DNA from: Dechloromonas sp. A34
GTDB taxonomy: Bacteria > Pseudomonadota > Gammaproteobacteria > Burkholderiales > Rhodocyclaceae
Assembly (NCBI RefSeq): GCF_026261605.1
Contig: NZ_CP102486.1
Location: 4,650,001-4,714,000, forward strand
DNA length: 64,000 nucleotides
Reading direction: 5' to 3'
A program made the translations under genes and the position numbers. Under the pieces are notes generated by a model. That model saw nothing but the letters and a program-made list of their open reading frames with translations, was not told the DNA's origin and did not search any database. This document shows, piece by piece, positions 1-64,000 of the stretch (the stretch's first letter is position 1; every line of letters begins with the position of its first letter).

Positions 1-1326
1 CCGGTTGGCCGCATCGTTGATCCGGCCGACCAGCACGCGCAGTTCTTCAATGGTGTAGTTGATCGAGTCGGCGATGGCGCCGGTAATGTTCTCGCTCACC
101 GTCGCCGTGACGGTCAGATCGCCGTCGGCGAGGTCGCCCAGTTCGTTCATCAGACGCAGAATGGCGTCCTGGTTTTCACGATTGACCTGTTCCGAGGCAT
201 GACGTTGTTGCTCGGCAGCCTGTGCCCGGCGGCTGGAGTCCTCAAGGTAGATCTTGGCGAGCAAGGCCAAAGTCGCCAAGGCCGCCACGGTCAGCAAAAT
301 CAAGAGCACGACATACAGGCCACGTTCGGCCAGGCCGGCCTGATAGCCGACTGCCAAATTGTCAGTCGCCTTCAGCAGATCCTCGCTTTCGCGGAAAATC
401 CGTGAACCGGCCTGCTTGGAAAGCACCAGGGGCTGCATGTTGCCGAGAATGCTGGCAATGGCGTCCTGATATTCCTTGAAGGCGCCTTCGAGAGCACTCA
501 GCTTCTCGCGGCTGTCGGCATCGTTGGCCCCCTTGGCCAGACCTTGCAGCAGGTCGCGGAAGGCATTGGTATCCTTGCCAAGCAGGAAGGCGACCTCGGG
601 ATTGATTTCGTCGCCGACTCGCAAGGCGGAAGCGTTCTTGGCGATGCGCTGAGTCAGCATCACGAGCTGATTGGCCATCGCGATTTCCCGCGCCGATGAC
701 CCGGATTGCAGTTTCAAGGCTGCCAGTTGCTCGGTCAGGTCAAACATCACGGAGTTCTTGTTGTCGATAACCGCCACGCTAGTGCCGAGCGCCACCAGGT
801 TCTTTTCCTGATCGATCACGGTCAGGGCGTCCTTGTCGGTCACCGACCAACGCTCGGTCAAGGCCTCGAGTTGCGGACGGACATTACTGGGAGAGCTGGG
901 AACACCAACGCCGCTGATCTCGCCACCGGAAGTCAGACGGTCAAGCAGTTGGGAGAAGGTTTCACGGGATTCCTTCAACTGCGTGAACGCGACCACGTTG
1001 CCTTGCAGGGCGAGCAGCGAAGCCTTGGCCAGGCGCTGCGACAGCATGCGCATTTCGCCGGAGGCCGAGATGTAGGCGGTACCGTGGGTCGACTCGCGAT
1101 TGTCGTGGAAAACCAGGGCGGCAATCAGGAGCAGTAGCGCGACAAAAATGGCGCCAAGGGTTTTCATCTGCTGGATGACGGGCTGCTTGGCCAGGAAACC
1201 GGGCAATTGCAATTTTCCTGAAACGCCGCTGTCACCGCCCGGAAGATCGGCCGAGACAGTCATCAGTGCTGCCGCGCCGCCCTTGCCGGCTGCACCGAGT
1301 TTCGGGAGTTTGAAACTGAAAGCCAT
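1..1326 (-). CDS. pilJ: PilJ, type IV pilus methyl-accepting chemotaxis transducer (3' part outside window)
   Basis: Signal-sensing transducer of the Pil-Chp system, which controls twitching motility. The frame stays open from the ATG at 1326 to the window edge, giving 442 residues; the signalling tip lies outside. A cytoplasmic N-terminus leads to a first membrane segment at about residues 57-73, followed by a PilJ-type periplasmic region (for example GEMRMLSQRLAKASLLALQG near residue 90) and a second membrane segment near 333-355. HAMP-like sequence follows (LGDLADGDLTVTATV). A GGAGG precedes the start by 5 nt. It is the last visible gene of the pilG-pilH-pilI-pilJ row, in the order of the Pseudomonas cluster. 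The rest of the cluster (cheA-type kinase, methyltransferase) would lie to the left. Confidence 0.92.
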   Translation of the reverse strand, partial: MAFSFKLPKLGAAGKGGAAALMTVSADLPGGDSGVSGKLQLPGFLAKQPVIQQMKTLGAIFVALLLLIAALVFHDNRESTHGTAYISASGEMRMLSQRLAKASLLALQGNVVAFTQLKESRETFSQLLDRLTSGGEISGVGVPSSPSNVRPQLEALTERWSVTDKDALTVIDQEKNLVALGTSVAVIDNKNSVMFDLTEQLAALKLQSGSSAREIAMANQLVMLTQRIAKNASALRVGDEINPEVAFLLGKDTNAFRDLLQGLAKGANDADSREKLSALEGAFKEYQDAIASILGNMQPLVLSKQAGSRIFRESEDLLKATDNLAVGYQAGLAERGLYVVLLILLTVAALATLALLAKIYLEDSSRRAQAAEQQRHASEQVNRENQDAILRLMNELGDLADGDLTVTATVSENITGAIADSINYTIEELRVLVGRINDAANR

Positions 1327-1364
1327 GGAATCCTCCGCTTGGGGTCAGGGGCCAGGTGCCCGCG

Positions 1365-1877
1365 TCAGACCCCGATATTCATGAAATCGTGATCGGCAAG
1401 CAGTTCGCGTACCGAGAGTTTTCGCCAGATCTTGCCCTGCGTATCCGCGTAGCGCTGCGCCCCCCACGCCGGGGTCGATGCATCCGGTTCTGCCGGCGTG
1501 AAATCTTCCGGATTCTTCAAGCCAAGCATGCGCGATACCAGGAGCGCAGCATTTGCCCCGTGCTTGACGCCGATCAGCAACAAACGCGCATTGGCGTTCT
1601 GCGGCGTCGGCGGACCACCACGAAATACGGAAAAATCGGTCACGGCATGCAGGTTGCCGCGAATATTGGCAATCCCGGCAAACCAGGCCCGGGTCAGCGG
1701 CACCGGAGCCAGCTGCGGGGCCTGAACGATTTCCCCGCCGTCCGAAAGGTCAACCAGCCAGACCTCGTTGCCGGCCTCGATGCCCAGCCAGGAAGACGAG
1801 CCTTTCCCTTGGGCTGCGGTGGTCAGGCGGACCGCCAGGTACTCCTGAAAATCGCGAAGACTGGTTTTTCTGGCCAT
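1365..1877 (-). CDS. pilI: PilI, CheW-like adaptor of the twitching chemosensory system
   Basis: This 170-residue CheW-domain protein should couple the PilJ transducer to the ChpA-type histidine kinase. CheW-fold signatures are visible: WLGIEAGNEVWLVDLSDGGE near residue 30, then an AGIANIRGNLHAVTDFSVF segment, the equivalent of the IRG loop of CheW proteins, and a central LLLIGVKHGANAALLVSR strand. Its start lies 3 nt after the pilH stop and it runs directly into pilJ, so it is part of the same transcript. Length and position match PilI. The alternative, a generic CheW, is unlikely because pilG, pilH and pilJ surround it. Confidence 0.92.
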   Translation of the reverse strand: MARKTSLRDFQEYLAVRLTTAAQGKGSSSWLGIEAGNEVWLVDLSDGGEIVQAPQLAPVPLTRAWFAGIANIRGNLHAVTDFSVFRGGPPTPQNANARLLLIGVKHGANAALLVSRMLGLKNPEDFTPAEPDASTPAWGAQRYADTQGKIWRKLSVRELLADHDFMNIGV

Positions 1878-1880
1878 TGA

Positions 1881-2246
1881 TCAGGGCAGTGCAGCAACCC
1901 GCTGCAACAACTCTTCAGGGTTCAGCGGTTTGACGAGATAGTCGACCGCCCCCTGGCGCAAGCCCCAGATCTTGTCGGTTTCCTGCCCCTTGGAAGTACA
2001 GACGATGACCGGAATGCCCTTGGTCTCCTCGTCGCGGGTCAGCGTCCGGGTGGCCTGGTAGCCGTTGAGGCCGGGCATCACGACATCCATCAGGATCAGG
2101 TCTGGCTTGTGGGCCTTGGCTTTGGCGATGCCTTCTTCACCGTTCTCGGCGGTGATGACCTGATAGCCGGCCTTGACCAGCAAATCGACGGTAAAAAAAC
2201 GCTCGGTAGCGGAATCGTCGACAACGAGGATGTTCTTGACGGGCAT
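1881..2246 (-). CDS. pilH: PilH, CheY-like response regulator
   Basis: A 121-residue stand-alone receiver domain of the Pil-Chp pathway. The start chosen is the ATG at 2246, giving MPVKNILVVDDSATERFF; the frame is open further upstream but that stretch overlaps pilG and is not receiver-like. The acidic pair sits at D10-D11, the phospho-acceptor is D54 in LILMDVVMPGLNG, followed by a Thr/Ser switch in VIVCTSKGQ and the conserved Lys in YLVKPLNPEELL. In Pseudomonas PilH acts with PilG to control pilus extension and retraction and cAMP. It sits 14 nt after pilG and 3 nt before pilI. Confidence 0.93.
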   Translation of the reverse strand: MPVKNILVVDDSATERFFTVDLLVKAGYQVITAENGEEGIAKAKAHKPDLILMDVVMPGLNGYQATRTLTRDEETKGIPVIVCTSKGQETDKIWGLRQGAVDYLVKPLNPEELLQRVAALP

Positions 2247-2260
2247 GATTGCTCCCTGGA

Positions 2261-2701
2261 CTACTGGTTGGATTCTGGCTCGGCCGGCAAGGCAAAGGTG
2301 GCGACCGTTTGCAGCAGGCTGTCTTTGGTGAAAGGCTTGGTCAGATATTGGTCGGAACCGACCATCCGGCCACGCGCCCGGTCGAAAAGGCCGTCCTTTG
2401 AGGACAACATGATCACCGGCGTGGACTTGAAACGGGGATTCTTCTTGATCAGCGAACAGGTTTGATAGCCGTCGAGACGCGGCATCATGATGTCGCAGAA
2501 GATCACGCTGGGTTGGTGGTCGGCGATCTTGGCGAGGGCGTCGAAGCCGTCTTCGGCGAGAACAACTTGGCACCCGGCCTGCACGAGAAAAATCTCGGCG
2601 CTGCGCCGTATGGTGTTGCTGTCGTCAATGACCATAACCCTGACGCCACGCAGTCTGGATAAATCAGCCAATTTCCCTGTCCCCTGGCCTGTAAATGGCA
2701 C
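2261..2701 (-). CDS. pilG: PilG, CheY-like response regulator
   Basis: A 146-residue single receiver domain and first gene of the pil-chp row. Visible hallmarks: VMVIDDSNTIRRSAEIFL near residue 23, phospho-acceptor D70 in FCDIMMPRLDGYQTC, the PVIMLSSKDGLFDRARGR segment and the conserved Lys in DQYLTKPF. The wording of the stretch after the phosphorylation site is very close to Pseudomonas PilG. The first about 18 residues are not part of the fold, so a slightly later start is possible. The 161-bp gap to divergent thiD carries an AT-rich stretch with a possible minus-strand -10 (TATGAT, 2722-2717) that could drive the cluster. Confidence 0.93.
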   Translation of the reverse strand: MPFTGQGTGKLADLSRLRGVRVMVIDDSNTIRRSAEIFLVQAGCQVVLAEDGFDALAKIADHQPSVIFCDIMMPRLDGYQTCSLIKKNPRFKSTPVIMLSSKDGLFDRARGRMVGSDQYLTKPFTKDSLLQTVATFALPAEPESNQ

Positions 2702-2862
2702 TTTTACTATCGGCGCATCATACTACGGAAGTATAAATTCAACACAACTCCGAAAAACGCGTCGGGAATTGCGGATCGCGGAGTCGGGGTGTCGCGAGAT
2801 TCGGATAAAATCGGTCTCATCTTACCCAATCCCTTTCGCGCCCGCCAACGGCGCGAACAGCC

Positions 2863-3741
2863 ATGAACTCCAGCATCACAACGCCCCCCAGCCCGCCCCA
2901 GGTACTGGTCTTTGCCGCCAGCGACCCCTCATCCGGGGCCGGGGTCCAGGCCGACATCCTGACCTTGGCCAGCCTGGGCTGCCACCCGTTGACGGCCGTC
3001 ACCGCCTTGACCGTGCAGGACACCGTCGGCGTCCAGAGCGTGCATCCGGTCAGCGCCGAACTGGTCGAGCAACAGGCACGCACGGTACTTGAAGACATGC
3101 CGGTGGCCGCCTTCAAGATCGGCGTGCTGGGCAGCGTCGAAAACGTGCTGGCGGTGGCCGAGATCGTTTCCGATTACCCGGAAACCCCCTTGATCTTCGA
3201 TCCGGTGCTCGCGTCCGGCCGCGGCGACGAGCTTTCCGGCGAGGAAATCATTTCGGCCATCCGCGAAATGCTTTTGCCGCAGACCACGCTACTTACCCCC
3301 AACGCCCCCGAAGCCCGCCGCCTGGCCGAAAGCGACGACGACGAGGGAGAGCCGTCGATCGATGTCTGCGCCCAGCGCCTGATCGAAATGGGCGCGCAAT
3401 ATGTATTGATCACCGGCACCCACGAAAACACGCCCGAGGTCGTCAATACGCTGTACAGCACCGACGGCGTCATCCGCCGCGACCGCTGGGAGCGCCTGCC
3501 GGGCAGCTTTCACGGCTCGGGCTGCACGCTGGCCTCGGCGATTGCCGGCTGCATCGCCGGCGGCGCCAGCGTCGAGGATGCCGTGCGCGACGCCCAGGAT
3601 TACACCTGGCAGACGCTGAAGAACGGTTTCCGTGGCGGCATGGGCCAGTTCATCCCGGATCGTTTCTTCTGGGCGCGCGCCAACGATGACGACGCCGAGC
3701 CGGCCGAGCCCGGCGACGCCGCCAAGGCTGCCGATGCATAA
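2863..3741 (+). CDS. thiD: Hydroxymethylpyrimidine/phosphomethylpyrimidine kinase ThiD
   Basis: Cytoplasmic kinase that phosphorylates HMP and then HMP-P to give HMP-PP, the pyrimidine half of thiamine. Ribokinase-fold motifs are clear: the substrate loop [12 protein letters not shown] near residue 20, [14 protein letters not shown] in the centre, [10 protein letters not shown], and the anion hole GSGCTLASA with C221. The family core ends near FIPDRFFWA; a 20-residue acidic Ala/Asp/Glu-rich tail follows that is not part of the fold. Its last 8 bases overlap thiE, so the two are translationally coupled. I looked for a TPP riboswitch in the 160 bp upstream and did not see the CTGAGA core. Confidence 0.95.
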
Positions 3742-4360
3742 GTTGCGGGGCCTCTACGCCATCACTCCGGATTGTGCCGACGGCGCCCGCCTGCTGGCCG
3801 ATGTCGAGGCGGCGCTGACCGGGGGCTGCCGCATCGTCCAGTTCCGCGACAAGACCAGCGCCATGCCCGAGCGCGTCGCCCGCGCCCGGGCCCTGCGCGC
3901 CCTGACCCGACGCTTCGCCGCCCGCTTGCTGATCAACGACGACCTCGCCCTGGCCTTCCTGATCGACGCCGACGGCGTGCATCTCGGCCAGGAAGACGGC
4001 GACCTGATTGCCGCCCGCGCCATTCTCGGCCCGGACAAAATTCTCGGGGCATCGTGCTATGCCGATTTCGCCGCCGCCCGGGCCGCCGCCGCGGCCGGCG
4101 TCGACTATGTCGCCTTCGGCGCCGTCTATCCGTCGCCGACCAAGCCCGATGCGGCATGTGCCGGGCTCGACCTGTTCCGCCAGGCCGGTGCACTGGGTGC
4201 GGCGCGCTGCGCCATCGGCGGCATCACGCTGGCCAATGCGCCGCCGCTGATCGCCGCCGGCGCCGACTTGCTCGCCGTCATCACCGACCTCTTCAACGCG
4301 CCGGACATCGCTGCCCGAGCCGCCGCCTACCAACGTCTTTTCGAGGAAGCCACGCCATGA
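3734..4360 (+). CDS. thiE: Thiamine-phosphate synthase ThiE
   Basis: Joins HMP-PP (made by ThiD just upstream) with hydroxyethylthiazole phosphate to give thiamine phosphate. 208 residues, a TIM barrel of normal size. Motifs: GLYAITPD at the N-terminus, the pyrophosphate-binding [49 protein letters not shown] and the C-terminal phosphate loop AIGGIT. The ATG at 3734 is chosen because it starts the barrel exactly at its first strand; earlier in-frame codons lie inside thiD. It overlaps thiD by 8 nt and hemL by 4 nt (ATGA), a tightly packed operon. Confidence 0.95.
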
Positions 4361-5646
4361 CCTCACGCAACCAGCAACTGTTCGAACGCGCCCAGCGCCA
4401 CATTCCCGGCGGCGTCAATTCGCCGGTCCGCGCCTTCCGCTCGGTCGGCGGTACCCCCTGCTTCTTCCAGAAGGGAGTCGGGCCCAAGGTGCAGGACGCC
4501 GACGGCAAGTGGTACGTCGATTACGTCGGTTCCTGGGGGCCGATGATCCTCGGTCACGCCCACCCCGAGGTGATCGCCGCCGTCCAGGCTGCTGTGGTCG
4601 ACGGCCTGTCCTTCGGCGCGCCGACCGAAAAGGAAGTCGACATCGCCGACCTGCTCTGCGAGCTGGTGCCGTCAATGGACATGGTGCGTCTGGTTTCCTC
4701 GGGCACCGAAGCGACGATGAGCGCCATCCGGCTGGCTCGCGGCTATACCGGGCGTGACATCCTGATCAAATTCGAAGGCTGCTACCACGGCCATTCCGAC
4801 AGCCTGCTGGTCAAGGCCGGCTCCGGCCTGCTGACTTTCGGCAACCCGTCCTCGAGCGGTGTGCCTGATGATCTCGCCCAGCACACCATGGTCCTCGCCT
4901 ACAACGACCCGCAGCAACTGGCCGACGCCTTCGCCAAACACGGCGACCGGATCGCCGCCGTGATCGTCGAGCCGGTGGTTGGCAACATGAACCTGATCGC
5001 CCCGACCCCGGAATTCCTCAAGGCGATGCGCGAGCAATGCACCCAACACGGCGCTGTGCTGATTTTCGACGAAGTGATGACCGGCTTCCGGGTCGGCCTG
5101 AAGAGCGCCCAGGGCCTCTATGGCATCACCCCCGACCTGTCCACCTTCGGCAAGGTGGTCGGCGGCGGCATGCCGCTCGGCGCCTTCGGCGGCAAGCGCG
5201 AGATCATGGAACAGATCGCCCCGCTCGGCCCGGTCTATCAGGCCGGCACGCTGTCCGGCAACCCGATCGCGACGGCCGCCGGGCTGGCCACGCTGAAGCT
5301 GATCCAGGCTCCCGGCTTCTACGAAGCGCTGACCGCCAAGACCCAGTCCCTGTGCGACGGCCTGGTCGGCGCCGCCCGGAAGCATGGCGTCGCCTTCGCC
5401 GCCCAGAACGTCGGCGGCATGTTCGGCCTCTATTTCGCGGAGCGTTGCCCGAGCACCTACGACGAAGTGCTGGCCTGCGACAAGGAAGCCTTCAACCGCT
5501 TCTTCCACGCCATGCTCGATGCCGGCCACTACTTCGCCCCCTCGGCCTTCGAGGCCGGCTTCGTCTCAGCGGCTCACAGCGCAACCGACATCGCCGCGAC
5601 GGTCGCCGCCGCCGACGCCTATTTCGCAGGCTTGAAGCAAGGCTAA
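4357..5646 (+). CDS. hemL: Glutamate-1-semialdehyde 2,1-aminomutase
   Basis: PLP enzyme converting glutamate-1-semialdehyde to 5-aminolevulinate, the committed step toward haem in C5-pathway bacteria. 429 residues, the usual family length. Motifs: [20 protein letters not shown] at the N-terminus, [47 protein letters not shown] and the Schiff-base lysine K266 in [17 protein letters not shown]. The ATG overlaps the thiE stop as ATGA. Linkage of hemL to thiDE is common in betaproteobacteria and needs no functional link. A GC palindrome lies 15 nt after the stop. Confidence 0.97.
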
Positions 5647-5661
5647 GAGACCCCCTGCAGT

Positions 5662-5679
5662 CGCCGGCCCCGGCCGGCG
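5662..5679. terminator. GC-rich perfect palindrome after hemL, possible terminator
   Basis: An 8-bp perfect inverted repeat, CGCCGGCC-CC-GGCCGGCG, lies 15 nt after the hemL stop. There is no T-run, so if it ends transcription it is not a textbook intrinsic terminator. It separates hemL from the regulated promoter region of the next gene. Confidence 0.4.
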
Positions 5680-5687
5680 CAACTGCC

Positions 5688-5719
5688 TGCGGCAGATTGT
5701 CGCGCGACGATTTGCCACA
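5688..5719. promoter_or_regulatory. Two adjoining operator-like palindromes upstream of the OprC-like receptor gene
   Basis: Two imperfect palindromes sit side by side: TGCGGCAG-A-TTGTCGCG (5688-5704) and CGCGACGA-T-TTGCCACA (5703-5719). Their centres are 15 bp apart. They resemble TGCGACAA-T-TTGCCGCA at 8763-8779, upstream of the second receptor gene; over 20 bases, 5704-5723 and 8764-8783 differ at only two positions. The 17-bp two-fold symmetry and the neighbouring Crp/Fnr gene suggest a Crp/Fnr-family site. A GACAAT sequence at 5743-5748 could be a -10 element placed for class II activation. This is inference from symmetry and repetition. Confidence 0.5.
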
Positions 5720-5784
5720 TTCCCGCCACCCGACTATCCCTCGACAATTCGCGCCTCAAAAATCAAGAGTCGAGGGGGTTTGTC

Positions 5785-8064
5785 ATGGGGTTTCGCATCC
5801 GTCCGCTGGCAGCGACGATTGCACTCGTTTGCGCCGGTAGCGCGCCGCATTCGGTCAGTGCCCAAACCCGGCCGGCGCCGGTGCTTGACGAGGTCATCGT
5901 CAAAGCCGGGCGCGAAGCACCCGTATCGACAGCCGTCGGCGACGGCCGGTTGCAACAACTCCGCCCGGCGAGCAGCGACACCGCCAGCCTGCTCCGTGAC
6001 GTTCCTGGAGTTGCGTTGCAGGGTGCCGGCGGCACCTCCAGCCTGCCGATCATTCACGGCATGGCCGATGACCGCCTGCGCATCCAGGTCGACGGGATGG
6101 ATTTCATCGCCTCCTGTCCCAACCACATGAACCCGCCGCTGTCCTATATCGACCCGACCAATGTCGGCAAGCTGAAGGTCTACGCCGGCATTACGCCGGT
6201 TAGCCTCGGCGGCGACAGCATCGGCGGCACGATCATCGCCGAGTCGAAGGCGCCGGTTTTCGCTACCGCCGGCCAGGGCATGCAGACCCGGGGCGAAGTC
6301 GGCAGTTTCTACCGCAGCAACGGCAACGCCGTCGGCGCCAACCTCTCGGCAACCGCCGCCAGCGAGAATTTCAACCTGAGCTATAGCGGCGCTTGGGCAA
6401 AGGCGGATAACTTCAAGGCCGGCGGTGACTTCAAGAGGACCACGGTCAGCGGTCGCGCCGGCCACACACTGGCCCAGGACGAGGTCGGATCGACGGCCTA
6501 TGAAACCCGCACCCATACCCTGGGCTTTGCAATCAAGGGCGGCAACCATCTGCTCGATGCCCGGATCGGCTATCAGGAAGTTCCCGAACAGCTCTACCCG
6601 AACCAGCGCATGGACATGCTCGACAACAAGCAGAAGCGCTTCAACCTGCGCTACCTTGGGCAGTTCGCCTGGGGCGCGCTGGAAATGCGCGCTTTCCACG
6701 AGAAAGTCGATCACTTCATGGATTTCGGCGACGACAAGCGTTTCTGGTACGGCACCGCCACGGGCGGCGCGACGGCGCTCAACGGCACGCCTTGTTCCCC
6801 GCCCAGCGCAACCTGCGCCGCCGGCATGCCGATGTATACGCGGAGCACGACCAGCGGACTGAATTTCAAGACCGATGTCGACCTCGATCCACAAAACCTG
6901 ATCCGTCTCGGAGGGCTGTATCTCCGCTATCGCCTGGATGACTGGTGGCCGGCCTCAGGGGCCGGCATGTGGCCCGGCACCTTCGAGAACATCAGCGATG
7001 GCCAGCGCGACCGCAGCGCACTGTTCGGCGAATGGGAATCCCGTTTCGCCCCGCAGTGGCTAGCGCTGCTCGGTGTCCGCTACGAACGCGTGCAGATGGA
7101 TGCCGGCAACGTTCGCGGATACAACACGGCACCCGCCGCGACCGGCAACCAGTTTGTCGATGCCAATGCCTTCAACGCCCGCCGCCACGAACGCAGCGAC
7201 GACAACTGGGAAGTCACGGCTCTCGGCCGCTACAGCGCCAGCCTCAATGCCGATATCGAATTCGGTTTCGCGCGTAAAGTCCGCTCGCCCAATCTCTATG
7301 AACGCTACACCTGGTCGACCTGGGCAATGGCCGCTGTCATGAACAATTTTGTCGGCGACGGTAACGGCTACATCGGCAACCTCGACCTGAAGCCGGAAAA
7401 AGCTCATACCCTTTCCGCCACCGTCGACCTGCATACAGCCGACCGCAGCTACGAACTGAAGGCAACGCCCTTCTACACGCACGTCGCCGACTACATCGAC
7501 GCCATCCGGTGCACAACCGGTGCAGCCTGCACTGCGGCCAACCGGATCACGACCAACCAGTTCGTGGTTCTCCAGTACGCCAACCAGTCGGCCCGCCTGT
7601 TCGGTCTCGACCTCTCCGGGCGCATGCCGCTGGCCAACACCAGTCTCGGCGACTTCGGGCTGCGCGGCCTGCTGAACTACACAGACGGCAAAAACCGCGA
7701 AACCGGCGACAACCTCTACAACATCATGCCACTCAACGCCAAGCTGACACTGACCCACCACTTCGGCAGCTGGGACAGTGGGCTCGAAGTTCTGGGGGTA
7801 ACCGGCAAGCGGGCGGTTTCGGATGTCCGCAACGAAATCCGGACATCCGGGTTCGGCGTGGTCAATATGCGCACCAGCTACACCTGGCCTAAGGTGCGCC
7901 TCGACCTCGGCATCGAGAACCTCTTCGACAAGTTCTACTACCAACCGACCGGCGGCGCCTATACCGGCCAGGGAACGACCATGAGCATCAACGGCGTCCC
8001 CCACGGCATCGGCGTGCCCGGAATGGGGCGCTCGATCTATGCGGGACTGAATCTGAGTTTCTGA
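5785..8064 (+). CDS. oprC: TonB-dependent outer-membrane receptor, OprC-like (probable copper importer)
   Basis: A 759-residue outer-membrane beta-barrel with a signal peptide (cleavage near SVSA-QTRP) and an N-terminal plug. A TonB-box-like DEVIVKAG lies near residue 33, and the chain ends in a terminal Phe (AGLNLSF). The plug carries SCPNHMNPPLSYI, that is C111-x3-M115, and the barrel carries DHFMDF, that is H310-x-M312. This CxxxM plus HxM pair is the copper-binding signature known from Pseudomonas OprC. Extra Cys pairs (PCSPPSATC, RCTTGAAC) look like loop disulfides. The palindromes at 5688-5719 lie upstream and a Crp/Fnr gene follows. Copper specificity is inferred from the motif; other metals remain possible. 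Confidence 0.82.
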   Translation: MGFRIRPLAATIALVCAGSAPHSVSAQTRPAPVLDEVIVKAGREAPVSTAVGDGRLQQLRPASSDTASLLRDVPGVALQGAGGTSSLPIIHGMADDRLRIQVDGMDFIASCPNHMNPPLSYIDPTNVGKLKVYAGITPVSLGGDSIGGTIIAESKAPVFATAGQGMQTRGEVGSFYRSNGNAVGANLSATAASENFNLSYSGAWAKADNFKAGGDFKRTTVSGRAGHTLAQDEVGSTAYETRTHTLGFAIKGGNHLLDARIGYQEVPEQLYPNQRMDMLDNKQKRFNLRYLGQFAWGALEMRAFHEKVDHFMDFGDDKRFWYGTATGGATALNGTPCSPPSATCAAGMPMYTRSTTSGLNFKTDVDLDPQNLIRLGGLYLRYRLDDWWPASGAGMWPGTFENISDGQRDRSALFGEWESRFAPQWLALLGVRYERVQMDAGNVRGYNTAPAATGNQFVDANAFNARRHERSDDNWEVTALGRYSASLNADIEFGFARKVRSPNLYERYTWSTWAMAAVMNNFVGDGNGYIGNLDLKPEKAHTLSATVDLHTADRSYELKATPFYTHVADYIDAIRCTTGAACTAANRITTNQFVVLQYANQSARLFGLDLSGRMPLANTSLGDFGLRGLLNYTDGKNRETGDNLYNIMPLNAKLTLTHHFGSWDSGLEVLGVTGKRAVSDVRNEIRTSGFGVVNMRTSYTWPKVRLDLGIENLFDKFYYQPTGGAYTGQGTTMSINGVPHGIGVPGMGRSIYAGLNLSF

Positions 8065-8092
8065 TTGAATCCACTGATCCCGCCGTCCGCAG

Positions 8093-8117
8093 AGCCCCGC
8101 TATCCGGCGGGGCTTTC
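8093..8117 (+). terminator. Intrinsic-type hairpin between receptor and regulator genes
   Basis: AGCCCCGC (8093-8100), a 6-nt loop, then GCGGGGCT (8107-8114) followed by TTTCC. A perfect 8-bp GC stem with a short T-run. It would terminate or attenuate transcripts from the receptor gene before the Crp/Fnr gene, whose Shine-Dalgarno (AGGAG at 8131) lies just downstream. Confidence 0.6.
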
Positions 8118-8142
8118 CGCACTTTTCGCCAGGAGTTCCATC

Positions 8143-8742
8143 ATGTGCCCACTGCCATCGAACGAGCGCAGCAGCAAGCCTGGGATACGCCTGTCACGCA
8201 CCCTCGAAGCCGGTCAAGCCATTTACCAAGCCGGCGGCGACGGTCTGGCCTGGCGCGTCCGGCACGGCGTCGTCCGCCTCGATACACCCACCATCAATGG
8301 CGAAACGACCTTCGCCAGTCTCGCCATTGGCGGCGACATCCTCGGTTGCGAGACCCTGCTCTTCGGCTGCTATACCTTCACCGCCTCAGCCCTCACCCGT
8401 TGCGAACTGAACCCGTGGCCCGAAGGCGAACCCGCCATCGCCGGCGAAGCGCTGCTCGCATCGCTGACCATCGCCCAGCGGCGGGCCGCCGACATCGTCG
8501 CCCTGCGCGGCGGCCAGGCGGTCGACCGCGTGATCGGCCTGATCCGCCTGCTCACCGACAGCGCCGGCCAGGTCGTGCTGCCGACCCGGCAGGATATCGC
8601 CGACATCACCGACCTGCGCTTTGAAACCATCTCGCGCATCATCAAGAGCCTCGAAAGGGCCCGGGTCCTGGCCCCCCTCCGAATTGCCGGCGTTCATGCG
8701 ACGCGCAGTTTTCAGGTCGACCTGGCCGCCACCGCCTATTGA
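8143..8742 (+). CDS. Crp/Fnr-family transcriptional regulator
   Basis: A 199-residue regulator with an N-terminal cyclic-nucleotide-like beta-roll and a C-terminal winged helix. The helix-turn-helix reads TRQDIADITDLRFETISR; the ETISR recognition helix is the one seen in FNR, which reads TTGAT half-sites. The beta-roll contains C69, C76 and C87, plus C2; there is no FNR-type N-terminal cysteine cluster, so oxygen sensing by an Fe-S cluster is not supported. The start is the ATG at 8143 behind AGGAG. It lies between two TonB receptor genes that both carry a palindrome upstream, so it is the obvious candidate regulator. Its ligand (metal, redox, NO, haem) is unknown. Confidence 0.88.
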   Translation: MCPLPSNERSSKPGIRLSRTLEAGQAIYQAGGDGLAWRVRHGVVRLDTPTINGETTFASLAIGGDILGCETLLFGCYTFTASALTRCELNPWPEGEPAIAGEALLASLTIAQRRAADIVALRGGQAVDRVIGLIRLLTDSAGQVVLPTRQDIADITDLRFETISRIIKSLERARVLAPLRIAGVHATRSFQVDLAATAY

Positions 8743-8762
8743 GGTGACATAACCGGCCTGGG

Positions 8763-8779
8763 TGCGACAATTTGCCGCA
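8763..8779. promoter_or_regulatory. Operator-like palindrome upstream of the second TonB receptor gene
   Basis: TGCGACAA-T-TTGCCGCA, an 8-1-8 inverted repeat with one mismatched pair, 87 bp before the start codon. It matches the region before the OprC-like gene (5704-5723 versus 8764-8783, 18 of 20 identical). A TACCAT at 8804-8809 could be the -10 of a promoter activated from this site. The protein that binds is inferred to be of the Crp/Fnr family. Confidence 0.5.
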
Positions 8780-8841
8780 TTCCGGGCACCCCAGCCCGGA
8801 ACGTACCATTCAATCCTAAATATTTGTTTCATAAGCATTTT

Positions 8842-8855
8842 TTGATACACATCAA
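8842..8855. promoter_or_regulatory. FNR/DNR-type box TTGAT-ACAC-ATCAA
   Basis: A perfect match to the FNR/ANR/DNR consensus TTGAT-N4-ATCAA, ending 10 nt before the ATG of the second TonB receptor gene. This position is too close to the start for class II activation, so binding here would more likely block transcription or translation initiation. Chance occurrence cannot be excluded from one site. Confidence 0.5.
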
Positions 8856-8865
8856 TTAGGATTCG

Positions 8866-10971
8866 ATGATGAAGAATTCCGCAATGCCCCCGTTGGCGCT
8901 GGCTCTGTTGGCTGCCGTTATGCCGGCGCGAGCCGCTGCCGCTGATCAGGCCCTCGGCGAAGTCACCGTCACCGCCACCCGCGAGGGGCAGCTGGTTGCG
9001 GAAACCCCGGCCAGCATCGGCGTCATCAAGGAAAAGACCCTGCGCGAAGTCCGCCCGAGCCACCCCTCCGAGATCATGGGCCAGGTGCCCGGCGTCTGGG
9101 TCAATGTCACCGGCGGCGAGGGGCATCAAACGGCGATTCGCCAGCCGCTGACCACCAGCCCGGTCTATCTTTATCTCGAGGACGGCATCCCGACCCGGTC
9201 GACCGGCTTCTTCAACCACAACGCCTTGTACGAGGTGAACCTGCCGATGGCCGGCGGCATCGAGATCAACAAGGGGCCGGGCAGCGCCCTCTACGGTTCC
9301 GATGCGATCGGCGGCGTGATCAACGTCCTGACCCGGAAACCGCCGACCAAGGCCGAGATCGAAGGCTCGCTGGAAGCCGGCTCCTACGGCTGGAAGCGCG
9401 CCCTGCTCACCGGCGGCAATGCCTTCGGCGACCATGCCTTTCGCGCCGACCTCAATCTCAGCCACACCGACGGCTGGCGCGACCATACCGCCTACGACCG
9501 GCAGAGCGGCACCCTGCGCTGGGACAGCGCGATCGGTAACGACGCCGTGCTGAAGACGGTCGCCACCGTCTCCAACATCGACCAGGAAACCGCCGGCAGT
9601 TCGGCCATTTCGAAGAACGATTACGACCACAACCCGCGCACCAACTACACGCCGATCTCGCTGCGCAAGGTCCAGGCCTTCCGGCTGTCGAGCGCCTACG
9701 AGCGGGAGTCCGGCAACTCGCTGTTGAGCATCACCCCCTACTACCGCTACGACAACATGGACCTGCTGGCCAACTGGACGCTGGCCTACGACCCGACCCG
9801 CTACACCACCGAGAACCAGTCCTTCGGCACCCAGATCAAGTACCGCCACGACTTTGCGCCGCTCCGCACCCGGCTGATCGTCGGCGTCGACCTCGACTAC
9901 AGTCCAGGCAGCCGCCTTGAAGACAGCATCGTCCCGACTCGAATCGGCAGCGGCTATACCGCGATCTACACCAGCTATCGGAGCGGTCCCCGGGTCTATG
10001 ACTACGACGTCAGCTACCGCGGCATCTCGCCCTACGTCCATGGCGAGATTTCCCCGCTGCCCAAACTGCGGCTGACCGGCGGCCTGCGCTACGACAGCGT
10101 GACCTACCAGTTCACCAACCATTTCGCCAACACGCCGATCCTGGCTGGCGGCCGCTACTACGGCCAGGTCGCCGACACCGATATCGACTTCAATCACCTG
10201 AGTCCGAAACTCGGCGCGACCTATGCCTTCACCGAATCGCTGAACGGCTTCGTGGCCTACAACCATGCCTTCCGCACCCCGTCCGAAGGCCAGCTCTTCC
10301 GCCCGGCAGTCGCCGGCAGCGCCGCCGCCGCCCGCATCGCCGCCGACTCGGCGCAACTATTGAAGCCGATCAAGGTCGACAGCTACGAAATCGGCGTTCG
10401 CGGCAAACTGGGGGTTGCCGTCAATTACGAAGTCTCGCTCTATCACATGACCAAGAAAGACGACATCCTGAGCTTCAAGGACCCGGTAAGCAATATCTCG
10501 ACGGCCACCAACGCCGGCAAGACGCTGCACCGCGGCGTCGAGTTCGGCCTCGGTGCCCAGTTGGCGTCGCTGTGGCGGATCGACAGCGCGCTGTCCTACG
10601 CCAAGCACACCTACGAAACCTGGAAAATCGGCAGCACCGACTACAGCGGCAAGGAAATGGAACTCGCCCCGCGCGTCATCGCCAACAGCCGCCTGACTTT
10701 CGGCCACGGCGAGCGCGGGCTGGCCCAGCTCGAATGGCTGCATTTCGGCAGCTGGTGGTCCGATCAGGCCAATAGCGCCAAATACCCGGGCCATGACGTG
10801 CTCAACCTGCGCGGCCAGTACCCGCTGGCCCGCGACATCAGCTTGTTTGCCAACCTCCATAATCTGGCCGACCGGCGCTATGCCGAAAGCACCGGCGTGA
10901 CCTCGGGCTTCGAGACCTTCGCCCCCGGCCTGCCGCGCACCCTGACCGCCGGAGTCCAGGCCAAATGGTGA
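8866..10971 (+). CDS. TonB-dependent outer-membrane receptor, substrate unknown
   Basis: A 701-residue TonB-dependent receptor: signal peptide ending near ARAAAA-DQ, TonB-box-like GEVTVTATREG at about residue 30, plug with GPGSALYGSDAIGGVINVLT, and a beta-barrel ending in AGVQAKW. It contains no cysteine and lacks the CxxxM/HxM signature of its neighbour at 5785, so it probably carries a different form of substrate, for example a metal complex. Its last 7 bases overlap the next gene, and the thioredoxin-like gene and tonB follow, so the four genes look like one operon. ATGATG at 8866 allows either of two starts behind AGGATTCG. Confidence 0.87.
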   Translation: MMKNSAMPPLALALLAAVMPARAAAADQALGEVTVTATREGQLVAETPASIGVIKEKTLREVRPSHPSEIMGQVPGVWVNVTGGEGHQTAIRQPLTTSPVYLYLEDGIPTRSTGFFNHNALYEVNLPMAGGIEINKGPGSALYGSDAIGGVINVLTRKPPTKAEIEGSLEAGSYGWKRALLTGGNAFGDHAFRADLNLSHTDGWRDHTAYDRQSGTLRWDSAIGNDAVLKTVATVSNIDQETAGSSAISKNDYDHNPRTNYTPISLRKVQAFRLSSAYERESGNSLLSITPYYRYDNMDLLANWTLAYDPTRYTTENQSFGTQIKYRHDFAPLRTRLIVGVDLDYSPGSRLEDSIVPTRIGSGYTAIYTSYRSGPRVYDYDVSYRGISPYVHGEISPLPKLRLTGGLRYDSVTYQFTNHFANTPILAGGRYYGQVADTDIDFNHLSPKLGATYAFTESLNGFVAYNHAFRTPSEGQLFRPAVAGSAAAARIAADSAQLLKPIKVDSYEIGVRGKLGVAVNYEVSLYHMTKKDDILSFKDPVSNISTATNAGKTLHRGVEFGLGAQLASLWRIDSALSYAKHTYETWKIGSTDYSGKEMELAPRVIANSRLTFGHGERGLAQLEWLHFGSWWSDQANSAKYPGHDVLNLRGQYPLARDISLFANLHNLADRRYAESTGVTSGFETFAPGLPRTLTAGVQAKW

Positions 10972-12143
10972 GGCGACTGGGCGCGCTGCTCGCCGGCAGC
11001 CTGATCGCCGCCGTCGCGCTGGCTCACGACCATGGCGCGGCCAAACCGGATTATGCGCAGATGTGGCAGGAGAAGCAGGACAAGGCGCCGCGCCTGGCCG
11101 TCGCCGCCAGCTTCGACGCCGACGGTCGCCTCTGGCTGCTGCGCGCCGTCGGCCGGCAGTTGCAGCTCAGCCGGACCGAGGCACCCGGCCAGCCGTTCAC
11201 GGCGCCGGTTACCGTCAATCGGACCCCGGAACTGATTTCTGCCGATGGCGAGGCCCGCCCGCAGCTTGCCATCGTCGGCCAGCGGGTCTATGTCAGCTGG
11301 ACGCAGGCCCTGCCCCAAGCCTTCGCCGGCCACATCCGGCTCGCCGTTTCCGCCGATGGCGGGCGCAGCTTCGCCGAGCCGCTGACCATCAATGACGATC
11401 TCGCCCCGATCACCCACCGCTTCAATGCCATGCTGGCCGACGCCCAGGGCGTCACCGTGGCCTGGATCGACAAGCGCGACGGCCAGGGCCGGGCCGACTA
11501 TCGCGGCGCCGCGATCTACAGCGCCCGCTCCAGCGACGGCGGGCGCAGCTTTGCGGCGAACCGGAAACTCGCCGATCACTCCTGCGAATGCTGCCGGCTC
11601 GGCCTGGCAGCCGACCGCGACGGCACCCCGGTCGTCTTCTGGCGCCACGTTTTCGCGCCCAATCAGCGCGACTTCGCGCTCGCCCGTCTCGACGAAACAC
11701 CGCGCCGCGCCTCGGAAGACGGCTGGGCGATCGACGCCTGCCCGCACCATGGCGGCGCGCTGGCTATCGATGCCGAAGGCGGCCGCCATATCGCCTGGTT
11801 CACCGGCGCCGAGCAGTCACCCGGCCTGCACTACCGGCGCATCGACGGTGAGGCGATGACGGCGCCGCTGCCCTTCGGCAATCTCGATGCCCAGGCCGGC
11901 CATCCGGCGCTCGCCGTGCACGGCGCCAGCGTCCATCTCGTCTGGCGCGAATTCGACGGCCGGGAAACCCGCATCGTAGCCCTGCGCTCGACCGACCGCG
12001 GCCAGTCCTGGTCGGCGCCGGCAGCCCTCGCCAAGACCGCGGGGGCCGCCGATGATCCCTTGCTGATCGCCGGACGGGACGCGCTCTGGCTGGTCTGGAA
12101 CACGGCCGACGACGGCATGCAGCTGCGCCAGGTCACGCCATGA
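10965..12143 (+). CDS. Exported BNR/sialidase-fold repeat protein with conserved Cys/His motifs
   Basis: A 392-residue exported protein (signal peptide to about residue 21, then HDHGAAKPD). It contains Asp-box style repeats typical of beta-propellers, for example SADGGRSFAEPL, SSDGGRSFAAN and STDRGQSWSAP. Between propeller blades lie SCECCR (C207, C209, C210) and DACPHHGG (C259, H261, H262), arranged as metal ligands might be; together with the His-rich N-terminus they suggest metal handling rather than sialidase activity. It overlaps the receptor gene upstream and the thioredoxin-like gene downstream (ATGA), so it is part of the import operon. The exact role is unknown. Confidence 0.7.
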   Translation: MVRRLGALLAGSLIAAVALAHDHGAAKPDYAQMWQEKQDKAPRLAVAASFDADGRLWLLRAVGRQLQLSRTEAPGQPFTAPVTVNRTPELISADGEARPQLAIVGQRVYVSWTQALPQAFAGHIRLAVSADGGRSFAEPLTINDDLAPITHRFNAMLADAQGVTVAWIDKRDGQGRADYRGAAIYSARSSDGGRSFAANRKLADHSCECCRLGLAADRDGTPVVFWRHVFAPNQRDFALARLDETPRRASEDGWAIDACPHHGGALAIDAEGGRHIAWFTGAEQSPGLHYRRIDGEAMTAPLPFGNLDAQAGHPALAVHGASVHLVWREFDGRETRIVALRSTDRGQSWSAPAALAKTAGAADDPLLIAGRDALWLVWNTADDGMQLRQVTP

Positions 12144-12604
12144 GGTGGCTCGTTCTTCTCCTCGCCTTGCTCGCCGGCCTCGCCGAGGCCGACGTCCGCC
12201 CGTTCGGCCCGGGCAGCCTGCAGCAGATCCAGGACGAACGATCCGGCAAAGCCTTCATCCTCACCCTGTGGTCGGCCACCTGCATCCACTGCCCGAGCGA
12301 GCTCAAGGCGCTGGGCGAACTGGTGCGCCAGCATCCGGGTCTCGACATCGTGCTGGTCGCCGCCGACACGCCGGCCGACACGCCGCAACTGGAACGGCTC
12401 GCCGCCGATTACGGTCTGGGCCGGCAGGCGCAATGGGTATTCGCCGACGCGCAGCCGGAAAAGCTGCGCTTCGCGATCGACCGCCGCTGGTTTGGCGAAC
12501 TGCCCCGCACCTACTTTTTCGACGCCCGACACCGGCGCGAAGCGAACTCCGGCGTCGTGCCGCTCGAGCGCCTAGAACGCTGGGTTCGCGAACACGTAAA
12601 ATAG
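12140..12604 (+). CDS. Thioredoxin-like (TlpA-type) exported protein
   Basis: A 154-residue protein with an N-terminal hydrophobic signal and a thioredoxin fold. The active-site pair is C48-I-H-C51 in LTLWSATCIHCPSE. The cis-Pro region is ELPRTYFFDA. Such proteins act in the periplasm as thiol reductants or in metal insertion. It starts inside the stop of the BNR-protein gene (ATGA) and ends 4 nt before tonB. Its likely job is to keep the cysteines of its neighbours, or of a copper site, reduced; that is inference from position. Confidence 0.78.
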   Translation: MRWLVLLLALLAGLAEADVRPFGPGSLQQIQDERSGKAFILTLWSATCIHCPSELKALGELVRQHPGLDIVLVAADTPADTPQLERLAADYGLGRQAQWVFADAQPEKLRFAIDRRWFGELPRTYFFDARHRREANSGVVPLERLERWVREHVK

Positions 12605-12608
12605 CAAG

Positions 12609-13291
12609 ATGATTTCCCAGCGCCTCGACTTTCAGCCCGAGCTCCCCGAATGGCGGAGAAGCGGTCGCTTTGTGCTGCTCGCCGTGCTCCTGCACGCCGT
12701 CGTGCTGTTCTCGCCGCTGCAAGTCGCCATCGGCAAGCTGGAAATTCCCGAGCCGACGACGATCATGGTTCGCCTGGTCGAAACCGTCTCGGCACCGCCG
12801 GCCAAGCCGGAGATCGTCCCGCCCAAACCGCTGCCGCCGACGCCGGCCGCTGCGCCTCGGGAGCGCGTCAAGCCGACGCCCCGCCCGCTACTCGCCATGT
12901 CCCCCGAACAAAGTGCTTCGCCGGCAGCTTTTGCGGTCCCCGAGGCGGTCGCCCCCCGGCAGCCACACCGGCGCCGACGGTCGTGGCGAGCACTGCGCCG
13001 GTCGCGGTGACGACCGCCCGCTTCGACGCCGCCTACCTGCACAATCCGGAACCGAAATATCCGCCACTATCCCGCCGCCTGGGCGAAGAGGGCAAAGTAT
13101 TGCTCAAGGTACGGGTCAGCCCGAACGGCCAGCCGACGATTGTCGAACTGGAACGCAGCAGCAGTTTCGAACGGTTGGATGAAGCGGCCCGCCAGACCGT
13201 GGCGCGCTGGCGCTTCGTTCCCGCCAAGCGCGGTGACGAGGCGGTCGAGGCCTCGGTCATCGTGCCCATCGTCTTCCGGCTGGAAAGTTAG
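12609..13291 (+). CDS. tonB: TonB energy transducer, split by an apparent one-base deletion
   Basis: Energises the outer-membrane receptors encoded just upstream. The first frame (from ATG 12609) gives a cytoplasmic N-terminus, one membrane anchor (FVLLAVLLHAVVLF, residues about 21-34) and a Pro/Lys-rich spacer (PPKPLPPTP). The C-terminal TonB domain (PEPKYPPLSRRLGEEGKVLL onwards) is in another frame and ends at 13291. The two frames join if one base is added in the run of six C at 12952-12957, giving about 227 residues. Both halves look normal, so a sequencing deletion is more likely than a dead gene; slippage on the C-run is a lesser possibility. Confidence 0.82.
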
Positions 13292-13310
13292 GCGAAGTCA
13301 GAATTGACGA

Positions 13311-13600
13311 CGGGGACCGAAGTCCCCGCCGGCTATCTTTGGTAACAAGGCTCTAGCAGCCCCGGCTAACCGTTTTTAGGCGGCAATAGCGAATTGCTCA
13401 TCATTGGCAATTATGGATTTGCTTCATTAACGTCGATCGCCTGACGAGTTGCCTGCGCACCTTTGCCCGCCCTGTCGAAGCCAGTACACCCCCAACTAAA
13501 CACACCGTATGCGCTTAGGTGGAGGTGAGGGGAATCGAACCCCTGTCCAGAACGCCTCCAGATTGCCGGAATTACAACCATGCTTCGATTATGGGGGCGG
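13311..13600 (-). ncRNA. ssrA: Permuted (two-piece) tmRNA gene
   Basis: Read on the minus strand, the acceptor piece comes first: GAAGCATGG, then a T-arm with GGTTCGATTCC, and a 3' end CACCTCC-A followed by CC (to 13518). After about 24 nt (13517-13494) the coding piece begins at 13493 with GGGGGTGTACTGGCTTCGAC. Its first seven bases pair with the acceptor CACCTCC, forming a tRNA-like acceptor stem. The tag frame (13408-13376) starts at resume codon GCC and encodes ANDEQFAIAA then TAA. A UUCG-capped hairpin (13328-13311) closes the transcript. The order is swapped relative to one-piece tmRNA, so processing into two RNAs is expected. The outer limits are approximate. Confidence 0.9.
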
Positions 13601-13636
13601 GGAGGGCGATTTACAAGGACCGCCCCGGCCATTTTT

Positions 13637-14233
13637 TCAGGCCTCGCGTTCGGCGCTGAGCAGACGCTCGCAATAGCGGGCGATCAGGTCGATTTCCAGA
13701 TTGACCTTGCTGCCCGGCTGAAGGCGACCGAGCGTCGTGTTTTCCAGGGTGTGGGGGATCAGGTTGATGGTGAAGTCGGTGCCCTTGACCTCGTTGGTGG
13801 TCAGGCTGGTACCGTCAACGACGATCGACCCTTTGCGCGCGATGAACTTGGCAATGTCCTTTGGGGCGCGGATTTCGAGCAGGCGGTTGTCGCCGACCGG
13901 GTCGAAGCGCAGCACCTCGCCGACGCCGTCGACGTGGCCGGAGACCAAGTGGCCGCCGATCACGTCGTTGAGACGCAATGCCTTCTCCAGATTGACCGGG
14001 CCCGGGGCATCGAGGCCGACGGTACAGGACAGGGTTTCCGGCGAGACGTCGACCATGAAGTGATTGCCTTCCTTGGCGACAACGGTCAGACAGACGCCGT
14101 TATGGGCGATCGAATCGCCGAGAGCGACGTCGGCGATATCGAGGGCGCCGGCTTCGACATGCAGGCGAAAGCCCACTTCGCGGGCGGTCAGGTGAGTGAT
14201 GCGGCCGACCGCCGCAACGATTCCAGAGAACAT
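13637..14233 (-). CDS. ribE: Riboflavin synthase, alpha chain
   Basis: Dismutates two 6,7-dimethyl-8-ribityllumazines to riboflavin. 198 residues from the ATG at 14233, which opens with the family's MFSGIV. The protein is two lumazine-binding repeats: the first with DSIAHNGVCLTVV, the second with GGHLVSGHVDGVG and GSIVVDGTSLTTNEV. Start codons farther upstream would add only a few non-conserved residues. It stands alone; the tmRNA gene lies downstream and the importer genes diverge upstream. The 126-bp upstream gap is too short for a full FMN riboswitch and none is visible. Confidence 0.95.
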   Translation of the reverse strand: MFSGIVAAVGRITHLTAREVGFRLHVEAGALDIADVALGDSIAHNGVCLTVVAKEGNHFMVDVSPETLSCTVGLDAPGPVNLEKALRLNDVIGGHLVSGHVDGVGEVLRFDPVGDNRLLEIRAPKDIAKFIARKGSIVVDGTSLTTNEVKGTDFTINLIPHTLENTTLGRLQPGSKVNLEIDLIARYCERLLSAEREA

Positions 14234-14359
14234 GGCAGGACCTGTTTTGAGCAAAGGGCAAACTTTATCACGGGCATTTGATCAGGCGGCTTGCGGGAAA
14301 GCCGTCCAGATTATAGGGTTTTAACCTTTGCGTAATCGATTCATCCAGGGGAGACAAAA

Positions 14360-15499
14360 TTGAAGAAAACACTGCTCGCTACGCTGCTTTCGACCCTCGC
14401 CGTCGGCGCGCTGGCCGATATCAATGTCGGCGTCACGCTATCCGCCACCGGTCCGGCCGCCTCGCTCGGCATTCCGGAAAAGAACACCATCGATCTGCTG
14501 CCGAAGAGCATCGCCGGGCAGAAGGTCAATTACATCGTCCTTGACGATGCTTCCGACACGACCACCGCGGTCAAGAACACCCGCAAACTGATCAGCGAAT
14601 ACAAGGTCGACCTGATCATCGGCTCGACCACGACGCCCAACTCGCTGGCCATGGTCGACGTTGCCGCCGAGGGTGAAACGCCGATGATCGCGATGGCCGC
14701 CTCGGCCCGCATCGTCGAGCCGATGGACGAGAAGCGCCGGTGGGTCTTCAAGACGCCGCAGAACGATGCCCAGATGTCCACCGCCATCGTCGAGCACATG
14801 ACCAACAACAATATCAAAACCGTGGCCTACATCGGCTTTTCCGACGCCTACGGCGAGGGCTGGTGGAACGAATTCTCGAAGCTGGCCGAAGTGCGCAAGA
14901 TCAAGCTGGTCGGCAACGAGCGCTTCAACCGCACCGATACCACGGTGACCGGCCAGATCCTCAAGATCCTTTCGGCCAAGCCCGATGCTGTCCTGATTGG
15001 CGGAGCCGGCACACCGGCCGCCTTGCCCCAGAAGTCGCTGAAGGAAAAGGGTTTCAAGGGCACCATTTACCAGACCCATGGCGTCGCCAACAACGACTTC
15101 CTGCGCGTCTGCGGCAAGGATTGCGAAGGTACCGTACTGCCCACCGGCCCGGTGCTGGTCGCCGGCCAGCTGCCGGCCGACAACCCGGTCAAGAAATCTG
15201 CCGTCGAATACCAGAGCAAGTACGAGGCCGTGCATGGCAAGGGCAGCATCAATGCCTTCGGCGGCTATGCCTGGGATGCCGGCCAGCTGCTGGCGAACGC
15301 CGCCCCGGCGGCGCTCAAGAAGGCGCAGCCAGGTAGCCGCGAGTTCCGTCTGGCGCTGCGCGATGCGCTGGAAGGCACCAAGAATGTCGCCGGCGCCCAT
15401 GGCGTCTACAATATGAGCGCCACCGACCACCTTGGTCTCGACCAGCGGGCCCGGGTCATGGTCACCGTTCAGGAAGGAGCCTGGAGGCTCGCCCGCTAA
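14360..15499 (+). CDS. Periplasmic substrate-binding protein of a Liv-type ABC importer (copy 1)
   Basis: A 379-residue type I periplasmic binding protein. It begins with a TTG codon behind AGGGGAG and has a Sec signal ending at AVGALA-DINVGV. Leu/Ile/Val-binding family features are clear: ATGPAASLGIPEKN, a hinge near IIGSTTTPNSLAM, and DAYGEGWWNEF. It is a close paralogue of the protein encoded at 15599, with most positions identical. C255 and C260 in RVCGKDCEG are an added Cys pair not found in copy 2 (RVGGKDVEG). Permease and ATPase genes follow. The ligand is not certain: many of this family in betaproteobacteria bind amino acids, others aromatic acids. Confidence 0.88.
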   Translation: MKKTLLATLLSTLAVGALADINVGVTLSATGPAASLGIPEKNTIDLLPKSIAGQKVNYIVLDDASDTTTAVKNTRKLISEYKVDLIIGSTTTPNSLAMVDVAAEGETPMIAMAASARIVEPMDEKRRWVFKTPQNDAQMSTAIVEHMTNNNIKTVAYIGFSDAYGEGWWNEFSKLAEVRKIKLVGNERFNRTDTTVTGQILKILSAKPDAVLIGGAGTPAALPQKSLKEKGFKGTIYQTHGVANNDFLRVCGKDCEGTVLPTGPVLVAGQLPADNPVKKSAVEYQSKYEAVHGKGSINAFGGYAWDAGQLLANAAPAALKKAQPGSREFRLALRDALEGTKNVAGAHGVYNMSATDHLGLDQRARVMVTVQEGAWRLAR

Positions 15500-15522
15500 G
15501 TTGCTGCGACCAGTGTCGATGC

Positions 15523-15554
15523 GTGGCACCTCGGGCCTTGGGTCGGGGTGCCAC
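15523..15554 (+). terminator. Hairpin between the two substrate-binding protein genes
   Basis: GTGGCACC (15523-15530) and GGTGCCAC (15547-15554) form a perfect 8-bp stem with a 16-nt loop, followed by ATGCTAAAATTTCC. It may partly terminate or stabilise mRNA between copy 1 and copy 2, setting unequal expression. Confidence 0.45.
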
Positions 15555-15598
15555 ATGCTAAAATTTCCTTTTTACGTTTCGGATTCGGGATAAAAACC

Positions 15599-16738
15599 AT
15601 GCTCAAGAAACTGACCGTTGCCGTTCTCGCTGCTTTGTCCACCGCTGCGCTGGCCGACATCAACGTCGGCGTCTCCGTCTCGGCCACCGGCCCGGCGGCT
15701 TCGCTCGGCATCCCGGAAAAGAACACCATCGCTCTGCTGCCGACTACGATCGGCGGCCAGAAGGTCAATTACATCGTGCTCGACGATGCCACCGACCCGA
15801 CCGCGGCGACCAAGAACATCAAGAAGCTGGTCACCGAGAACAAGGTCGATGTCGTGATCGGCTCGACCACCACCCCGAACTCGCTGGCCATGATGGACGT
15901 CGCCGTCGAAAACGAGACGCCGCTGATTTCGATGGCCGGCTCGGCGATCGTCGTCGAACCGATGGACGCCAAGCGCCAGTGGGTTTTCAAGACAGCCCAG
16001 AACGACGCCCACATGGCGACCGCGCTGGTCCAGCACATGACCGACAAGAATGTCCAGACCGTCGCCTTCATCGGCTTTGCCGATGCCTACGGCGAAGGCT
16101 GGTACAAGGAATTCGCCAAGATCGCCGAAGCCCGTAAGCTGAAGATCGTCGGCAGCGAGCGCTTCCAGCGCAACGACACCTCGGTGACCGGCCAGATCCT
16201 CAAGATCATGGCCGCCAAGCCGGATGCCGTGCTGATCGGCGGCGCCGGCACCCCGGCCGCCTTGCCGCAGAAGGCGCTCAAGGAAAAAGGCTACAAGGGC
16301 CTGATCTACCAGACGCACGGCGTCGCCAACAACGATTTCCTGCGCGTCGGCGGCAAGGATGTCGAGGGCGCCTTCCTGCCGGTCGGACCGATGGTCGTCG
16401 CCGCCCAGCTGCCGGCCGACAACCCGGTCAAGAAGTCGGCACTGGAATACGTCACCAAGTACGAAGCGGCGCATGGCAAGGGCAGCATCAGCTCCTTCGG
16501 TGGTCACGCCTGGGATGCCGGCCAGTTGCTGCAGAGCGCCATTCCTGTAGCCCTCAAGAAAGCCCAGCCGGGGACCAAGGAATTCCGCAAGGCCTTGCGC
16601 GACGCCCTCGAAGGGACCAAGAACCTGGCCGGCGCCCACGGCATCTTCAACCTGACGCCAAACGATCACCAGGGTTTCGACCAGCGCGCCCGCGTCATGG
16701 TCACCATCGAAAACAACACCTGGAAACTGATCAAGTAA
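15599..16738 (+). CDS. Periplasmic substrate-binding protein of a Liv-type ABC importer (copy 2)
   Basis: A 379-residue paralogue of the upstream gene with the same architecture: signal peptide ending at TAALA-DINVGV, then SATGPAASLGIPEKN, the ligand loop GSTTTPNSLAMMDV, and DAYGEGWYKEF. The ATG at 15599 is used because it starts the signal peptide. Tandem binding proteins feeding one permease usually widen the ligand range. The stop is followed by 99 bp and then the fused permease/ATPase gene. Confidence 0.9.
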   Translation: MLKKLTVAVLAALSTAALADINVGVSVSATGPAASLGIPEKNTIALLPTTIGGQKVNYIVLDDATDPTAATKNIKKLVTENKVDVVIGSTTTPNSLAMMDVAVENETPLISMAGSAIVVEPMDAKRQWVFKTAQNDAHMATALVQHMTDKNVQTVAFIGFADAYGEGWYKEFAKIAEARKLKIVGSERFQRNDTSVTGQILKIMAAKPDAVLIGGAGTPAALPQKALKEKGYKGLIYQTHGVANNDFLRVGGKDVEGAFLPVGPMVVAAQLPADNPVKKSALEYVTKYEAAHGKGSISSFGGHAWDAGQLLQSAIPVALKKAQPGTKEFRKALRDALEGTKNLAGAHGIFNLTPNDHQGFDQRARVMVTIENNTWKLIK

Positions 16739-16837
16739 TCACCGGCCTGCGGCTGATCCAGCGCCGCAGCGCCATCGCGCTCTGACCATCCAGCGGCGGC
16801 CCGCTCCGGCGGCGCCGCGCTTTTTCGTTTCAGGTTC

Positions 16838-19686
16838 ATGGACCTCCAAATTCTCCTACTCCTTGGCCAGGATGGCATCACCAACGGTGCCATCTATGCC
16901 TTGCTGGCCCTCGCCCTGGTGCTGGTCTTCGCCGTCACCCGTGTCATCTTCATCCCGCAGGGAGAATTCGTCGCCTTCGGCGCCCTGACCCTGGCCTCGC
17001 TGCAAGCCGGCCAGGTGCCGGGCACGATCTGGCTGCTGCTCGGGCTGGGCAGCACGGTCGCCGTGCTCGACGGCATCCGTCTGCTACGCGAGGGCCGTTA
17101 CGCCAAACTGCCACCGCTGCTGATCTTCAATGTCGGCGGGCCGCTGCTCGCCGCCGCCGGCCTCTTCGCCGTGCCGCCGACCCAGTTGCCGCTGGCGGTG
17201 CAGGTCGTAATCTCGATGCTGCTGGTCGTCCCGATGGGGCCGATGATCTACCGCATCGCCTTCCAGCCGCTGGCCAGTGCCTCGGTGCTCGTCCTGCTCA
17301 TCGTCTCAGTCGCCGTACACCTCGCCCTGATCGGCCTCGGCCTGCTCTTCTTCGGCGCCGAAGGCTCGCGCACGCCGGCCTTCACCGACCTCAGCTTCGA
17401 ACTGGCCGGTGCCCCGCTGCAGGGCCAGACCATCCTCGTCGTCGTCGCCTCGGCGCTGCTCATCATCGGCCTCTATTTCTTCTTCGAGCGCACCATCTAC
17501 GGCAAGGCCCTGCGCGCTACCGCGATGAACCGCACCGGCGCCCGCCTGATGGGCATTCCGCCGGTCCTCGCCGGCAAGCTGTGCTTCACGCTGGCCGCCG
17601 CCATCGGTGCCTTCTCCGGCATCCTGATCGCGCCGATCACCACCATCTACTACGACTCCGGCTTCCTGATCGGCCTCAAAGGCTTCGTCGGTGCCATCAT
17701 CGGCGGTCTCGCCTCCTATCCGCTGGCCGCGTTGGGCGCCATCCTGGTCGGCCTGCTCGAGTCCTACTCCTCTTTCTACGCCAGCGCCTTCAAGGAAGTC
17801 ATCGTCTTCACGCTGATCATCCCGGTGCTGCTCTGGCGTTCGCTGACGACACGCCATGTCGAGGATGACGACGAGCATACCGACGAGGTCAATGCCGAAC
17901 CGCACGACGCCCGGCCAAAACTGCGCTGGCTGCGTCACCTGCCCTTCGTCGCCTTCATCGGCCTGCTGCTGGTCGCGCCCAGCCTCCTGCCCGAGTTCTC
18001 GATCACGCTGCTCAACTACATCGGCCTCTATGCCATCGTCGCGGTCGGGCTCGTCCTGCTGACCGGCGTCGGCGGCCTGACCTCGTTCGGGCAGGCCGCC
18101 TTCGTCGGCCTCGGCGCTTACACGACGGCCGTCCTGACCACCACCTACGGCCTCTCGCCCTGGCTGACGCTGTTCATCGGCCTCGCTATCACCGCCGCCG
18201 TCGCGCTGTTCCTCGGCTTCATTACGCTACGCATGGGCGGCCACTATCTGCCGTTGGGCACCATCGCCTGGGGCATCAGCCTGTATTTTCTGTTCGGCAA
18301 CCTCGAGTTTCTCGGCGGCCACACCGGCATCACCAGCATTCCGGCGGTATCGCTGTTCGGTTGGGAGTTGAAGTCGGGCAATCAGTTCTACTACCTGATC
18401 TGGCTGGTCGTGCTGCTCGCCATCGTCGCCATCCGCAACCTGCTCGATTCGCGCGAGGGCAGGGCGATTCGCGCCCTGCGCGGCGGCGTCGTGATGGCCG
18501 AGGCGATGGGCGTCAATACCCAGCGCACCAAGATCGTCATCTTCCTGATCGCCGCGCTGCTGGCCAGCGCCTCGGGCTGGCTGTACGCCCACCTGCAGCG
18601 CTTCGTGAACCCGACGCCCTTCGCGCTGAACCAGGGCATCGAATACCTGTTCATGGTCGTCGTCGGCGGTATGGGCCATGTCTGGGGCGCCGTGCTCGGC
18701 GCCGGGCTGATCACTGTCCTCAAGCAATGGCTGCAGGACTGGCTGCCGCAGATTCTCGGCCAGAGCGGCAATTTCGAGATCATCGTCTTCGGCATCGCCA
18801 TGGTCATCGTGCTGCAGAAAGCCCGCGTCGGCCTGTGGCCGGTCATCGTCAAACTGCTGCCCAGCCGCAGCCGGCAACGCACGGTTCCGACTGCCGACAT
18901 ACTCGCCAAACGCCCGTCGGCGGCAACCGGCACGGTGCTGCTCGAAGCCGCCGAAGTCACCAAGCGTTTCGGCGGCCTGGTCGCCAACAACAACATGGAC
19001 CTCAACGTGCGGGCCGGCGAAGTGATGGCCCTGATCGGCCCGAACGGCGCCGGCAAGAGCACGATGTTCAACTGCATTTCCGGCGTCGATCCGGCCAGCG
19101 AGGGGAAAATCGCCTTCCTCGGCGAATCGACCGTTGACCAGGGGTCGCGCGACATCGCCCGGCGCGGCATGAGCCGGACCTTCCAGCACGTGCGTTTGCT
19201 CGGCCAGATGTCAGTCATCGAAAACGTCGCCATCGGCGCCCATTTGCGCGGCAGCAAGGGCGTCATCGCCGCCGCGCTGCGCCTCGACCGCGCCGAGGAA
19301 AACCGCCTGCTCGCCGAAGCGGCGCGCCAGATCGAGCGCGTCGGCCTCGCCGAGCACATGTTCGACCCGGCCGGCAGCCTGGCCTCGGCCAGCAGCGCAT
19401 TGTCGAAATCGCCCGCGCCTTGGCCTCCGACCCCTGCCTGCTGCTCCTCGACGAACCGGCCGCCGGCCTGCGCTACAAGGAAAAACAGGCGCTCGCCGAA
19501 CTGCTCCGCAAGCTGCGCGCTGAAGGCATGGGCATCCTGCTCGTCGAGCACGACATGGATTTCGTCATGGGCCTGGCCGACCGCGTGGTGGTCATGGAGT
19601 TCGGCGAGAAGATCGCCGAAGGGCTGCCCGAGGAGGTCCAGCGGAATCCGAAGGTGCTGGAAGCCTATCTGGGCGGCGTGGAGTAA
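16838..19686 (+). CDS. LivH-LivM-LivG fusion: two permease domains and an ATPase (apparent one-base deletion in the ATPase)
   Basis: One frame of the Liv-type importer encodes three usually separate proteins. Residues 1-335 are LivH (first permease, many membrane segments; EAA-like region near [17 protein letters not shown]). A charged linker near 337-365 ([14 protein letters not shown]) leads to LivM (about 366-690). LivG follows from about 705, with Walker [10 protein letters not shown] at about 734-742. At 19385-19386 the frame breaks inside the ABC signature: adding one base restores [12 protein letters not shown], Walker [11 protein letters not shown] and the H-loop VEHDMD, ending at 19686 (about 949 residues). 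The remainder is intact, so a sequencing deletion is likely. LivF starts 3 nt later. Confidence 0.82.
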
Positions 19687-19689
19687 GAC

Positions 19690-20448
19690 ATGAGCAAGCA
19701 CTCACACCTGCACGACAACGAGGTCATTCTCGACGTCAAGAACCTGCGTGTCGCCTATGGCAAGGTCGAGGCGCTGCACGAAGTCAGCCTGACCATCCGC
19801 CGCGGCGAGATCGTCACCGTGATCGGCCCCAACGGTGCCGGCAAGACGACCCTGCTGGCGGCCCTGATGGGCTTGCTGCCATCGCGTGGCGATATCGTTT
19901 ACATGGGCCAGGCCCAGCGCCAGGAACGCTCGGTCGAACACCTGGTCCGCCACGGCATGACGCTGGTCCCGGAAAAGCGCGAGCTGTTCGCCGAAATGAG
20001 TGTCGAGGACAATCTGCTGCTCGGCGCCTTCGACCGCTACCGCACCGGCCACCGCGACCAGATGGAAACCATGGACGAGGTGTTCGAGCTCTTCCCGCGC
20101 CTCGAGGAACGCCGTGCCCAGCTGGCCGGCACGCTGTCCGGCGGCGAACGGCAGATGCTGGCCATGGGCCGCGCCCTGATGGCCAAGCCCAAGCTGCTGA
20201 TGCTCGACGAACCGAGCCTCGGCTTGGCCCCGCTGATCATCAAGGAAATCTTCCGGATCATTGCCGCGCTCAAACAGACCGGCGTCGCCATCCTGCTCGT
20301 CGAGCAGAACGCCCGCGCCGCGCTGCAGGTTTCCGACTACGGCTACGTACTGGAGACTGGCGAGGTTTCGCTGGCCGGGCCGAGCGCCGAACTGGCGGCC
20401 GACCCGCGCGTGATCGAAGCCTATCTCGGCCTCGGCCACAAGCACTAG
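19690..20448 (+). CDS. livF: ABC importer ATP-binding protein LivF
   Basis: Second ATPase of the Liv-type importer; pairs with the LivG domain of the upstream fusion. 252 residues with Walker A GPNGAGKTTLL, Q-loop and LVPEKRELFAEMSVEDNLLLG typical of LivF, signature LSGGERQMLAMGRAL, Walker B LLMLDEPSLGLAP and H-loop LLVEQNARAAL. It starts 3 nt after the fusion gene. The last codons overlap the first arm of an inverted repeat that separates it from the convergent norF-like gene. Confidence 0.95.
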   Translation: MSKHSHLHDNEVILDVKNLRVAYGKVEALHEVSLTIRRGEIVTVIGPNGAGKTTLLAALMGLLPSRGDIVYMGQAQRQERSVEHLVRHGMTLVPEKRELFAEMSVEDNLLLGAFDRYRTGHRDQMETMDEVFELFPRLEERRAQLAGTLSGGERQMLAMGRALMAKPKLLMLDEPSLGLAPLIIKEIFRIIAALKQTGVAILLVEQNARAALQVSDYGYVLETGEVSLAGPSAELAADPRVIEAYLGLGHKH

Positions 20449-20475
20449 CGCCACGACGACAAGGGCTGGCGCTAG
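20445..20475. terminator. Bidirectional hairpin between livF and norF-like genes
   Basis: CTAGCGCCA (20445-20453) and TGGCGCTAG (20467-20475) form a perfect 9-bp stem with a 13-nt loop, exactly between two convergent stop codons. There is no long T-run, but the placement suits a shared terminator. Confidence 0.5.
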
Positions 20476-20760
20476 CTAGATCGCGGTCAGCCGCGCCAGC
20501 AGCGGGCCAAACAGGTCGACGGCGATGACCATCGCCGGCAGGACGTAGAAATAGGCGTTCATCAGCCGGCGAATGCGCCGGTTGGCGCCGCCCAGCTCCA
20601 TGAAGTGGTCGATCACCAGCCGCCCCTTGATGGCGATCACCGCCGCCACGATCAAGGTAATAGCCAGCCCGGGCTCAGCCGTTTCGCCGAGATAACCGCC
20701 GCCCAGGGTCAGCACGAGCAGGAAGAGCCAGGCCAGGGTCAGTTTGCGATCGTGGCTCAT
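20476..20760 (-). CDS. norF: NorF-like small membrane protein (prokaryotic cytochrome oxidase subunit IV family)
   Basis: About 94 residues with three hydrophobic segments (LAWLFLLVLTLGGGYL, AITLIVAAVIAIKG, LPAMVIAVDLFGPLL). The polar stretch HFMELGGANRRIRRL between segments two and three is typical of the NorF/COX4_pro family. It lies 1 nt after the norE-like gene, the usual pairing. NorEF proteins support nitric oxide reductase activity in denitrifiers; no norCB is visible here. An alternative start at 20775 would overlap norE by 14 nt. Confidence 0.72.
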   Translation of the reverse strand: MSHDRKLTLAWLFLLVLTLGGGYLGETAEPGLAITLIVAAVIAIKGRLVIDHFMELGGANRRIRRLMNAYFYVLPAMVIAVDLFGPLLARLTAI

Positions 20761-20761
20761 C

Positions 20762-21355
20762 TCAGTGCCAGACATAGGCGATCGGAAAAATGATCAGCCA
20801 GGCGAGGTCGATGGTGTGCCAGTAGCAGGCGAAAGCCTCTAGCCCTTCGTGATCCTCCGGCGAATAGGCGCCGGCCCAGGTCCGCGCCATGACCCAGAGG
20901 ATGCCCAGGCTGCCCCAGCCAACATGGACCAGATGGTTGAAGGCCAGGTAGTAGTAGGTGGTGAAGAAGACGCCGGTCGAGCCGTTGATGCCCTGCTCGC
21001 CGTACCAGGCGAACTCGATGGTCTTGACGATCAGGTAGCCGACCCCACAGGCCAGCGCGCCGCCCAGCCAGTACAGCGTGTGGCGTGGCCGGTTGTGGCG
21101 GATGGCGCCGAGCGAACGGGCGACAAAGTAGCTGCTACTCAGCATCAGCACGGTGTTGATCACCCCGGCGCTGGTTGCCAGGCGGGCCGGGCCGTCGTGG
21201 AAGGCCTCCGGGTTGTGGGCGCGAGCCAGGAAAAAGACAATGAACATCAGCGCGAACTCGGTCAGTTCGCAGAAGATGCCGACCCAGATGCCCTTGTTGC
21301 CGGGAATCCGCCCGGCCGCCGGTTCAGGAAACGGAAGCGTGGTTGCCAGACTCAA
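20762..21355 (-). CDS. norE: NorE-like / cytochrome c oxidase subunit III family protein
   Basis: A 197-residue membrane protein of the heme-copper oxidase subunit III family. It has five hydrophobic segments, with family features such as GIFCELTEFALMFIVFF at the N-terminus, FFTTYYYLAFNHLVHVGWG, and the C-terminal CYWHTIDLAWLIIFP. The length is that of the short NorE form, not of CtaE (about 260). A TTG start at 21355 is used; GGGGA lies 8 nt before it. Together with the norF-like gene it probably assists NO reduction or another oxidase, but nothing else for nitrogen oxides is nearby. Confidence 0.78.
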   Translation of the reverse strand: MSLATTLPFPEPAAGRIPGNKGIWVGIFCELTEFALMFIVFFLARAHNPEAFHDGPARLATSAGVINTVLMLSSSYFVARSLGAIRHNRPRHTLYWLGGALACGVGYLIVKTIEFAWYGEQGINGSTGVFFTTYYYLAFNHLVHVGWGSLGILWVMARTWAGAYSPEDHEGLEAFACYWHTIDLAWLIIFPIAYVWH

Positions 21356-21428
21356 GGCCTGATCCCCGGAAGTTGTTCACAGGCCGATTCTGGACAACTG
21401 CCGCCTTTACTTCCTTGATGCGCGGCAA

Positions 21429-21454
21429 AGATCGCCCGGCTTGCCGGGCGATCT
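21429..21454 (-). terminator. Hairpin downstream of the DUF6600 gene
   Basis: AGATCGCCCGGC-TT-GCCGGGCGATCT is a perfect 12-bp inverted repeat, 17 bp beyond the stop of the minus-strand gene ending at 21471. On the minus strand it is followed by TTTGCC. It probably ends that transcript before the norE-like gene. Confidence 0.6.
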
Positions 21455-21470
21455 GGCAAAACGCCTGGGC

Positions 21471-23762
21471 CTAACGCCCGCGTTCGTCGCGGTCGCGGTC
21501 GCGCTCGCCGCCACGGCCACGGTCACGTCCCCGCGACTCCTGTTGCGCCGGTACAGCCTGCGGTTGGGGCTGTGCTTGCGGCGCTGACTGCGGTGCCGGA
21601 GGAGCTGGCAGGCGGACGGCCGGGGCCTCGCTGGGGCGAGGTACCGGGCGCGACTCCGCGCGCATTTCGCGGCGGAACTCCCGTTCGCGTGGCGGCGGAG
21701 CCGACTGGGGAGCGGCTTGCGGCGGTGCCCGAATCACCGGTGCCGGGGGTGGCGCCTCCGGCGTGCGGAAAGCCGGGGACTCGGAGGAACGGGGTGCCGA
21801 GCGTGGTTCGTCGCGCATTTCGCGGCGGAATTCCCGTTCCCGGGACGGCGATGGCAGTGCCGGTTGGGGAGCTGCCTGCGGTTGCGGCGCCCGCACTGCT
21901 GGCACCGGTGACGATGCTTCCGGGGTGCGGAAAGCCGGCGCCTCGACGGAGCGGGCCGACTGACGGGGTTCGTCGCGCGTTTCACGCCGGAAGTCGCGTT
22001 CCCGGAATGCCGGCGGCGCTGATTCCTGGGGACGGAGGGCCGGGGCTTCGCTAGCGCGGAGCGACTGGCGCGGCTCGTCGCGCATTTCGCGGCGGAAGTC
22101 GCGCTCGCGGGGTGCCGGCACCGCCTGCGGCGCGCCTTGCGGTATGGCCTGCACCGACGCGGGCGACTGGAACTGGGCTTCCGGGCGAAAAGCGGGCGGG
22201 GCGGAATCGCGTGCGCCCTGCCTTTCCTGGCGCTCCTGCCGCGGCACATCGCGCCCGTCGCGTCCCGGCTCCCGAACGGACCCGAACGGCGACATGGCCG
22301 GGCGCTCATCCCGGGCTTCGCGCCGTGGCAGCGGGCCATCACCCCGACGGTTCGCCCCGTCGAACTCGCGAGCCGGCGAGGCAGATTGCATCCGCGCCCC
22401 CGAATCATCGCCGCGCCGGCCCTGAAAAGCGGGTTGTTGGCGACCTTCCGGACGCACCCGCGCGGCGGCAGGCGGCGCCAGCCAGTCGGCGCTCGGCGCC
22501 CGACCAGCCAGCGGGGCGCGTCCGAGGTCGTAGCGTTCGGCCCGGCGGACTTCGGTTGGCGTGATCGATTGCCCTTCGCGGAGCAAGCTGGCCGGCACCA
22601 CGGTCACTGCCCGCGCCGTAGCGCGATGGGCGAACTGCTCGTGGCCTCCGGCACGGACGGTGCGGTCGATGATGCTCACGTCACGCACATGGGTGACGTT
22701 GATCTGTCGGACATAGCCGGCACTATGCTGATACCTCGGTACAAAGACCTCGCGCGGCGCGAGGGGGAACCAGCCGACTGCCGGCGCCGAACCGAAACCA
22801 AAGCTGACGCTCCAGCCTGGATTGCCCAGCCAGCCGACCAGCGCCGGGGCATAGACCGGCCGGGTCGAATGGTGGCCGGGGGTCCATCCCCAACGCCCAC
22901 GGATCAGCGCCCAGCGCCCATAGTGGAATGGCGTGAAGCCCCACGGCGCCTGGTCGATCCAGGTCCATCCCCAGGGGGCCACCCAGGCCCAGCGCCCGAA
23001 GCGATAGGGCGCCCAGTCGTCGCCCACGCCGCGCGGGTACCAGACGCTGCCGTATTCATCTTCCGGACGCCAGTCGCCATAGGCATCGAGGTCCTGATAA
23101 CCGGTCATGTAGGGTGACACATGACGGCGCGTAACGCTGGCCAGTGTGGCATTCTCGCGCTCGGCGACCCAACGGTCGAAGCCATCTAGATCGGAATCGC
23201 CCTCGATCGACACTCGGCCATCGCTCTCGAAGCTGGCCCTCTGGCCGGCGGCAACCGGCGTTATCCGCCCACGATCATCCAAAATGGCCTGCCCGGCCTG
23301 AGCGCTCAGTTCGCTGTGGTCAGAAAAGACATCGATCCGGTAACGACCGGGGGTCGCGAAACGAATGCTACCGTCCGGGGTATGGACCGTGACATCGTCC
23401 GCCTGGTCGCGATCGAGAATGCTGACGGCGAGACTGCCTTCATCGAGTTGCAGGCTGACTTGGCGGTCATCGACGATGACGAACTCGGAACGGCTGTTGC
23501 TGCCCAGCCGATAGGCGGTAGACCCGATCCAGATTTCGGCCCGCCCACGGCGGTCGGTTTCGAGCATTGCACCGCTGCTGATCGGCCAGTTGAGCGCAGC
23601 CGCAGTAGCCTCATCATCGCGGTCGGCACGAAAATCGACCCCGTTCTCAATCAGCGCCAGACGCCCGACCCGGGCAGGCGGGTCGGCCAAAGCGATGGCC
23701 GGAAGCAAGGCCAAAACCGCCAGCGCAACGCGGGCAAAAGACGAGAAGGAAGACATGATCAA
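21471..23762 (-). CDS. Exported FecR/DUF6600-type protein with Arg/Pro-rich C-terminal repeats
   Basis: A 763-residue exported protein: signal peptide (cleavage near AIALA-DPP), a FecR-like beta domain to about residue 200, then a Trp/Tyr-rich DUF6600-type region near 215-330 (GDDWAPYRFGRWAWVAPWGW and WALIRGRWGWTPGHH). The last about 250 residues are low-complexity. A unit with REREFRREMRDEPR appears four times, spaced by Ala/Pro-rich stretches, and the chain ends in RDRGRGGERDRDRDERGR. The tail is strongly basic. Function is unknown; an envelope-associated or polysaccharide-binding role would fit. AGGAG lies 6 nt before the start at 23762. Confidence 0.7.
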   Translation of the reverse strand: MIMSSFSSFARVALAVLALLPAIALADPPARVGRLALIENGVDFRADRDDEATAAALNWPISSGAMLETDRRGRAEIWIGSTAYRLGSNSRSEFVIVDDRQVSLQLDEGSLAVSILDRDQADDVTVHTPDGSIRFATPGRYRIDVFSDHSELSAQAGQAILDDRGRITPVAAGQRASFESDGRVSIEGDSDLDGFDRWVAERENATLASVTRRHVSPYMTGYQDLDAYGDWRPEDEYGSVWYPRGVGDDWAPYRFGRWAWVAPWGWTWIDQAPWGFTPFHYGRWALIRGRWGWTPGHHSTRPVYAPALVGWLGNPGWSVSFGFGSAPAVGWFPLAPREVFVPRYQHSAGYVRQINVTHVRDVSIIDRTVRAGGHEQFAHRATARAVTVVPASLLREGQSITPTEVRRAERYDLGRAPLAGRAPSADWLAPPAAARVRPEGRQQPAFQGRRGDDSGARMQSASPAREFDGANRRGDGPLPRREARDERPAMSPFGSVREPGRDGRDVPRQERQERQGARDSAPPAFRPEAQFQSPASVQAIPQGAPQAVPAPRERDFRREMRDEPRQSLRASEAPALRPQESAPPAFRERDFRRETRDEPRQSARSVEAPAFRTPEASSPVPAVRAPQPQAAPQPALPSPSREREFRREMRDEPRSAPRSSESPAFRTPEAPPPAPVIRAPPQAAPQSAPPPREREFRREMRAESRPVPRPSEAPAVRLPAPPAPQSAPQAQPQPQAVPAQQESRGRDRGRGGERDRDRDERGR

Positions 23763-23893
23763 CTCCTGAAAAGGGGCATGGCGCGAAGCCGGGCAAGACG
23801 CCGTTGATCAATTAACGCAGCAACAGGAGGAATAGATGGACAAACGCCCTGGGCAAGACGTTTCAAAATGTTGCGAGGCCGGCCCCGCCTGGC

Positions 23894-25599
23894 TCAGGCG
23901 CTATCGCCGGCAACCCCGTACTTCTTGGTGACCGCGGCAGCGAGTTCGCGCGCCGACGCAACTTTCGGACTCTTACGGTCCTTGAGCTGGGCACGCCGCA
24001 GGTAATCTTCGGCCCGCGCCGCCAGTTCGGCATCCCAACCCTTCTGGTCGATCAGCGTGAAGATCGCCTTTGCCGCATTGACCAGGAACTGCAGGTTGGG
24101 AACCTGTTCGACCGCCTGGATCAGCAACCGAACGGCGCCTTCCAGGTCGCCGCTGCGGGCGGCCAGGACGCCCTTGTTGTTGAGTTCGATGATTTCCCTG
24201 CCGACCTGGTCGAGCAGGGCCTTGCCGGCATCCTGCTGTCCGGTCTTCTGGAAAACCTGTGAGATCTGGTCGATCAGATGGGTATCTTCGTGATTCTCGG
24301 CGGCCACCTGACGCATGATCTTTCCGGCGGCATCGGATTTACCGGTGGCATAGCAGGCATGCGCCAGATCGATGGCCAGGCGCTGCGAGACATGCTTGCC
24401 CTTGTCGGCCGACTCGGTCTCGATCTGCGTTTGCAAATCGAGTGCCTGCTCGACGAGTTGCCTGGCTTTGTCGGGCGAGCCTTCCTTTTCCAGGCAAAGG
24501 CTCTCGGTGACCAGCGCCGCCATCTCGGCCTGCTTGTCGCCGCGCCACTCGCGCTTCATTTCGCCAGCGATCTTGCGCGATGCCGCGACATTGCCGCGCT
24601 CGACCAGCACCCGTGACAGGTTGGCAAAATCATCGACGGTGCGCAGGCTCGAGCCCTTGCTGCGCTCGATGACCTTGCCATAGGCCTTTTCGGCGGTCAG
24701 CAGATCATTGTTGCGGGCTGCGACGTCACCGACCAGGCGCTGGCGCAGGGTATTGTGCGGTGAGGCATCGGCCGCCCGCTGCAGGGTCTGCTGCGCCTCG
24801 AGCAACTTGCCCTTGGCTTCTTGCACCGAGGCGAGAAAGTCATAGGCCGAGAGATATTCCGGCGCCTCCTGGGTCACCTGTTCAGCCAGCTGCCCGGCTT
24901 CGTCCAGCGCCCCACGGTCGCGCAAGGCGGTGGCCAGGCCCATCTTGGCCCAGGGTACGACCCGCCCTCGAGCACGCGGCGGAACACCGCCTCGGCCTCA
25001 GCCGTCCGGCCCAGGGTATGGAGCAGTTCGCCCTTGAAGCGCAATGCGTCATACATATAGACCGGCTGCTGCTGGATCACCCGGTCGCAGGCAGCAATCG
25101 CTTCCTGCAGGTCGCCGCGCTCAAGTTGCTCGTAGATTCGGCGCAAGACATGTTTCTTATAGATGGCCTTGACCAGGCGCGCCTGCAGTTGTTCGGCGGT
25201 AAACGGCTTGATCAGGTAGTCGTCCGGCGCCAGCTCGGCCAGCGCCACGACATTGGTATAGCCCCGTTCGCTGGTGATGATCATATAGACCGTGGCCAGC
25301 GGGATCAGGTGGGCATGGCGCAGTTCTTCAAGCAACTGCTGGCCGTCGCGACCGTCGTCGAGTACGAAATCGGAAAGAATGATGTCGAAGCGGTTGCTCT
25401 TGACCTGGCGGATCACCTCGGCCGAATTGCCTGCCCCATGCACCGAGGTTACCCCCAGTGCGCCGAGCATCAAACGCAAGGAATCGCGCGCCGGCGAATG
25501 GCGGTCGACGATCAACACCCGTTTCTTGGTCAGGGTCTGCTGCAAAACCAGCAGCATCTCTTCGTTATCAAGCGGGTTCGCGCTCTTGGCTGGGCTCAT
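23894..25599 (-). CDS. Response regulator with C-terminal TPR-like domain, apparent one-base deletion
   Basis: A receiver domain (KKRVLIVDRHSPARD; phospho-acceptor D77 in IILSDFVLDDGRDG; Lys in DDYLIKPF) is followed by helical TPR-like repeats, for example AEAEAVFRRVLEGG, QTLQRAADASPHNTLRQRL and AEKAYGKVIER. The reading frame changes near 24957: adding one base there joins RRVLEGGS to VPWAKMGLATALRDRGALD and gives about 568 residues. The ATG at 25599 is preferred because AGGA lies 6 nt upstream; 25605 is possible. Receiver-TPR proteins of this kind are common in betaproteobacteria and are thought to act through protein contacts, not DNA. The partner kinase is not in the window. Confidence 0.78.
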
Positions 25600-25725
25600 G
25601 CTCATTCCTGACAAATTACTTGAGTTCGCCAAGCAGGGCAAGCCGACCGGGGAAAACCTGTGTTTTTTCAGCGACCTGACGTAAAATCCGGCTCCCGATA
25701 CTGCGCCGCAACATCCCACTTTCCC

Positions 25726-27612
25726 ATGCTCTATCCCACCCGTTTCGATGTCATCGTTGTCGGCGGCGGTCATGCCGGCACCGAAGCCGCGCTGGCCGCG
25801 GCGCGGGCGGGTGCGAACACGTTGCTGCTGACCCACAACCTCGACACGCTGGGCGCGATGAGCTGCAATCCTTCGATCGGCGGCATCGGCAAGGGACATC
25901 TGGTGCGCGAGGTCGATGCCCTGGGCGGAGCGATGGCGGCGGCGACCGACGAAGCCGGCATCCAGTTCCGCATCCTCAATGCCTCGAAAGGCCCGGCTGT
26001 CCGCGCCACCCGCGCCCAGGCCGACCGCGTGCTCTACAAGCAGGCTATCCGTTCCCGGCTGGAAAATCAGCCCAACCTGACCATTTTCGCCGAAGCCTGC
26101 GACGACCTGATCGTCGAGGGCGAGCGCGTCGCCGGCGCCGTCACGCAGTTGGGAATCCGCTTCATGGCCGAGGCGGTCGTACTGACCGCCGGCACCTTCC
26201 TTAACGGCAAGATCCACGTCGGCCTGGAAAACTACACCGGTGGCCGCATGGGCGATCCGCCCTCGGTGTCGCTGGCCGCCCGCCTCAAGGAACTGCAGCT
26301 GCCGCAGGGCCGCCTGAAGACCGGCACGCCGCCGCGCCTCGACGGCAAGACCATCGACTTCTCGGTGATGGAAGAACAGCATTCGGACAACCCGCTGCCG
26401 GTCTTCTCCTTCCTCGGCAGTGCGGCCCTGCATCCGAAGCAGTTGCCGTGCTGGATCACCGAGACCAACGAGCGTACTCACGACATCATCCGCAGCGGGC
26501 TGGACCGCTCGCCGATGTACACCGGCGTCATTGAAGGCGTCGGGCCGCGCTACTGCCCGTCGATCGAGGACAAGATCCACCGCTTCGCCGACAAGAACCA
26601 GCACAACGTCTTCCTCGAACCAGAGGGCTTGACCACGCATGAGATCTATCCGAACGGCGTGTCCACCAGCCTGCCCTTCGACATCCAGCTGGCACTGGTG
26701 CGTTCGATCCGCGGTCTGGAAAACTGTCACATCCTGCGTCCCGGCTACGCCATCGAATACGATTTCTACGATCCGCGCGGCCTCAAGGACACGCTGGAAA
26801 GCAAGGCGATCGCCGGCCTGTTCTTCGCCGGCCAGATCAACGGCACGACTGGTTACGAAGAAGCCGCGGCGCAGGGCCTGCTCGCCGGCATCAATGCCGT
26901 GCGTTACGTGCGCGGCGAAGCGGGCTGGTGCCCGAAACGCAACGAGGCCTATCTCGGCGTACTGGTCGACGATCTGATCACGCGCGGCGTCTCCGACCCC
27001 TATCGGATGTTCACCAGCCGCGCCGAGTACCGCCTCTCCCTGCGCGAAGACAATGCCGACCTGCGCCTGACCGAACAGGGCCGCGCACTCGGCCTGGTCG
27101 ACGACGTGCGCTGGAACGCCTTCTGCCGCAAGCGCGACGCCATCGCCGCCGAGCAGGAACGCCTGAAGGCGACCTGGGTCAATCCCAAGATCACACCAGC
27201 CGAAGACTGCATTCGCGTTCTCGGCAAGGCCATCGATCACGAATACAACCTCTTCGAACTGCTGCGCCGCCCCGAGGTGTCGTACGCTTCGCTGCTCAGT
27301 CTGCCCGGCGCCGGCGAGGCACAGAGCGACCCGCTGGTCGTCGAGCAACTGGAAATCTCCGCCAAGTACCAAGGCTACATCGACCGCCAGGCCGAGGAAG
27401 TCGCCCGTTCCGGTTCCTACGAGAACACGGTGCTGCCGGCCGATCTCGACTACTCGACCGTAGCCGGCCTCTCCAACGAGGTCAGGCAGAAGCTGGCCCA
27501 GCACAAGCCGCAGACCATCGGCCAGGCGTCGCGCATCCAGGGCATCACACCGGCGGCGATTTCGCTGCTGCTGATCCATCTGAAACGTTTCAACCTGTCG
27601 CAGGCGGCATGA
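25726..27612 (+). CDS. mnmG: tRNA U34 carboxymethylaminomethyl-modifying enzyme, FAD subunit MnmG
   Basis: With MnmE it installs carboxymethylaminomethyl groups at wobble uridine 34 of certain tRNAs. 628 residues, the usual length. FAD-binding [19 protein letters not shown] sits at the N-terminus. GidA signatures include [30 protein letters not shown] and [16 protein letters not shown], with [19 protein letters not shown] in the middle. The start is the ATG at 25726, from which the FAD strand begins after six residues. It overlaps rsmG by 4 nt (ATGA), and rsmG, parA and parB follow. Confidence 0.97.
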
Positions 27613-28222
27613 GCGCGACCAGCCTCGCGGCCGGTCTGGCCGAACTCGGCATCGCGCTTCCCGAAGCGGCGCAGCACCAGTTGCTCGCCTTCCGCGACCT
27701 GCTGCTCAAATGGAACAGGACCTATAACCTGACCGCCCTGCGCGATCCGGCACAGGCTATCTCGCACCACTTGCTTGATTCGCTGGCCATCCTGCCCCAC
27801 GTCGGCAGCGGCCCGCTTCTCGATGTCGGCAGTGGCGGCGGCCTGCCCGGCATTCCACTGGCCATCGCCCGCCCCGAGTTGTCGGTCAGCATGGTCGATA
27901 CCGTGCAGAAGAAGGCAACTTTCCTGCAACAGGCGGCGATCGAACTCGGCCTCAAGAACGTTACCGCCCACCACGCGCGGGTCGAGGAAATGAGCGGTCA
28001 GTACGCCCAGATCAGCTCGCGCGCCTTCGCCGAAATCGGCCTCTTCATCAGCCTGACCCGCCACCTGCTAGCCCCTGGCGGCCGCTGGCTGGCCATGAAG
28101 GGGGTGCGTCCCGACGACGAACTCCAGGCCCTGCCGGCCGACATCGCGGTGGAAGCGATCATTCCGCTCGCCGTGCCGGGGCTGGATGCCGAACGACATT
28201 TGATCATTCTGAAAGCCGGGTC

Positions 28223-28226
<4 letters not shown>
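27609..28226 (+). CDS. rsmG: 16S rRNA (guanine527-N7)-methyltransferase RsmG
   Basis: Methylates G527 of 16S rRNA at N7. 205 residues. The family hallmark [13 protein letters not shown] and the SAM loop [20 protein letters not shown] are present, followed by [14 protein letters not shown] and SSRAFAEIG. It overlaps mnmG upstream and parA downstream by 4 nt each, so translation is coupled across the cluster. This mnmG-rsmG-parA-parB order is widespread in bacteria. Confidence 0.96.
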
Positions 28227-28980
<754 letters not shown>

Positions 28981-28984
<4 letters not shown>

Positions 28985-29835
28985 TCAAGATGAAAGGACT
29001 CGGCCGCGGCCTCGATGCGCTGCTTTCGGGCAACGACAAACCGCACGGCGACGATCAGCGCAATCTGCCGGTCGAACGCCTGCGCCCCGGCAAGTACCAG
29101 CCGCGCACCCACATGGACGAAGCCTCGTTGGCCGAACTGGCAGCATCGATCAAGTCGCAGGGCGTGATGCAGCCAATCCTGGTCCGCGCCGTCGATAGCA
29201 CGCCGGGTGCCGAACGTTATGAAATCGTCGCCGGCGAGCGCCGCTGGCGCGCCTCGCAACTGGCCGGACTGGCCGAAGTCCCGGTCCTGATCCGCAGCAT
29301 TCCCGACGAACAGGCGCTGGCCATGGCGCTGATCGAAAACATCCAGCGCGAAAACCTCAATCCGCTGGAAGAAGCCCAGGGCCTGCAACGCCTGATCGAC
29401 GAATTCGGCCTCACCCACCAGCAAGCCGCCGACGCTGTGGGCCGCTCACGGCCGGCGGCAAGCAATCTGCTGCGCCTCCTTCAATTGACCGCTCCGGTCC
29501 AGGAAATGCTGATGTCCGGCCAGCTCGACATGGGTCATGCCCGCGCCTTGCTGCCGATCTCCAGCGGCCAGCAGGTCGGCCTTGCACAGCGCATCATCCA
29601 GAAAGACCTCTCGGTCCGCGAGACCGAGCGCCTGGTGCAGCAACTCTTGAACCCGCCCAAGAAAGCCGCGGAAAAGACCATCGATCGCGATTTGCTGCGT
29701 TTGCAGGAAGAACTGTCAGATGGACTGGGCGCCGGTGTCGCCATTCGATCCAACAAGAAAGGGGCGGGCAAAGTGACGATCGAATTCTCCAGCCTCGAGC
29801 AACTGGATGGCCTGATTTCCCGGCTGCGCGTGTAA
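28981..29835 (+). CDS. parB: Chromosome partitioning protein ParB
   Basis: Binds parS and spreads along DNA; partner of ParA encoded just upstream. 284 residues: N-terminal ParA-contact peptide MKGLGRGLDALLSG, the CTP-binding GERRWRASQLAGL and ENIQRENLNPLEEAQGLQ motifs, a helix-turn-helix near residues 140-165 (THQQAADAVGRSRPAASNLL), and a C-terminal dimer region. Two ATG codons (28981 and 28990) are close; the first overlaps parA as ATGA and is preferred. Its stop lies 65 nt before the ATP synthase promoter. Confidence 0.97.
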
Positions 29836-29899
29836 TCGATGTCTCTATTCAGAATCCCCTGCCCATGCGGGAAAACCCTCAATTTGTGCGCTGCGGAAA

Positions 29900-29928
29900 T
29901 TGACTCTTCTACAAGACTCCGATACACT
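29900..29928 (+). promoter_or_regulatory. Sigma-70-type promoter of the atp operon
   Basis: TTGACT (29900-29905), a 17-bp spacer and TACACT (29923-29928) lie 27 bp before the atpI start codon. Spacing and -35 match the consensus well, and this is the only such pair in the parB-atpI gap. Confidence 0.65.
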
Positions 29929-29954
29929 CGCAAGGTTTCTGAACGAGGCATGCC

Positions 29955-31128
<1,174 letters not shown>

Positions 31129-31161
31129 TTCGTACCCGTTTTTCAGTAGTTTTTACTTTAA

Positions 31162-31455
<294 letters not shown>

Positions 31456-31497
31456 TCACCCGCACACCCCTGAAACCCATATAACCAGGAGGTTAGC

Positions 31498-31968
31498 GTG
31501 AATATCAACGCTACACTGATTGGCCAGGCAATCTGGTTTGCACTCTTCATCTGGATCACGATGAAGTACGTCTGGCCGCCGCTCCAAAAAGCGATGGCAG
31601 ACCGGCAAGCCCAGATCGCTGATGGCCTGGCTGCAGCCGAACGTGGCAAAAACGAGCAGGAGCTCGCTGCCAAACGTTCCGCCGACGCCCTGCGGGAAGC
31701 CAAAGGCAAGGCCGCCGAACTCGTCGCCCAAGCCGAAAAGCGTGCGCAACAGATCGTCGAAGAGGCCAAAGGCACTGCCAAGGTCGAGCACGACAAGATC
31801 GTTACCAGCGCCCAAGCCGAGATCGACCAGGAAGTCGAACGTGCCCGCCAGCAATTGCGTGAGCGCGTCGCCGAACTGGCAGTGGCTGGTGCCGAGAAGA
31901 TCCTGCGCAAGGAAATCAACGCGTCCGCGCATGCTGACATGCTGGTCGCCCTGAAACAGGACCTGTAA
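31498..31968 (+). CDS. atpF: ATP synthase Fo subunit b
   Basis: Peripheral stalk protein, 156 residues: one N-terminal membrane helix ([19 protein letters not shown]) and a long Ala/Glu/Lys-rich helix for dimerisation. It begins with GTG at 31498 behind AGGAGG. atpH starts 3 nt after its stop. Confidence 0.97.
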
Positions 31969-31971
31969 GCA

Positions 31972-32508
31972 ATGGCTGAATCCGTCACTATCGCCCGTCC
32001 TTACGCCGAAGCCCTGTTTCGCGCGGCCAAGGAAAGCGGCAATCTGGCCAAGTGGGCCGAGCCGGTCGCATCGCTCGCCCGGGTGGCTGCCAATCCCGAA
32101 GTCCGCTCGGCTGTCGGTGATCCCAATGTGGCGGCCCCGCAACTGGTCGACCTCTTCCGGTCTGCCTGCGGTACGGCGGTAGATACGGAGCTGGCGAACT
32201 TCATCCAGCTGCTGTCCAATAACGACCGTCTGGGGCTGCTGCCGGAAATCGGCGCTTTGTACGAAAGTTACAAGCGTAGCGAGGAAGGCACCAAGCAGGC
32301 TGAAATCATTTCGGCCTTCCCGATCGATGACAACCAGGTGAAAGCCCTGGTGCCCCAACTCGAAGCCGTCTTCAAGACCAAGCTCGAAACCTCGGTGTCG
32401 GTTGATTCCGCACTGATTGGTGGCATCAAGGTAATCGTTGGCGACCAGATGCTGGATGCTTCAGTCCGCGGCAAGCTCGACGCCATGGCTACGGCGCTGA
32501 ACAACTAG
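31972..32508 (+). CDS. atpH: ATP synthase F1 subunit delta
   Basis: Joins the peripheral stalk to the F1 head; 178 residues, usual size. N-terminal ARPYAEALFRAAKE and C-terminal VSVDSALIGGIKVIVGDQML are the family landmarks. It lies 3 nt after atpF and 9 nt before atpA. Confidence 0.97.
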   Translation: MAESVTIARPYAEALFRAAKESGNLAKWAEPVASLARVAANPEVRSAVGDPNVAAPQLVDLFRSACGTAVDTELANFIQLLSNNDRLGLLPEIGALYESYKRSEEGTKQAEIISAFPIDDNQVKALVPQLEAVFKTKLETSVSVDSALIGGIKVIVGDQMLDASVRGKLDAMATALNN

Positions 32509-32517
32509 GAGAATTTC

Positions 32518-34056
32518 ATGCAGTTGAATCCTTCCGAAATTTCTGAACTGATCAAGAGCAAGATCCAGAACCTGCAAGGCGCATCGGAAGTGCGCACGCA
32601 GGGCACGGTGGTTTCCGTTACTGACGGTATCTGTCGTGTGCACGGCCTGCAAGACGTTATGCAGGGCGAAATGCTGGAATTCCCCGGCAATACCTTCGGC
32701 ATGGCGCTCAACCTCGAGCGTGATTCCGTCGGCGCTGTGGTTCTTGGTGCTTACGAACACATTTCCGAAGGCGACGTCGTCAAGACGACCGGTCGCATTC
32801 TGGAAGTGCCGGTCGGCGAAGAACTGCTCGGCCGTGTGGTCAATTCCCTCGGTCAGCCGATCGACGGCAAGGGCCCGCTCAATAACAAGCAAAGCGACAA
32901 GATCGAAAAGGTCGCTCCGGGCGTTATTTGGCGTAAGTCGGTGTCGCAGCCGGTACAAACCGGCCTGAAGGCTATCGATGCCATGGTTCCAGTCGGTCGC
33001 GGCCAGCGCGAACTGATCATTGGCGACCGTCAGACCGGCAAGACCGCCGTCGCTGTCGACGCCATCATCAACCAGAAGGGCACCGGCGTTAAGTGTATCT
33101 ACGTCGCCGTCGGCCAGAAGGCTTCCACCGTTGCCAACGTCGTGCGCAAGCTCGAAGAGCACGGCGCCCTGGCCTACACCATCATCGTCGCCGCTACCGC
33201 CTCCGAATCCGCTGCGCTGCAATTCATCGCACCGTACGCCGGCTGCACGATGGGCGAATACTTCCGCGACCGTGGTGAAGACGCCCTGATCATTTATGAC
33301 GACTTGACCAAGCAAGCCTGGGCCTACCGTCAGGTTTCCCTGCTGCTGCGCCGTCCGCCGGGCCGTGAAGCCTACCCGGGCGACGTGTTCTATCTCCACT
33401 CCCGTCTGCTGGAGCGCGCCGCTCGCGTTTCCGAAGCCTGGGTCGAGAAGCTCAGCAATGGCACGATCAAGGGCAAGACCGGTTCGCTGACCGCCCTGCC
33501 GGTCATCGAAACGCAAGCCGGTGACGTTTCCGCCTTCGTTCCGACCAACGTCATTTCGATTACTGACGGCCAGATCTTCCTGGAAACCGACCTTTTCAAC
33601 GCTGGTATCCGCCCCGCCATCAACGCCGGTATCTCGGTGTCCCGCGTCGGTGGTGCAGCCCAGACCAAGATCATCAAGAAGCTCGGCGGCGGTGTCCGTC
33701 TGGCCCTGGCACAGTATCGCGAACTGGCTGCCTTCGCGCAGTTTGCTTCCGACCTCGACGAAGCGACCCGCAAGCAGCTCGAGCGCGGCCGTCTGGTTAC
33801 CGAACTGATGAAGCAGGCCCAGTACTCGCCGATGAGCATCTCCGAAATGGCCGTCACGCTGTACGCAGCTGACAAGGGCTATTTCGACGATGTCGAAGTC
33901 AAGCGTGCGCTCGACTGCGAAAAGGCCATGATCGGCTATCTGAAGGCCAACTGTGCCGACCTCATGAACACCATGGAGTCCACCGCTGACCTGAACGCCG
34001 ATTCCGAAAAGCAACTCGTCGCCGGTATCGTTGCCTTCAAGAGTAGCTGGGCCTGA
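32518..34056 (+). CDS. atpA: ATP synthase F1 subunit alpha
   Basis: Non-catalytic nucleotide-binding subunit of F1, 512 residues. Walker [14 protein letters not shown] is near residue 169; [20 protein letters not shown] and the signature [19 protein letters not shown] follow. AGGAGAATTTC precedes the ATG. Confidence 0.98.
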
Positions 34057-34072
34057 TAGCTAGGAGAATTGC

Positions 34073-34933
34073 ATGGCTAGCGGCAAGGAAATTCGCAACA
34101 AGATCAAGAGCGTCGAAAATACGCGCAAGATCACCAAGGCCATGGAGATGGTGGCCGCATCCAAAATGCGCAAGGCGCAGGACCGGATGCGGGCTGCCCG
34201 CCCCTACGGCGAGAAGATCCGGCGCGTTGCAGGCAACCTGTCTCATGCCCTGACCGAGTACCGGCACCCGTTTCTGGTGAATCGCGAACAGGCCAATATC
34301 GGCCTGGTCCTGATCACCTCTGACAAGGGTCTGTGCGGCGGTCTGAATTCAAACCTCCTCCGTCTTGTGGTTAGCAAGATGAAGGAGTTTGAAGCTCAGG
34401 GCAAAAAGTTTCAGGCAACCTGCATCGGCAACAAGGGCTTCGGCTTCATGCAACGTGCCGGAGCCAAGATCGTGTCGCATGTGACCGGTCTCGGCGACAC
34501 CCCGCACCTGGAAAAGCTGATCGGCCCGGTCAAGGTCCAGCTCGACGCCTACATGAAGGGCGAGATCGACGCGCTGTACATTGGCTACAACCGCTTCATC
34601 AACACGATGAAGCAGGAGCCGGTGTTCGAGCAACTGCTCCCGTTGTCCGGTGACGAAGTCGGTTCGTCAAAGACGAAATGGGACTATGTCTACGAGCCGG
34701 AAGCCAAAGCGGTTATCGACGATCTGCTGATCCGTTACGTCGAAGCCCTGATTTATCAGGCTGTCGCTGAAAACATGGCTTCCGAGCAATCGGCTCGGAT
34801 GGTTGCCATGAAGTCGGCTTCCGACAATGCCAAGACCGTCATCGGTGACTTGAAGCTGGTTTACAACAAGGCCCGTCAGGCTGCGATTACCAAGGAACTC
34901 TCGGAAATCGTCAGCGGCGCCGCCGCGGTGTGA
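34073..34933 (+). CDS. atpG: ATP synthase F1 subunit gamma
   Basis: Central rotor shaft of F1, 286 residues. The N-terminal helix has [20 protein letters not shown] and [27 protein letters not shown] follows, and the C-terminal helix has [19 protein letters not shown]. The start lies behind AGGAG, 16 nt after atpA. Confidence 0.98.
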
Positions 34934-34940
34934 CGCGTAG

Positions 34941-36365
<1,425 letters not shown>

Positions 36366-36392
36366 TTAGCGTCTCCAGCAAAGGAGCCATTC

Positions 36393-36818
36393 ATGGCAAT
36401 TTCTGTTCATTGTGATGTCGTCAGCGCCGAAGAGTCGATCTTTTCGGGCGTGGTCGAACTCGCCGTATTTCCCGGAGAATCCGGGGAACTCGGAATTCTG
36501 CCGCGGCACACGCCGCTGCTGACGCGCATCAAGCCGGGAACCATTCGTCTGAAGGTGCTGGGTCAAAGCGAGTTTGAACTGGTGTATGTCTCCGGTGGCA
36601 TGCTTGAAGTCCAGCCCGACATGATTACCGTGTTGGCTGACACTGCGATCCGTGCTCACGATCTGGACGAAGCCAAGGCCCTGGAAGCCAAGAAGCGGGC
36701 CGAGGAAGCTCTCGCCAACCGGAACGCCGAAATGGACTACGCGACTGCGGAAGCCGAACTGGCGCAAGCCATTGCTCAGCTGCAAACGATCCAACGCCTG
36801 CGCAAGCATACGCACTAA
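36393..36818 (+). CDS. atpC: ATP synthase F1 subunit epsilon
   Basis: Rotor subunit that also inhibits ATP hydrolysis; 141 residues. The N-terminal beta-sandwich ([19 protein letters not shown]) and C-terminal two-helix part ([20 protein letters not shown]) are both present. Last gene of the operon; the strong terminator at 36837 follows after 18 nt. Confidence 0.97.
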
Positions 36819-36836
36819 GTCTCTCTTCCCGAGGAC

Positions 36837-36867
36837 AAAAAAGGGCAGCCCGCGGGCTGCCCTTTTT
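36837..36867. terminator. Strong intrinsic terminator at the end of the atp operon (bidirectional)
   Basis: A run of A, then GGGCAGCCCG-CGGGCTGCCC (36843-36862, perfect 10-bp palindrome), then TTTTT. The A-run and T-run make it work from both sides, also for the minus-strand ubiJ transcript that ends at 36897. Confidence 0.9.
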
Positions 36868-36896
36868 ATTTTGTCCGGATCAAACTGGGGGTTCGC

Positions 36897-37466
36897 TCAC
36901 AAGCGGGCGATCCGCTTTTCCAAATGCGCCAGATCTTCGCGCAGCTGGTCGACAGCTTTCCCGAACGATACAACATCCCGTTTGGCCGCAAGCAGGGTTG
37001 AGTCTTCGATCGCATACTCGGCCATGTTATCGATCAGTCGTCTGGCGCTTTCCTGGGCCTGACTCCCGACTCGAGCAGCGAACAGTGCCAGGCGACGGGC
37101 CGGAATATCGCCGACCAGATTGGCCAGATCGGCCTCGGCATCCCAACGCAGGTGCCTGAATACAAAAGCCAGACTTTCGGCAATATCGACTGCTCCGGCA
37201 ATTTTTACCGATGAAAAGAGACTGTTGCGATCGATTAGAAAACGGGCCGGCGTATCAGCCGCCAGCGTGACGCTCACGTCGGGTATTCCCGACGAACTGC
37301 CAGCCGCCAACAAGCCCTGCGCGTCGATACGCAGGTTCAGCTGGAGCGGTCCGCCGGCGATTGAAACCTGCGCACCGGCATGGGGACGTAAACGTTCCCT
37401 GGCCCAGGACTCAGCTTGCAGCAGATGATTCAATGCGGAAACCAGCAATTTATCGACGCCGAGCAT
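36897..37466 (-). CDS. ubiJ: Ubiquinone biosynthesis accessory factor UbiJ (SCP2 domain)
   Basis: A 189-residue lipid-binding SCP2-type protein thought to carry ubiquinone intermediates in the Ubi metabolon. LLVSALNHLLQAESWARERL is at the N-terminus, the SCP2 core has VSVTLAADTPARFL and FSSVKIAGAVDIAESLAFVF, and the C-terminus is a coiled coil (DQLREDLAHLEKRI). It lies 27 nt after ubiE, as is usual for ubiE-ubiJ. Length and layout match UbiJ. Confidence 0.85.
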   Translation of the reverse strand: MLGVDKLLVSALNHLLQAESWARERLRPHAGAQVSIAGGPLQLNLRIDAQGLLAAGSSSGIPDVSVTLAADTPARFLIDRNSLFSSVKIAGAVDIAESLAFVFRHLRWDAEADLANLVGDIPARRLALFAARVGSQAQESARRLIDNMAEYAIEDSTLLAAKRDVVSFGKAVDQLREDLAHLEKRIARL

Positions 37467-37493
37467 TTCAGAAACCCATTCGACCGGCGGGAA

Positions 37494-38231
37494 TTAGAAC
37501 TTGTAGCCCCGATGCAAGGCCACGACACCCAGCGCGAGATTGAAATACTCGACCTTTTCCAGACCCACTTGCTCCATCATCGACTTCAGTTCCTCCTGTC
37601 CGGGATGAACGCGGATGGATTCTGAGAGATAGCGATAGCTGTCGGCGTCATTGGTGACCAGTTTGCCTACCCGCGGAATGACCTGGAAAGAATAAAAATC
37701 ATATAGCGGTGCCAAGGGCTTCCAGACCTGCGAAAACTCGAGAACCAGCAGGCGCCCGCCGGGACGCAGCACGCGACGCATCTCGGCGATGGCCGCATCC
37801 TTATGGGTCATGTTGCGCAAGCCGAAGGCTACCGTCACGCAATCGAACCAGTCGTCGGGAAAGGGCAGTTTCTCGGCGTCACACTGCGCTACCGGCAGCA
37901 TGTAGCCCTTGTCGAGCAGGCGATCACGGCCCCGGGCGAGCATTGCGTTGTTGATATCGGTCAGCCACACCTGGCCGCTTTTGCCGACCTTCTTGGCAAA
38001 AGCCAGCGACAGATCGCCAGTTCCACCGGCGACATCGAGCACGCGCGAACCTTCCCGAACACCGCTGCGCTGGATGGTGAACGCCTTCCACAGGCGGTGC
38101 ATGCCGCCCGACATCAGATCGTTCATCAGGTCGTAGCGACTGGCCACGGAATCAAATACATCGGCGACCCGGCGCGCTTTTTCCTGCTCGGCGACGGTCT
38201 GGTAGCCGAAATGGGTAGTATCGTTTTTCAT
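37494..38231 (-). CDS. ubiE: Ubiquinone/menaquinone methyltransferase UbiE
   Basis: SAM-dependent C-methyltransferase acting on the benzoquinol ring. 245 residues from the ATG at 38231: [20 protein letters not shown], the SAM motif [36 protein letters not shown] and the C-terminal [17 protein letters not shown]. All UbiE signature blocks are present. It follows a DUF971 gene by 4 nt. Confidence 0.96.
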
Positions 38232-38235
38232 GATT

Positions 38236-38655
38236 TCAGTGATGATGGCCGCAGCTGCCGCCGCTCTGCCGAGAAGAGGTATCGATATCGCGCGAAAGTC
38301 CCTGAGCATCGATCTGATTCAGGTATTCCTGCCATAGTTCGTCGTGGTGCTTACCCAGGTTATGGAGCAGATCCCAGGAATACAAACCGCTGTCGTGGCC
38401 GTCGGAAAAGACCAGGCGCACTGCGTAGCTGCCCACCGGCTCGATTCGTTCGATATCGACATTGCGTTTGCCAGTCTGCAGCGTTTCCTGACCCGGGCCG
38501 TGACCGCGGGCTTCGGCCGAGGGCGTGAACACGCGGAGATACTCGAAGTCGAGCATGTAGCTTTCGCCGTTGTCGTAGCTCAGCTCGAGCCGGCGGGATT
38601 TCTGATGCAGCTTGATTTCGCTCGGTATCGGCGTATCCCGTTCTATGCCAGCCAT
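38236..38655 (-). CDS. DUF971 / gamma-butyrobetaine-hydroxylase-like N-terminal domain protein
   Basis: A 139-residue protein of the DUF971 family, often found beside ubiE in betaproteobacteria. Family landmarks: [70 protein letters not shown]. The tail ends in SGGSCGHHH, a possible metal-binding end. The ATG at 38655 has GGAGGA 7 nt upstream, so an earlier GTG at 38667 is not needed. The biochemical role is not established; an Fe-S or quinone link is only suggested by position. Confidence 0.82.
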
Positions 38656-38717
38656 AATGTCCTCCACGGTAAGTACGCTAGTTTAGCGCACTCGCCGGGC
38701 TCTCGCCCCAAGATGCG

Positions 38718-40321
38718 TCAAAGCGCCTGGTAGCTGATGCGGTCGAAATCCGTTCCCCGCTGCACGACATGCGCCATGCGCAACTGCCAGGTCTCATCAT
38801 TGGAAAAGACCTCGAGCACCCGGCTGGCCTGATAAAGACCGGAGGGCAAGACCAGCGATCCTTCCTCCTTGATGGCCGGTACCGGCGGCAACAGGAAGGC
38901 GCGGGCATAGCGGTCGCTAACTCCGGCATTATGGGCGGCAAGTCTGACACCGATCCCGGTCGGCATGCCGGGCAGGGTGGCGACACCGACGATCAGGCCG
39001 CCGGATTCTTCCTGCATCAGCCAGCCGGCCTGGGCAAGTAAGAAATGTTCTCCGTCATGCGGGCAGAGCGCGATCAGCTGACCGTGCATGATTTTTTGTC
39101 CAGCACAGCCGCGCGCTAGCCGAAATCCATTGGCCGAATGATTGATCACTGACCACTCATCAACCGGAAAGCTGATATGCGGCCGGATGTTCAGCGTCTG
39201 GATGGGATCGGCACTCTCGCGGAAGGTAAATATCTGGTCGAACTCCCCCGCGAATACGCCTGGGCCGAATCCGGCTGCTCGAAGGAGTCACCCGTGATGA
39301 AGAAATGCATGGCCTCGAAGCCGATGGCGACGCGAGCGATCCCTTCTGTCGTGAAACGCCGGAATTTGCGGGGTGCGACTGACTGCGTCCAGGGCCGGAG
39401 CAGGTGTTCGAGCAACTGGATCACGTGACTGCTGGTTTCTTCCCCCAGCCCCAGCTGAGACGGCGTGATGCGCTGGCGCAACTGACCCAACATGTGATTG
39501 ATCTGCAGTCCAAGTTGCGTCGTATCGAGCCGCCGGGCGTCGCCGCCCGGGCTTTCGACCTGAGAAGCCGGATGTAGCGGAGCATCCTTCATCAACTCGA
39601 CGGTATAGGGCGGAATCTCGAAATCGTCGTCAAGCTTGCGAATCGGAACCAGCGGCGCCCACATCGCGGCCCAGCGTCGGATCAGACCCAGATTGCGCAC
39701 ACTGTTGCTATAGGGGCTGGCGATATCGATCAGCAGCAAAGTGACATAGGCGGCCGCGCAGTGTGTCGCCTGCAGGTTGTTCTCCAGGGCGTCCTCGACC
39801 GGTGTATAGGCGATTCCCCATTCCTCGGCGGTCTCGAAGTAGCCATGCAGTTCGAGCCAGATCCCCGGCGGCAACTCGCGGCGGGCATGATAGTGCTCGA
39901 GAATGACCATCCCTGTGTAATACAGGCAGCGATGCAGGATGGTCGCCATCAAGGAAGAATATTTCGGATTGTCCACATCCGGCTGTTCAAGACTCGCGCA
40001 CAGGGCATACGCCTTGCTCATCTTGCGCCAGGCCATCACTACCTGCTGAAAGCAGGCCTCCTCCTCGTCAGCCAGGACCAGCGGCTTGTTGTGATAACGC
40101 CGGGCGATTTCCTCTTCGACAAAACAAATCGGCACCCGCGCCTGCTCGAGCAAACCCAGCAGAACCCCAGGATCGGGCGGATTCTTGAGCAAGGCATCGA
40201 GCAGATGCATCAGCTGCTGCTCGGCAATCGTCGGGTTGGCCAGGGAAAGCTTCGCAAGATAATCCGAGCCGGACAGGAGGTCGGAAATCACGAGCGGCGA
40301 TGGATTAGGGGTGGCGTTCAT
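38718..40321 (-). CDS. Uncharacterised protein with PilZ-like C-terminus, apparent one-base deletion
   Basis: The long first part (from ATG 40321, GGAG 5 nt upstream) is helical and Cys/Glu-containing, with LLEQARVPICFVEEEIARRY and TTEGIARVAIGFEAMHFFIT; I do not recognise its fold. The frame then changes in the five-C run at 39245-39249 (plus strand). With one base added the chain continues FDQIFTFRESADPIQTLNIR and SVINHSANGFRLARGCAGQ, whose NHSANGFRL resembles the D/N-x-S-x-x-G core of PilZ c-di-GMP domains, and ends at 38718 (about 534 residues). The first Arg motif of PilZ is unclear, so nucleotide binding is uncertain. It lies 2 nt after a HIT-family gene. Confidence 0.6.
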
Positions 40322-40323
40322 GA

Positions 40324-40770
40324 TCACTCCGGCGTTTCAACGGTTGCCAGCGCAACGGACAAGGCGCGCGCCATCTCTTCGCTGCTCACGACCGGGCGTT
40401 CGACCAGGCCGTCGCGGCGAACGGTGCCCCAGATCGGCTCGGGAAAATGCCGGTCATCCAGCCAGCGGGGAATGATATGCCAATGGACGTGCGGAACGAC
40501 GTTGCCCAAACTGGCCAGGTTGACCTTGTCCGGCACGAAGAGCCGGCGAACCGTCGCTTCGACCGCGAAGACGACCGACATCAGGTACTGCTGCTGCCCC
40601 GGGTCGAGATCGGTCATTTCCCGGGCGTGGGCATTCCAGATCACGCGGCAGAAACCGGGGTAATGCAAATCATCGACGCGCACCACCCGGCACGACGGAG
40701 AGTCCCACAGAACCTCGCCGCCGGCGGTATTGCACAACTCACACGAATGGTTGGCGCTATTCAAGTTCAT
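40324..40770 (-). CDS. HIT-family hydrolase
   Basis: A 148-residue histidine-triad protein. The catalytic triad motif is HVHWHIIPR, followed by WLDDRHFPEPIWG. The N-terminus has SCELCNTAGGEVLWD, where HIT proteins often place a CxxC-like pair. HIT proteins hydrolyse dinucleotide or nucleoside phosphate bonds; the substrate here is not predictable. The ATG at 40770 is favoured over earlier codons because the fold starts there. Probably in one operon with the PilZ-like gene. Confidence 0.88.
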   Translation of the reverse strand: MNLNSANHSCELCNTAGGEVLWDSPSCRVVRVDDLHYPGFCRVIWNAHAREMTDLDPGQQQYLMSVVFAVEATVRRLFVPDKVNLASLGNVVPHVHWHIIPRWLDDRHFPEPIWGTVRRDGLVERPVVSSEEMARALSVALATVETPE

Positions 40771-40875
40771 CTCCCCGGACAGGCTTACAAGAATTACACC
40801 GGAGGGCAATTCCTGCAAGCCACCGGAGCAAAACAAAGCGGCTTTTCGTGGTCGGCGTCTTAAAAACGCCCGGAA

Positions 40876-43800
40876 TCAGAGCAAAACGCGCTCGATACCG
40901 CCGCTGTTGGCCTTGCCGACATAATCAGCCATCCAGTTGTTGCCGAGCAGATGCTTGGCCATCTCGACCACGATGTAGTCCGCCGTGGTATCGGCATCGT
41001 CATCGTATCGGGATAGTCCCTGCAAACAAGCCGGGCATGAGGTAAGGATCTTGACCTCGCCGGTGAAGCCGTCAGCGCGCAGTTTCTCAGCCCGTTCCTC
41101 GATATCCTGCTGCTTGCGGAACTTGACCTGGGTCGCGATATCCGGGCGCGAGTAAGCGAAGGAACCGGCATCGCCGCAGCAGCGGTCGGTGAGCGGCACC
41201 TCCTGGCCCATCAGCGCCTTGGTCACGGCGAGCGGGGCATAGGCCTTCATCGGAGTGTGGCAGGGGTCGTGGTACATGTAGCGGGTGCCCTGAACACCTT
41301 CCAGCTTGACGCCCTTTTCCATCAGGTACTCGTGGATGTCGAGCAGGCGACAGCCCGGGAAGATTTTCTCGAACTGGTATTTCTGCAGCTGATCCATGCA
41401 GGTGCCGCAGGAGACGATCACCGTCTTGATGTCGAGATAGTTCAGCGTATTGGCGACACGGTGGAAGAGCACGCGGTTGTCGGTGGTGATCTTCTGGCCC
41501 TTGTCGGCATCGCCCGAGGCGTTTTGCGGATAGCCGCAGCACAGGTAGCCCGGCGGCAGCACGGTGGTGGTGCCGATCTCGTAGAGCATGGCCTGCGTCG
41601 CCAACCCGACCTGCGAGAACAGGCGCTCGGAACCGCAACCCGGGAAATAGAAGACGGCATCCGACTCTTCGCTGGTCTTCTGCGGATTGCGGATCACCGG
41701 GATGACCTTGTCGTCCTCGATGTCGAGCAGGCCGCGCGAGGTGCGCTTCGGCAGGTTGCCCGGCATCGGCCGATTCAGGAAGTGGATGACCTGCGTCTTG
41801 ACGCTCGGCGCGCCCAATGTGGCCGGCGGGTGGGCGCGGGTTTCCTGGACCAGGCCGATCGCCTTGGCCGCCTTGTGGGCGAGGCGCTGGGCCTTGAAGC
41901 CAAAGTCCATCATCACGCCGCGCATCAGCTTGATGGTCGCCGGATCCTTGAGGTTCAGATAGGTCATTGCCGCCAGAGTGCCCGGGCTCGTTCGCTTCTT
42001 GCCTTGTTTGCGCAGGAAGTTGCGCATGGCGACTGAAACGTCGCCGAAATCGATATCGACCGGGCAGGGCTTCAGGCAGCGGTGGCAGACCGTGCAATGG
42101 TCGGCGACATCGTTGAATTCGTCGAAATGCTTCAGCGAAATGCCGCGCCGGGTCTGCTCTTCATAAAGGAAGGCCTCGACCAGCAGCGAAGTGGCGAGGA
42201 TCTTGTTACGCGGGCTGTAGAGCAGGTTGGCGCGCGGCACATGGGTCGAGCAAACCGGCTTGCATTTACCGCAGCGCAGGCAGTCCTTGACCATGTCGGA
42301 AATCTTGCCGATTTCCGATTGCTCCATGATCAGCGACTCGGTACCCAGCAGGCTGAAGGAAGGCGTGTAGGCATTGCCCATATCGCCGCCGGGCATCAGC
42401 TTGCCCTTGTTGAAATGGTTGTTGGGATCGACCTTCAGCTTGTAGGCGCGGAAGGGAGCAATTTCCTCTTCGGTCAAGAACTCCAGCTTGGTGATACCGA
42501 TCCCGTGCTCGCCGGAAATCACTCCGTCCAGCCCGCGGGCCAGGTGCATGATGCGGGCGACCGCCTTGTTGGCCGTCTGCAGCATCTCGTAATTATCCGA
42601 ATTGACCGGGATGTTGGTATGCACATTGCCGTCGCCGGCATGCATATGCAGGGCGACGAAGACGCGGCCGCGCAGCACTTCCTTGTGAATGGCCTCGATG
42701 CGTTCGATGATCGGCCGATAGACGCCGCCGTCGAAAATCTTGGAGAGCCGTGCCTTCAGTTCCTGCTTCCACGAAACGCGGACCGAATAGTCCTGCAGGC
42801 GGTGGAACAGCCTCGGGTTTTCAGCCCGGTTGGTCAGTTCGCCGGCCTGCACGCCGTAGGACAGGAAACGCGATTCGGCCTCGGCCAGCGGCAGGTCGAG
42901 GTTGTCAAGCAACCATTCCCAGCGCAGGCGAACGGCTTCGACGTAATCGAGCGCGGCCTGCCGGCGGTCGCCGATCAGCACGTCGGTCTCGAGCGTCGTG
43001 TCGCCTCGGTGCAGCGGCAGTTCGCCCTTGAGGAATTCGCTCAGCGCATCGCACAGGGCGAGCTTGTTCTGCGTCGACAATTCGATATTGATGCGCTCGA
43101 TGCCGTCACAGTAGTCGCCCATGCGCGGCAGCGGGATGACCACGTCTTCATTGACCTTGAAGGCGTTGGTGTGGCGAGAAATGGCGGCGGTGCGCGAACG
43201 GTCGAGCCAGAATTTTTTGCGGGTTTCGCCGTCGACGGCAATGAAGCCCTCGGCGCCGCGCAGATTGCACATGCGGACTACGTCGGAGGCGGCGGCCATC
43301 ACGGCCTTTTCGTCGTGGCCGACGAGATCGCCGATCAGCACCATCTTCGGCCGGCCATGGCGCTTGGCCTTGGTCGCATAGCCGACGGCCTTGACGTAGC
43401 GCTCGTCGAGGTGTTCCAGACCGGCCAGTAGGACGCCGGCCGCATTGCCGGCACCGCCCGGCTTGAAGTAGTCGGTGATCTCGACGATGGCCGGCACCGC
43501 CTCGCGGACCTGGCCGAAAAATTCGAGACAGACGGTGCGCGTCACCGGCGGCATCTTATGCAGCACCCAGCGCGCTGCGACGATGATGCCGTCAGTGCCT
43601 TCCTTCTGGACGCCCGGCACGCCACCCAGGAACTTGTCGGTGACGTCCTTGCCCAGCCCGGTCTTGCGGCAGGCCGCACCGGGCATGGTCAGGACTTCCT
43701 CGCCGAGCAGTTTCTTGCCGCTCGGATCGAAGCGCTTGAGGCGGAATTCGACGTTTTCCTGCTCGTGGATCTTGCCGTAGTTGTGATTGACCCGTTCGAC

Positions 43801-44751
43801 TTCCAGCCAGTTGCCATCCGGATCGACCATCTTCCACCAGGCCAGGTTGTCGAGCGCAGTGCCCCACAATACGGCCTTCTTGCCACCAGCATTCATGGCG
43901 ATGTTGCCGCCGATGCAGGAAGCGCTGGCCGAGGTCGGGTCGACCGCGAAGACGCGGCCAGCCAGTGAGGCGGCTTCGGAAACGCGATCGGTGACCACGC
44001 CGGCGCCGGTGCGGATCGTTGCATACGGCGTTTCGTGGCCGGTCAGCACCAGATCCTCGACCGGACCGATGTCGATCAGCTTTTCGGTATTGATCACTGC
44101 CGAGTAGCGGGTCAGCGGCACGGCGCCGCCGGTGTAGCCGGTGCCGCCCCCGCGCGGGATGATGGTCAGGCCGGCTTCGATGCAACCGCGCACGAGGTGG
44201 CCAATTTCCTCTTCGGTATCGGGATGGAGGACGACGAAGGGGTATTCGACGCGCCAGTCGGTGGCGTCGGTGACGTGCGAGACACGAGCCAGGCCATCGA
44301 AGGCGATATTGTCCTTGCGCGTGTGCTTGCCGAGATACTTCAGGACCTTGCGCCGCAGATCGATGGTTTTGCCGAAATGCTCGGAAAAACGATTGACGGC
44401 CAGTTGGGCCGCTTCGACCAGCCGCTTGACCTTGGCCGAACGCTCCGGATCCTCGCTCTCCGTCGACTGGCGGCGCTTTTCCACTTCGACCAGGCGATGG
44501 CGCAGAGCATTGACCAGGGCCTCGCGGCGCTCGCGATTGTCGAGCAGATCGTCTTCAAGATAGGGGTTGCGCTGGACGACCCAAATATCGCCCAGCACCT
44601 CATAGAGCATGCGGGCCGAGCGGCCGGTGACGCGCTCGCTGCGCAGTTCGTCGAGAATCGCCCAGTTGTCGGCGCCGAGCAGCCGGATGACGATCTCGCG
44701 ATCGGAAAACGAAGTGTAGTTGTAGGGGATTTCGCGCAGGCGGGCAGTCAT
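40876..44751 (-). CDS. Very large FAD/Fe-S oxidoreductase (DUF3683, D-lactate dehydrogenase-like, CCG domains)
   Basis: A 1291-residue multidomain flavoprotein. The N-terminal about 170 residues are of DUF3683 type. An FAD-binding PCMH domain follows ([16 protein letters not shown] near 198), then an FAD-linked oxidase C-terminal domain ([14 protein letters not shown] near 703). Two 4Fe-4S motifs lie at about 821 ([11 protein letters not shown]) and 884 ([11 protein letters not shown]), and two CCG-type cysteine-rich domains at about 1069 ([12 protein letters not shown]) and 1193 ([10 protein letters not shown]). The order equals glycolate/D-lactate dehydrogenase subunits fused into one. A 2-hydroxyacid passing electrons to quinone is the likely reaction; the substrate is unknown. 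Confidence 0.85.
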
Positions 44752-44871
44752 GGAAGCAGCCGGGGTCCGTCAAAAGATGAATTTTAGCGTATTGCGGCGC
44801 AACACGCGGGGCAGGTAGACCGGAAAAGGCTCGCCGAGTTTCGTTGCCAATGGCGCTTTTGCCTATGCGCC

Positions 44872-44900
44872 GTGACGTTTGGCGGCGTCGGCCGTAGAAT
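44872..44900 (+). promoter_or_regulatory. Possible sigma-70 promoter of ilvA
   Basis: GTGACG (44872-44877), a 17-bp spacer and TAGAAT (44895-44900), 27 bp before the ilvA ATG. The -10 is good, the -35 matches four of six bases. Confidence 0.45.
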
Positions 44901-44927
44901 CACCCCTTTGCCCCCAGCGCCCCCGCC

Positions 44928-46460
44928 ATGCATCCGGATTATCTCGAAAAAGTTCTCAACGCCCAGGTCTACGACGTTGCCGTCGAAACGCCGCTCGAAG
45001 TGGCCGGCAACCTGTCCGCCCGAGTCGGCAACAAGATCATTTTGAAGCGCGAGGATTTGCAGCCGGTGTTCTCCTTCAAGCTGCGCGGCGCCTACAACAA
45101 GATCGCCAGCCTGTCGGCCGAAAAGCTCAAGCGCGGCGTCATCTGCGCCTCGGCCGGCAACCATGCCCAGGGCGTCGCACTGTCGGCGGCCCAGGTTGGC
45201 TGCCGGGCGGTCATCGTCATGCCGACCTCGACGCCGGGCATCAAGATCGACGCGGTGCGGCGGCGCGGCGGCGAAGTCGTGCTGTTCGGTGACTCCTTCG
45301 ACGAAGCCTGCGCCCACGCCCTGGAACTGGAAAAAGCCGAGAAACTGACCTTCGTCCACCCCTTCGACGATCCGGAAGTAATCGCCGGCCAGGGCACCGT
45401 GGCGATGGAAATCCTGCGTCAGCACTCGCGTCACAACGGCCAGATCCACGCCATCTTCTGCGCCATCGGCGGCGGCGGGCTGGCCGCCGGGGTGGCCGCC
45501 TACATCAAGCGCCTGCGCCCGGAAATCAAGGTCATCGGGGTCGAGACCTTCGACGCCGATGCGATGAAGCAGTCGATCGCCGCCGGCAAACGCGTCCGCC
45601 TCGACCAGGTCGGGCTGTTCGCCGACGGGACCGCCGTCAAGCTGGTCGGCGAGGAAACCTTCCGCCTGTGCAAGGAATACCTCGACGAGGTCATCCTGGT
45701 CGATACCGACGCCATCTGCGCCGCGATCAAGGACGTCTTCGAGGACACCCGCTCCATCCTCGAGCCGGCCGGCGCCCTGGCCGTCGCCGGCGCCAAGGAA
45801 TATGCCCGCCAACACAAGCTCAAGGACAAGAACCTGATCGCCGTGACCTCCGGCGCCAACATGAATTTCGACCGCCTGCGCTTCGTCGCCGAGCGCGCCG
45901 AGTTCGGCGAGCAGCGCGAGGCGGTGTTTGCCGTCACGCTGCCGGAGAAACCAGGGGCCTACAAGAAGTTCCTGGCGCTGATCGGCAAGCGCAACATCAC
46001 CGAATTCAATTACCGCTACAACACCGAGGCCGAAGCGCACGTCTTCGTCGGCGTCCAGGTGGCCAAGCGCGAGGAGTCGCTGAAGCTGGTCGACAGCCTG
46101 CAGAAGCACGGCTACCCGACGCTCGACCTGACCGACGACGAGATGGCCAAGAACCACATCCGCCACATGGTCGGCGGCCATGCGCCACAGGTCTGCCAGA
46201 ACGGCATGAGTGAACTGCTCTACCGCTTCGAATTCCCCGAGCGGCCGGGCGCCTTGATGAACTTCCTGACCCAGATGAGCGCCGGCTGGAACATCAGTCT
46301 GTTCCACTACCGCAACCACGGCGCCGACTACGGCCGGGTGCTGGTCGGCATGCAGGTGCCGCCGGCCGAGATGGGACAGTTCCAGGATTTCCTGAAGAAC
46401 CTCGGCTACGCGCACTGGGACGAAAGTCAGAACCCGGCCTACAAACTGTTCCTCGGTTAA
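44928..46460 (+). CDS. ilvA: Threonine ammonia-lyase, biosynthetic
   Basis: PLP enzyme that deaminates threonine to 2-oxobutanoate, first step to isoleucine. 510 residues: Schiff-base lysine K51 in VFSFKLRGAYNKI, the phosphate loop AIGGGGLAAGV, and two ACT-like C-terminal regulatory domains (from about 330: AVFAVTLPEKPGAYKKFL; second: LYRFEFPERPGALMNFL). The two-domain regulatory half marks the isoleucine-feedback form, not the catabolic one. It stands in front of cysK but 91 bp apart. Confidence 0.95.
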   Translation: MHPDYLEKVLNAQVYDVAVETPLEVAGNLSARVGNKIILKREDLQPVFSFKLRGAYNKIASLSAEKLKRGVICASAGNHAQGVALSAAQVGCRAVIVMPTSTPGIKIDAVRRRGGEVVLFGDSFDEACAHALELEKAEKLTFVHPFDDPEVIAGQGTVAMEILRQHSRHNGQIHAIFCAIGGGGLAAGVAAYIKRLRPEIKVIGVETFDADAMKQSIAAGKRVRLDQVGLFADGTAVKLVGEETFRLCKEYLDEVILVDTDAICAAIKDVFEDTRSILEPAGALAVAGAKEYARQHKLKDKNLIAVTSGANMNFDRLRFVAERAEFGEQREAVFAVTLPEKPGAYKKFLALIGKRNITEFNYRYNTEAEAHVFVGVQVAKREESLKLVDSLQKHGYPTLDLTDDEMAKNHIRHMVGGHAPQVCQNGMSELLYRFEFPERPGALMNFLTQMSAGWNISLFHYRNHGADYGRVLVGMQVPPAEMGQFQDFLKNLGYAHWDESQNPAYKLFLG

Positions 46461-46551
46461 TCACCAAAGCTGATAAGGATTTGCCTTTTCCGTCTTTGGC
46501 CGGCCGGCCGCGCCGCCTAGACTGCTGTTACCCGCTTCCGGAGATCCGCTC

Positions 46552-47484
46552 ATGAAAATCGCCAACAACGTCACCGAACTGGTCGGCAACACGCCGCTGG
46601 TCAAGCTCAACCGCGTCACCGAAGGCGCCGGCGCCACCGTCGTCGCCAAGCTGGAGTTCTTCAACCCCGGGCACAGCGTCAAGGACCGCATCGCCGTCGC
46701 CATGCTCGACGCCGCCATCGCCGCCGGCAAGATCGGCCCGGAAACGGTGATTCTAGAGCCGACGTCCGGCAATACGGGGATTGGCCTGGCCATGGTCTGT
46801 GCCGCGCGCGGCATCAAGTGCGCCTTCGTGATGCCGGAAACGATGAGCCGCGAACGCAAGCTGCTGTTGAAAGCCTATGGCGCCGAACTGATCCTGACCC
46901 CGGGGCCGGACGGCATGGGCGGCGCGATCAAGAAGGCCGAGGAACTGGCCGCCGCCGACGCCCGCTATTTCATCCCGCAGCAATTCGAAAACCCGGCCAA
47001 TCCGGAAGTACATCGCAGTACCACGGCCGAGGAAATCTGGCGCGACACCGACGGTCAGGTCGATATCTTCGTCTCCGGGATCGGCACCGGCGGCACGGTG
47101 ACCGGCGTCGGCGAAGTGCTGAAAGCCCGCAAGCCGGGCGTCAAGATCGTCGCCGTCGAACCCGATGCTTCGCCGGTACTGTCCGGCGGCGCCAAGGGGC
47201 CGCACCCGATCCAGGGCATCGGCGCCGGCTTCGTACCCGGCGTGCTGAACACTGCGGTCTACGACGAGGTGATCCGCGTCAAGAACGACGATGCCTTCGC
47301 CGTCGCCCGCCGCATGGCCACCGAAGAAGGTCTGCTGGTCGGCATTTCGTCCGGCGCCGCGACCTGGGCCGCCCTCGAACTGGCCAAGCGCCCGGAAAAC
47401 GCCGGCAAGCTGATCGTCGTCATCATTCCGTCCTTCGGCGAACGCTACCTGTCCACCGCCCTCTATCAGCACCTCGAAGTTTGA
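46552..47484 (+). CDS. cysK: Cysteine synthase (O-acetylserine sulfhydrylase)
   Basis: Makes cysteine from O-acetylserine and sulfide. 310 residues: N-terminal [17 protein letters not shown] lysine K44 in [16 protein letters not shown], the acetylserine loop [13 protein letters not shown], the glycine loop [12 protein letters not shown] and [15 protein letters not shown] near the C-terminus. All point to CysK rather than CysM. The patB gene starts 10 nt after its stop, so sulfur amino-acid genes are grouped. Confidence 0.93.
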
Positions 47485-47494
47485 GCCCCGAGGT

Positions 47495-48624
47495 TTGAGC
47501 CGCTTCGACACGCCGCCCGACCGGCAGCACTCCGACTCCATCAAGTGGGGCAAGTACGCCGGTCGCGACATCCTGCCGCTGTGGGTCGCGGACATGGATT
47601 TCGCCGCGCCGCCGGCCGTGCTCGCCGCGTTGCAGCAACGCATCGGACACGGCGTGTTCGGCTACGGCGGCCCCTGGCCGGCGCTAACCGAGTCAGTACT
47701 CACTCACCTTGCAAGTGAATACGACTGGGCGGTCGAAGCCGACTGGATCGTCTGGCTACCGGGCCTGGTCACTGGCCTGAACGTCGCCTGCCGGGCGGTC
47801 GATGGCGAGGTGCTGACGGCGACGCCGATCTATCCACCTTTCCTTTCCGCGCCGCGCTTTTCGGGGCGGCCGCTGAATCGCGTCGAACTGGCCTGCCGTG
47901 ATGCCCACTGGCAGTGGGACATGCCGGCGCTGCACGATGCCTGTCGCGACGCCACCCGGCTCTTCCTGCTCTGCCACCCGCACAACCCCGTCGGCCGTTG
48001 CTGGAGTCGCGAGGAACTGCTCGATCTCGCCGCTTTCGCCGAGACCAACGATCTGGTCGTCTGCTCCGACGAAATCCATTGCGGCCTGATCCTCGACGCC
48101 GACAAGCAGCACATCCCCTTCGCCAGCCTATCGCCGGCGACGGCCAAACGCAGCATCACGCTGATGGCACCGTCGAAAACTTACAACATCCCCGGCCTCG
48201 GCTGCGCCTTTGCGGTGATCCCCGATGCCGGGCTGCGCCGCCGCTTCCTGCATGCCATGGAGGGCATCGTGCCGCACGTCAATGTGCTCGGCCTCGCCGC
48301 CTGCGAAGCAGCCTACCGCGACTGCGCCGACTGGCATCGCGAACTGATCGCCTACCTGGCCAGCAACCGCGACCGGGTTGCGGCGACACTGGCCGGCCAG
48401 CCGGGAGTCAAGGCCAGCCCTGTCGAGGCGACCTATCTCGCCTGGATCGACGTGCGCGAACTCGGCCTGGCCCACCCGGCAGCTCACTTCGAAGCACATG
48501 GCCTCGGCCTCTCCGACGGCGGCGATTTCGGCGCCCGGGCTGGCTGCGCCTCAACTTCGGTTGCGCCCGGGCGACGCTCGACGAAGCCCTGGACCGCTTC
48601 AGCAAAGCTTGCGCCGCCGCATGA
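47495..48624 (+). CDS. patB: PatB/MalY-type cystathionine beta-lyase, apparent one-base deletion near the end
   Basis: PLP C-S lyase, fold type I aminotransferase family. It begins with TTG at 47495: SRFDTPPDRQHSDSIKWGKY, then LPLWVADMDFAAPPAV, both typical of PatB/MalY; the Schiff-base lysine is K228 in MAPSKTYNIPGLGCAF. Near 48534-48539 (CCCGGG) the frame changes: adding one base restores FGAPGWLRLNFGCARATLDE and ends at 48624, giving about 376 residues of normal size. The first frame would read on into unrelated sequence. A short run is involved, so a sequencing deletion is the likeliest cause. Confidence 0.82.
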
Positions 48625-48911
48625 ATCCCTACACCCTGACCCTGTGGTCCTTGGCCGTGGCGCTGATCGCCCAGTCCCTGGTCGCCGGACTGAGCATCGA
48701 ACTCTTCCTGCGCCGGAATCAGGCAGCCGGCCTGCGCCGCGCCTGGCTGGCGATTGCCATCGGCTCGCTGCTGCTCGCCCTGCATCATGGCTACACAATC
48801 GAACTGGCGCTGCGCACCGGCCTCTACGACATGCGCCAGGCAGTGCTGGCCGGACTGACCTCCGTCCTCCTCGCTTTCGGCTTCTCCGGCCTCAGGCGTT
48901 CACAGGCCTGA
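48621..48911 (+). CDS. Small membrane protein of unknown function
   Basis: A 96-residue protein starting at ATG 48621, overlapping the patB stop (ATGA). Three hydrophobic segments: LWSLAVALIAQSLVAGLSI, RAWLAIAIGSLLLALHHGYT and AVLAGLTSVLLAFGFSGL. No known family recognised. Its last 20 bases run into the convergent folate gene, so it is part of the patB transcript. Coding is supported by the overlap and by hydrophobic patterning, not by homology. Confidence 0.6.
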   Translation: MNPYTLTLWSLAVALIAQSLVAGLSIELFLRRNQAAGLRRAWLAIAIGSLLLALHHGYTIELALRTGLYDMRQAVLAGLTSVLLAFGFSGLRRSQA

Positions 48912-49473
48912 GCGCGCCAGCCTCGGTGACGATCCAGTCCAGTCGCTGATCGTGGCTTTCCGGGCGAATGCTGGCCAGCCGATTGATCTCGAAACCGACA
49001 CCAACCGCCAGCGGGCGAGGGGAGAGCACTGCTAGCGTGCGGTCGAAGTAGCCACCGCCGTAGCCCAGACGATAGCCAGCCGCATCGAAGCCATTGAGCG
49101 GCAACAGGATCAGGTCGGGGTGCACGAAGTCGCCGGTGGTCGGCGTCGGAATGCCGTAGCGGTCGAGTTCGAGCGGCGTTTCGGCGTGCCAGGTGCGAAA
49201 GGCGAGCGGTGCGTCCGCGGCGACTACGACCGGTAGCGCGGCCTGGGCGCCGCTTTCCCGCCAACCGGCGACGATGGCCCGGACATCCGGCTCGTGCTTG
49301 ATCGGCCAGCAAAAGGCAACGACTTTGGGCACCGCCAGCACAGCCTGCAGGTGCATCACGATGCGGGCCGACAACTCGGCATGCGCCGACTCGTCCAAGG
49401 TCGCCCGCCGGGCCACCATTTCACGCCGCAACGCGCGCCGCCAGGCCGTGTTATCCTCGTTCGATTGATTCAT
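48892..49473 (-). CDS. fau: 5-formyltetrahydrofolate cyclo-ligase
   Basis: Converts 5-formyl-THF to 5,10-methenyl-THF with ATP; also called YgfA/MTHFS. 193 residues. Family motifs: VVAFCWPIKHEPDV, LAFRTWHAETPLELDRYGIP, DLILLPLNGFDAAGYRLGYG followed by GGYFDRTL, and AVGVGFEINR. In many proteobacteria this gene lies next to the 6S RNA gene, but here slt starts 15 bp upstream and there is no room for it. Confidence 0.93.
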   Translation of the reverse strand: MNQSNEDNTAWRRALRREMVARRATLDESAHAELSARIVMHLQAVLAVPKVVAFCWPIKHEPDVRAIVAGWRESGAQAALPVVVAADAPLAFRTWHAETPLELDRYGIPTPTTGDFVHPDLILLPLNGFDAAGYRLGYGGGYFDRTLAVLSPRPLAVGVGFEINRLASIRPESHDQRLDWIVTEAGALRPVNA

Positions 49474-49487
49474 AAGCCTAATCTAGC

Positions 49488-51419
49488 ATGAAGTTTCGCC
49501 TGGTCGTTCTCGGTCTCACCCTAGCTTTTCCCCTCTACGCGCAGGACAGTCGCGACGCCGCCTTCCTGGCCGCCCGTGACGCATTCCGGGTCGGCGACCG
49601 CAACAAGCTGGAACGCGCCAGCGCCCAGCTCGGCAACCACGAACTCGCTCCCTACGTTGAAAACTACCGCCTGCGCATGGCCTTCGATCAGGGCGATTCA
49701 ACCGCCATCCGCGACTTCCTGGAACGCAACGAAAAAAGCTATGTCGCCGAAAAGCTGCGTGCCGACTGGATCCGTTGGTTGGGCAAGCGTGCTACCTGGA
49801 ACGAAATCGACCGCGAATACCCGAAGCTGATCGCCCCCGAACCGGATGTCACCTGTTACAGCCAGCTAGCCCGTCTCGCCCGCGACGATCGCCGCGTGCT
49901 CGACGAAGCCGAGAAACTCTGGCTGACCCAGCTCGAGCCGCCTGAGGCCTGCCGCGCGGTGTTCGACGCTGCAGTCGCCGCCCAGCGCCTGTCGGCCGAC
50001 GATGTGTGGCTGCGCACCCGCCGCCAGGTCGAGGCCAACCGTCCTGCCCAGGCCAAGCTCACACTGGCCTATCTGCCGGATAGTCAGATGCCCGACTTGC
50101 GCACCTTCGACAGCGCCATCAACAGCGGCATGGGCTATCTCGCCCGCCAGCCTGCCAACTGGTATGGCAGTCGGCCCGGCCGCGAACTGGCGGCGATCGC
50201 CATCCAGCGCATCGCCATCAACGATCCGCGTATCGCTGCCGAGCAACTGGAAAAACTCCAGAGCCGGCTGCAAGAATCCGAGGGGCGCTGGGCCTGGGGC
50301 CAGATCGGCCTGCAAGCGGCAAAGAAGCACATGCCGGAAGCCGTGGACTGGTTTGCCCGGGCCGACAAGAGTGCGCTCTCCGACGATGCCTACCAGTGGA
50401 AAGTGCGCGCCGCGCTGCGCGCCCAGGATTGGGGTGTGGTGCGCGACACCATCCAGGCCATGCCGCCGCCACTGGCCGCGCTACCGGAATGGATCTACTG
50501 GCTCGGACGCGCCCTGAAAGCCGGCGGCCGCACCACCGAGGCCGATGCCCTGTTCGCCAAGATCGCCGGTCAGGCCAATTTTTACGGTAATCTGGCCGAC
50601 GAGGAACTCGACCACACCGTAATGCCCCCGCCACGGGCCGTGGCCCCCAGCGCCGAGGAACAGAAGGCGGCCCGCGACAATCCAGGCATCCGCCGAGCCC
50701 TGACGCTCTTCCGGCTCGACATGCGGACGGAAGGGGTCAGGGAATGGAACTGGTCGGTGCGCGGCATGGATGACCGCAATCTGCTGGCGACCGCCGACCT
50801 CGCCCGGCGCAACGAGATCTGGGACCGCGCCATCAACACCGCCGACCGGACCAAGAACGAACACGATTACACGCTGCGTTTCCTTGCGCCCTACGGTGAC
50901 CAGGTACGTTCGGCGGCCCTCAACCAGTCGCTAGACGATGCCTGGGTCTATGGCCTGATGCGCCAGGAAAGCCGCTTCATCACCAATGCCAAATCGACGG
51001 TCGGCGCCTCCGGCTTGATGCAGTTGATGCCCGCCACCGCCAAGTGGGTGGCCAAGAAGATCGGCCTGCGCGACTTCAACCACGGCCGGGTCAACGACAC
51101 CGAGACCAACGTCCTGCTCGGCACCAGCTACATGCGGCTGGTCATGGAAAACCTCGACAACCACCCGGTACTCGCTTCGGCGGCTTACAACGCCGGTCCC
51201 GGCCGGGCCAAGAAATGGCGGGCCGACAGGCCCCTGGAAGGCGCGATCTATGCCGAAACCATTCCTTTCAGCGAAACCCGCGACTATGTCAAGAAGGTGA
51301 TGAGCAACGCGGTTTACTATTCCGCCTTGTTCAACGGCAAGCCTACCTCGCTGAAAGCCCGCCTCGGTACGGTCGGCGCCCGGACCAGCGATGCCATGAA
51401 AGACGCCGACCTGCCCTGA
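49488..51419 (+). CDS. slt: Soluble lytic murein transglycosylase Slt
   Basis: Periplasmic exolytic transglycosylase that cleaves the glycan strand with 1,6-anhydromuramic acid formation. 643 residues: signal peptide (to about residue 18, LTLAFPLYA-QDS), a helical superhelix ring of about 450 residues and a C-terminal lysozyme-like domain. The catalytic glutamate is E494 in LMRQESRFITNAKS; GASGLMQLMPATAKWVAKK and VLASAAYNAGPGRAKKWR are the other SLT motifs. Length matches Slt70. It diverges from fau with a 14-bp gap. Confidence 0.95.
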   Translation: MKFRLVVLGLTLAFPLYAQDSRDAAFLAARDAFRVGDRNKLERASAQLGNHELAPYVENYRLRMAFDQGDSTAIRDFLERNEKSYVAEKLRADWIRWLGKRATWNEIDREYPKLIAPEPDVTCYSQLARLARDDRRVLDEAEKLWLTQLEPPEACRAVFDAAVAAQRLSADDVWLRTRRQVEANRPAQAKLTLAYLPDSQMPDLRTFDSAINSGMGYLARQPANWYGSRPGRELAAIAIQRIAINDPRIAAEQLEKLQSRLQESEGRWAWGQIGLQAAKKHMPEAVDWFARADKSALSDDAYQWKVRAALRAQDWGVVRDTIQAMPPPLAALPEWIYWLGRALKAGGRTTEADALFAKIAGQANFYGNLADEELDHTVMPPPRAVAPSAEEQKAARDNPGIRRALTLFRLDMRTEGVREWNWSVRGMDDRNLLATADLARRNEIWDRAINTADRTKNEHDYTLRFLAPYGDQVRSAALNQSLDDAWVYGLMRQESRFITNAKSTVGASGLMQLMPATAKWVAKKIGLRDFNHGRVNDTETNVLLGTSYMRLVMENLDNHPVLASAAYNAGPGRAKKWRADRPLEGAIYAETIPFSETRDYVKKVMSNAVYYSALFNGKPTSLKARLGTVGARTSDAMKDADLP

Positions 51420-51431
51420 GGTAATCGACCC

Positions 51432-53513
51432 ATGCCTGCGCAAACCGATTCCTTCGAAATCCTGCGCGATTGTCGCGCCCTGTTCCTGAAGCAACTGGGC
51501 ACGCTGCTCCAGGACAGCGGCGTCCTCGCCAGCGCTGCTATCCAGGCCGTCCAGCACGGTGCCGGCACCTACTTCGACGAAATGGCGGCCAGCCAGCGAC
51601 GCGGCAGTTTCAAGGAAGAGGCCAGTGGCCTGACCTCGTCGCGGATCACGCTGGTCGGCGAAGAAGATCTGGAACTCAACATCCGGCTCGATCAACTGAG
51701 CACCCGATTTTTCGAGGCGACCGCCGGTAGCCTGTGGAAGCTCAACCTGCGCCTGACCACACTGCTCAGGCGCCCGGACCTCTCGCGGAGCAACAACCCG
51801 ATTGACCCGAAGGGCATCTGCCGGGGCCTCGACGAGATGTTTGCCTCGGCTGGAGCCGTCTCGCACGACAAGAAACTGGACCTCCTCGGCCGCCTGGAAA
51901 GCAGTCTGCTGCAAAACCTGCCGGCGCTCTACAACACTCTCAACGACTTTCTCGAACAGGCCGGTATCGAAGCAGCGCAGGCGGCCATCGTTTCCACACC
52001 CGAGACCGCACGAAAACCGGCTGCGGAATCGCCGACCGTTCCCGACAATCTGCTGCTGACTCTACAAAAAACGCTGCGCGAGCGGCTGCCGATTCCAAGC
52101 CCGGCCGTCGTCGACCGCACTGCCAGCGGTACGTTGCTCAGCCAGGCCGCGCTGGAACGCCTGCTTTTCCGTTTGAACGAACTCGACCGTCCGGGCAATC
52201 TTGCATCGAGCTTTGATCCGGTCGCCTCGCATAGCCTTGAAACGCTGATTCCAGGGCTTTTTTCCGAGCCGGCGCCGAGCCAGCCAAGCCTCCCGAGCCA
52301 GCCAAAATCCCTGAGCTCTCTGGAGCTGGGTATTCCAGCCAACGCCCCGGAAGGTCTCGCTGTCGATACGCTGGCCAGCCTGTTTGCCGCCATCTTCGAC
52401 GACCCTGAACTTCCGGATGCACTGAAAGCCGTGATTTCCCGCCTGCAAATCACGATCCTCAAGACCGTCATCCGCGATGCCGGGTTCTTTAGCGACGCCT
52501 CCCATCCGGCCCGCCAGTTGCTCGACAGGATCGGTGTCGCCATGCTCGGCCTGCATCCCGATACCACGCTCAAACATCCGCTTTGCACCCGGCTTTTGAC
52601 GCTTGCCGCTGAACTGCAGGGCAGATTCAAAGGCGATGTCGCCGTCTTCACGGAAGCCTGCACCCAGATCGATGCCTTGATCGCCGAGCGCCATGCCGGC
52701 ATCACCGACGCGGCCGAACCCTATATCCCCTTGCTGCATCAACTGGACCGCCGCGATCAGGCGCTCGCCGAAGCCCGGCGGGTCATCGCCAAGGCCATAC
52801 CGCCCGGAACCCCGGTTCCGATTCGCGAATTCTTCAACAACTCGTGGAGCAAGGTGCTGCAGGTGGTCTGGATGGAACATGGTCCCGACAGCAACCAATG
52901 GGCAACCAACAGCAATGTCATGGCCAATCTGTTGTGGACTTTCGAACCCAAGCCGAGCGCCGAGAAGCGTAACGAACTGAACAAGCGACTACCGGAAATC
53001 CTCTCCCTGCTCAAGGCCGGAATGGATCGCCTGGGAATGGCCGAATCAGCCCAGGCAGCATTTTTTGATATCTGTTTCACCCTGCAAACGGAAGCCCTGC
53101 GCTCGACACCGCCCCAGACCGAGAATCCGGAATCGCCCCTGCTTGAACCCGGCACTTGGTCGCCAAAGGCCGGCAACCTGGTTATCGGGGAGATTTTGTC
53201 GGGTAAGTTGGTGCTGCGAACACTCGAGTTCGCCGGCAACCCGCCGGCGCCCGCTCGCAAATTGCCTTGTTCGCGTGGCGACTGGCTGAGATTCGAGCTC
53301 GATCACGGCAAAGCGTGCGTTGCCTTGGTATGCCATGTCAGCCCGACCAGCCAGCGCACCCTGCTCAGTAACCCCGACTCAGGGCTGGCCATGGCCATCC
53401 ATCCGGCTGTTCTCGACCGCCAACTCCGCGAGGGCAAGGCAGAAATCCTCAGCTCGCGCTCGCTGTTCGATACCGCGGCCGAGCGGGTGCTGCGGCGGAC
53501 TGCCGGGAACTGA
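51432..53513 (+). CDS. DUF1631 family protein
   Basis: A 693-residue cytoplasmic protein of the DUF1631 family, common in beta- and gammaproteobacteria, function not established. Near the N-terminus is SFEILRDCRALFLKQLGTLL with VSHDKKLDLLGRLESSLLQ further on; the middle has IPPGTPVPIREFFNNSWSKV. The C-terminal part (GDWLRFELDHGKACVALVCH and VSPTSQRTLLSNPDSGLAM) resembles a PilZ-type small-barrel end of other DUF1631 proteins. No signal or membrane segment. It starts 12 nt after slt and may share its transcript. Confidence 0.78.
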   Translation: MPAQTDSFEILRDCRALFLKQLGTLLQDSGVLASAAIQAVQHGAGTYFDEMAASQRRGSFKEEASGLTSSRITLVGEEDLELNIRLDQLSTRFFEATAGSLWKLNLRLTTLLRRPDLSRSNNPIDPKGICRGLDEMFASAGAVSHDKKLDLLGRLESSLLQNLPALYNTLNDFLEQAGIEAAQAAIVSTPETARKPAAESPTVPDNLLLTLQKTLRERLPIPSPAVVDRTASGTLLSQAALERLLFRLNELDRPGNLASSFDPVASHSLETLIPGLFSEPAPSQPSLPSQPKSLSSLELGIPANAPEGLAVDTLASLFAAIFDDPELPDALKAVISRLQITILKTVIRDAGFFSDASHPARQLLDRIGVAMLGLHPDTTLKHPLCTRLLTLAAELQGRFKGDVAVFTEACTQIDALIAERHAGITDAAEPYIPLLHQLDRRDQALAEARRVIAKAIPPGTPVPIREFFNNSWSKVLQVVWMEHGPDSNQWATNSNVMANLLWTFEPKPSAEKRNELNKRLPEILSLLKAGMDRLGMAESAQAAFFDICFTLQTEALRSTPPQTENPESPLLEPGTWSPKAGNLVIGEILSGKLVLRTLEFAGNPPAPARKLPCSRGDWLRFELDHGKACVALVCHVSPTSQRTLLSNPDSGLAMAIHPAVLDRQLREGKAEILSSRSLFDTAAERVLRRTAGN

Positions 53514-53589
53514 GCGCGACAAGCCCGCCCGAATCCCGCCAAATTACCTTAAAATCACGGTTTTACGAATCAAGTTTCCGGGGTTCCAG

Positions 53590-54552
53590 ATGGACATCAA
53601 AAAGGTCTTGCTGCTGGGGGGTAGCGGTTTTGTCGGTACCTATATCGTCAACCGTCTGTCGCAACGCGGCATCGAAGTCACCGTTCCGACCCGTCGCCGC
53701 GAACGAACCAAGGCGCTGATCATGCAACCCGGCGTCGAGATGCCGGAAGCCAACATTCACGACGAGCAAACGCTGACCGAATTGATGCGTGGTCACGACG
53801 CCGTGATCAACCTGGTCGGCATCCTGCACAGCCGCGATGTCAAGTTCCCGTACAGCCAGGACTTCGCCGAAGCTCACGTCGAGCTGCCGAAGAAAATCGT
53901 TGCCGCCTGCAAGGCCGCCGGCGTCCGCCGCCTGGTGCATATGAGCGCCCTCAAGGCCGACCCCAAGGCGCCGTCCGAATACCTGGCTTCCAAGGGTGAA
54001 GGCGAGGCCATCGTCCTCGCTGCCAAGGGTGAACTCGATGTCACCGTTTTCCGCCCCTCGGTCATTTTCGGCCTCGGAGATTCCTTCCTGTCGATGTTCG
54101 CCAAAGTCCTGAAGAAGCTGCCCTTCTTCCCGCTCGGTTTCGGTCATGCCCGCTTCCAGCCGGTGTGGGCGGCCGATGTCGCCGACGTTTTCGTCGACAG
54201 CCTGGGCGATGTCACTACCTTTGGCCAAGCCTACGATCTCGCCGGCCCCAAGGTCTATACGCTGCGCGAACTGGTCGACTACACCGCCCAACTGACCGGT
54301 AGCGGTTCCCGCATTATTGCCCTGTCCGAAGGCTGGGCTTACCTGCAAGCCGGCCTGATGTGGCTGGCCCCGCAACCGATGATGTCGCCGGACAACCTGC
54401 GTTCGATGCAGGTCGATAGCGTCTGCGAAGGCGGCTGCAATCCGCCCGCCAACTGGCGGCCGACGGCACTCGAAGCCATCGCGCCGAGCTATGTCGCGCT
54501 CAACACGCCGAAGGGCAAGCTCGACGGCTTCCGCTACCGCGCTGGAAGGTAA
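53590..54552 (+). CDS. NAD(P)-binding SDR-like protein, complex I NDUFA9 family
   Basis: A 320-residue Rossmann-fold protein. The dinucleotide loop is LLLGGSGFVGTYIVNRLSQR at the N-terminus; then HDAVINLVGILHSR, HMSALKADPKAPSEYLASKG (Tyr-x3-Lys pair of the extended SDR family), FRPSVIFGLGDSF. The family includes the complex I NDUFA9 subunit; bacterial members are free proteins of unclear role. No catalytic oxidoreductase substrate can be predicted. ATG at 53590 puts the loop at residue 7. cca follows after 15 bp. Confidence 0.85.
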   Translation: MDIKKVLLLGGSGFVGTYIVNRLSQRGIEVTVPTRRRERTKALIMQPGVEMPEANIHDEQTLTELMRGHDAVINLVGILHSRDVKFPYSQDFAEAHVELPKKIVAACKAAGVRRLVHMSALKADPKAPSEYLASKGEGEAIVLAAKGELDVTVFRPSVIFGLGDSFLSMFAKVLKKLPFFPLGFGHARFQPVWAADVADVFVDSLGDVTTFGQAYDLAGPKVYTLRELVDYTAQLTGSGSRIIALSEGWAYLQAGLMWLAPQPMMSPDNLRSMQVDSVCEGGCNPPANWRPTALEAIAPSYVALNTPKGKLDGFRYRAGR

Positions 54553-54567
54553 GCGTCGACACCGACG

Positions 54568-55800
54568 ATGAACATTTACGTCGTCGGCGGTGCCGTCCGC
54601 GATCAACTGCTCGGCCGGCCCCATGCCGACCGCGACTATGTCGTGGTCGGCGCCACCCCCGAAGCCATGCTGGCCAGGGGCTTTCGTCCGGTCGGCAAGG
54701 ACTTCCCGGTTTTTCTGCACCCGCAGAGCCATGAGGAATACGCTCTGGCCCGCACCGAGCGCAAGAGCGGCCATGGCTATCACGGCTTCACCTTCCATGC
54801 CGCGCCCGATGTCACGCTGGAAGACGACCTCGCCCGCCGCGACCTGACCATCAACGCCATGGCGCGCGCCGAAGATGGCCGCCTGATCGACCCTTACCGC
54901 GGCCAGGACGATCTGCTCAGCAAGACCCTGCGCCATGTTGGCCCGTCCTTCGCCGAAGACCCGGTGCGCATCCTGCGCCTGGCCCGCTTCGCGGCTCGCT
55001 TTACCGATTTCACGGTGGCGCCGGAAACCCTGGACCTGATGCGCGGCATGGTTGCCTCCGGCGAGGTGAACCACCTGGTGGCGGAACGGGTCTGGCAGGA
55101 ACTCGCTAAGGGCTTGATGGAAGACCAGCCATCGCGCATGTTCGAGGTGCTGCGCGCCTGCGGGGCGCTGGCTCAGCTGCTGCCTGAGGTCGACGCACTG
55201 TTCGGGGTGCCGCAACGGGCCGACTACCACCCGGAAGTCGACACCGGCATTCACACGATGATGGTCATCGACCAGTCGGCCCGCCACGCGCTGCCGCTAG
55301 CGGGGCGCTTTGCGGCGCTGACCCACGACCTCGGCAAGGCCCTGACGCCGGCCGACATCCTGCCCCGCCACATCGGCCACGAAGGACGCAGCGTCGAACT
55401 GGTCGAGGTCGTCGCGGCCCGCCTCCGGGTGCCCAACGACTGCCGCGACCTGGCGCTGCTGATGGCGCAGTACCACGGCAACATCCATCGCGCCACCGAT
55501 CTGAAGGCAAGCACCGTGGTCGGCCTGCTCGAAAAGACCGACGCACTACGCCGACCGGATCGCTTCCGGCTGCTGCTCGCCACCTGCCGCTGCGATTACA
55601 CCGGGCGCCTGGGTTGGGAAAACCGTCCCTACGAAAGCCCGCAGCACCTGGAGACGGCGCTGGCGGCGGTCAATGCCGTGGCCGCGGGCGAAATCGCTGC
55701 CGCCTGTGCCAACAAGGCGAGCATTCCGGAGCACATTCACGCGGCCCGGGTCAACGCCGTCAAGCTCGCGTTAAATGAGGCGGGAAACCAGCCAGAGTAG
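54568..55800 (+). CDS. cca: Multifunctional CCA-adding protein
   Basis: Adds or repairs the CCA end of tRNAs. 410 residues: N-terminal nucleotidyltransferase with YVVGGAVRDQLLGRPHADRD, DYVVVGATPEAML and RRDLTINAMARAEDG; head region EDPVRILRLARFAARF; a C-terminal HD domain (FAALTHDLGKALTP) that gives the 2',3'-phosphodiesterase activity of the multifunctional form. The tmRNA acceptor in this window encodes only CC of its CCA, so this enzyme would complete it. Its last 30 bases overlap a small convergent gene. Confidence 0.95.
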   Translation: MNIYVVGGAVRDQLLGRPHADRDYVVVGATPEAMLARGFRPVGKDFPVFLHPQSHEEYALARTERKSGHGYHGFTFHAAPDVTLEDDLARRDLTINAMARAEDGRLIDPYRGQDDLLSKTLRHVGPSFAEDPVRILRLARFAARFTDFTVAPETLDLMRGMVASGEVNHLVAERVWQELAKGLMEDQPSRMFEVLRACGALAQLLPEVDALFGVPQRADYHPEVDTGIHTMMVIDQSARHALPLAGRFAALTHDLGKALTPADILPRHIGHEGRSVELVEVVAARLRVPNDCRDLALLMAQYHGNIHRATDLKASTVVGLLEKTDALRRPDRFRLLLATCRCDYTGRLGWENRPYESPQHLETALAAVNAVAAGEIAAACANKASIPEHIHAARVNAVKLALNEAGNQPE

Positions 55801-55968
55801 CAGCGAGAAGATGATCACCGAGGCGAACGGAAAGCTGTAGGTCCGGCCGCGAAAGCGGAATGCCATGTCACCGGGCAGTTTCCCGAAACGGATAAAGCGC
55901 GCCAGATGCGGGGCGACAATACCCAGCAGGAAAATCGCGATCACCAGCGTCAGAATCCACTTCAACAT
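55771..55968 (-). CDS. DUF2905 family small membrane protein
   Basis: A 65-residue protein with two membrane helices: WILTLVIAIFLLGIVAP at the N-terminus and FPFASVIIFSLLLWLVSRL at the C-terminus, linked by RFIRFGKLPGDMAFRFRGR. The central GKLPGD is the hallmark of DUF2905. Function unknown. It overlaps the end of cca in the opposite direction. Confidence 0.85.
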   Translation of the reverse strand: MLKWILTLVIAIFLLGIVAPHLARFIRFGKLPGDMAFRFRGRTYSFPFASVIIFSLLLWLVSRLI

Positions 55969-56030
55969 TTATTACCTTGCGCTACGGGGTGAAAGTCGCA
56001 TTTAATCACGCATCACCCTGACAGAACTCA

Positions 56031-56837
56031 ATGATAAAAACTCAAACCATCGAAGGCCTCGAAGTCCATTCCTGCCTGCCGACCAAGAAAAGCAACCGCC
56101 CCCCCGTCCTATTCATCCACGGCGCCTTTGCCGGCGGCTGGATGTGGACCGAAACCATCATGCCTTTCCTGGCCAAGGCCGGCCATCCCTGCTACGCGCT
56201 CTCGCTGCGCGGACACGGCGGCAGCCAGGGCCGGGAGCAGATCGAATGGCACTCAGTCAGCGATTACGTCGATGACGTCAAAACGGTCATCAACTGGCTG
56301 GGCGTGGCGCCCGTGCTTGTCGGTCACTCGATGGGCGGTTTCATCGCCCAGAAATACCTCGAACGCCACGACACGCCCGGCATCGCGCTCGTCTGCTCGG
56401 TGCCGCCGCAGGGCCTGATCGCGTCGCAATTTCACCTGATGTTCCAGAAACCGCATCTGTTTTCGGAAATCAATCGCATCATGGCCGGCGACCACACCGA
56501 TACCAGCACGCTACGCGAGGCGCTGTTCGCTGGCGAAGTCGACGAAGCCATGCTCGGCATCTGGGTAAAGCGCATGCAGGCCGAGTCCCAGCGCGCGCTG
56601 TGGGACATGTCGATGTTCAACCTGCCCAACCTGCACGCCATGCACCGTCCACCGATGTTGATCCTGGGGGCCGAACATGACGTACTGGTGCCCGCTTTCC
56701 TGGTCCAGACCACAGCCCAGACTTATGGTCTGCCGGCCCATATTTTCCGGGGCATGGGCCATGCCGTAACCCACGAAAAAGAATGGCCGCTGGTCGCGGC
56801 CACCTTGCGCGACTGGCTGGACGAACTCAGGCCTTGA
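56031..56837 (+). CDS. Alpha/beta hydrolase
   Basis: A 268-residue hydrolase. Oxyanion motif HGAFAGGWMW near residue 30, nucleophile S100 in VGHSMGGF, acid in GAEHDVLVP, and catalytic His in GMGHAVTHE. A helical cap lies between about 130 and 205. No signal peptide, so cytoplasmic. Substrate cannot be told from sequence; many relatives are ester or lactone hydrolases. Not obviously linked to its neighbours. Confidence 0.85.
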   Translation: MIKTQTIEGLEVHSCLPTKKSNRPPVLFIHGAFAGGWMWTETIMPFLAKAGHPCYALSLRGHGGSQGREQIEWHSVSDYVDDVKTVINWLGVAPVLVGHSMGGFIAQKYLERHDTPGIALVCSVPPQGLIASQFHLMFQKPHLFSEINRIMAGDHTDTSTLREALFAGEVDEAMLGIWVKRMQAESQRALWDMSMFNLPNLHAMHRPPMLILGAEHDVLVPAFLVQTTAQTYGLPAHIFRGMGHAVTHEKEWPLVAATLRDWLDELRP

Positions 56838-57018
56838 TGTCGACCGTGTTGCCGAGATGGGAAGGATTGCCGGCCGGTAGCGGCAACCCCTCCAGCAGTT
56901 GCAAGGCGCTCTGCGCCTGAATATCCATGGCTTTTTTCAACACCAGAATACTGACGGCATCACCAGTCTTGGCCTGCGCCAGGGCGCTGCTCAAACTACC
57001 GATTGAAGAAACATCCAT
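56827..57018 (-). CDS. YjfB-family putative motility protein
   Basis: A 63-residue protein from ATG 57018: MDVSSIGSLSSALAQAK, AVSILVLKKAMDIQAQSALQ, and a Pro-rich end. The pattern, an N-terminal short strand then a helix with VLKKAMDIQ, is that of the YjfB family, annotated as putative motility protein. Its stop overlaps the hydrolase end by 11 bp. No motility gene is next to it. Confidence 0.7.
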   Translation of the reverse strand: MDVSSIGSLSSALAQAKTGDAVSILVLKKAMDIQAQSALQLLEGLPLPAGNPSHLGNTVDIKA

Positions 57019-57081
57019 CGTGCACTTGCTCCGAAGCACTCACGCCATTACCTTAGTGTAACCGTCACCCGTGTTTATTCA

Positions 57082-58041
57082 ATGACTCTTCCGGAAAAAC
57101 CCGATCCGGCATCCGCCATCAGCGAAGCGATCCGCGCCAAACGCGAACGCAAGACCGGCATTGCCGAAGATATCGCCTCGCTTGAAGCTTCGCTACTGGC
57201 CGATATCGAGACCTTCGACCTTGATGCCGCCGAGCGTCAGGCAAGGCGCGAGGCGAGCACCAGCGGCGCGGCCGGTATGAGCGATCCTTCGCTGATTTTT
57301 CCTGAAATCGTTCCGGCCAGCTTACCGCGCCAGCCCACGGCCCGAGCGGCGGCCGTCGAACCGGAGGAGGGCGAACCCAACACCGACAACGGCAGCCTTC
57401 TCGGCCGGCTCAGACAGCAGGCCGAGTCGCTTCAACGCGAACAACACAACGCGCTGGCCGAGCGAACGACCACCAATGAGGCCATCGACCAGGCCCTGAA
57501 ACACCTGTTTTTCTATCTTCACGACTTCGTTCAGCAACTCAACATCGTCAAGCCGGCCATCCCCCGCGACTACCCGCTGCTCGAACAGTACGTACTGAAT
57601 CAGATTACCTGGCAGGAAGGCTTTGCCGATTACCGGACGCAGAGCCAGAGCGCCGGCGCCCTGGTCGAACTGGTAATCTTTTCCTACCGCCTGATCGGCG
57701 CCGGCTTGCCGGTGGTCGAACGCGATGGCCCCCGAGTCGAGCGTTTCCGTGCCATGTTGTTCGACTATGGACTACCGTTTACCTGCAAGGAATTCAAGAA
57801 CGAGCGCAGCTATGTCGAACGGGCCGAATTCCACATCAGCAGCGAGATCAGCGTCAGCGCCCGCTGGCGGGCGGATTTCGCGAAAGGCGTTCTGCTGCTG
57901 GAGACGCGCAATCTGGAGCGGCTGGGCAGCGCGGTCTATACCATTCGCCCGCAAGCCGTAGACCACCCGCTATTCGAAGCTTTCGGCCGCTTGGTGCTCG
58001 GTCAGCCCAACCAGTTCCGCGAACTGGCCAACCGCTCATAA
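57082..58041 (+). CDS. Uncharacterised protein
   Basis: A 319-residue cytoplasmic protein I do not recognise. The first about 45 residues form a charged helix (AIRAKRERKTGIAEDIASLE), a Pro/Glu-rich linker runs to about 115, and a folded domain follows (QALKHLFFYLHDFVQQLNIV, LLEQYVLNQITWQEGFADYR, EFHISSEISVSARWRADFAK). No signal peptide or membrane segment. It starts 63 bp from the YjfB-like gene and its end overlaps the methyltransferase by 6 bp. Base composition is like the neighbours, so a normal chromosomal gene. Confidence 0.65.
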   Translation: MTLPEKPDPASAISEAIRAKRERKTGIAEDIASLEASLLADIETFDLDAAERQARREASTSGAAGMSDPSLIFPEIVPASLPRQPTARAAAVEPEEGEPNTDNGSLLGRLRQQAESLQREQHNALAERTTTNEAIDQALKHLFFYLHDFVQQLNIVKPAIPRDYPLLEQYVLNQITWQEGFADYRTQSQSAGALVELVIFSYRLIGAGLPVVERDGPRVERFRAMLFDYGLPFTCKEFKNERSYVERAEFHISSEISVSARWRADFAKGVLLLETRNLERLGSAVYTIRPQAVDHPLFEAFGRLVLGQPNQFRELANRS

Positions 58042-59196
58042 GCGGCGGCTCTGGTCGCCTTGGGCAAAGCCGCAGAGACTGTCGTCGATGCCGCGGCCGA
58101 TGGCGATGACCTTGAACAGTTCGCCCATCTCGTGTGGCATCAGCAGCTTGTTCACGGCCCCGGCCGCCCGGATGTAGTCGGGCGAGGCATTCGGAATTGC
58201 CGCCAGACTGTCGAGAATGCCGCAGTTGAGCAGGAACTGCCCCTGGCTGGTATAGCCCAGCAACTCCAGACCGGCACCGTGGGCCGCCGCAATGATGCCG
58301 GTGAAATCGACATGAACCGTCACGTCCTGCAGCCCTGGCAAATAGAAGGGGTCGGGATGCGCATGGTGGCGGTAATGGCACATCAGCGTGCCGCGCCCGC
58401 GTTGCTGGTGATAGAACTCGCGCCGGGGGAACCCATAATCGATCAGCAGCAGCGCGCCGCGCCCCAGGTGATGCCCCCACTCCGCGGCCCAGGCCCGGTT
58501 GGCCAGACTGATCTCGCTTTCAAAACCTGGCGGCAGGCTGCACTGCTCGCCGATTTCTTCGGCGGCAGCCAGCAGGGCACCGCCGGCGGGCTGTTCGATC
58601 CAGGTGAAAGAGCCGCCACCGTCGAGACCGACGCCGCGCTCGAAAATGCCGTTTTCCCGCCAGGCAACAATGTGGGCCGGCATCGCGTCGAGGAGTTCGT
58701 TGGCCACCACCACACCGGAAAACGACTCCGGCAGGAGATCCAGCCACTCGACCCGGGGTAGCAGATGCGGTACGGCCCGGGCGATGGTGTCGCGCTGCCG
58801 TTGCCGCAGATCGGCCGACAGATCGAGGATGAAATAGCGCTCGGGCAGGGCCTGCAGCCGCTCCAATTCGAGCAGCAGGTCGGCGGCCAACCGTCCGGAC
58901 CCGGCACCGACTTCGAGCACGACCGGCACGGAAGCCGCCATCACCTGGCTGACCTGGCGAGCCAGGGCTTGCCCGAACAGCCCGGTCATTTCTGGCGAAG
59001 TCACGAAGTCGCCGGCCGCTCCGAACTTCCGTGCTCCGGCTGCGTAGTAGCCAAGCGCCGGCGCGTAGAGGACTTGTTCCATGAAGCGCGCGAAGGAAAT
59101 CCAGCCGCCACCGGCGACGATTTCCTCGACGATGGCCTGTTGCAAATGCTGGCTATGAGCCAGTGCATCGGGATCGGGTAGCGGCAGATTGTTCAT
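58036..59196 (-). CDS. Class I SAM-dependent methyltransferase, MidA/NDUFAF7 family
   Basis: A 386-residue protein with the family's N-terminal WISFARFMEQVLYAPALGYY and DFVTSPEMTGLFGQALARQV, then the SAM motif VLEVGAGSGRLAADLLLELE. Typical features follow: LSGVVVANELLDAMP-like sequence (SGVVVANELLDAMPAHIV) and LLIDYGFPRREFYH. In mitochondria NDUFAF7 methylates an arginine of complex I; bacterial members are thought to do similar protein methylation. The short 300-bp gap to ttcA is shared by both start sites. Confidence 0.9.
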   Translation of the reverse strand: MNNLPLPDPDALAHSQHLQQAIVEEIVAGGGWISFARFMEQVLYAPALGYYAAGARKFGAAGDFVTSPEMTGLFGQALARQVSQVMAASVPVVLEVGAGSGRLAADLLLELERLQALPERYFILDLSADLRQRQRDTIARAVPHLLPRVEWLDLLPESFSGVVVANELLDAMPAHIVAWRENGIFERGVGLDGGGSFTWIEQPAGGALLAAAEEIGEQCSLPPGFESEISLANRAWAAEWGHHLGRGALLLIDYGFPRREFYHQQRGRGTLMCHYRHHAHPDPFYLPGLQDVTVHVDFTGIIAAAHGAGLELLGYTSQGQFLLNCGILDSLAAIPNASPDYIRAAGAVNKLLMPHEMGELFKVIAIGRGIDDSLCGFAQGDQSRRL

Positions 59197-59495
59197 GGGA
59201 CCTCGCTAAAACGCGGATTTTAGCGGCCAATGCACGTGGCTGGCGGTGGCCTGTACGATTTTTTCGCCACAGCGCCGGCGGACCGGCTGGTAAGTGCCTG
59301 CGAAACCCGCGCCCGGAACTGGCAGGTGGCCGGAATCGTCGGCGGAATCGATGCACCGGAACGTGAAATCCGCACGCTTTCCCGCCATCTAAAGCTTATT
59401 GCAGGCGGAGTCTCAGGGTACACTGATCGGTCTCCAGATTGACCGCGACCGGCCGGGTTCTGCTATCTCCCCTCGGTCACTGCATAGCCTGTCCC
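59197..59495. other. Intergenic region between methyltransferase and ttcA, no gene recognised
   Basis: About 300 bp between divergent genes. Short frames exist on both strands (a 70-codon plus-strand frame at 59230-59442 and two of 60-67 codons on the minus strand), but none has a Shine-Dalgarno, a known motif or a plausible fold. Promoters for both flanking genes must lie here; I could not pick convincing -35/-10 pairs. Confidence 0.5.
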
Positions 59496-60359
59496 ATGAC
59501 CACCTCCAATACCCTGCAAAAACTCCGCAAGTTCCTTGAAAGCCGAACCGGCAAGGCCATCGGCGACTACAAGATGATTGAGGATGGCGACACCGTCCTC
59601 GTTTGCTGCTCCGGCGGCAAGGATTCCTACACCCTGTTGGCCATGCTGATGGCACTCCAGCAACGGGCGCCCGTCAAATTCCGCTTGATCGCGATGAATC
59701 TCGATCAGAAGCAGCCCGGATTCCCAGCTGACGTACTGCCGGCCTATTTTGAATCGCTCGGCATCGAGCATCGCATTGTCGCGGTCGATACCTATTCCGT
59801 GGTCAAGGAAAAGATTCCCGAAGGCAAGACCACCTGCTCGCTGTGTTCCCGGTTGCGCCGCGGCATCATCTACCGGACGGCCAAGGAACTGGGCGCCAAC
59901 AAAATCGCCCTAGGCCATCACCGGGACGACATGGTGCATACCCTGTTCCTGAACATGCTGTTCGGCGGCAAGCTTAAAGCCATGCCCCCCAAACTGGTCA
60001 CCGACGACCGCGCCCATGTCGTCATCCGCCCGCTAGCCTACTGCGCCGAGAAAGACATCGCCAAGTTCGCTCGCGGCATGGAATTTCCGATTATCCCGTG
60101 CAACCTCTGCGGCTCGCAGGAAAATCTCCAGCGCCAGAAGATCAAGGAAATGATGCAGGACTGGGACAAGCGTTTCCCAGGTCGCACCGAGTCCGTATTC
60201 ACCGCCATGCAAAACATCGTCCCCTCGCATCTGGCGGACAATGCCATGTTCGATTTCCAGGGCTTGACCCTCGATACCTGGGTCGAGGAGGGCGATATCG
60301 CCTTCGATGCGCCGGAAATGCCGATCAGCGGCACAATTCCGTTAAGTCTTTCGGCATAA
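59496..60359 (+). CDS. ttcA: tRNA 2-thiocytidine biosynthesis protein TtcA
   Basis: Thiolates cytidine 32 of some tRNAs with an oxygen-sensitive 4Fe-4S cluster and ATP. 287 residues. The PP-loop is [11 protein letters not shown] near residue 38. Two CxxC pairs, C114/C117 in [13 protein letters not shown] and C202/C205 in [10 protein letters not shown], bind the cluster. [17 protein letters not shown] is another family block. The ATG at 59496 is preferred; earlier in-frame sequence has no family similarity. Confidence 0.96.
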
Positions 60360-60423
60360 TGCGGAAGCCCGGCTACTCATCATATAATCCGACTTAACAA
60401 TAACTTACACTCCTGCGCCGTCG

Positions 60424-61323
60424 ATGACTGCCTCGCAACACAAACTGGTCGTGATGTTTGCCGATGTTTCCGGAAGCGCCGGCCTGTTTGAGCGTCTCGG
60501 CGATACCGAGGCGATACATGCGGTCGAACGCTGCATCAAACGCATGAAACGTTCGATCGACGGTTATCGCGGCCGCACCGCCCAGGTCGTCGGCGACGAA
60601 CTGCTCGCTGTTTTCGGAACGGCCGAGGACGCCTGTCAGGCGGCTATCGACATGCAGCAGCGGATCGCCGATTTGCCACCGGTCTCGGGCCTCAAGCTGA
60701 CTATCCGGATCGGTCTCCATATCGGCCAGGTCACGGAAGATGGGGACAAGTTCACCGGCGAGGTCGTCACCAATGCCGCCCGTATTGCCGGCATCGCCCG
60801 CCGCGACCAGATCCTTGCCAGCTCTGCGCTGACCGCCGAATTGCCGGAATCCGGTATCGTTTCGGTTCGTCCGATGCCCGAGTTGGGCAGCATTCCAGAA
60901 AATGGAAACTCGCTGAATCTGCTCCAGATTCACTGGACCACCCACGAAGTCGGCGGCCAACCCCATTCGGCCTTCGGGCCAGCATCGCACCCGCCACCGG
61001 TTGAGCGTCTCTGCGTCCGCTATCACGGCAAAGCCTTCCTGCTCGACGAAAAAACCCCGGCGCTCTCCCTGGGCCGCGATCTCGGCAACAAGCTGGTGAT
61101 CGAGGACCGCAAGGCCTCCCGCCAGCACGCCCGTATCGAGAAACGGGCCGACGGTTATTTTCTCGTCGACACCAGCACCAACGGCTGCTTTGTCACCATC
61201 TCGGGACGCCAGGAAGTCATGGTCCGGCGTCACGAATTAGCGCTTGAAAGCAGCGGCCGAATCTGCTTCGGCGGTTCGGGTAACGACCCGAGCACCGACG
61301 GCGCCGACTTCGAACACTTGTAG
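60424..61323 (+). CDS. Adenylate/guanylate cyclase-like protein with C-terminal FHA domain
   Basis: A 299-residue two-domain protein. Residues 1-170 resemble a class III cyclase: metal-binding D14 in VVMFADVSGSAGLFERLG and D58 in VVGDELLAVF, and the transition-state N/R pair in VVTNAARIAGIA. The substrate-choosing Lys and Asp of adenylate cyclases look replaced (RTAQVVGD; KFTGEVVTN). Residues about 220-275 are an FHA phosphothreonine-binding domain: SLGRDLGNKLVIEDRKASRQ and STNGCFV. So it either makes a cyclic nucleotide under control of a Ser/Thr kinase or is a binding-only relic. No kinase is in the window. Confidence 0.83.
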   Translation: MTASQHKLVVMFADVSGSAGLFERLGDTEAIHAVERCIKRMKRSIDGYRGRTAQVVGDELLAVFGTAEDACQAAIDMQQRIADLPPVSGLKLTIRIGLHIGQVTEDGDKFTGEVVTNAARIAGIARRDQILASSALTAELPESGIVSVRPMPELGSIPENGNSLNLLQIHWTTHEVGGQPHSAFGPASHPPPVERLCVRYHGKAFLLDEKTPALSLGRDLGNKLVIEDRKASRQHARIEKRADGYFLVDTSTNGCFVTISGRQEVMVRRHELALESSGRICFGGSGNDPSTDGADFEHL

Positions 61324-61334
61324 TAACTGGAAAA

Positions 61335-61354
61335 CGGCCATCCGCGGATGGCCG
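61335..61354. terminator. Hairpin between convergent cyclase-FHA and hprK genes
   Basis: CGGCCATCC-GC-GGATGGCCG (61335-61354) is a perfect 9-bp inverted repeat just after the plus-strand stop at 61323 and before the minus-strand hprK stop at 61382. No T-run; a shared stabiliser or terminator. Confidence 0.45.
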
Positions 61355-61381
61355 GCCGGCAGCGGTGCTATCGCCGCCCGA

Positions 61382-62314
61382 TTATTCGTCGTCCAGCATC
61401 ATGCGCTGCTGGCGGTCCATGAAATCCTGCATGCTGTCGATGCCGCGTAATTGCAGAATGGTATTGCGCACTGCAGCCTCCAGCAGAACGGCCAGATTGC
61501 GGCCGGCAGCGACCGGAATTACGACCTTGCGAATCGGCACGCCGAGCACTTCCTGGGTCTGGGCATCGAGCGGTAAACGGGGTGCATCGCCTGCAGCAAC
61601 CGTCTTCTGCAAATGGACGATCAGTTTCAGCCGCATTTTTCGGCGCGAAGCAGTTTCACCAAAGATGGTACGGATATTGAGCAGCCCGAGACCGCGTACC
61701 TCGAGGAAATCCCGCAACATGCCGGGACACCGGCCATCAATCGTCGCTGGTGCTATGCGCGCCATTTCGACGACATCATCAGCCACCAGGCCATGGCCGC
61801 GGGAGATCAGTTCAAGGGCAAGCTCGGATTTGCCGACGCCGGAATCGCCGGTGATCAGAACGCCCATGCCCAGCACATCCATGAAGACGCCATGTAGGTT
61901 GACGGTGTCTGCCAGGCGAGCCGAGAGGTAGATGCGCAGCAGGTCGATCACCGCCGAGCAAGGCTTGGGCGAGAGAATCAGGGGGGTACCGGACTGCGTA
62001 CACGCATCCGTCACCAGATCGGGAGGAACCAGTCCGTCGGCAACGATGACCGCGGGTGGCTGGGCGCTGAGCAAGTCGGTGAACATCTGGCCGAAACGCC
62101 GCTCACCGATGCGCTCAGCCCACTCGTACTCGGCAAAGCCAAGGACTTGCAGGCGCTCGGGATGAATGATGTTGATATGGCCGACAACATCTGCCCCGTA
62201 ATTGTTCGAAAGCTTGATCTCGATCCGGCGTTCGGTCTGTTGGCCGATCACCCAGCTCAACAGCAGCTTTTCGCGGTTATCGTCGTAGAGCTGGGTCAGA
62301 CTGATATGGCGCAC
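61382..62314 (-). CDS. hprK: HPr kinase/phosphorylase
   Basis: Phosphorylates and dephosphorylates HPr of the nitrogen-related phosphotransferase system. 310 residues: Walker A GDSGVGKSELALELI at 156-170, signature VRGLGLLNIRTIFGE, and N-terminal regulator-like part. The start is GTG at 62314. It is last of the rpoN-hpf-ptsN-hprK row (minus strand), 9 nt after ptsN, as in many betaproteobacteria; the usual next gene rapZ is not present, the cyclase-FHA gene converges instead. Confidence 0.95.
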   Translation of the reverse strand: MRHISLTQLYDDNREKLLLSWVIGQQTERRIEIKLSNNYGADVVGHINIIHPERLQVLGFAEYEWAERIGERRFGQMFTDLLSAQPPAVIVADGLVPPDLVTDACTQSGTPLILSPKPCSAVIDLLRIYLSARLADTVNLHGVFMDVLGMGVLITGDSGVGKSELALELISRGHGLVADDVVEMARIAPATIDGRCPGMLRDFLEVRGLGLLNIRTIFGETASRRKMRLKLIVHLQKTVAAGDAPRLPLDAQTQEVLGVPIRKVVIPVAAGRNLAVLLEAAVRNTILQLRGIDSMQDFMDRQQRMMLDDE

Positions 62315-62323
62315 GAGCGTTGA

Positions 62324-62770
62324 TCAGGACTGAAAGAGCGCGACGACGGACGCCGGGTCCGGGGCGGCCTGCAGTGCATCGCGGAAGGCGCGATCGGCAA
62401 AACGCTGGGCCAGCTCGGAGAGAATCTGAAGATGCTCTTCGGTGGCCTGTTCGGGCACCAGAAGGACAAAGAGCAGATTGACCGGGCGGCCATCGGGTGA
62501 ATCGAAAGGGACCGGAGTCGCCAGGCGCAGGAAGGCACCGGCCGCATTTTTCAGACCCTTGATCCGGCCATGAGGAATGGCAATGCCCTGACCAAGTCCG
62601 GTCGAGCCGAGTTTCTCACGGGCAAACAGGCTGTCGAATATAACCGAGCGCGCCAAGCCGAGATGCGACTCGAAGAGCTGGCCGGCCTGTTCAAAGACCC
62701 GTTTCTTGCTGCTGGCCTCAAAGTCGAGAAGCACCTGCGAGGCCGACAGAATGTTGCTTAGAGGGTTCAT
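62324..62770 (-). CDS. ptsN: Nitrogen PTS EIIA component (EIIA-Ntr)
   Basis: Phosphocarrier of the PTS-Ntr chain, a regulator of K+ and carbon/nitrogen balance. 148 residues; the phosphorylated histidine is H67 in GQGIAIPHGRIKGL, and LLFVLLVPEQATEEHLQILS is the typical C-terminal block. The gene sits between hpf and hprK. Confidence 0.96.
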   Translation of the reverse strand: MNPLSNILSASQVLLDFEASSKKRVFEQAGQLFESHLGLARSVIFDSLFAREKLGSTGLGQGIAIPHGRIKGLKNAAGAFLRLATPVPFDSPDGRPVNLLFVLLVPEQATEEHLQILSELAQRFADRAFRDALQAAPDPASVVALFQS

Positions 62771-62825
62771 AAGGGGAAGGGGTAAAGCAAGGGGCCGCAG
62801 CTACAGCGCTGCGGCCGATCGGCGC

Positions 62826-63149
62826 TTATTCAGCAACGTCGAGCGCAGGCTTTTCACCGCGATGGTGATCCTGCACTTTTTGCTTGTATTTGAGAACCTG
62901 GCGATCCAGCTTGTCGAACATGGCGTCGATGGCGGCATAGAGATCGTCGCCGGATTCTTCGACATGCATGTCCTTGCCGGGCACATGGACGGTAACTTCG
63001 GCCTTCTGTTTGAGTTTCTCGACAGACAGGACGACGCTCACACCGGTTACCTTGTCAAAATGGCGAACCACGGGATCCAGCTTGTTTTCCACGTACTCGC
63101 GCAAGGCGGGGGTAACTTCGATGTGGTGACCAGCGATCTGCAGATTCAT
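62826..63149 (-). CDS. hpf: Ribosome hibernation promoting factor, short form
   Basis: A 107-residue HPF/YfiA-type protein: [58 protein letters not shown]. It binds stationary-phase ribosomes and helps 100S formation. The short length (no C-terminal dimer domain) fits the enterobacterial type. It lies 14 nt after rpoN. Confidence 0.95.
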
Positions 63150-63163
63150 GTTTTCTCCTCTCT

Positions 63164-64000
63164 CTACAGGGTCTTGCGTAAATTGACCGGCGGGATGTTG
63201 AGCGACTCGCGGTATTTGGCTACCGTGCGTCGGGCGACAACGATTCCCTGCTGGCCTAGTATTTCGGATAATTGACTATCCGACAAGGGCTTCTTGCCGT
63301 CCTCGGCTCCGATCAACTGCTTGATCAGAGCGCGGATGGCGGTGGCGGAACAAGCTCCGCCGGTGTCGGTAGCAACATGGCTACCGAAGAAGTATTTCAG
63401 CTCAAAAATGCCCCGCGGCGTCGCCATGTATTTCTGGCTGGTGACGCGGGAGACGGTCGATTCATGCAGGCCGAGAATGTCGGCGATTTCGCGCAACACC
63501 AGCGGCCGCATGGCGACTTCGCCATGCTCGAAAAACTGGCGCTGGCGATCGACGATGGCCTGGGTTACGCGGTGGATGGTCTCGAAGCGCTGCTGGACGT
63601 TCTTGATCAACCAGCGGGCCTCCTGCAACTGGCCGGTCAGGTTGCCATTGCCCCGGCGCTGGCGGGAGAGTATCTCGGCATACAGGCGGTTGATGCGCAG
63701 GCGGGGATAGGCATCCGGATTGATGTAGGCCGTCCACTTGTTCTTGAGCTTTTTGACGATGACGTCAGGCGTAATGTAGCGCGCCTCGACCTGGGCAAAA
63801 CCGGCCCCCGGCCGCGGATTCAGACGAGTGATCAGAGCGTGCGCCGCGCGCAGCGCCTCGTCGTCGCAGCCGGTCAGGCGGCGAATCTTGACGAAATCCC
63901 GGGCGGCCAGCAACTCGAGGTGCTTTTCGACGATGGCCAGGGCCAACGGCTGTTCGGCACAGGGCTGCAGGGCCTTGAGTTGCAGGGCCAGGCATTCCTG
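63164..64000 (-). CDS. rpoN: RNA polymerase sigma-54 factor RpoN (N-terminal part outside window)
   Basis: The frame is open through the window end at 64000, so the start is missing; 278 codons are seen, roughly the C-terminal three fifths. The core-binding and DNA-binding regions are intact: [40 protein letters not shown] and [20 protein letters not shown] (helix-turn-helix), and the RpoN box [16 protein letters not shown] near the end. Start of the rpoN-hpf-ptsN-hprK operon. Confidence 0.96.

Follow-up and report, generated by a model that had tools for sequence, protein, structure and literature searches.

The window analysed here, a 64-kb stretch of the Dechloromonas sp. A34 genome, contains two genes for TonB-dependent receptors, both with Pfam Plug and TonB_dep_Rec domains, and a crp/fnr-type regulator gene between them, all on the forward strand. 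The first is an oprC/nosA-like gene (5785-8064; here oprC) encoding 759 amino acids. The best solved relative of its product is OprC (6fok, E 9.5e-23), with OprC entries reaching up to 2e-20, and the next best non-OprC structure follows at E 1.8e-7. In NCBIfam, TonB-copper (TIGR01778) comes third with 130.5 of the 472 bits of its cut-off, after the haem-receptor models TonB-hemin (143.3 bits) and TonB-hemlactrns (136.7 bits); all three scores are far below cut-off. We infer that the first receptor has an OprC-type substrate.

The second receptor gene, TBDT2 (8866-10971, 701 aa), has TonB-siderophor as its top NCBIfam match, under the cut-off of that model. Among solved structures, YncD (E 1.7e-24) and a pyrroloquinoline quinone transporter (E 8.3e-24) come closest to its product, and neither is a copper receptor. 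The end of TBDT2 is overlapped by a gene for a BNR-repeat (beta-propeller-like) protein (10965-12143; Pfam BNR below cut-off), which accompanies TBDT2 in all six named loci having it and, judged by position, belongs to one operon with it. Downstream on the same strand are genes for a thioredoxin-like protein (12140-12604; AhpC-TSA 21.5 bits, below cut-off) and a TonB-like protein (12609-13291; TonB_C 76.8 bits), the latter split across frames into an N-terminal part (12609-13010) and a TonB_C part (12650-13291).

The crp/fnr-type gene (8143-8742, 199 aa; here crp) starts at an ATG preceded by AGGAG, while a longer alternative frame opens with TTG at 8065. Its product matches the Pfam families cNMP_binding (28.2 bits) and HTH_Crp_2 (25.1 bits). 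Between oprC and crp lies a G+C-rich forward-strand hairpin (8091-8116), a possible weak terminator or attenuator. The ViennaRNA fold of 8065-8143 has -26.6 kcal/mol, and a terminator scan did not call the hairpin.

Upstream of TBDT2 we find a RegA-type box, TGCGACAATTTGCCGCA (8763-8779), with no mismatch to the pattern TGCGRCANNNTGYCGCA. Two further copies, none of the three being assigned to a strand, form a tandem upstream of oprC: a distal one, TGCGGCAGATTGTCGCG (5688-5704), with one mismatch, and a proximal one, CGCGACGATTTGCCACA (5703-5719), with three. Sequences and coordinates in the original prediction proved correct on re-reading, and the 18/20 identity between 5704-5723 and 8764-8783 was reproduced. 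The 8-1-8 symmetric core ascribed to all three boxes is a fair description of one: seven of eight pairs are mirrored in the copy at 8763, but merely five of eight in the distal and four of eight in the proximal oprC box. With at most one mismatch to TGCGRCANNNTGYCGCA, the window holds two matches against 0.14 expected, a number reached in 2 of 100 shuffles. The earlier statement that there is no other intergenic copy in the window holds at this threshold, and two mismatches add positions 14200 and 47564.

Directly 3' of the boxes, a forward-strand TTCC at oprC (5720-5723) and at TBDT2 (8780-8783) may represent the -35 element. The former reaches 95-99 in the oprC upstream conservation profile, and a promoter consensus scan called none there; the columns of the latter score 99, 99, 87 and 74 among eight sequences. 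Candidate -10 elements on the same strand are GACAAT at oprC (5743-5748), with its A, A, A and T columns at 87-99, and TACCAT at TBDT2 (8804-8809), of the form TAnnAT, whose four defined positions are invariant in eight sequences.

A site of another kind, overlooked in the original prediction, is a perfect FNR-type box, TTGATACACATCAA (8842-8855, no strand assigned), 10 bp before the ATG of TBDT2. The window contains this one match against 0.04 expected, and 4 of 100 shuffles reach one. The form TTGATNNNNATCAA recurs with 0-1 mismatch at a fixed position of -24 in seven of eight TBDT2 orthologues, including that of strain A34. An FNR-type box is present in all six named loci with TBDT2 and is retained in two genomes (G018 and G034) in which no local crp orthologue was detected.

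Distribution of the box in the genome and in relatives

The strict pattern TGCGNCANNNTGNCGCA occurs at three places in the 4.76-Mb genome (control, 0), namely in the TBDT2 upstream region and upstream of two clade II nosZ genes. When one mismatch was allowed, 16 places were found versus 8 in the control, and seven of these precede six genes: regB, nosZ1, nosZ2, oprC, TBDT2 and TBDT3. The one-mismatch copies are those upstream of regB (of a RegB/RegA-type pair), oprC and TBDT3, a third TonB receptor gene at which the box is in tandem. The other nine places, none before a gene of this set, may be due to chance. The box-associated genes lean to copper (nosZ, SCO1/PCuAC, a NosL-family gene, PepSY_TM, TonB receptors and TonB). 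With copies also before two nosZ genes, regB and a third TonB receptor gene elsewhere in the genome, the locus is not the local, self-contained regulon originally proposed; the box is part of a genome-wide switch and not local to the two receptor genes. The copies outside the window had been overlooked.

The proposal of a shared operator before both receptor genes, in a metal (copper) context and kept in relatives, is supported, and the motif passed the test of conservation beside orthologous genes when upstream regions of relatives were aligned. The box lies about 75-90 bp before the start codon of nosZ in 30/30 best-scoring loci, with no mismatch in 27. It precedes oprC in 24 of 26 readable upstream regions and in 30/30 named loci; none was found upstream of oprC in G014 (47% identity, start uncertain). 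All eight TBDT2 orthologues, including that of A34, have it. At regB, 29 of the 30 best-scoring genus loci carry it 63-69 bp upstream with at most one mismatch, and in the remaining one it was not found within this limit. In RegA-bearing genomes of other families, a box within one mismatch lies 45-260 bp upstream of regB in eight of 13 cases, and upstream of regB in the other five none was found at this threshold. Boxes in two other families cluster around TonB-receptor, PepSY_TM, ApbE and redoxin genes.

The box could in principle be a chance likeness or an inherited flank without function, as close relatives have sequence in common by descent. We regard this as almost certainly wrong, because the box is the conservation peak in four promoter sets with diverged surroundings and stands in front of six genes with a common theme in the genome of A34. 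In the upstream alignments, the top-conserved 17-nt window coincides with the box within 1 nt for nosZ, TBDT2 and regB, the TBDT2 box being the most conserved 17 nt of eight aligned regions. In the oprC set it overlaps the box by at least 13 nt, and the best windows reach a conservation of 0.90 versus a mean of 0.50. Their starts, at -81 to -78 in 25 aligned sequences, identify the proximal box (-82) as the position kept in orthologues.

Candidate regulators of the box

The gene order would suggest that both receptor genes are controlled by the product of the crp/fnr-type gene between them, through binding to the TGCGACA-N3-TGCCGCA boxes. Indeed, of 41 named loci, 31 have crp after oprC, and in seven of the other ten the box lies upstream of crp itself. 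While this is expected of an autoregulator, it also makes crp resemble a regulon member, and the gene looks like a member of the box regulon and not its master. Moreover, the box is kept where no crp orthologue was detected, at nosZ in eight genomes (G017, G018, G021, G032, G034, G042, G057, G059), at oprC in six (G004, G011, G017, G018, G025, G032) and at TBDT2 in three (G011, G018, G034), some of these genomes being incomplete (G004, 79%; G021, 74%; G025, 89%). It also recurs in RegA-positive genomes of other families, and in 12 of 13 of these the search for a crp orthologue gave no match, with a weak one in G086 (E 1e-6).

The recognition helix of the crp product reads ETISR, with E167, T168, S170 and R171 unchanged across an alignment of 24 sequences. 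FNR reads TTGA through E209, S212 and R213, and an ETISR-like helix is of the FNR type; CRP/FNR sites have even spacing. In contrast, the box is 17 bp long with an odd centre, and a TTGA half-site with even spacing is not found in it. FNR/DNR boxes are given as TTGATN4ATCAA in the available part of PMC1274295, and one exists at 8842-8855. Taken on sequence, it is quite unlikely that the Crp/Fnr protein binds the 17-bp boxes, and the binder is probably RegA instead.

The regBA pair (L004:2293-4082) lies 1.1 Mb from the receptor locus, beside nosZ. The RegB-like protein has the GGxxNP quinone-binding motif, an H-box with His216 and the redox Cys256; G99, G100, N103, P104, H216 and C256 are shared by at least 95% of the 43 sequences in the alignment, as are D52 of the RegA receiver and its HTH sequence MHRRTLQR. 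The Fis-type HTH of the RegA-like protein aligns to 1umq (E 2.3e-14), which we take to be PrrA. The top NCBIfam matches of the pair are ActR/PrrA/RegA (164 of 250 bits) and ActS/PrrB/RegB (234 of 350 bits), both below cut-off, which weakens the status of equivalogs of those models and not that of RegBA homologues. A strong RegA match was found in 57 of 60 genus genomes.

The sites at regB, nosZ1, nosZ2 and TBDT2 have no mismatch to the published PrrA consensus (YSCGGC(5)GWCRMA) or to that of R. capsulatus RegA. The distal oprC box has none to R. capsulatus RegA and one each to PrrA and RegR, and the oprC and TBDT3 sites have 0-2 mismatches to the published consensuses. Every site checked has at least one mismatch to the RegR consensus, with one at 8763-8779 (TBDT2) and likewise at regB, nosZ1 and nosZ2. 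RegA-family consensuses are degenerate in the published texts available; among about 21,300 17-mers of the window (every 3 nt, the TBDT2 site itself skipped) there was no full match to that of PrrA.

Strict matches outnumbered those of a reversed-pattern control 41:12 in 13 RegA-positive genomes of other families, versus 10:20 in 27 RegA-negative ones (Fisher p 1.3e-4, a value that overstates independence because the 41:12 count takes in clustered, possibly coding sites). Counted per genome, nine of the 13 were higher, one lower and three tied (sign test 0.02). G073, which has nosZ and oprC and no RegA-like match, has no box at either gene, the best sites having five and three mismatches; three mismatches, as at its oprC, are reached in 79 of 635 500-bp stretches of the window. 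RegA is present in G082, whose nosZ has a box with one mismatch.

Any regulator that accompanies RegA in every genome would leave the same distribution. A third regulator, responding to copper limitation and inherited together with RegBA, might bind the boxes, with regBA merely one target. The copper leaning of the target genes is in line with this, and the other-family clusters are more specific than a global redox regulon. Against it stand the fit to the PrrA/RegA consensuses and the box at regB, seen in the genus and in eight of 13 RegA-bearing genomes of other families, and we give this alternative a small chance.

A proposed redox switch and known systems

Together, these sequence comparisons make it likely that the palindrome is an operator of a RegB/RegA redox two-component system of the PrrBA/RegSR/RoxSR type that switches copper capture, copper delivery and N2O reductase together. 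RegA would be seated just upstream of the -35 region at oprC(-crp) and at TBDT2, with further sites at both nosZ genes, a divergent gene row with SCO1 and PCuAC, regBA itself and the third TonB receptor gene. Outer-membrane copper capture, periplasmic copper delivery and the copper enzyme N2O reductase would be switched jointly, the trigger probably being a quinone pool turning reduced. The crp/fnr gene would act as a second-tier regulator within the set. An FNR-type protein, either the crp product or another Crp/Fnr-type protein of the genome, would bind the TTGATN4ATCAA box at TBDT2 and, from the predicted position of this box downstream of the transcription start, would probably hold the gene down.

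A bolder version, possible though doubtful, is that RegBA is the de facto cuproregulator in Azonexus/Dechloromonas and several other Burkholderiales families. Its sharpest operators would head the copper-supply set (TonB receptors, TonB, PepSY_TM proteins, SCO1/PCuAC, NosL) and N2O reductase, and the same-operon Crp/Fnr protein would feed back on TBDT2 from the second tier via the FNR-type box.

Clade II N2O reducers, Dechloromonas/Azonexus among them, act as sinks for a strong greenhouse gas, and N2O reductase has a high copper demand. Copper uptake seems to be linked through one switch with the copper enzyme that destroys nitrous oxide. One sharp box common to nosZ, copper chaperone genes and outer-membrane receptors offers a testable answer to how copper capture is matched to need, and the locus would come under a distant two-component system instead of the neighbouring Crp/Fnr protein. 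In the open-licence PMC literature searched, with subscription papers mostly outside, we found no description of RegA boxes before TonB copper receptors.

The proposed system resembles RegB/RegA and its counterparts (PrrB/PrrA, RegS/RegR, ActS/ActR, RoxS/RoxR) in the quinone motif, H-box and redox cysteine of RegB, the PrrA-alignable HTH of RegA, the fit to the PrrA and R. capsulatus RegA consensuses and the nos targets. According to the accessible portions of the respective reports, Bradyrhizobium RegR bound at the promoter of nosR (PMC4064962) and nosZ of a Burkholderia was under positive RegA control (PMC8191878). Unlike in known regulons, TonB receptors, SCO1/PCuAC and a crp/fnr gene are among the predicted targets here, and the consensuses quoted for alphaproteobacteria are far less sharp than this box. 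For Methylomonas, the available text describes the influence of RegA on a TonB receptor gene as only indirect. RegA Cys156, linked to copper-driven RegA dimers in the part of PMC9147068 at hand, aligns with Asn in RegA of strain A34.

Co-regulation of an outer-membrane copper receptor with N2O reductase has a parallel in Brucella, where nosA is predicted in the NnrR regulon (PMC1274295, in part). The NnrR/DNR regulon in that text combines an NO regulator of the FNR family with an FNR-like box, whereas here a RegA-type box is found, with an FNR-type box at TBDT2. In Accumulibacter, a relative whose nosZ was closest to Dechloromonas in that study, an FNR motif upstream of the nos operon is a predicted operator (available text of PMC6446978); in contrast, in 25 of 30 loci studied here, the 400 bp upstream of nosZ contain no TTGATN4ATCAA site with at most one mismatch. 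Among TonB receptors, OprC is a copper receptor (PMC8610252), and for the copper receptor CrtA control is post-transcriptional, exerted by CruR, an ORF upstream of it (PMC13038864, in part). The system described here is like OprC/CrtA in having OprC as best solved relative and, in some relatives, PepSY_TM companions, but oprC would be controlled by a promoter box.

The operator in and beyond the receptor locus

The palindrome at 8763-8779 and its two variants at 5688-5704 and 5703-5719 lie where the original prediction had placed them, and the segments 5704-5723 and 8764-8783 do agree in 18 of 20 bases. With up to one mismatch, TGCGRCANNNTGYCGCA has two matches in the window against 0.14 expected. 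The genes concerned are oprC (5785-8064) and TBDT2 (8866-10971), two TonB receptor genes with a small crp/fnr gene (crp, 8143-8742) between them; BNR-repeat, thioredoxin-like and tonB-like genes follow TBDT2. OprC is the best solved relative of the oprC product (E 9.5e-23), and two NCBIfam haem-receptor models outrank the copper model, all scoring below cut-off. The closest solved structures to TBDT2, judged by sequence, are YncD and a PQQ transporter, and PQQ or another cofactor is a possible substrate.

Three further features of this locus were observed. The BNR-repeat protein (10965-12143), whose gene overlaps TBDT2 and travels with it, carries a CxCC motif (SCECCRLG) and is possibly a periplasmic metal-binding propeller. 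The tonB-like gene (12609-13291) spans two frames, one with the membrane and proline-rich N-terminal part (12609-13010) and one with TonB_C (12650-13291), reflecting a frameshift, a sequencing error or a degraded gene. A strong G+C hairpin without a long T run (8091-8116) occupies the oprC-crp gap and may set the ratio of oprC to crp expression.

The regulon had been thought local and self-contained, a view that fails genome-wide: the 17-bp RegA-type box (TGCGACA-N3-TGCCGCA type) also occurs elsewhere, including before two nosZ genes. Across the genome (4,757,803 bases) the strict pattern TGCGNCANNNTGNCGCA has three occurrences and a reversed-pattern control none. One occurrence is at 8763 in the window; the other two precede a pair of nearly identical nosZ genes of clade II (Sec-type), some 1.1 Mb from the window locus, with 85 and 89 bp between the start of the box and the ATG. 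An R/Y version with one mismatch allowed gave 16 places versus 8 for the control. Seven of these precede six genes (regB, nosZ1, nosZ2, oprC, TBDT2 and the third receptor gene, TBDT3), and nine do not stand before genes of the box set. For two of these nine there is independent support that they are coding: the place at 213324 shares its frame with a Crp HTH, and the one at 1824204 falls within a TonB receptor. Because the DNA is G+C-rich and long frames are everywhere, an open-frame test of the 16 places had no filtering power, frames of 231-1005 codons covering true and doubtful sites alike; the caveat applies equally to sites in relatives scored as inside frames.

The nosZ1 box stands between nosZ and a divergent row comprising a hypothetical gene, SCO1/SenC and PCuAC. 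The two nosZ genes (L004:7208-9505 and 14395-16692; G000:C1, near 3545204 and 3552397) are about 7 kb apart and encode 99% identical proteins; their leaders differ and the box is the same. Two-copy nosZ loci likewise occur in G008, G018, G031, G046 and G053. At TBDT3 (L273, G000:C1:348500-355500) tandem boxes lie 17 bp apart, and a NapH-like polyferredoxin gene is found two genes downstream. The TBDT3 orthologues of G005, G007 and G027 retain the box, in tandem in G005 and G007.

Conservation among relatives

At nosZ, the box was present in all 30 best-scoring loci (L085-L114), roughly 75-90 bp upstream of the start codon, without mismatch in 27 and with one mismatch in three; four other nosZ matches were also examined, three with the box (G042, G059, G082) and one without (G073). 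The searches for oprC, TBDT2 and TBDT3 covered 60 genomes, 36 of them members of the genus Azonexus/Dechloromonas. Upstream of oprC, 24 of 26 readable regions held a box with up to two mismatches at a distance of 78-110 bp from the start. The exceptions were G073, from another family, and a homologue at 47% identity in G014; these counts omit unreadable or <45% matches (L209, L212, L214, L215). The box also preceded all eight TBDT2 orthologues (own included), all four TBDT3 genes (own included; up to one mismatch) and regB in 29 of the 30 best-scoring genus loci (63-69 bp upstream of its start, with up to one mismatch). Named records gave the box in 30/30 readable oprC upstream regions and 6/6 TBDT2 loci, counts that are not independent, as 23 of the 41 named crp loci duplicate the DNA of a crp locus among the 30 compared from the sampled genomes.

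Conservation was also profiled along aligned 200-bp upstream sets (33 nosZ, 25 oprC, 8 TBDT2, 30 regB). The best-conserved 17-nt stretch coincided with the box within 1 nt in the nosZ, TBDT2 and regB sets; in the oprC set it shared at least 13 nt with the box and took in the adjoining TTCC. Conservation of the best stretch versus the mean was 0.93/0.68 (nosZ), 0.90/0.50 (oprC), 0.98/0.70 (TBDT2) and 0.98/0.75 (regB).

RegA and the Crp/Fnr protein as candidate binders

From sequence comparison, we consider RegA, of the RegB/RegA pair, the probable binder of the boxes at oprC, TBDT2, nosZ and regB, a confidence we lowered slightly because the nearest solved relatives of TBDT2 are YncD and a PQQ transporter. 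A RegB-like kinase gene (L004:2293-3549) lies 3 kb from nosZ1, beside a RegA-like regulator gene (L004: about 3549-4082). Their best NCBIfam matches are ActS/PrrB/RegB and ActR/PrrA/RegA, both below curated cut-offs; the RegB/RegA diagnostic residues are present and conserved, and the RegA-like HTH can be aligned to 1umq. PMC5506826 lists alphaproteobacterial consensuses: YSCGGC(5)GWCRMA for PrrA, GNGRCRTTNNGNCGC for RegR and SSGNVRDNHYSNCSS for RegA of R. capsulatus. The regB, nosZ1, nosZ2 and TBDT2 sites match those of PrrA and RegA without mismatch and that of RegR with one, and none of about 21,300 sampled 17-mers from the window matched the full PrrA consensus. A strong RegA match was found in 57 of the 60 genus genomes. 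Nine genus members (G006, G010, G014, G016, G023, G039, G045, G050, G053) encode a second RegA-like protein, about 50-55% identical.

The 40 genomes of other families provide a comparison, with RegA scored as present, by our own cut-off, for a full-length match at E <1e-35. Strict matches versus control numbered 41:12 in the 13 genomes with RegA and 10:20 in the 27 without (Fisher p 1.3e-4, but the sites are clustered). Per genome, matches were above control in nine RegA-positive genomes, below in one and tied in three (sign test 0.02), and above in four RegA-negative genomes, below in eight and tied in 15 (sign test 0.39). Eight of the 13 RegA-bearing genomes have a box 45-260 bp upstream of regB, as autoregulation would give. 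G073 has nosZ (85%) and oprC (54%) and yielded no RegA-like match (best E 2e-11); no box was found at its nosZ (best 5 mismatches) or oprC (best 3 mismatches, a level that 79 of 635 500-bp window stretches reach). In G082, RegA is present and nosZ has a one-mismatch box. Separately, G015 holds 12 one-mismatch matches against 3 for the control, though no RegA, crp or nosZ match was found there.

The local Crp/Fnr protein was rejected as main binder, since boxes are kept where no orthologue was detected, its helix is of FNR type and a better FNR-type site is present. A crp match occurs in 48 of the 100 relatives, 44 of them within the 60 genus genomes. Among genomes without one, the box is retained at nosZ in eight (G017, G018, G021, G032, G034, G042, G057, G059), at oprC in six (G004, G011, G017, G018, G025, G032) and at TBDT2 in three (G011, G018, G034); the assemblies of G004, G021 and G025 are incomplete. 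Since crp directly follows oprC in 31 of the 41 named loci and a box (up to two mismatches) lies within 350 bp upstream of crp in seven of the other ten, crp seems to be served by a RegA-type box in both settings. Autoregulation of the Crp/Fnr protein through these boxes also fits a box near crp in either setting; the crp-less genomes that retain the box speak against it. Just before crp in the 31 oprC-crp loci (120 bp plus 75 bp of the start), neither an FNR-type nor a RegA-type box was found with up to one mismatch (0/31 each), thresholds that differ from those of the 7/10 count.

By profile score the Crp/Fnr protein is a weak family member, with an invariant FNR-type helix. A perfect TTGATACACATCAA at 8842-8855, before TBDT2, is the site that fits this helix. 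This FNR-type box (TTGATN4ATCAA) recurs at -24 in 7/8 TBDT2 orthologues and 6/6 named loci, including G018 and G034, where crp was not found; G011 has a perfect copy before oprC instead. Since the genome has 15 Crp HTH matches (14 over the cut-off, window crp included), another FNR/DNR-type protein may use the 8842-8855 box. The idea that the Crp/Fnr protein senses copper through the invariant C75 and C93 is weak, because C93 sits at a position that is a cysteine in E. coli CRP too.

Proposed promoter arrangement, copper genes and known systems

Directly 3' of the receptor boxes stands a well-conserved TTCC, followed 19-20 bp on by a likewise well-conserved GACAAT (oprC) or TAnnAT (TBDT2). These could be the -35 and -10 elements of the receptor promoters. 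The RegA-type box would then lie just upstream of -35, the place of an activator, and the FNR-type box downstream of the transcription start, the place of a repressor. A sigma-70 scan did not call these elements; it called GTGACA-16-GACAAT at 8744-8771, which we set aside, the columns of its first hexamer being poorly conserved (37-62). Were that promoter real, the box would cover its -10 and imply repression.

In relatives, boxes also stand before or next to a NosL-family gene (L294), tonB (L306), PepSY_TM (L280) and a copper-receptor homologue (L282); by eye, L296 has a NosL-like gene and L305 an SCO-like gene about 300 bp from the box. Other boxes lie within open frames or upstream of unrelated genes and may be chance. 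Box clusters in G074 and G075 accompany TonB receptors and PepSY_TM, ApbE and redoxin genes. One of them, L255 (G075:C1:651600-671500), holds seven perfect boxes within some 18 kb, surrounded by TonB receptors and PepSY_TM, ApbE and thioredoxin-like genes, a content suggesting a metal-uptake island in another family. Another, L256 (G074:C1:2057500-2068500), holds five, some before secreted proteins and near a redoxin; these proteins have no Pfam match, their mature N-termini may begin with His (AHTRL-like), and they look like unrecognised copper proteins. That RegBA acts as a cuproregulator, with boxes heading copper-supply genes and N2O reductase and the Crp/Fnr protein as a second tier, is a reading we hold unlikely, marked down slightly because TBDT2 resembles YncD and a PQQ transporter.

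Several elements of this arrangement have precedents. According to the respective papers, RegR binds the nosR promoter (PMC4064962), nosZ is under RegA control in a Burkholderia (PMC8191878), R. capsulatus RegA binds copper (PMC9147068) and nosA is predicted within an NnrR regulon (PMC1274295). Copper-driven dimerisation as in R. capsulatus is not carried over to the present RegA, because the cysteine is absent here. Searches of the open-licence PMC literature showed no account that unites these known links in a single set of RegA-type boxes into which a crp gene is embedded.
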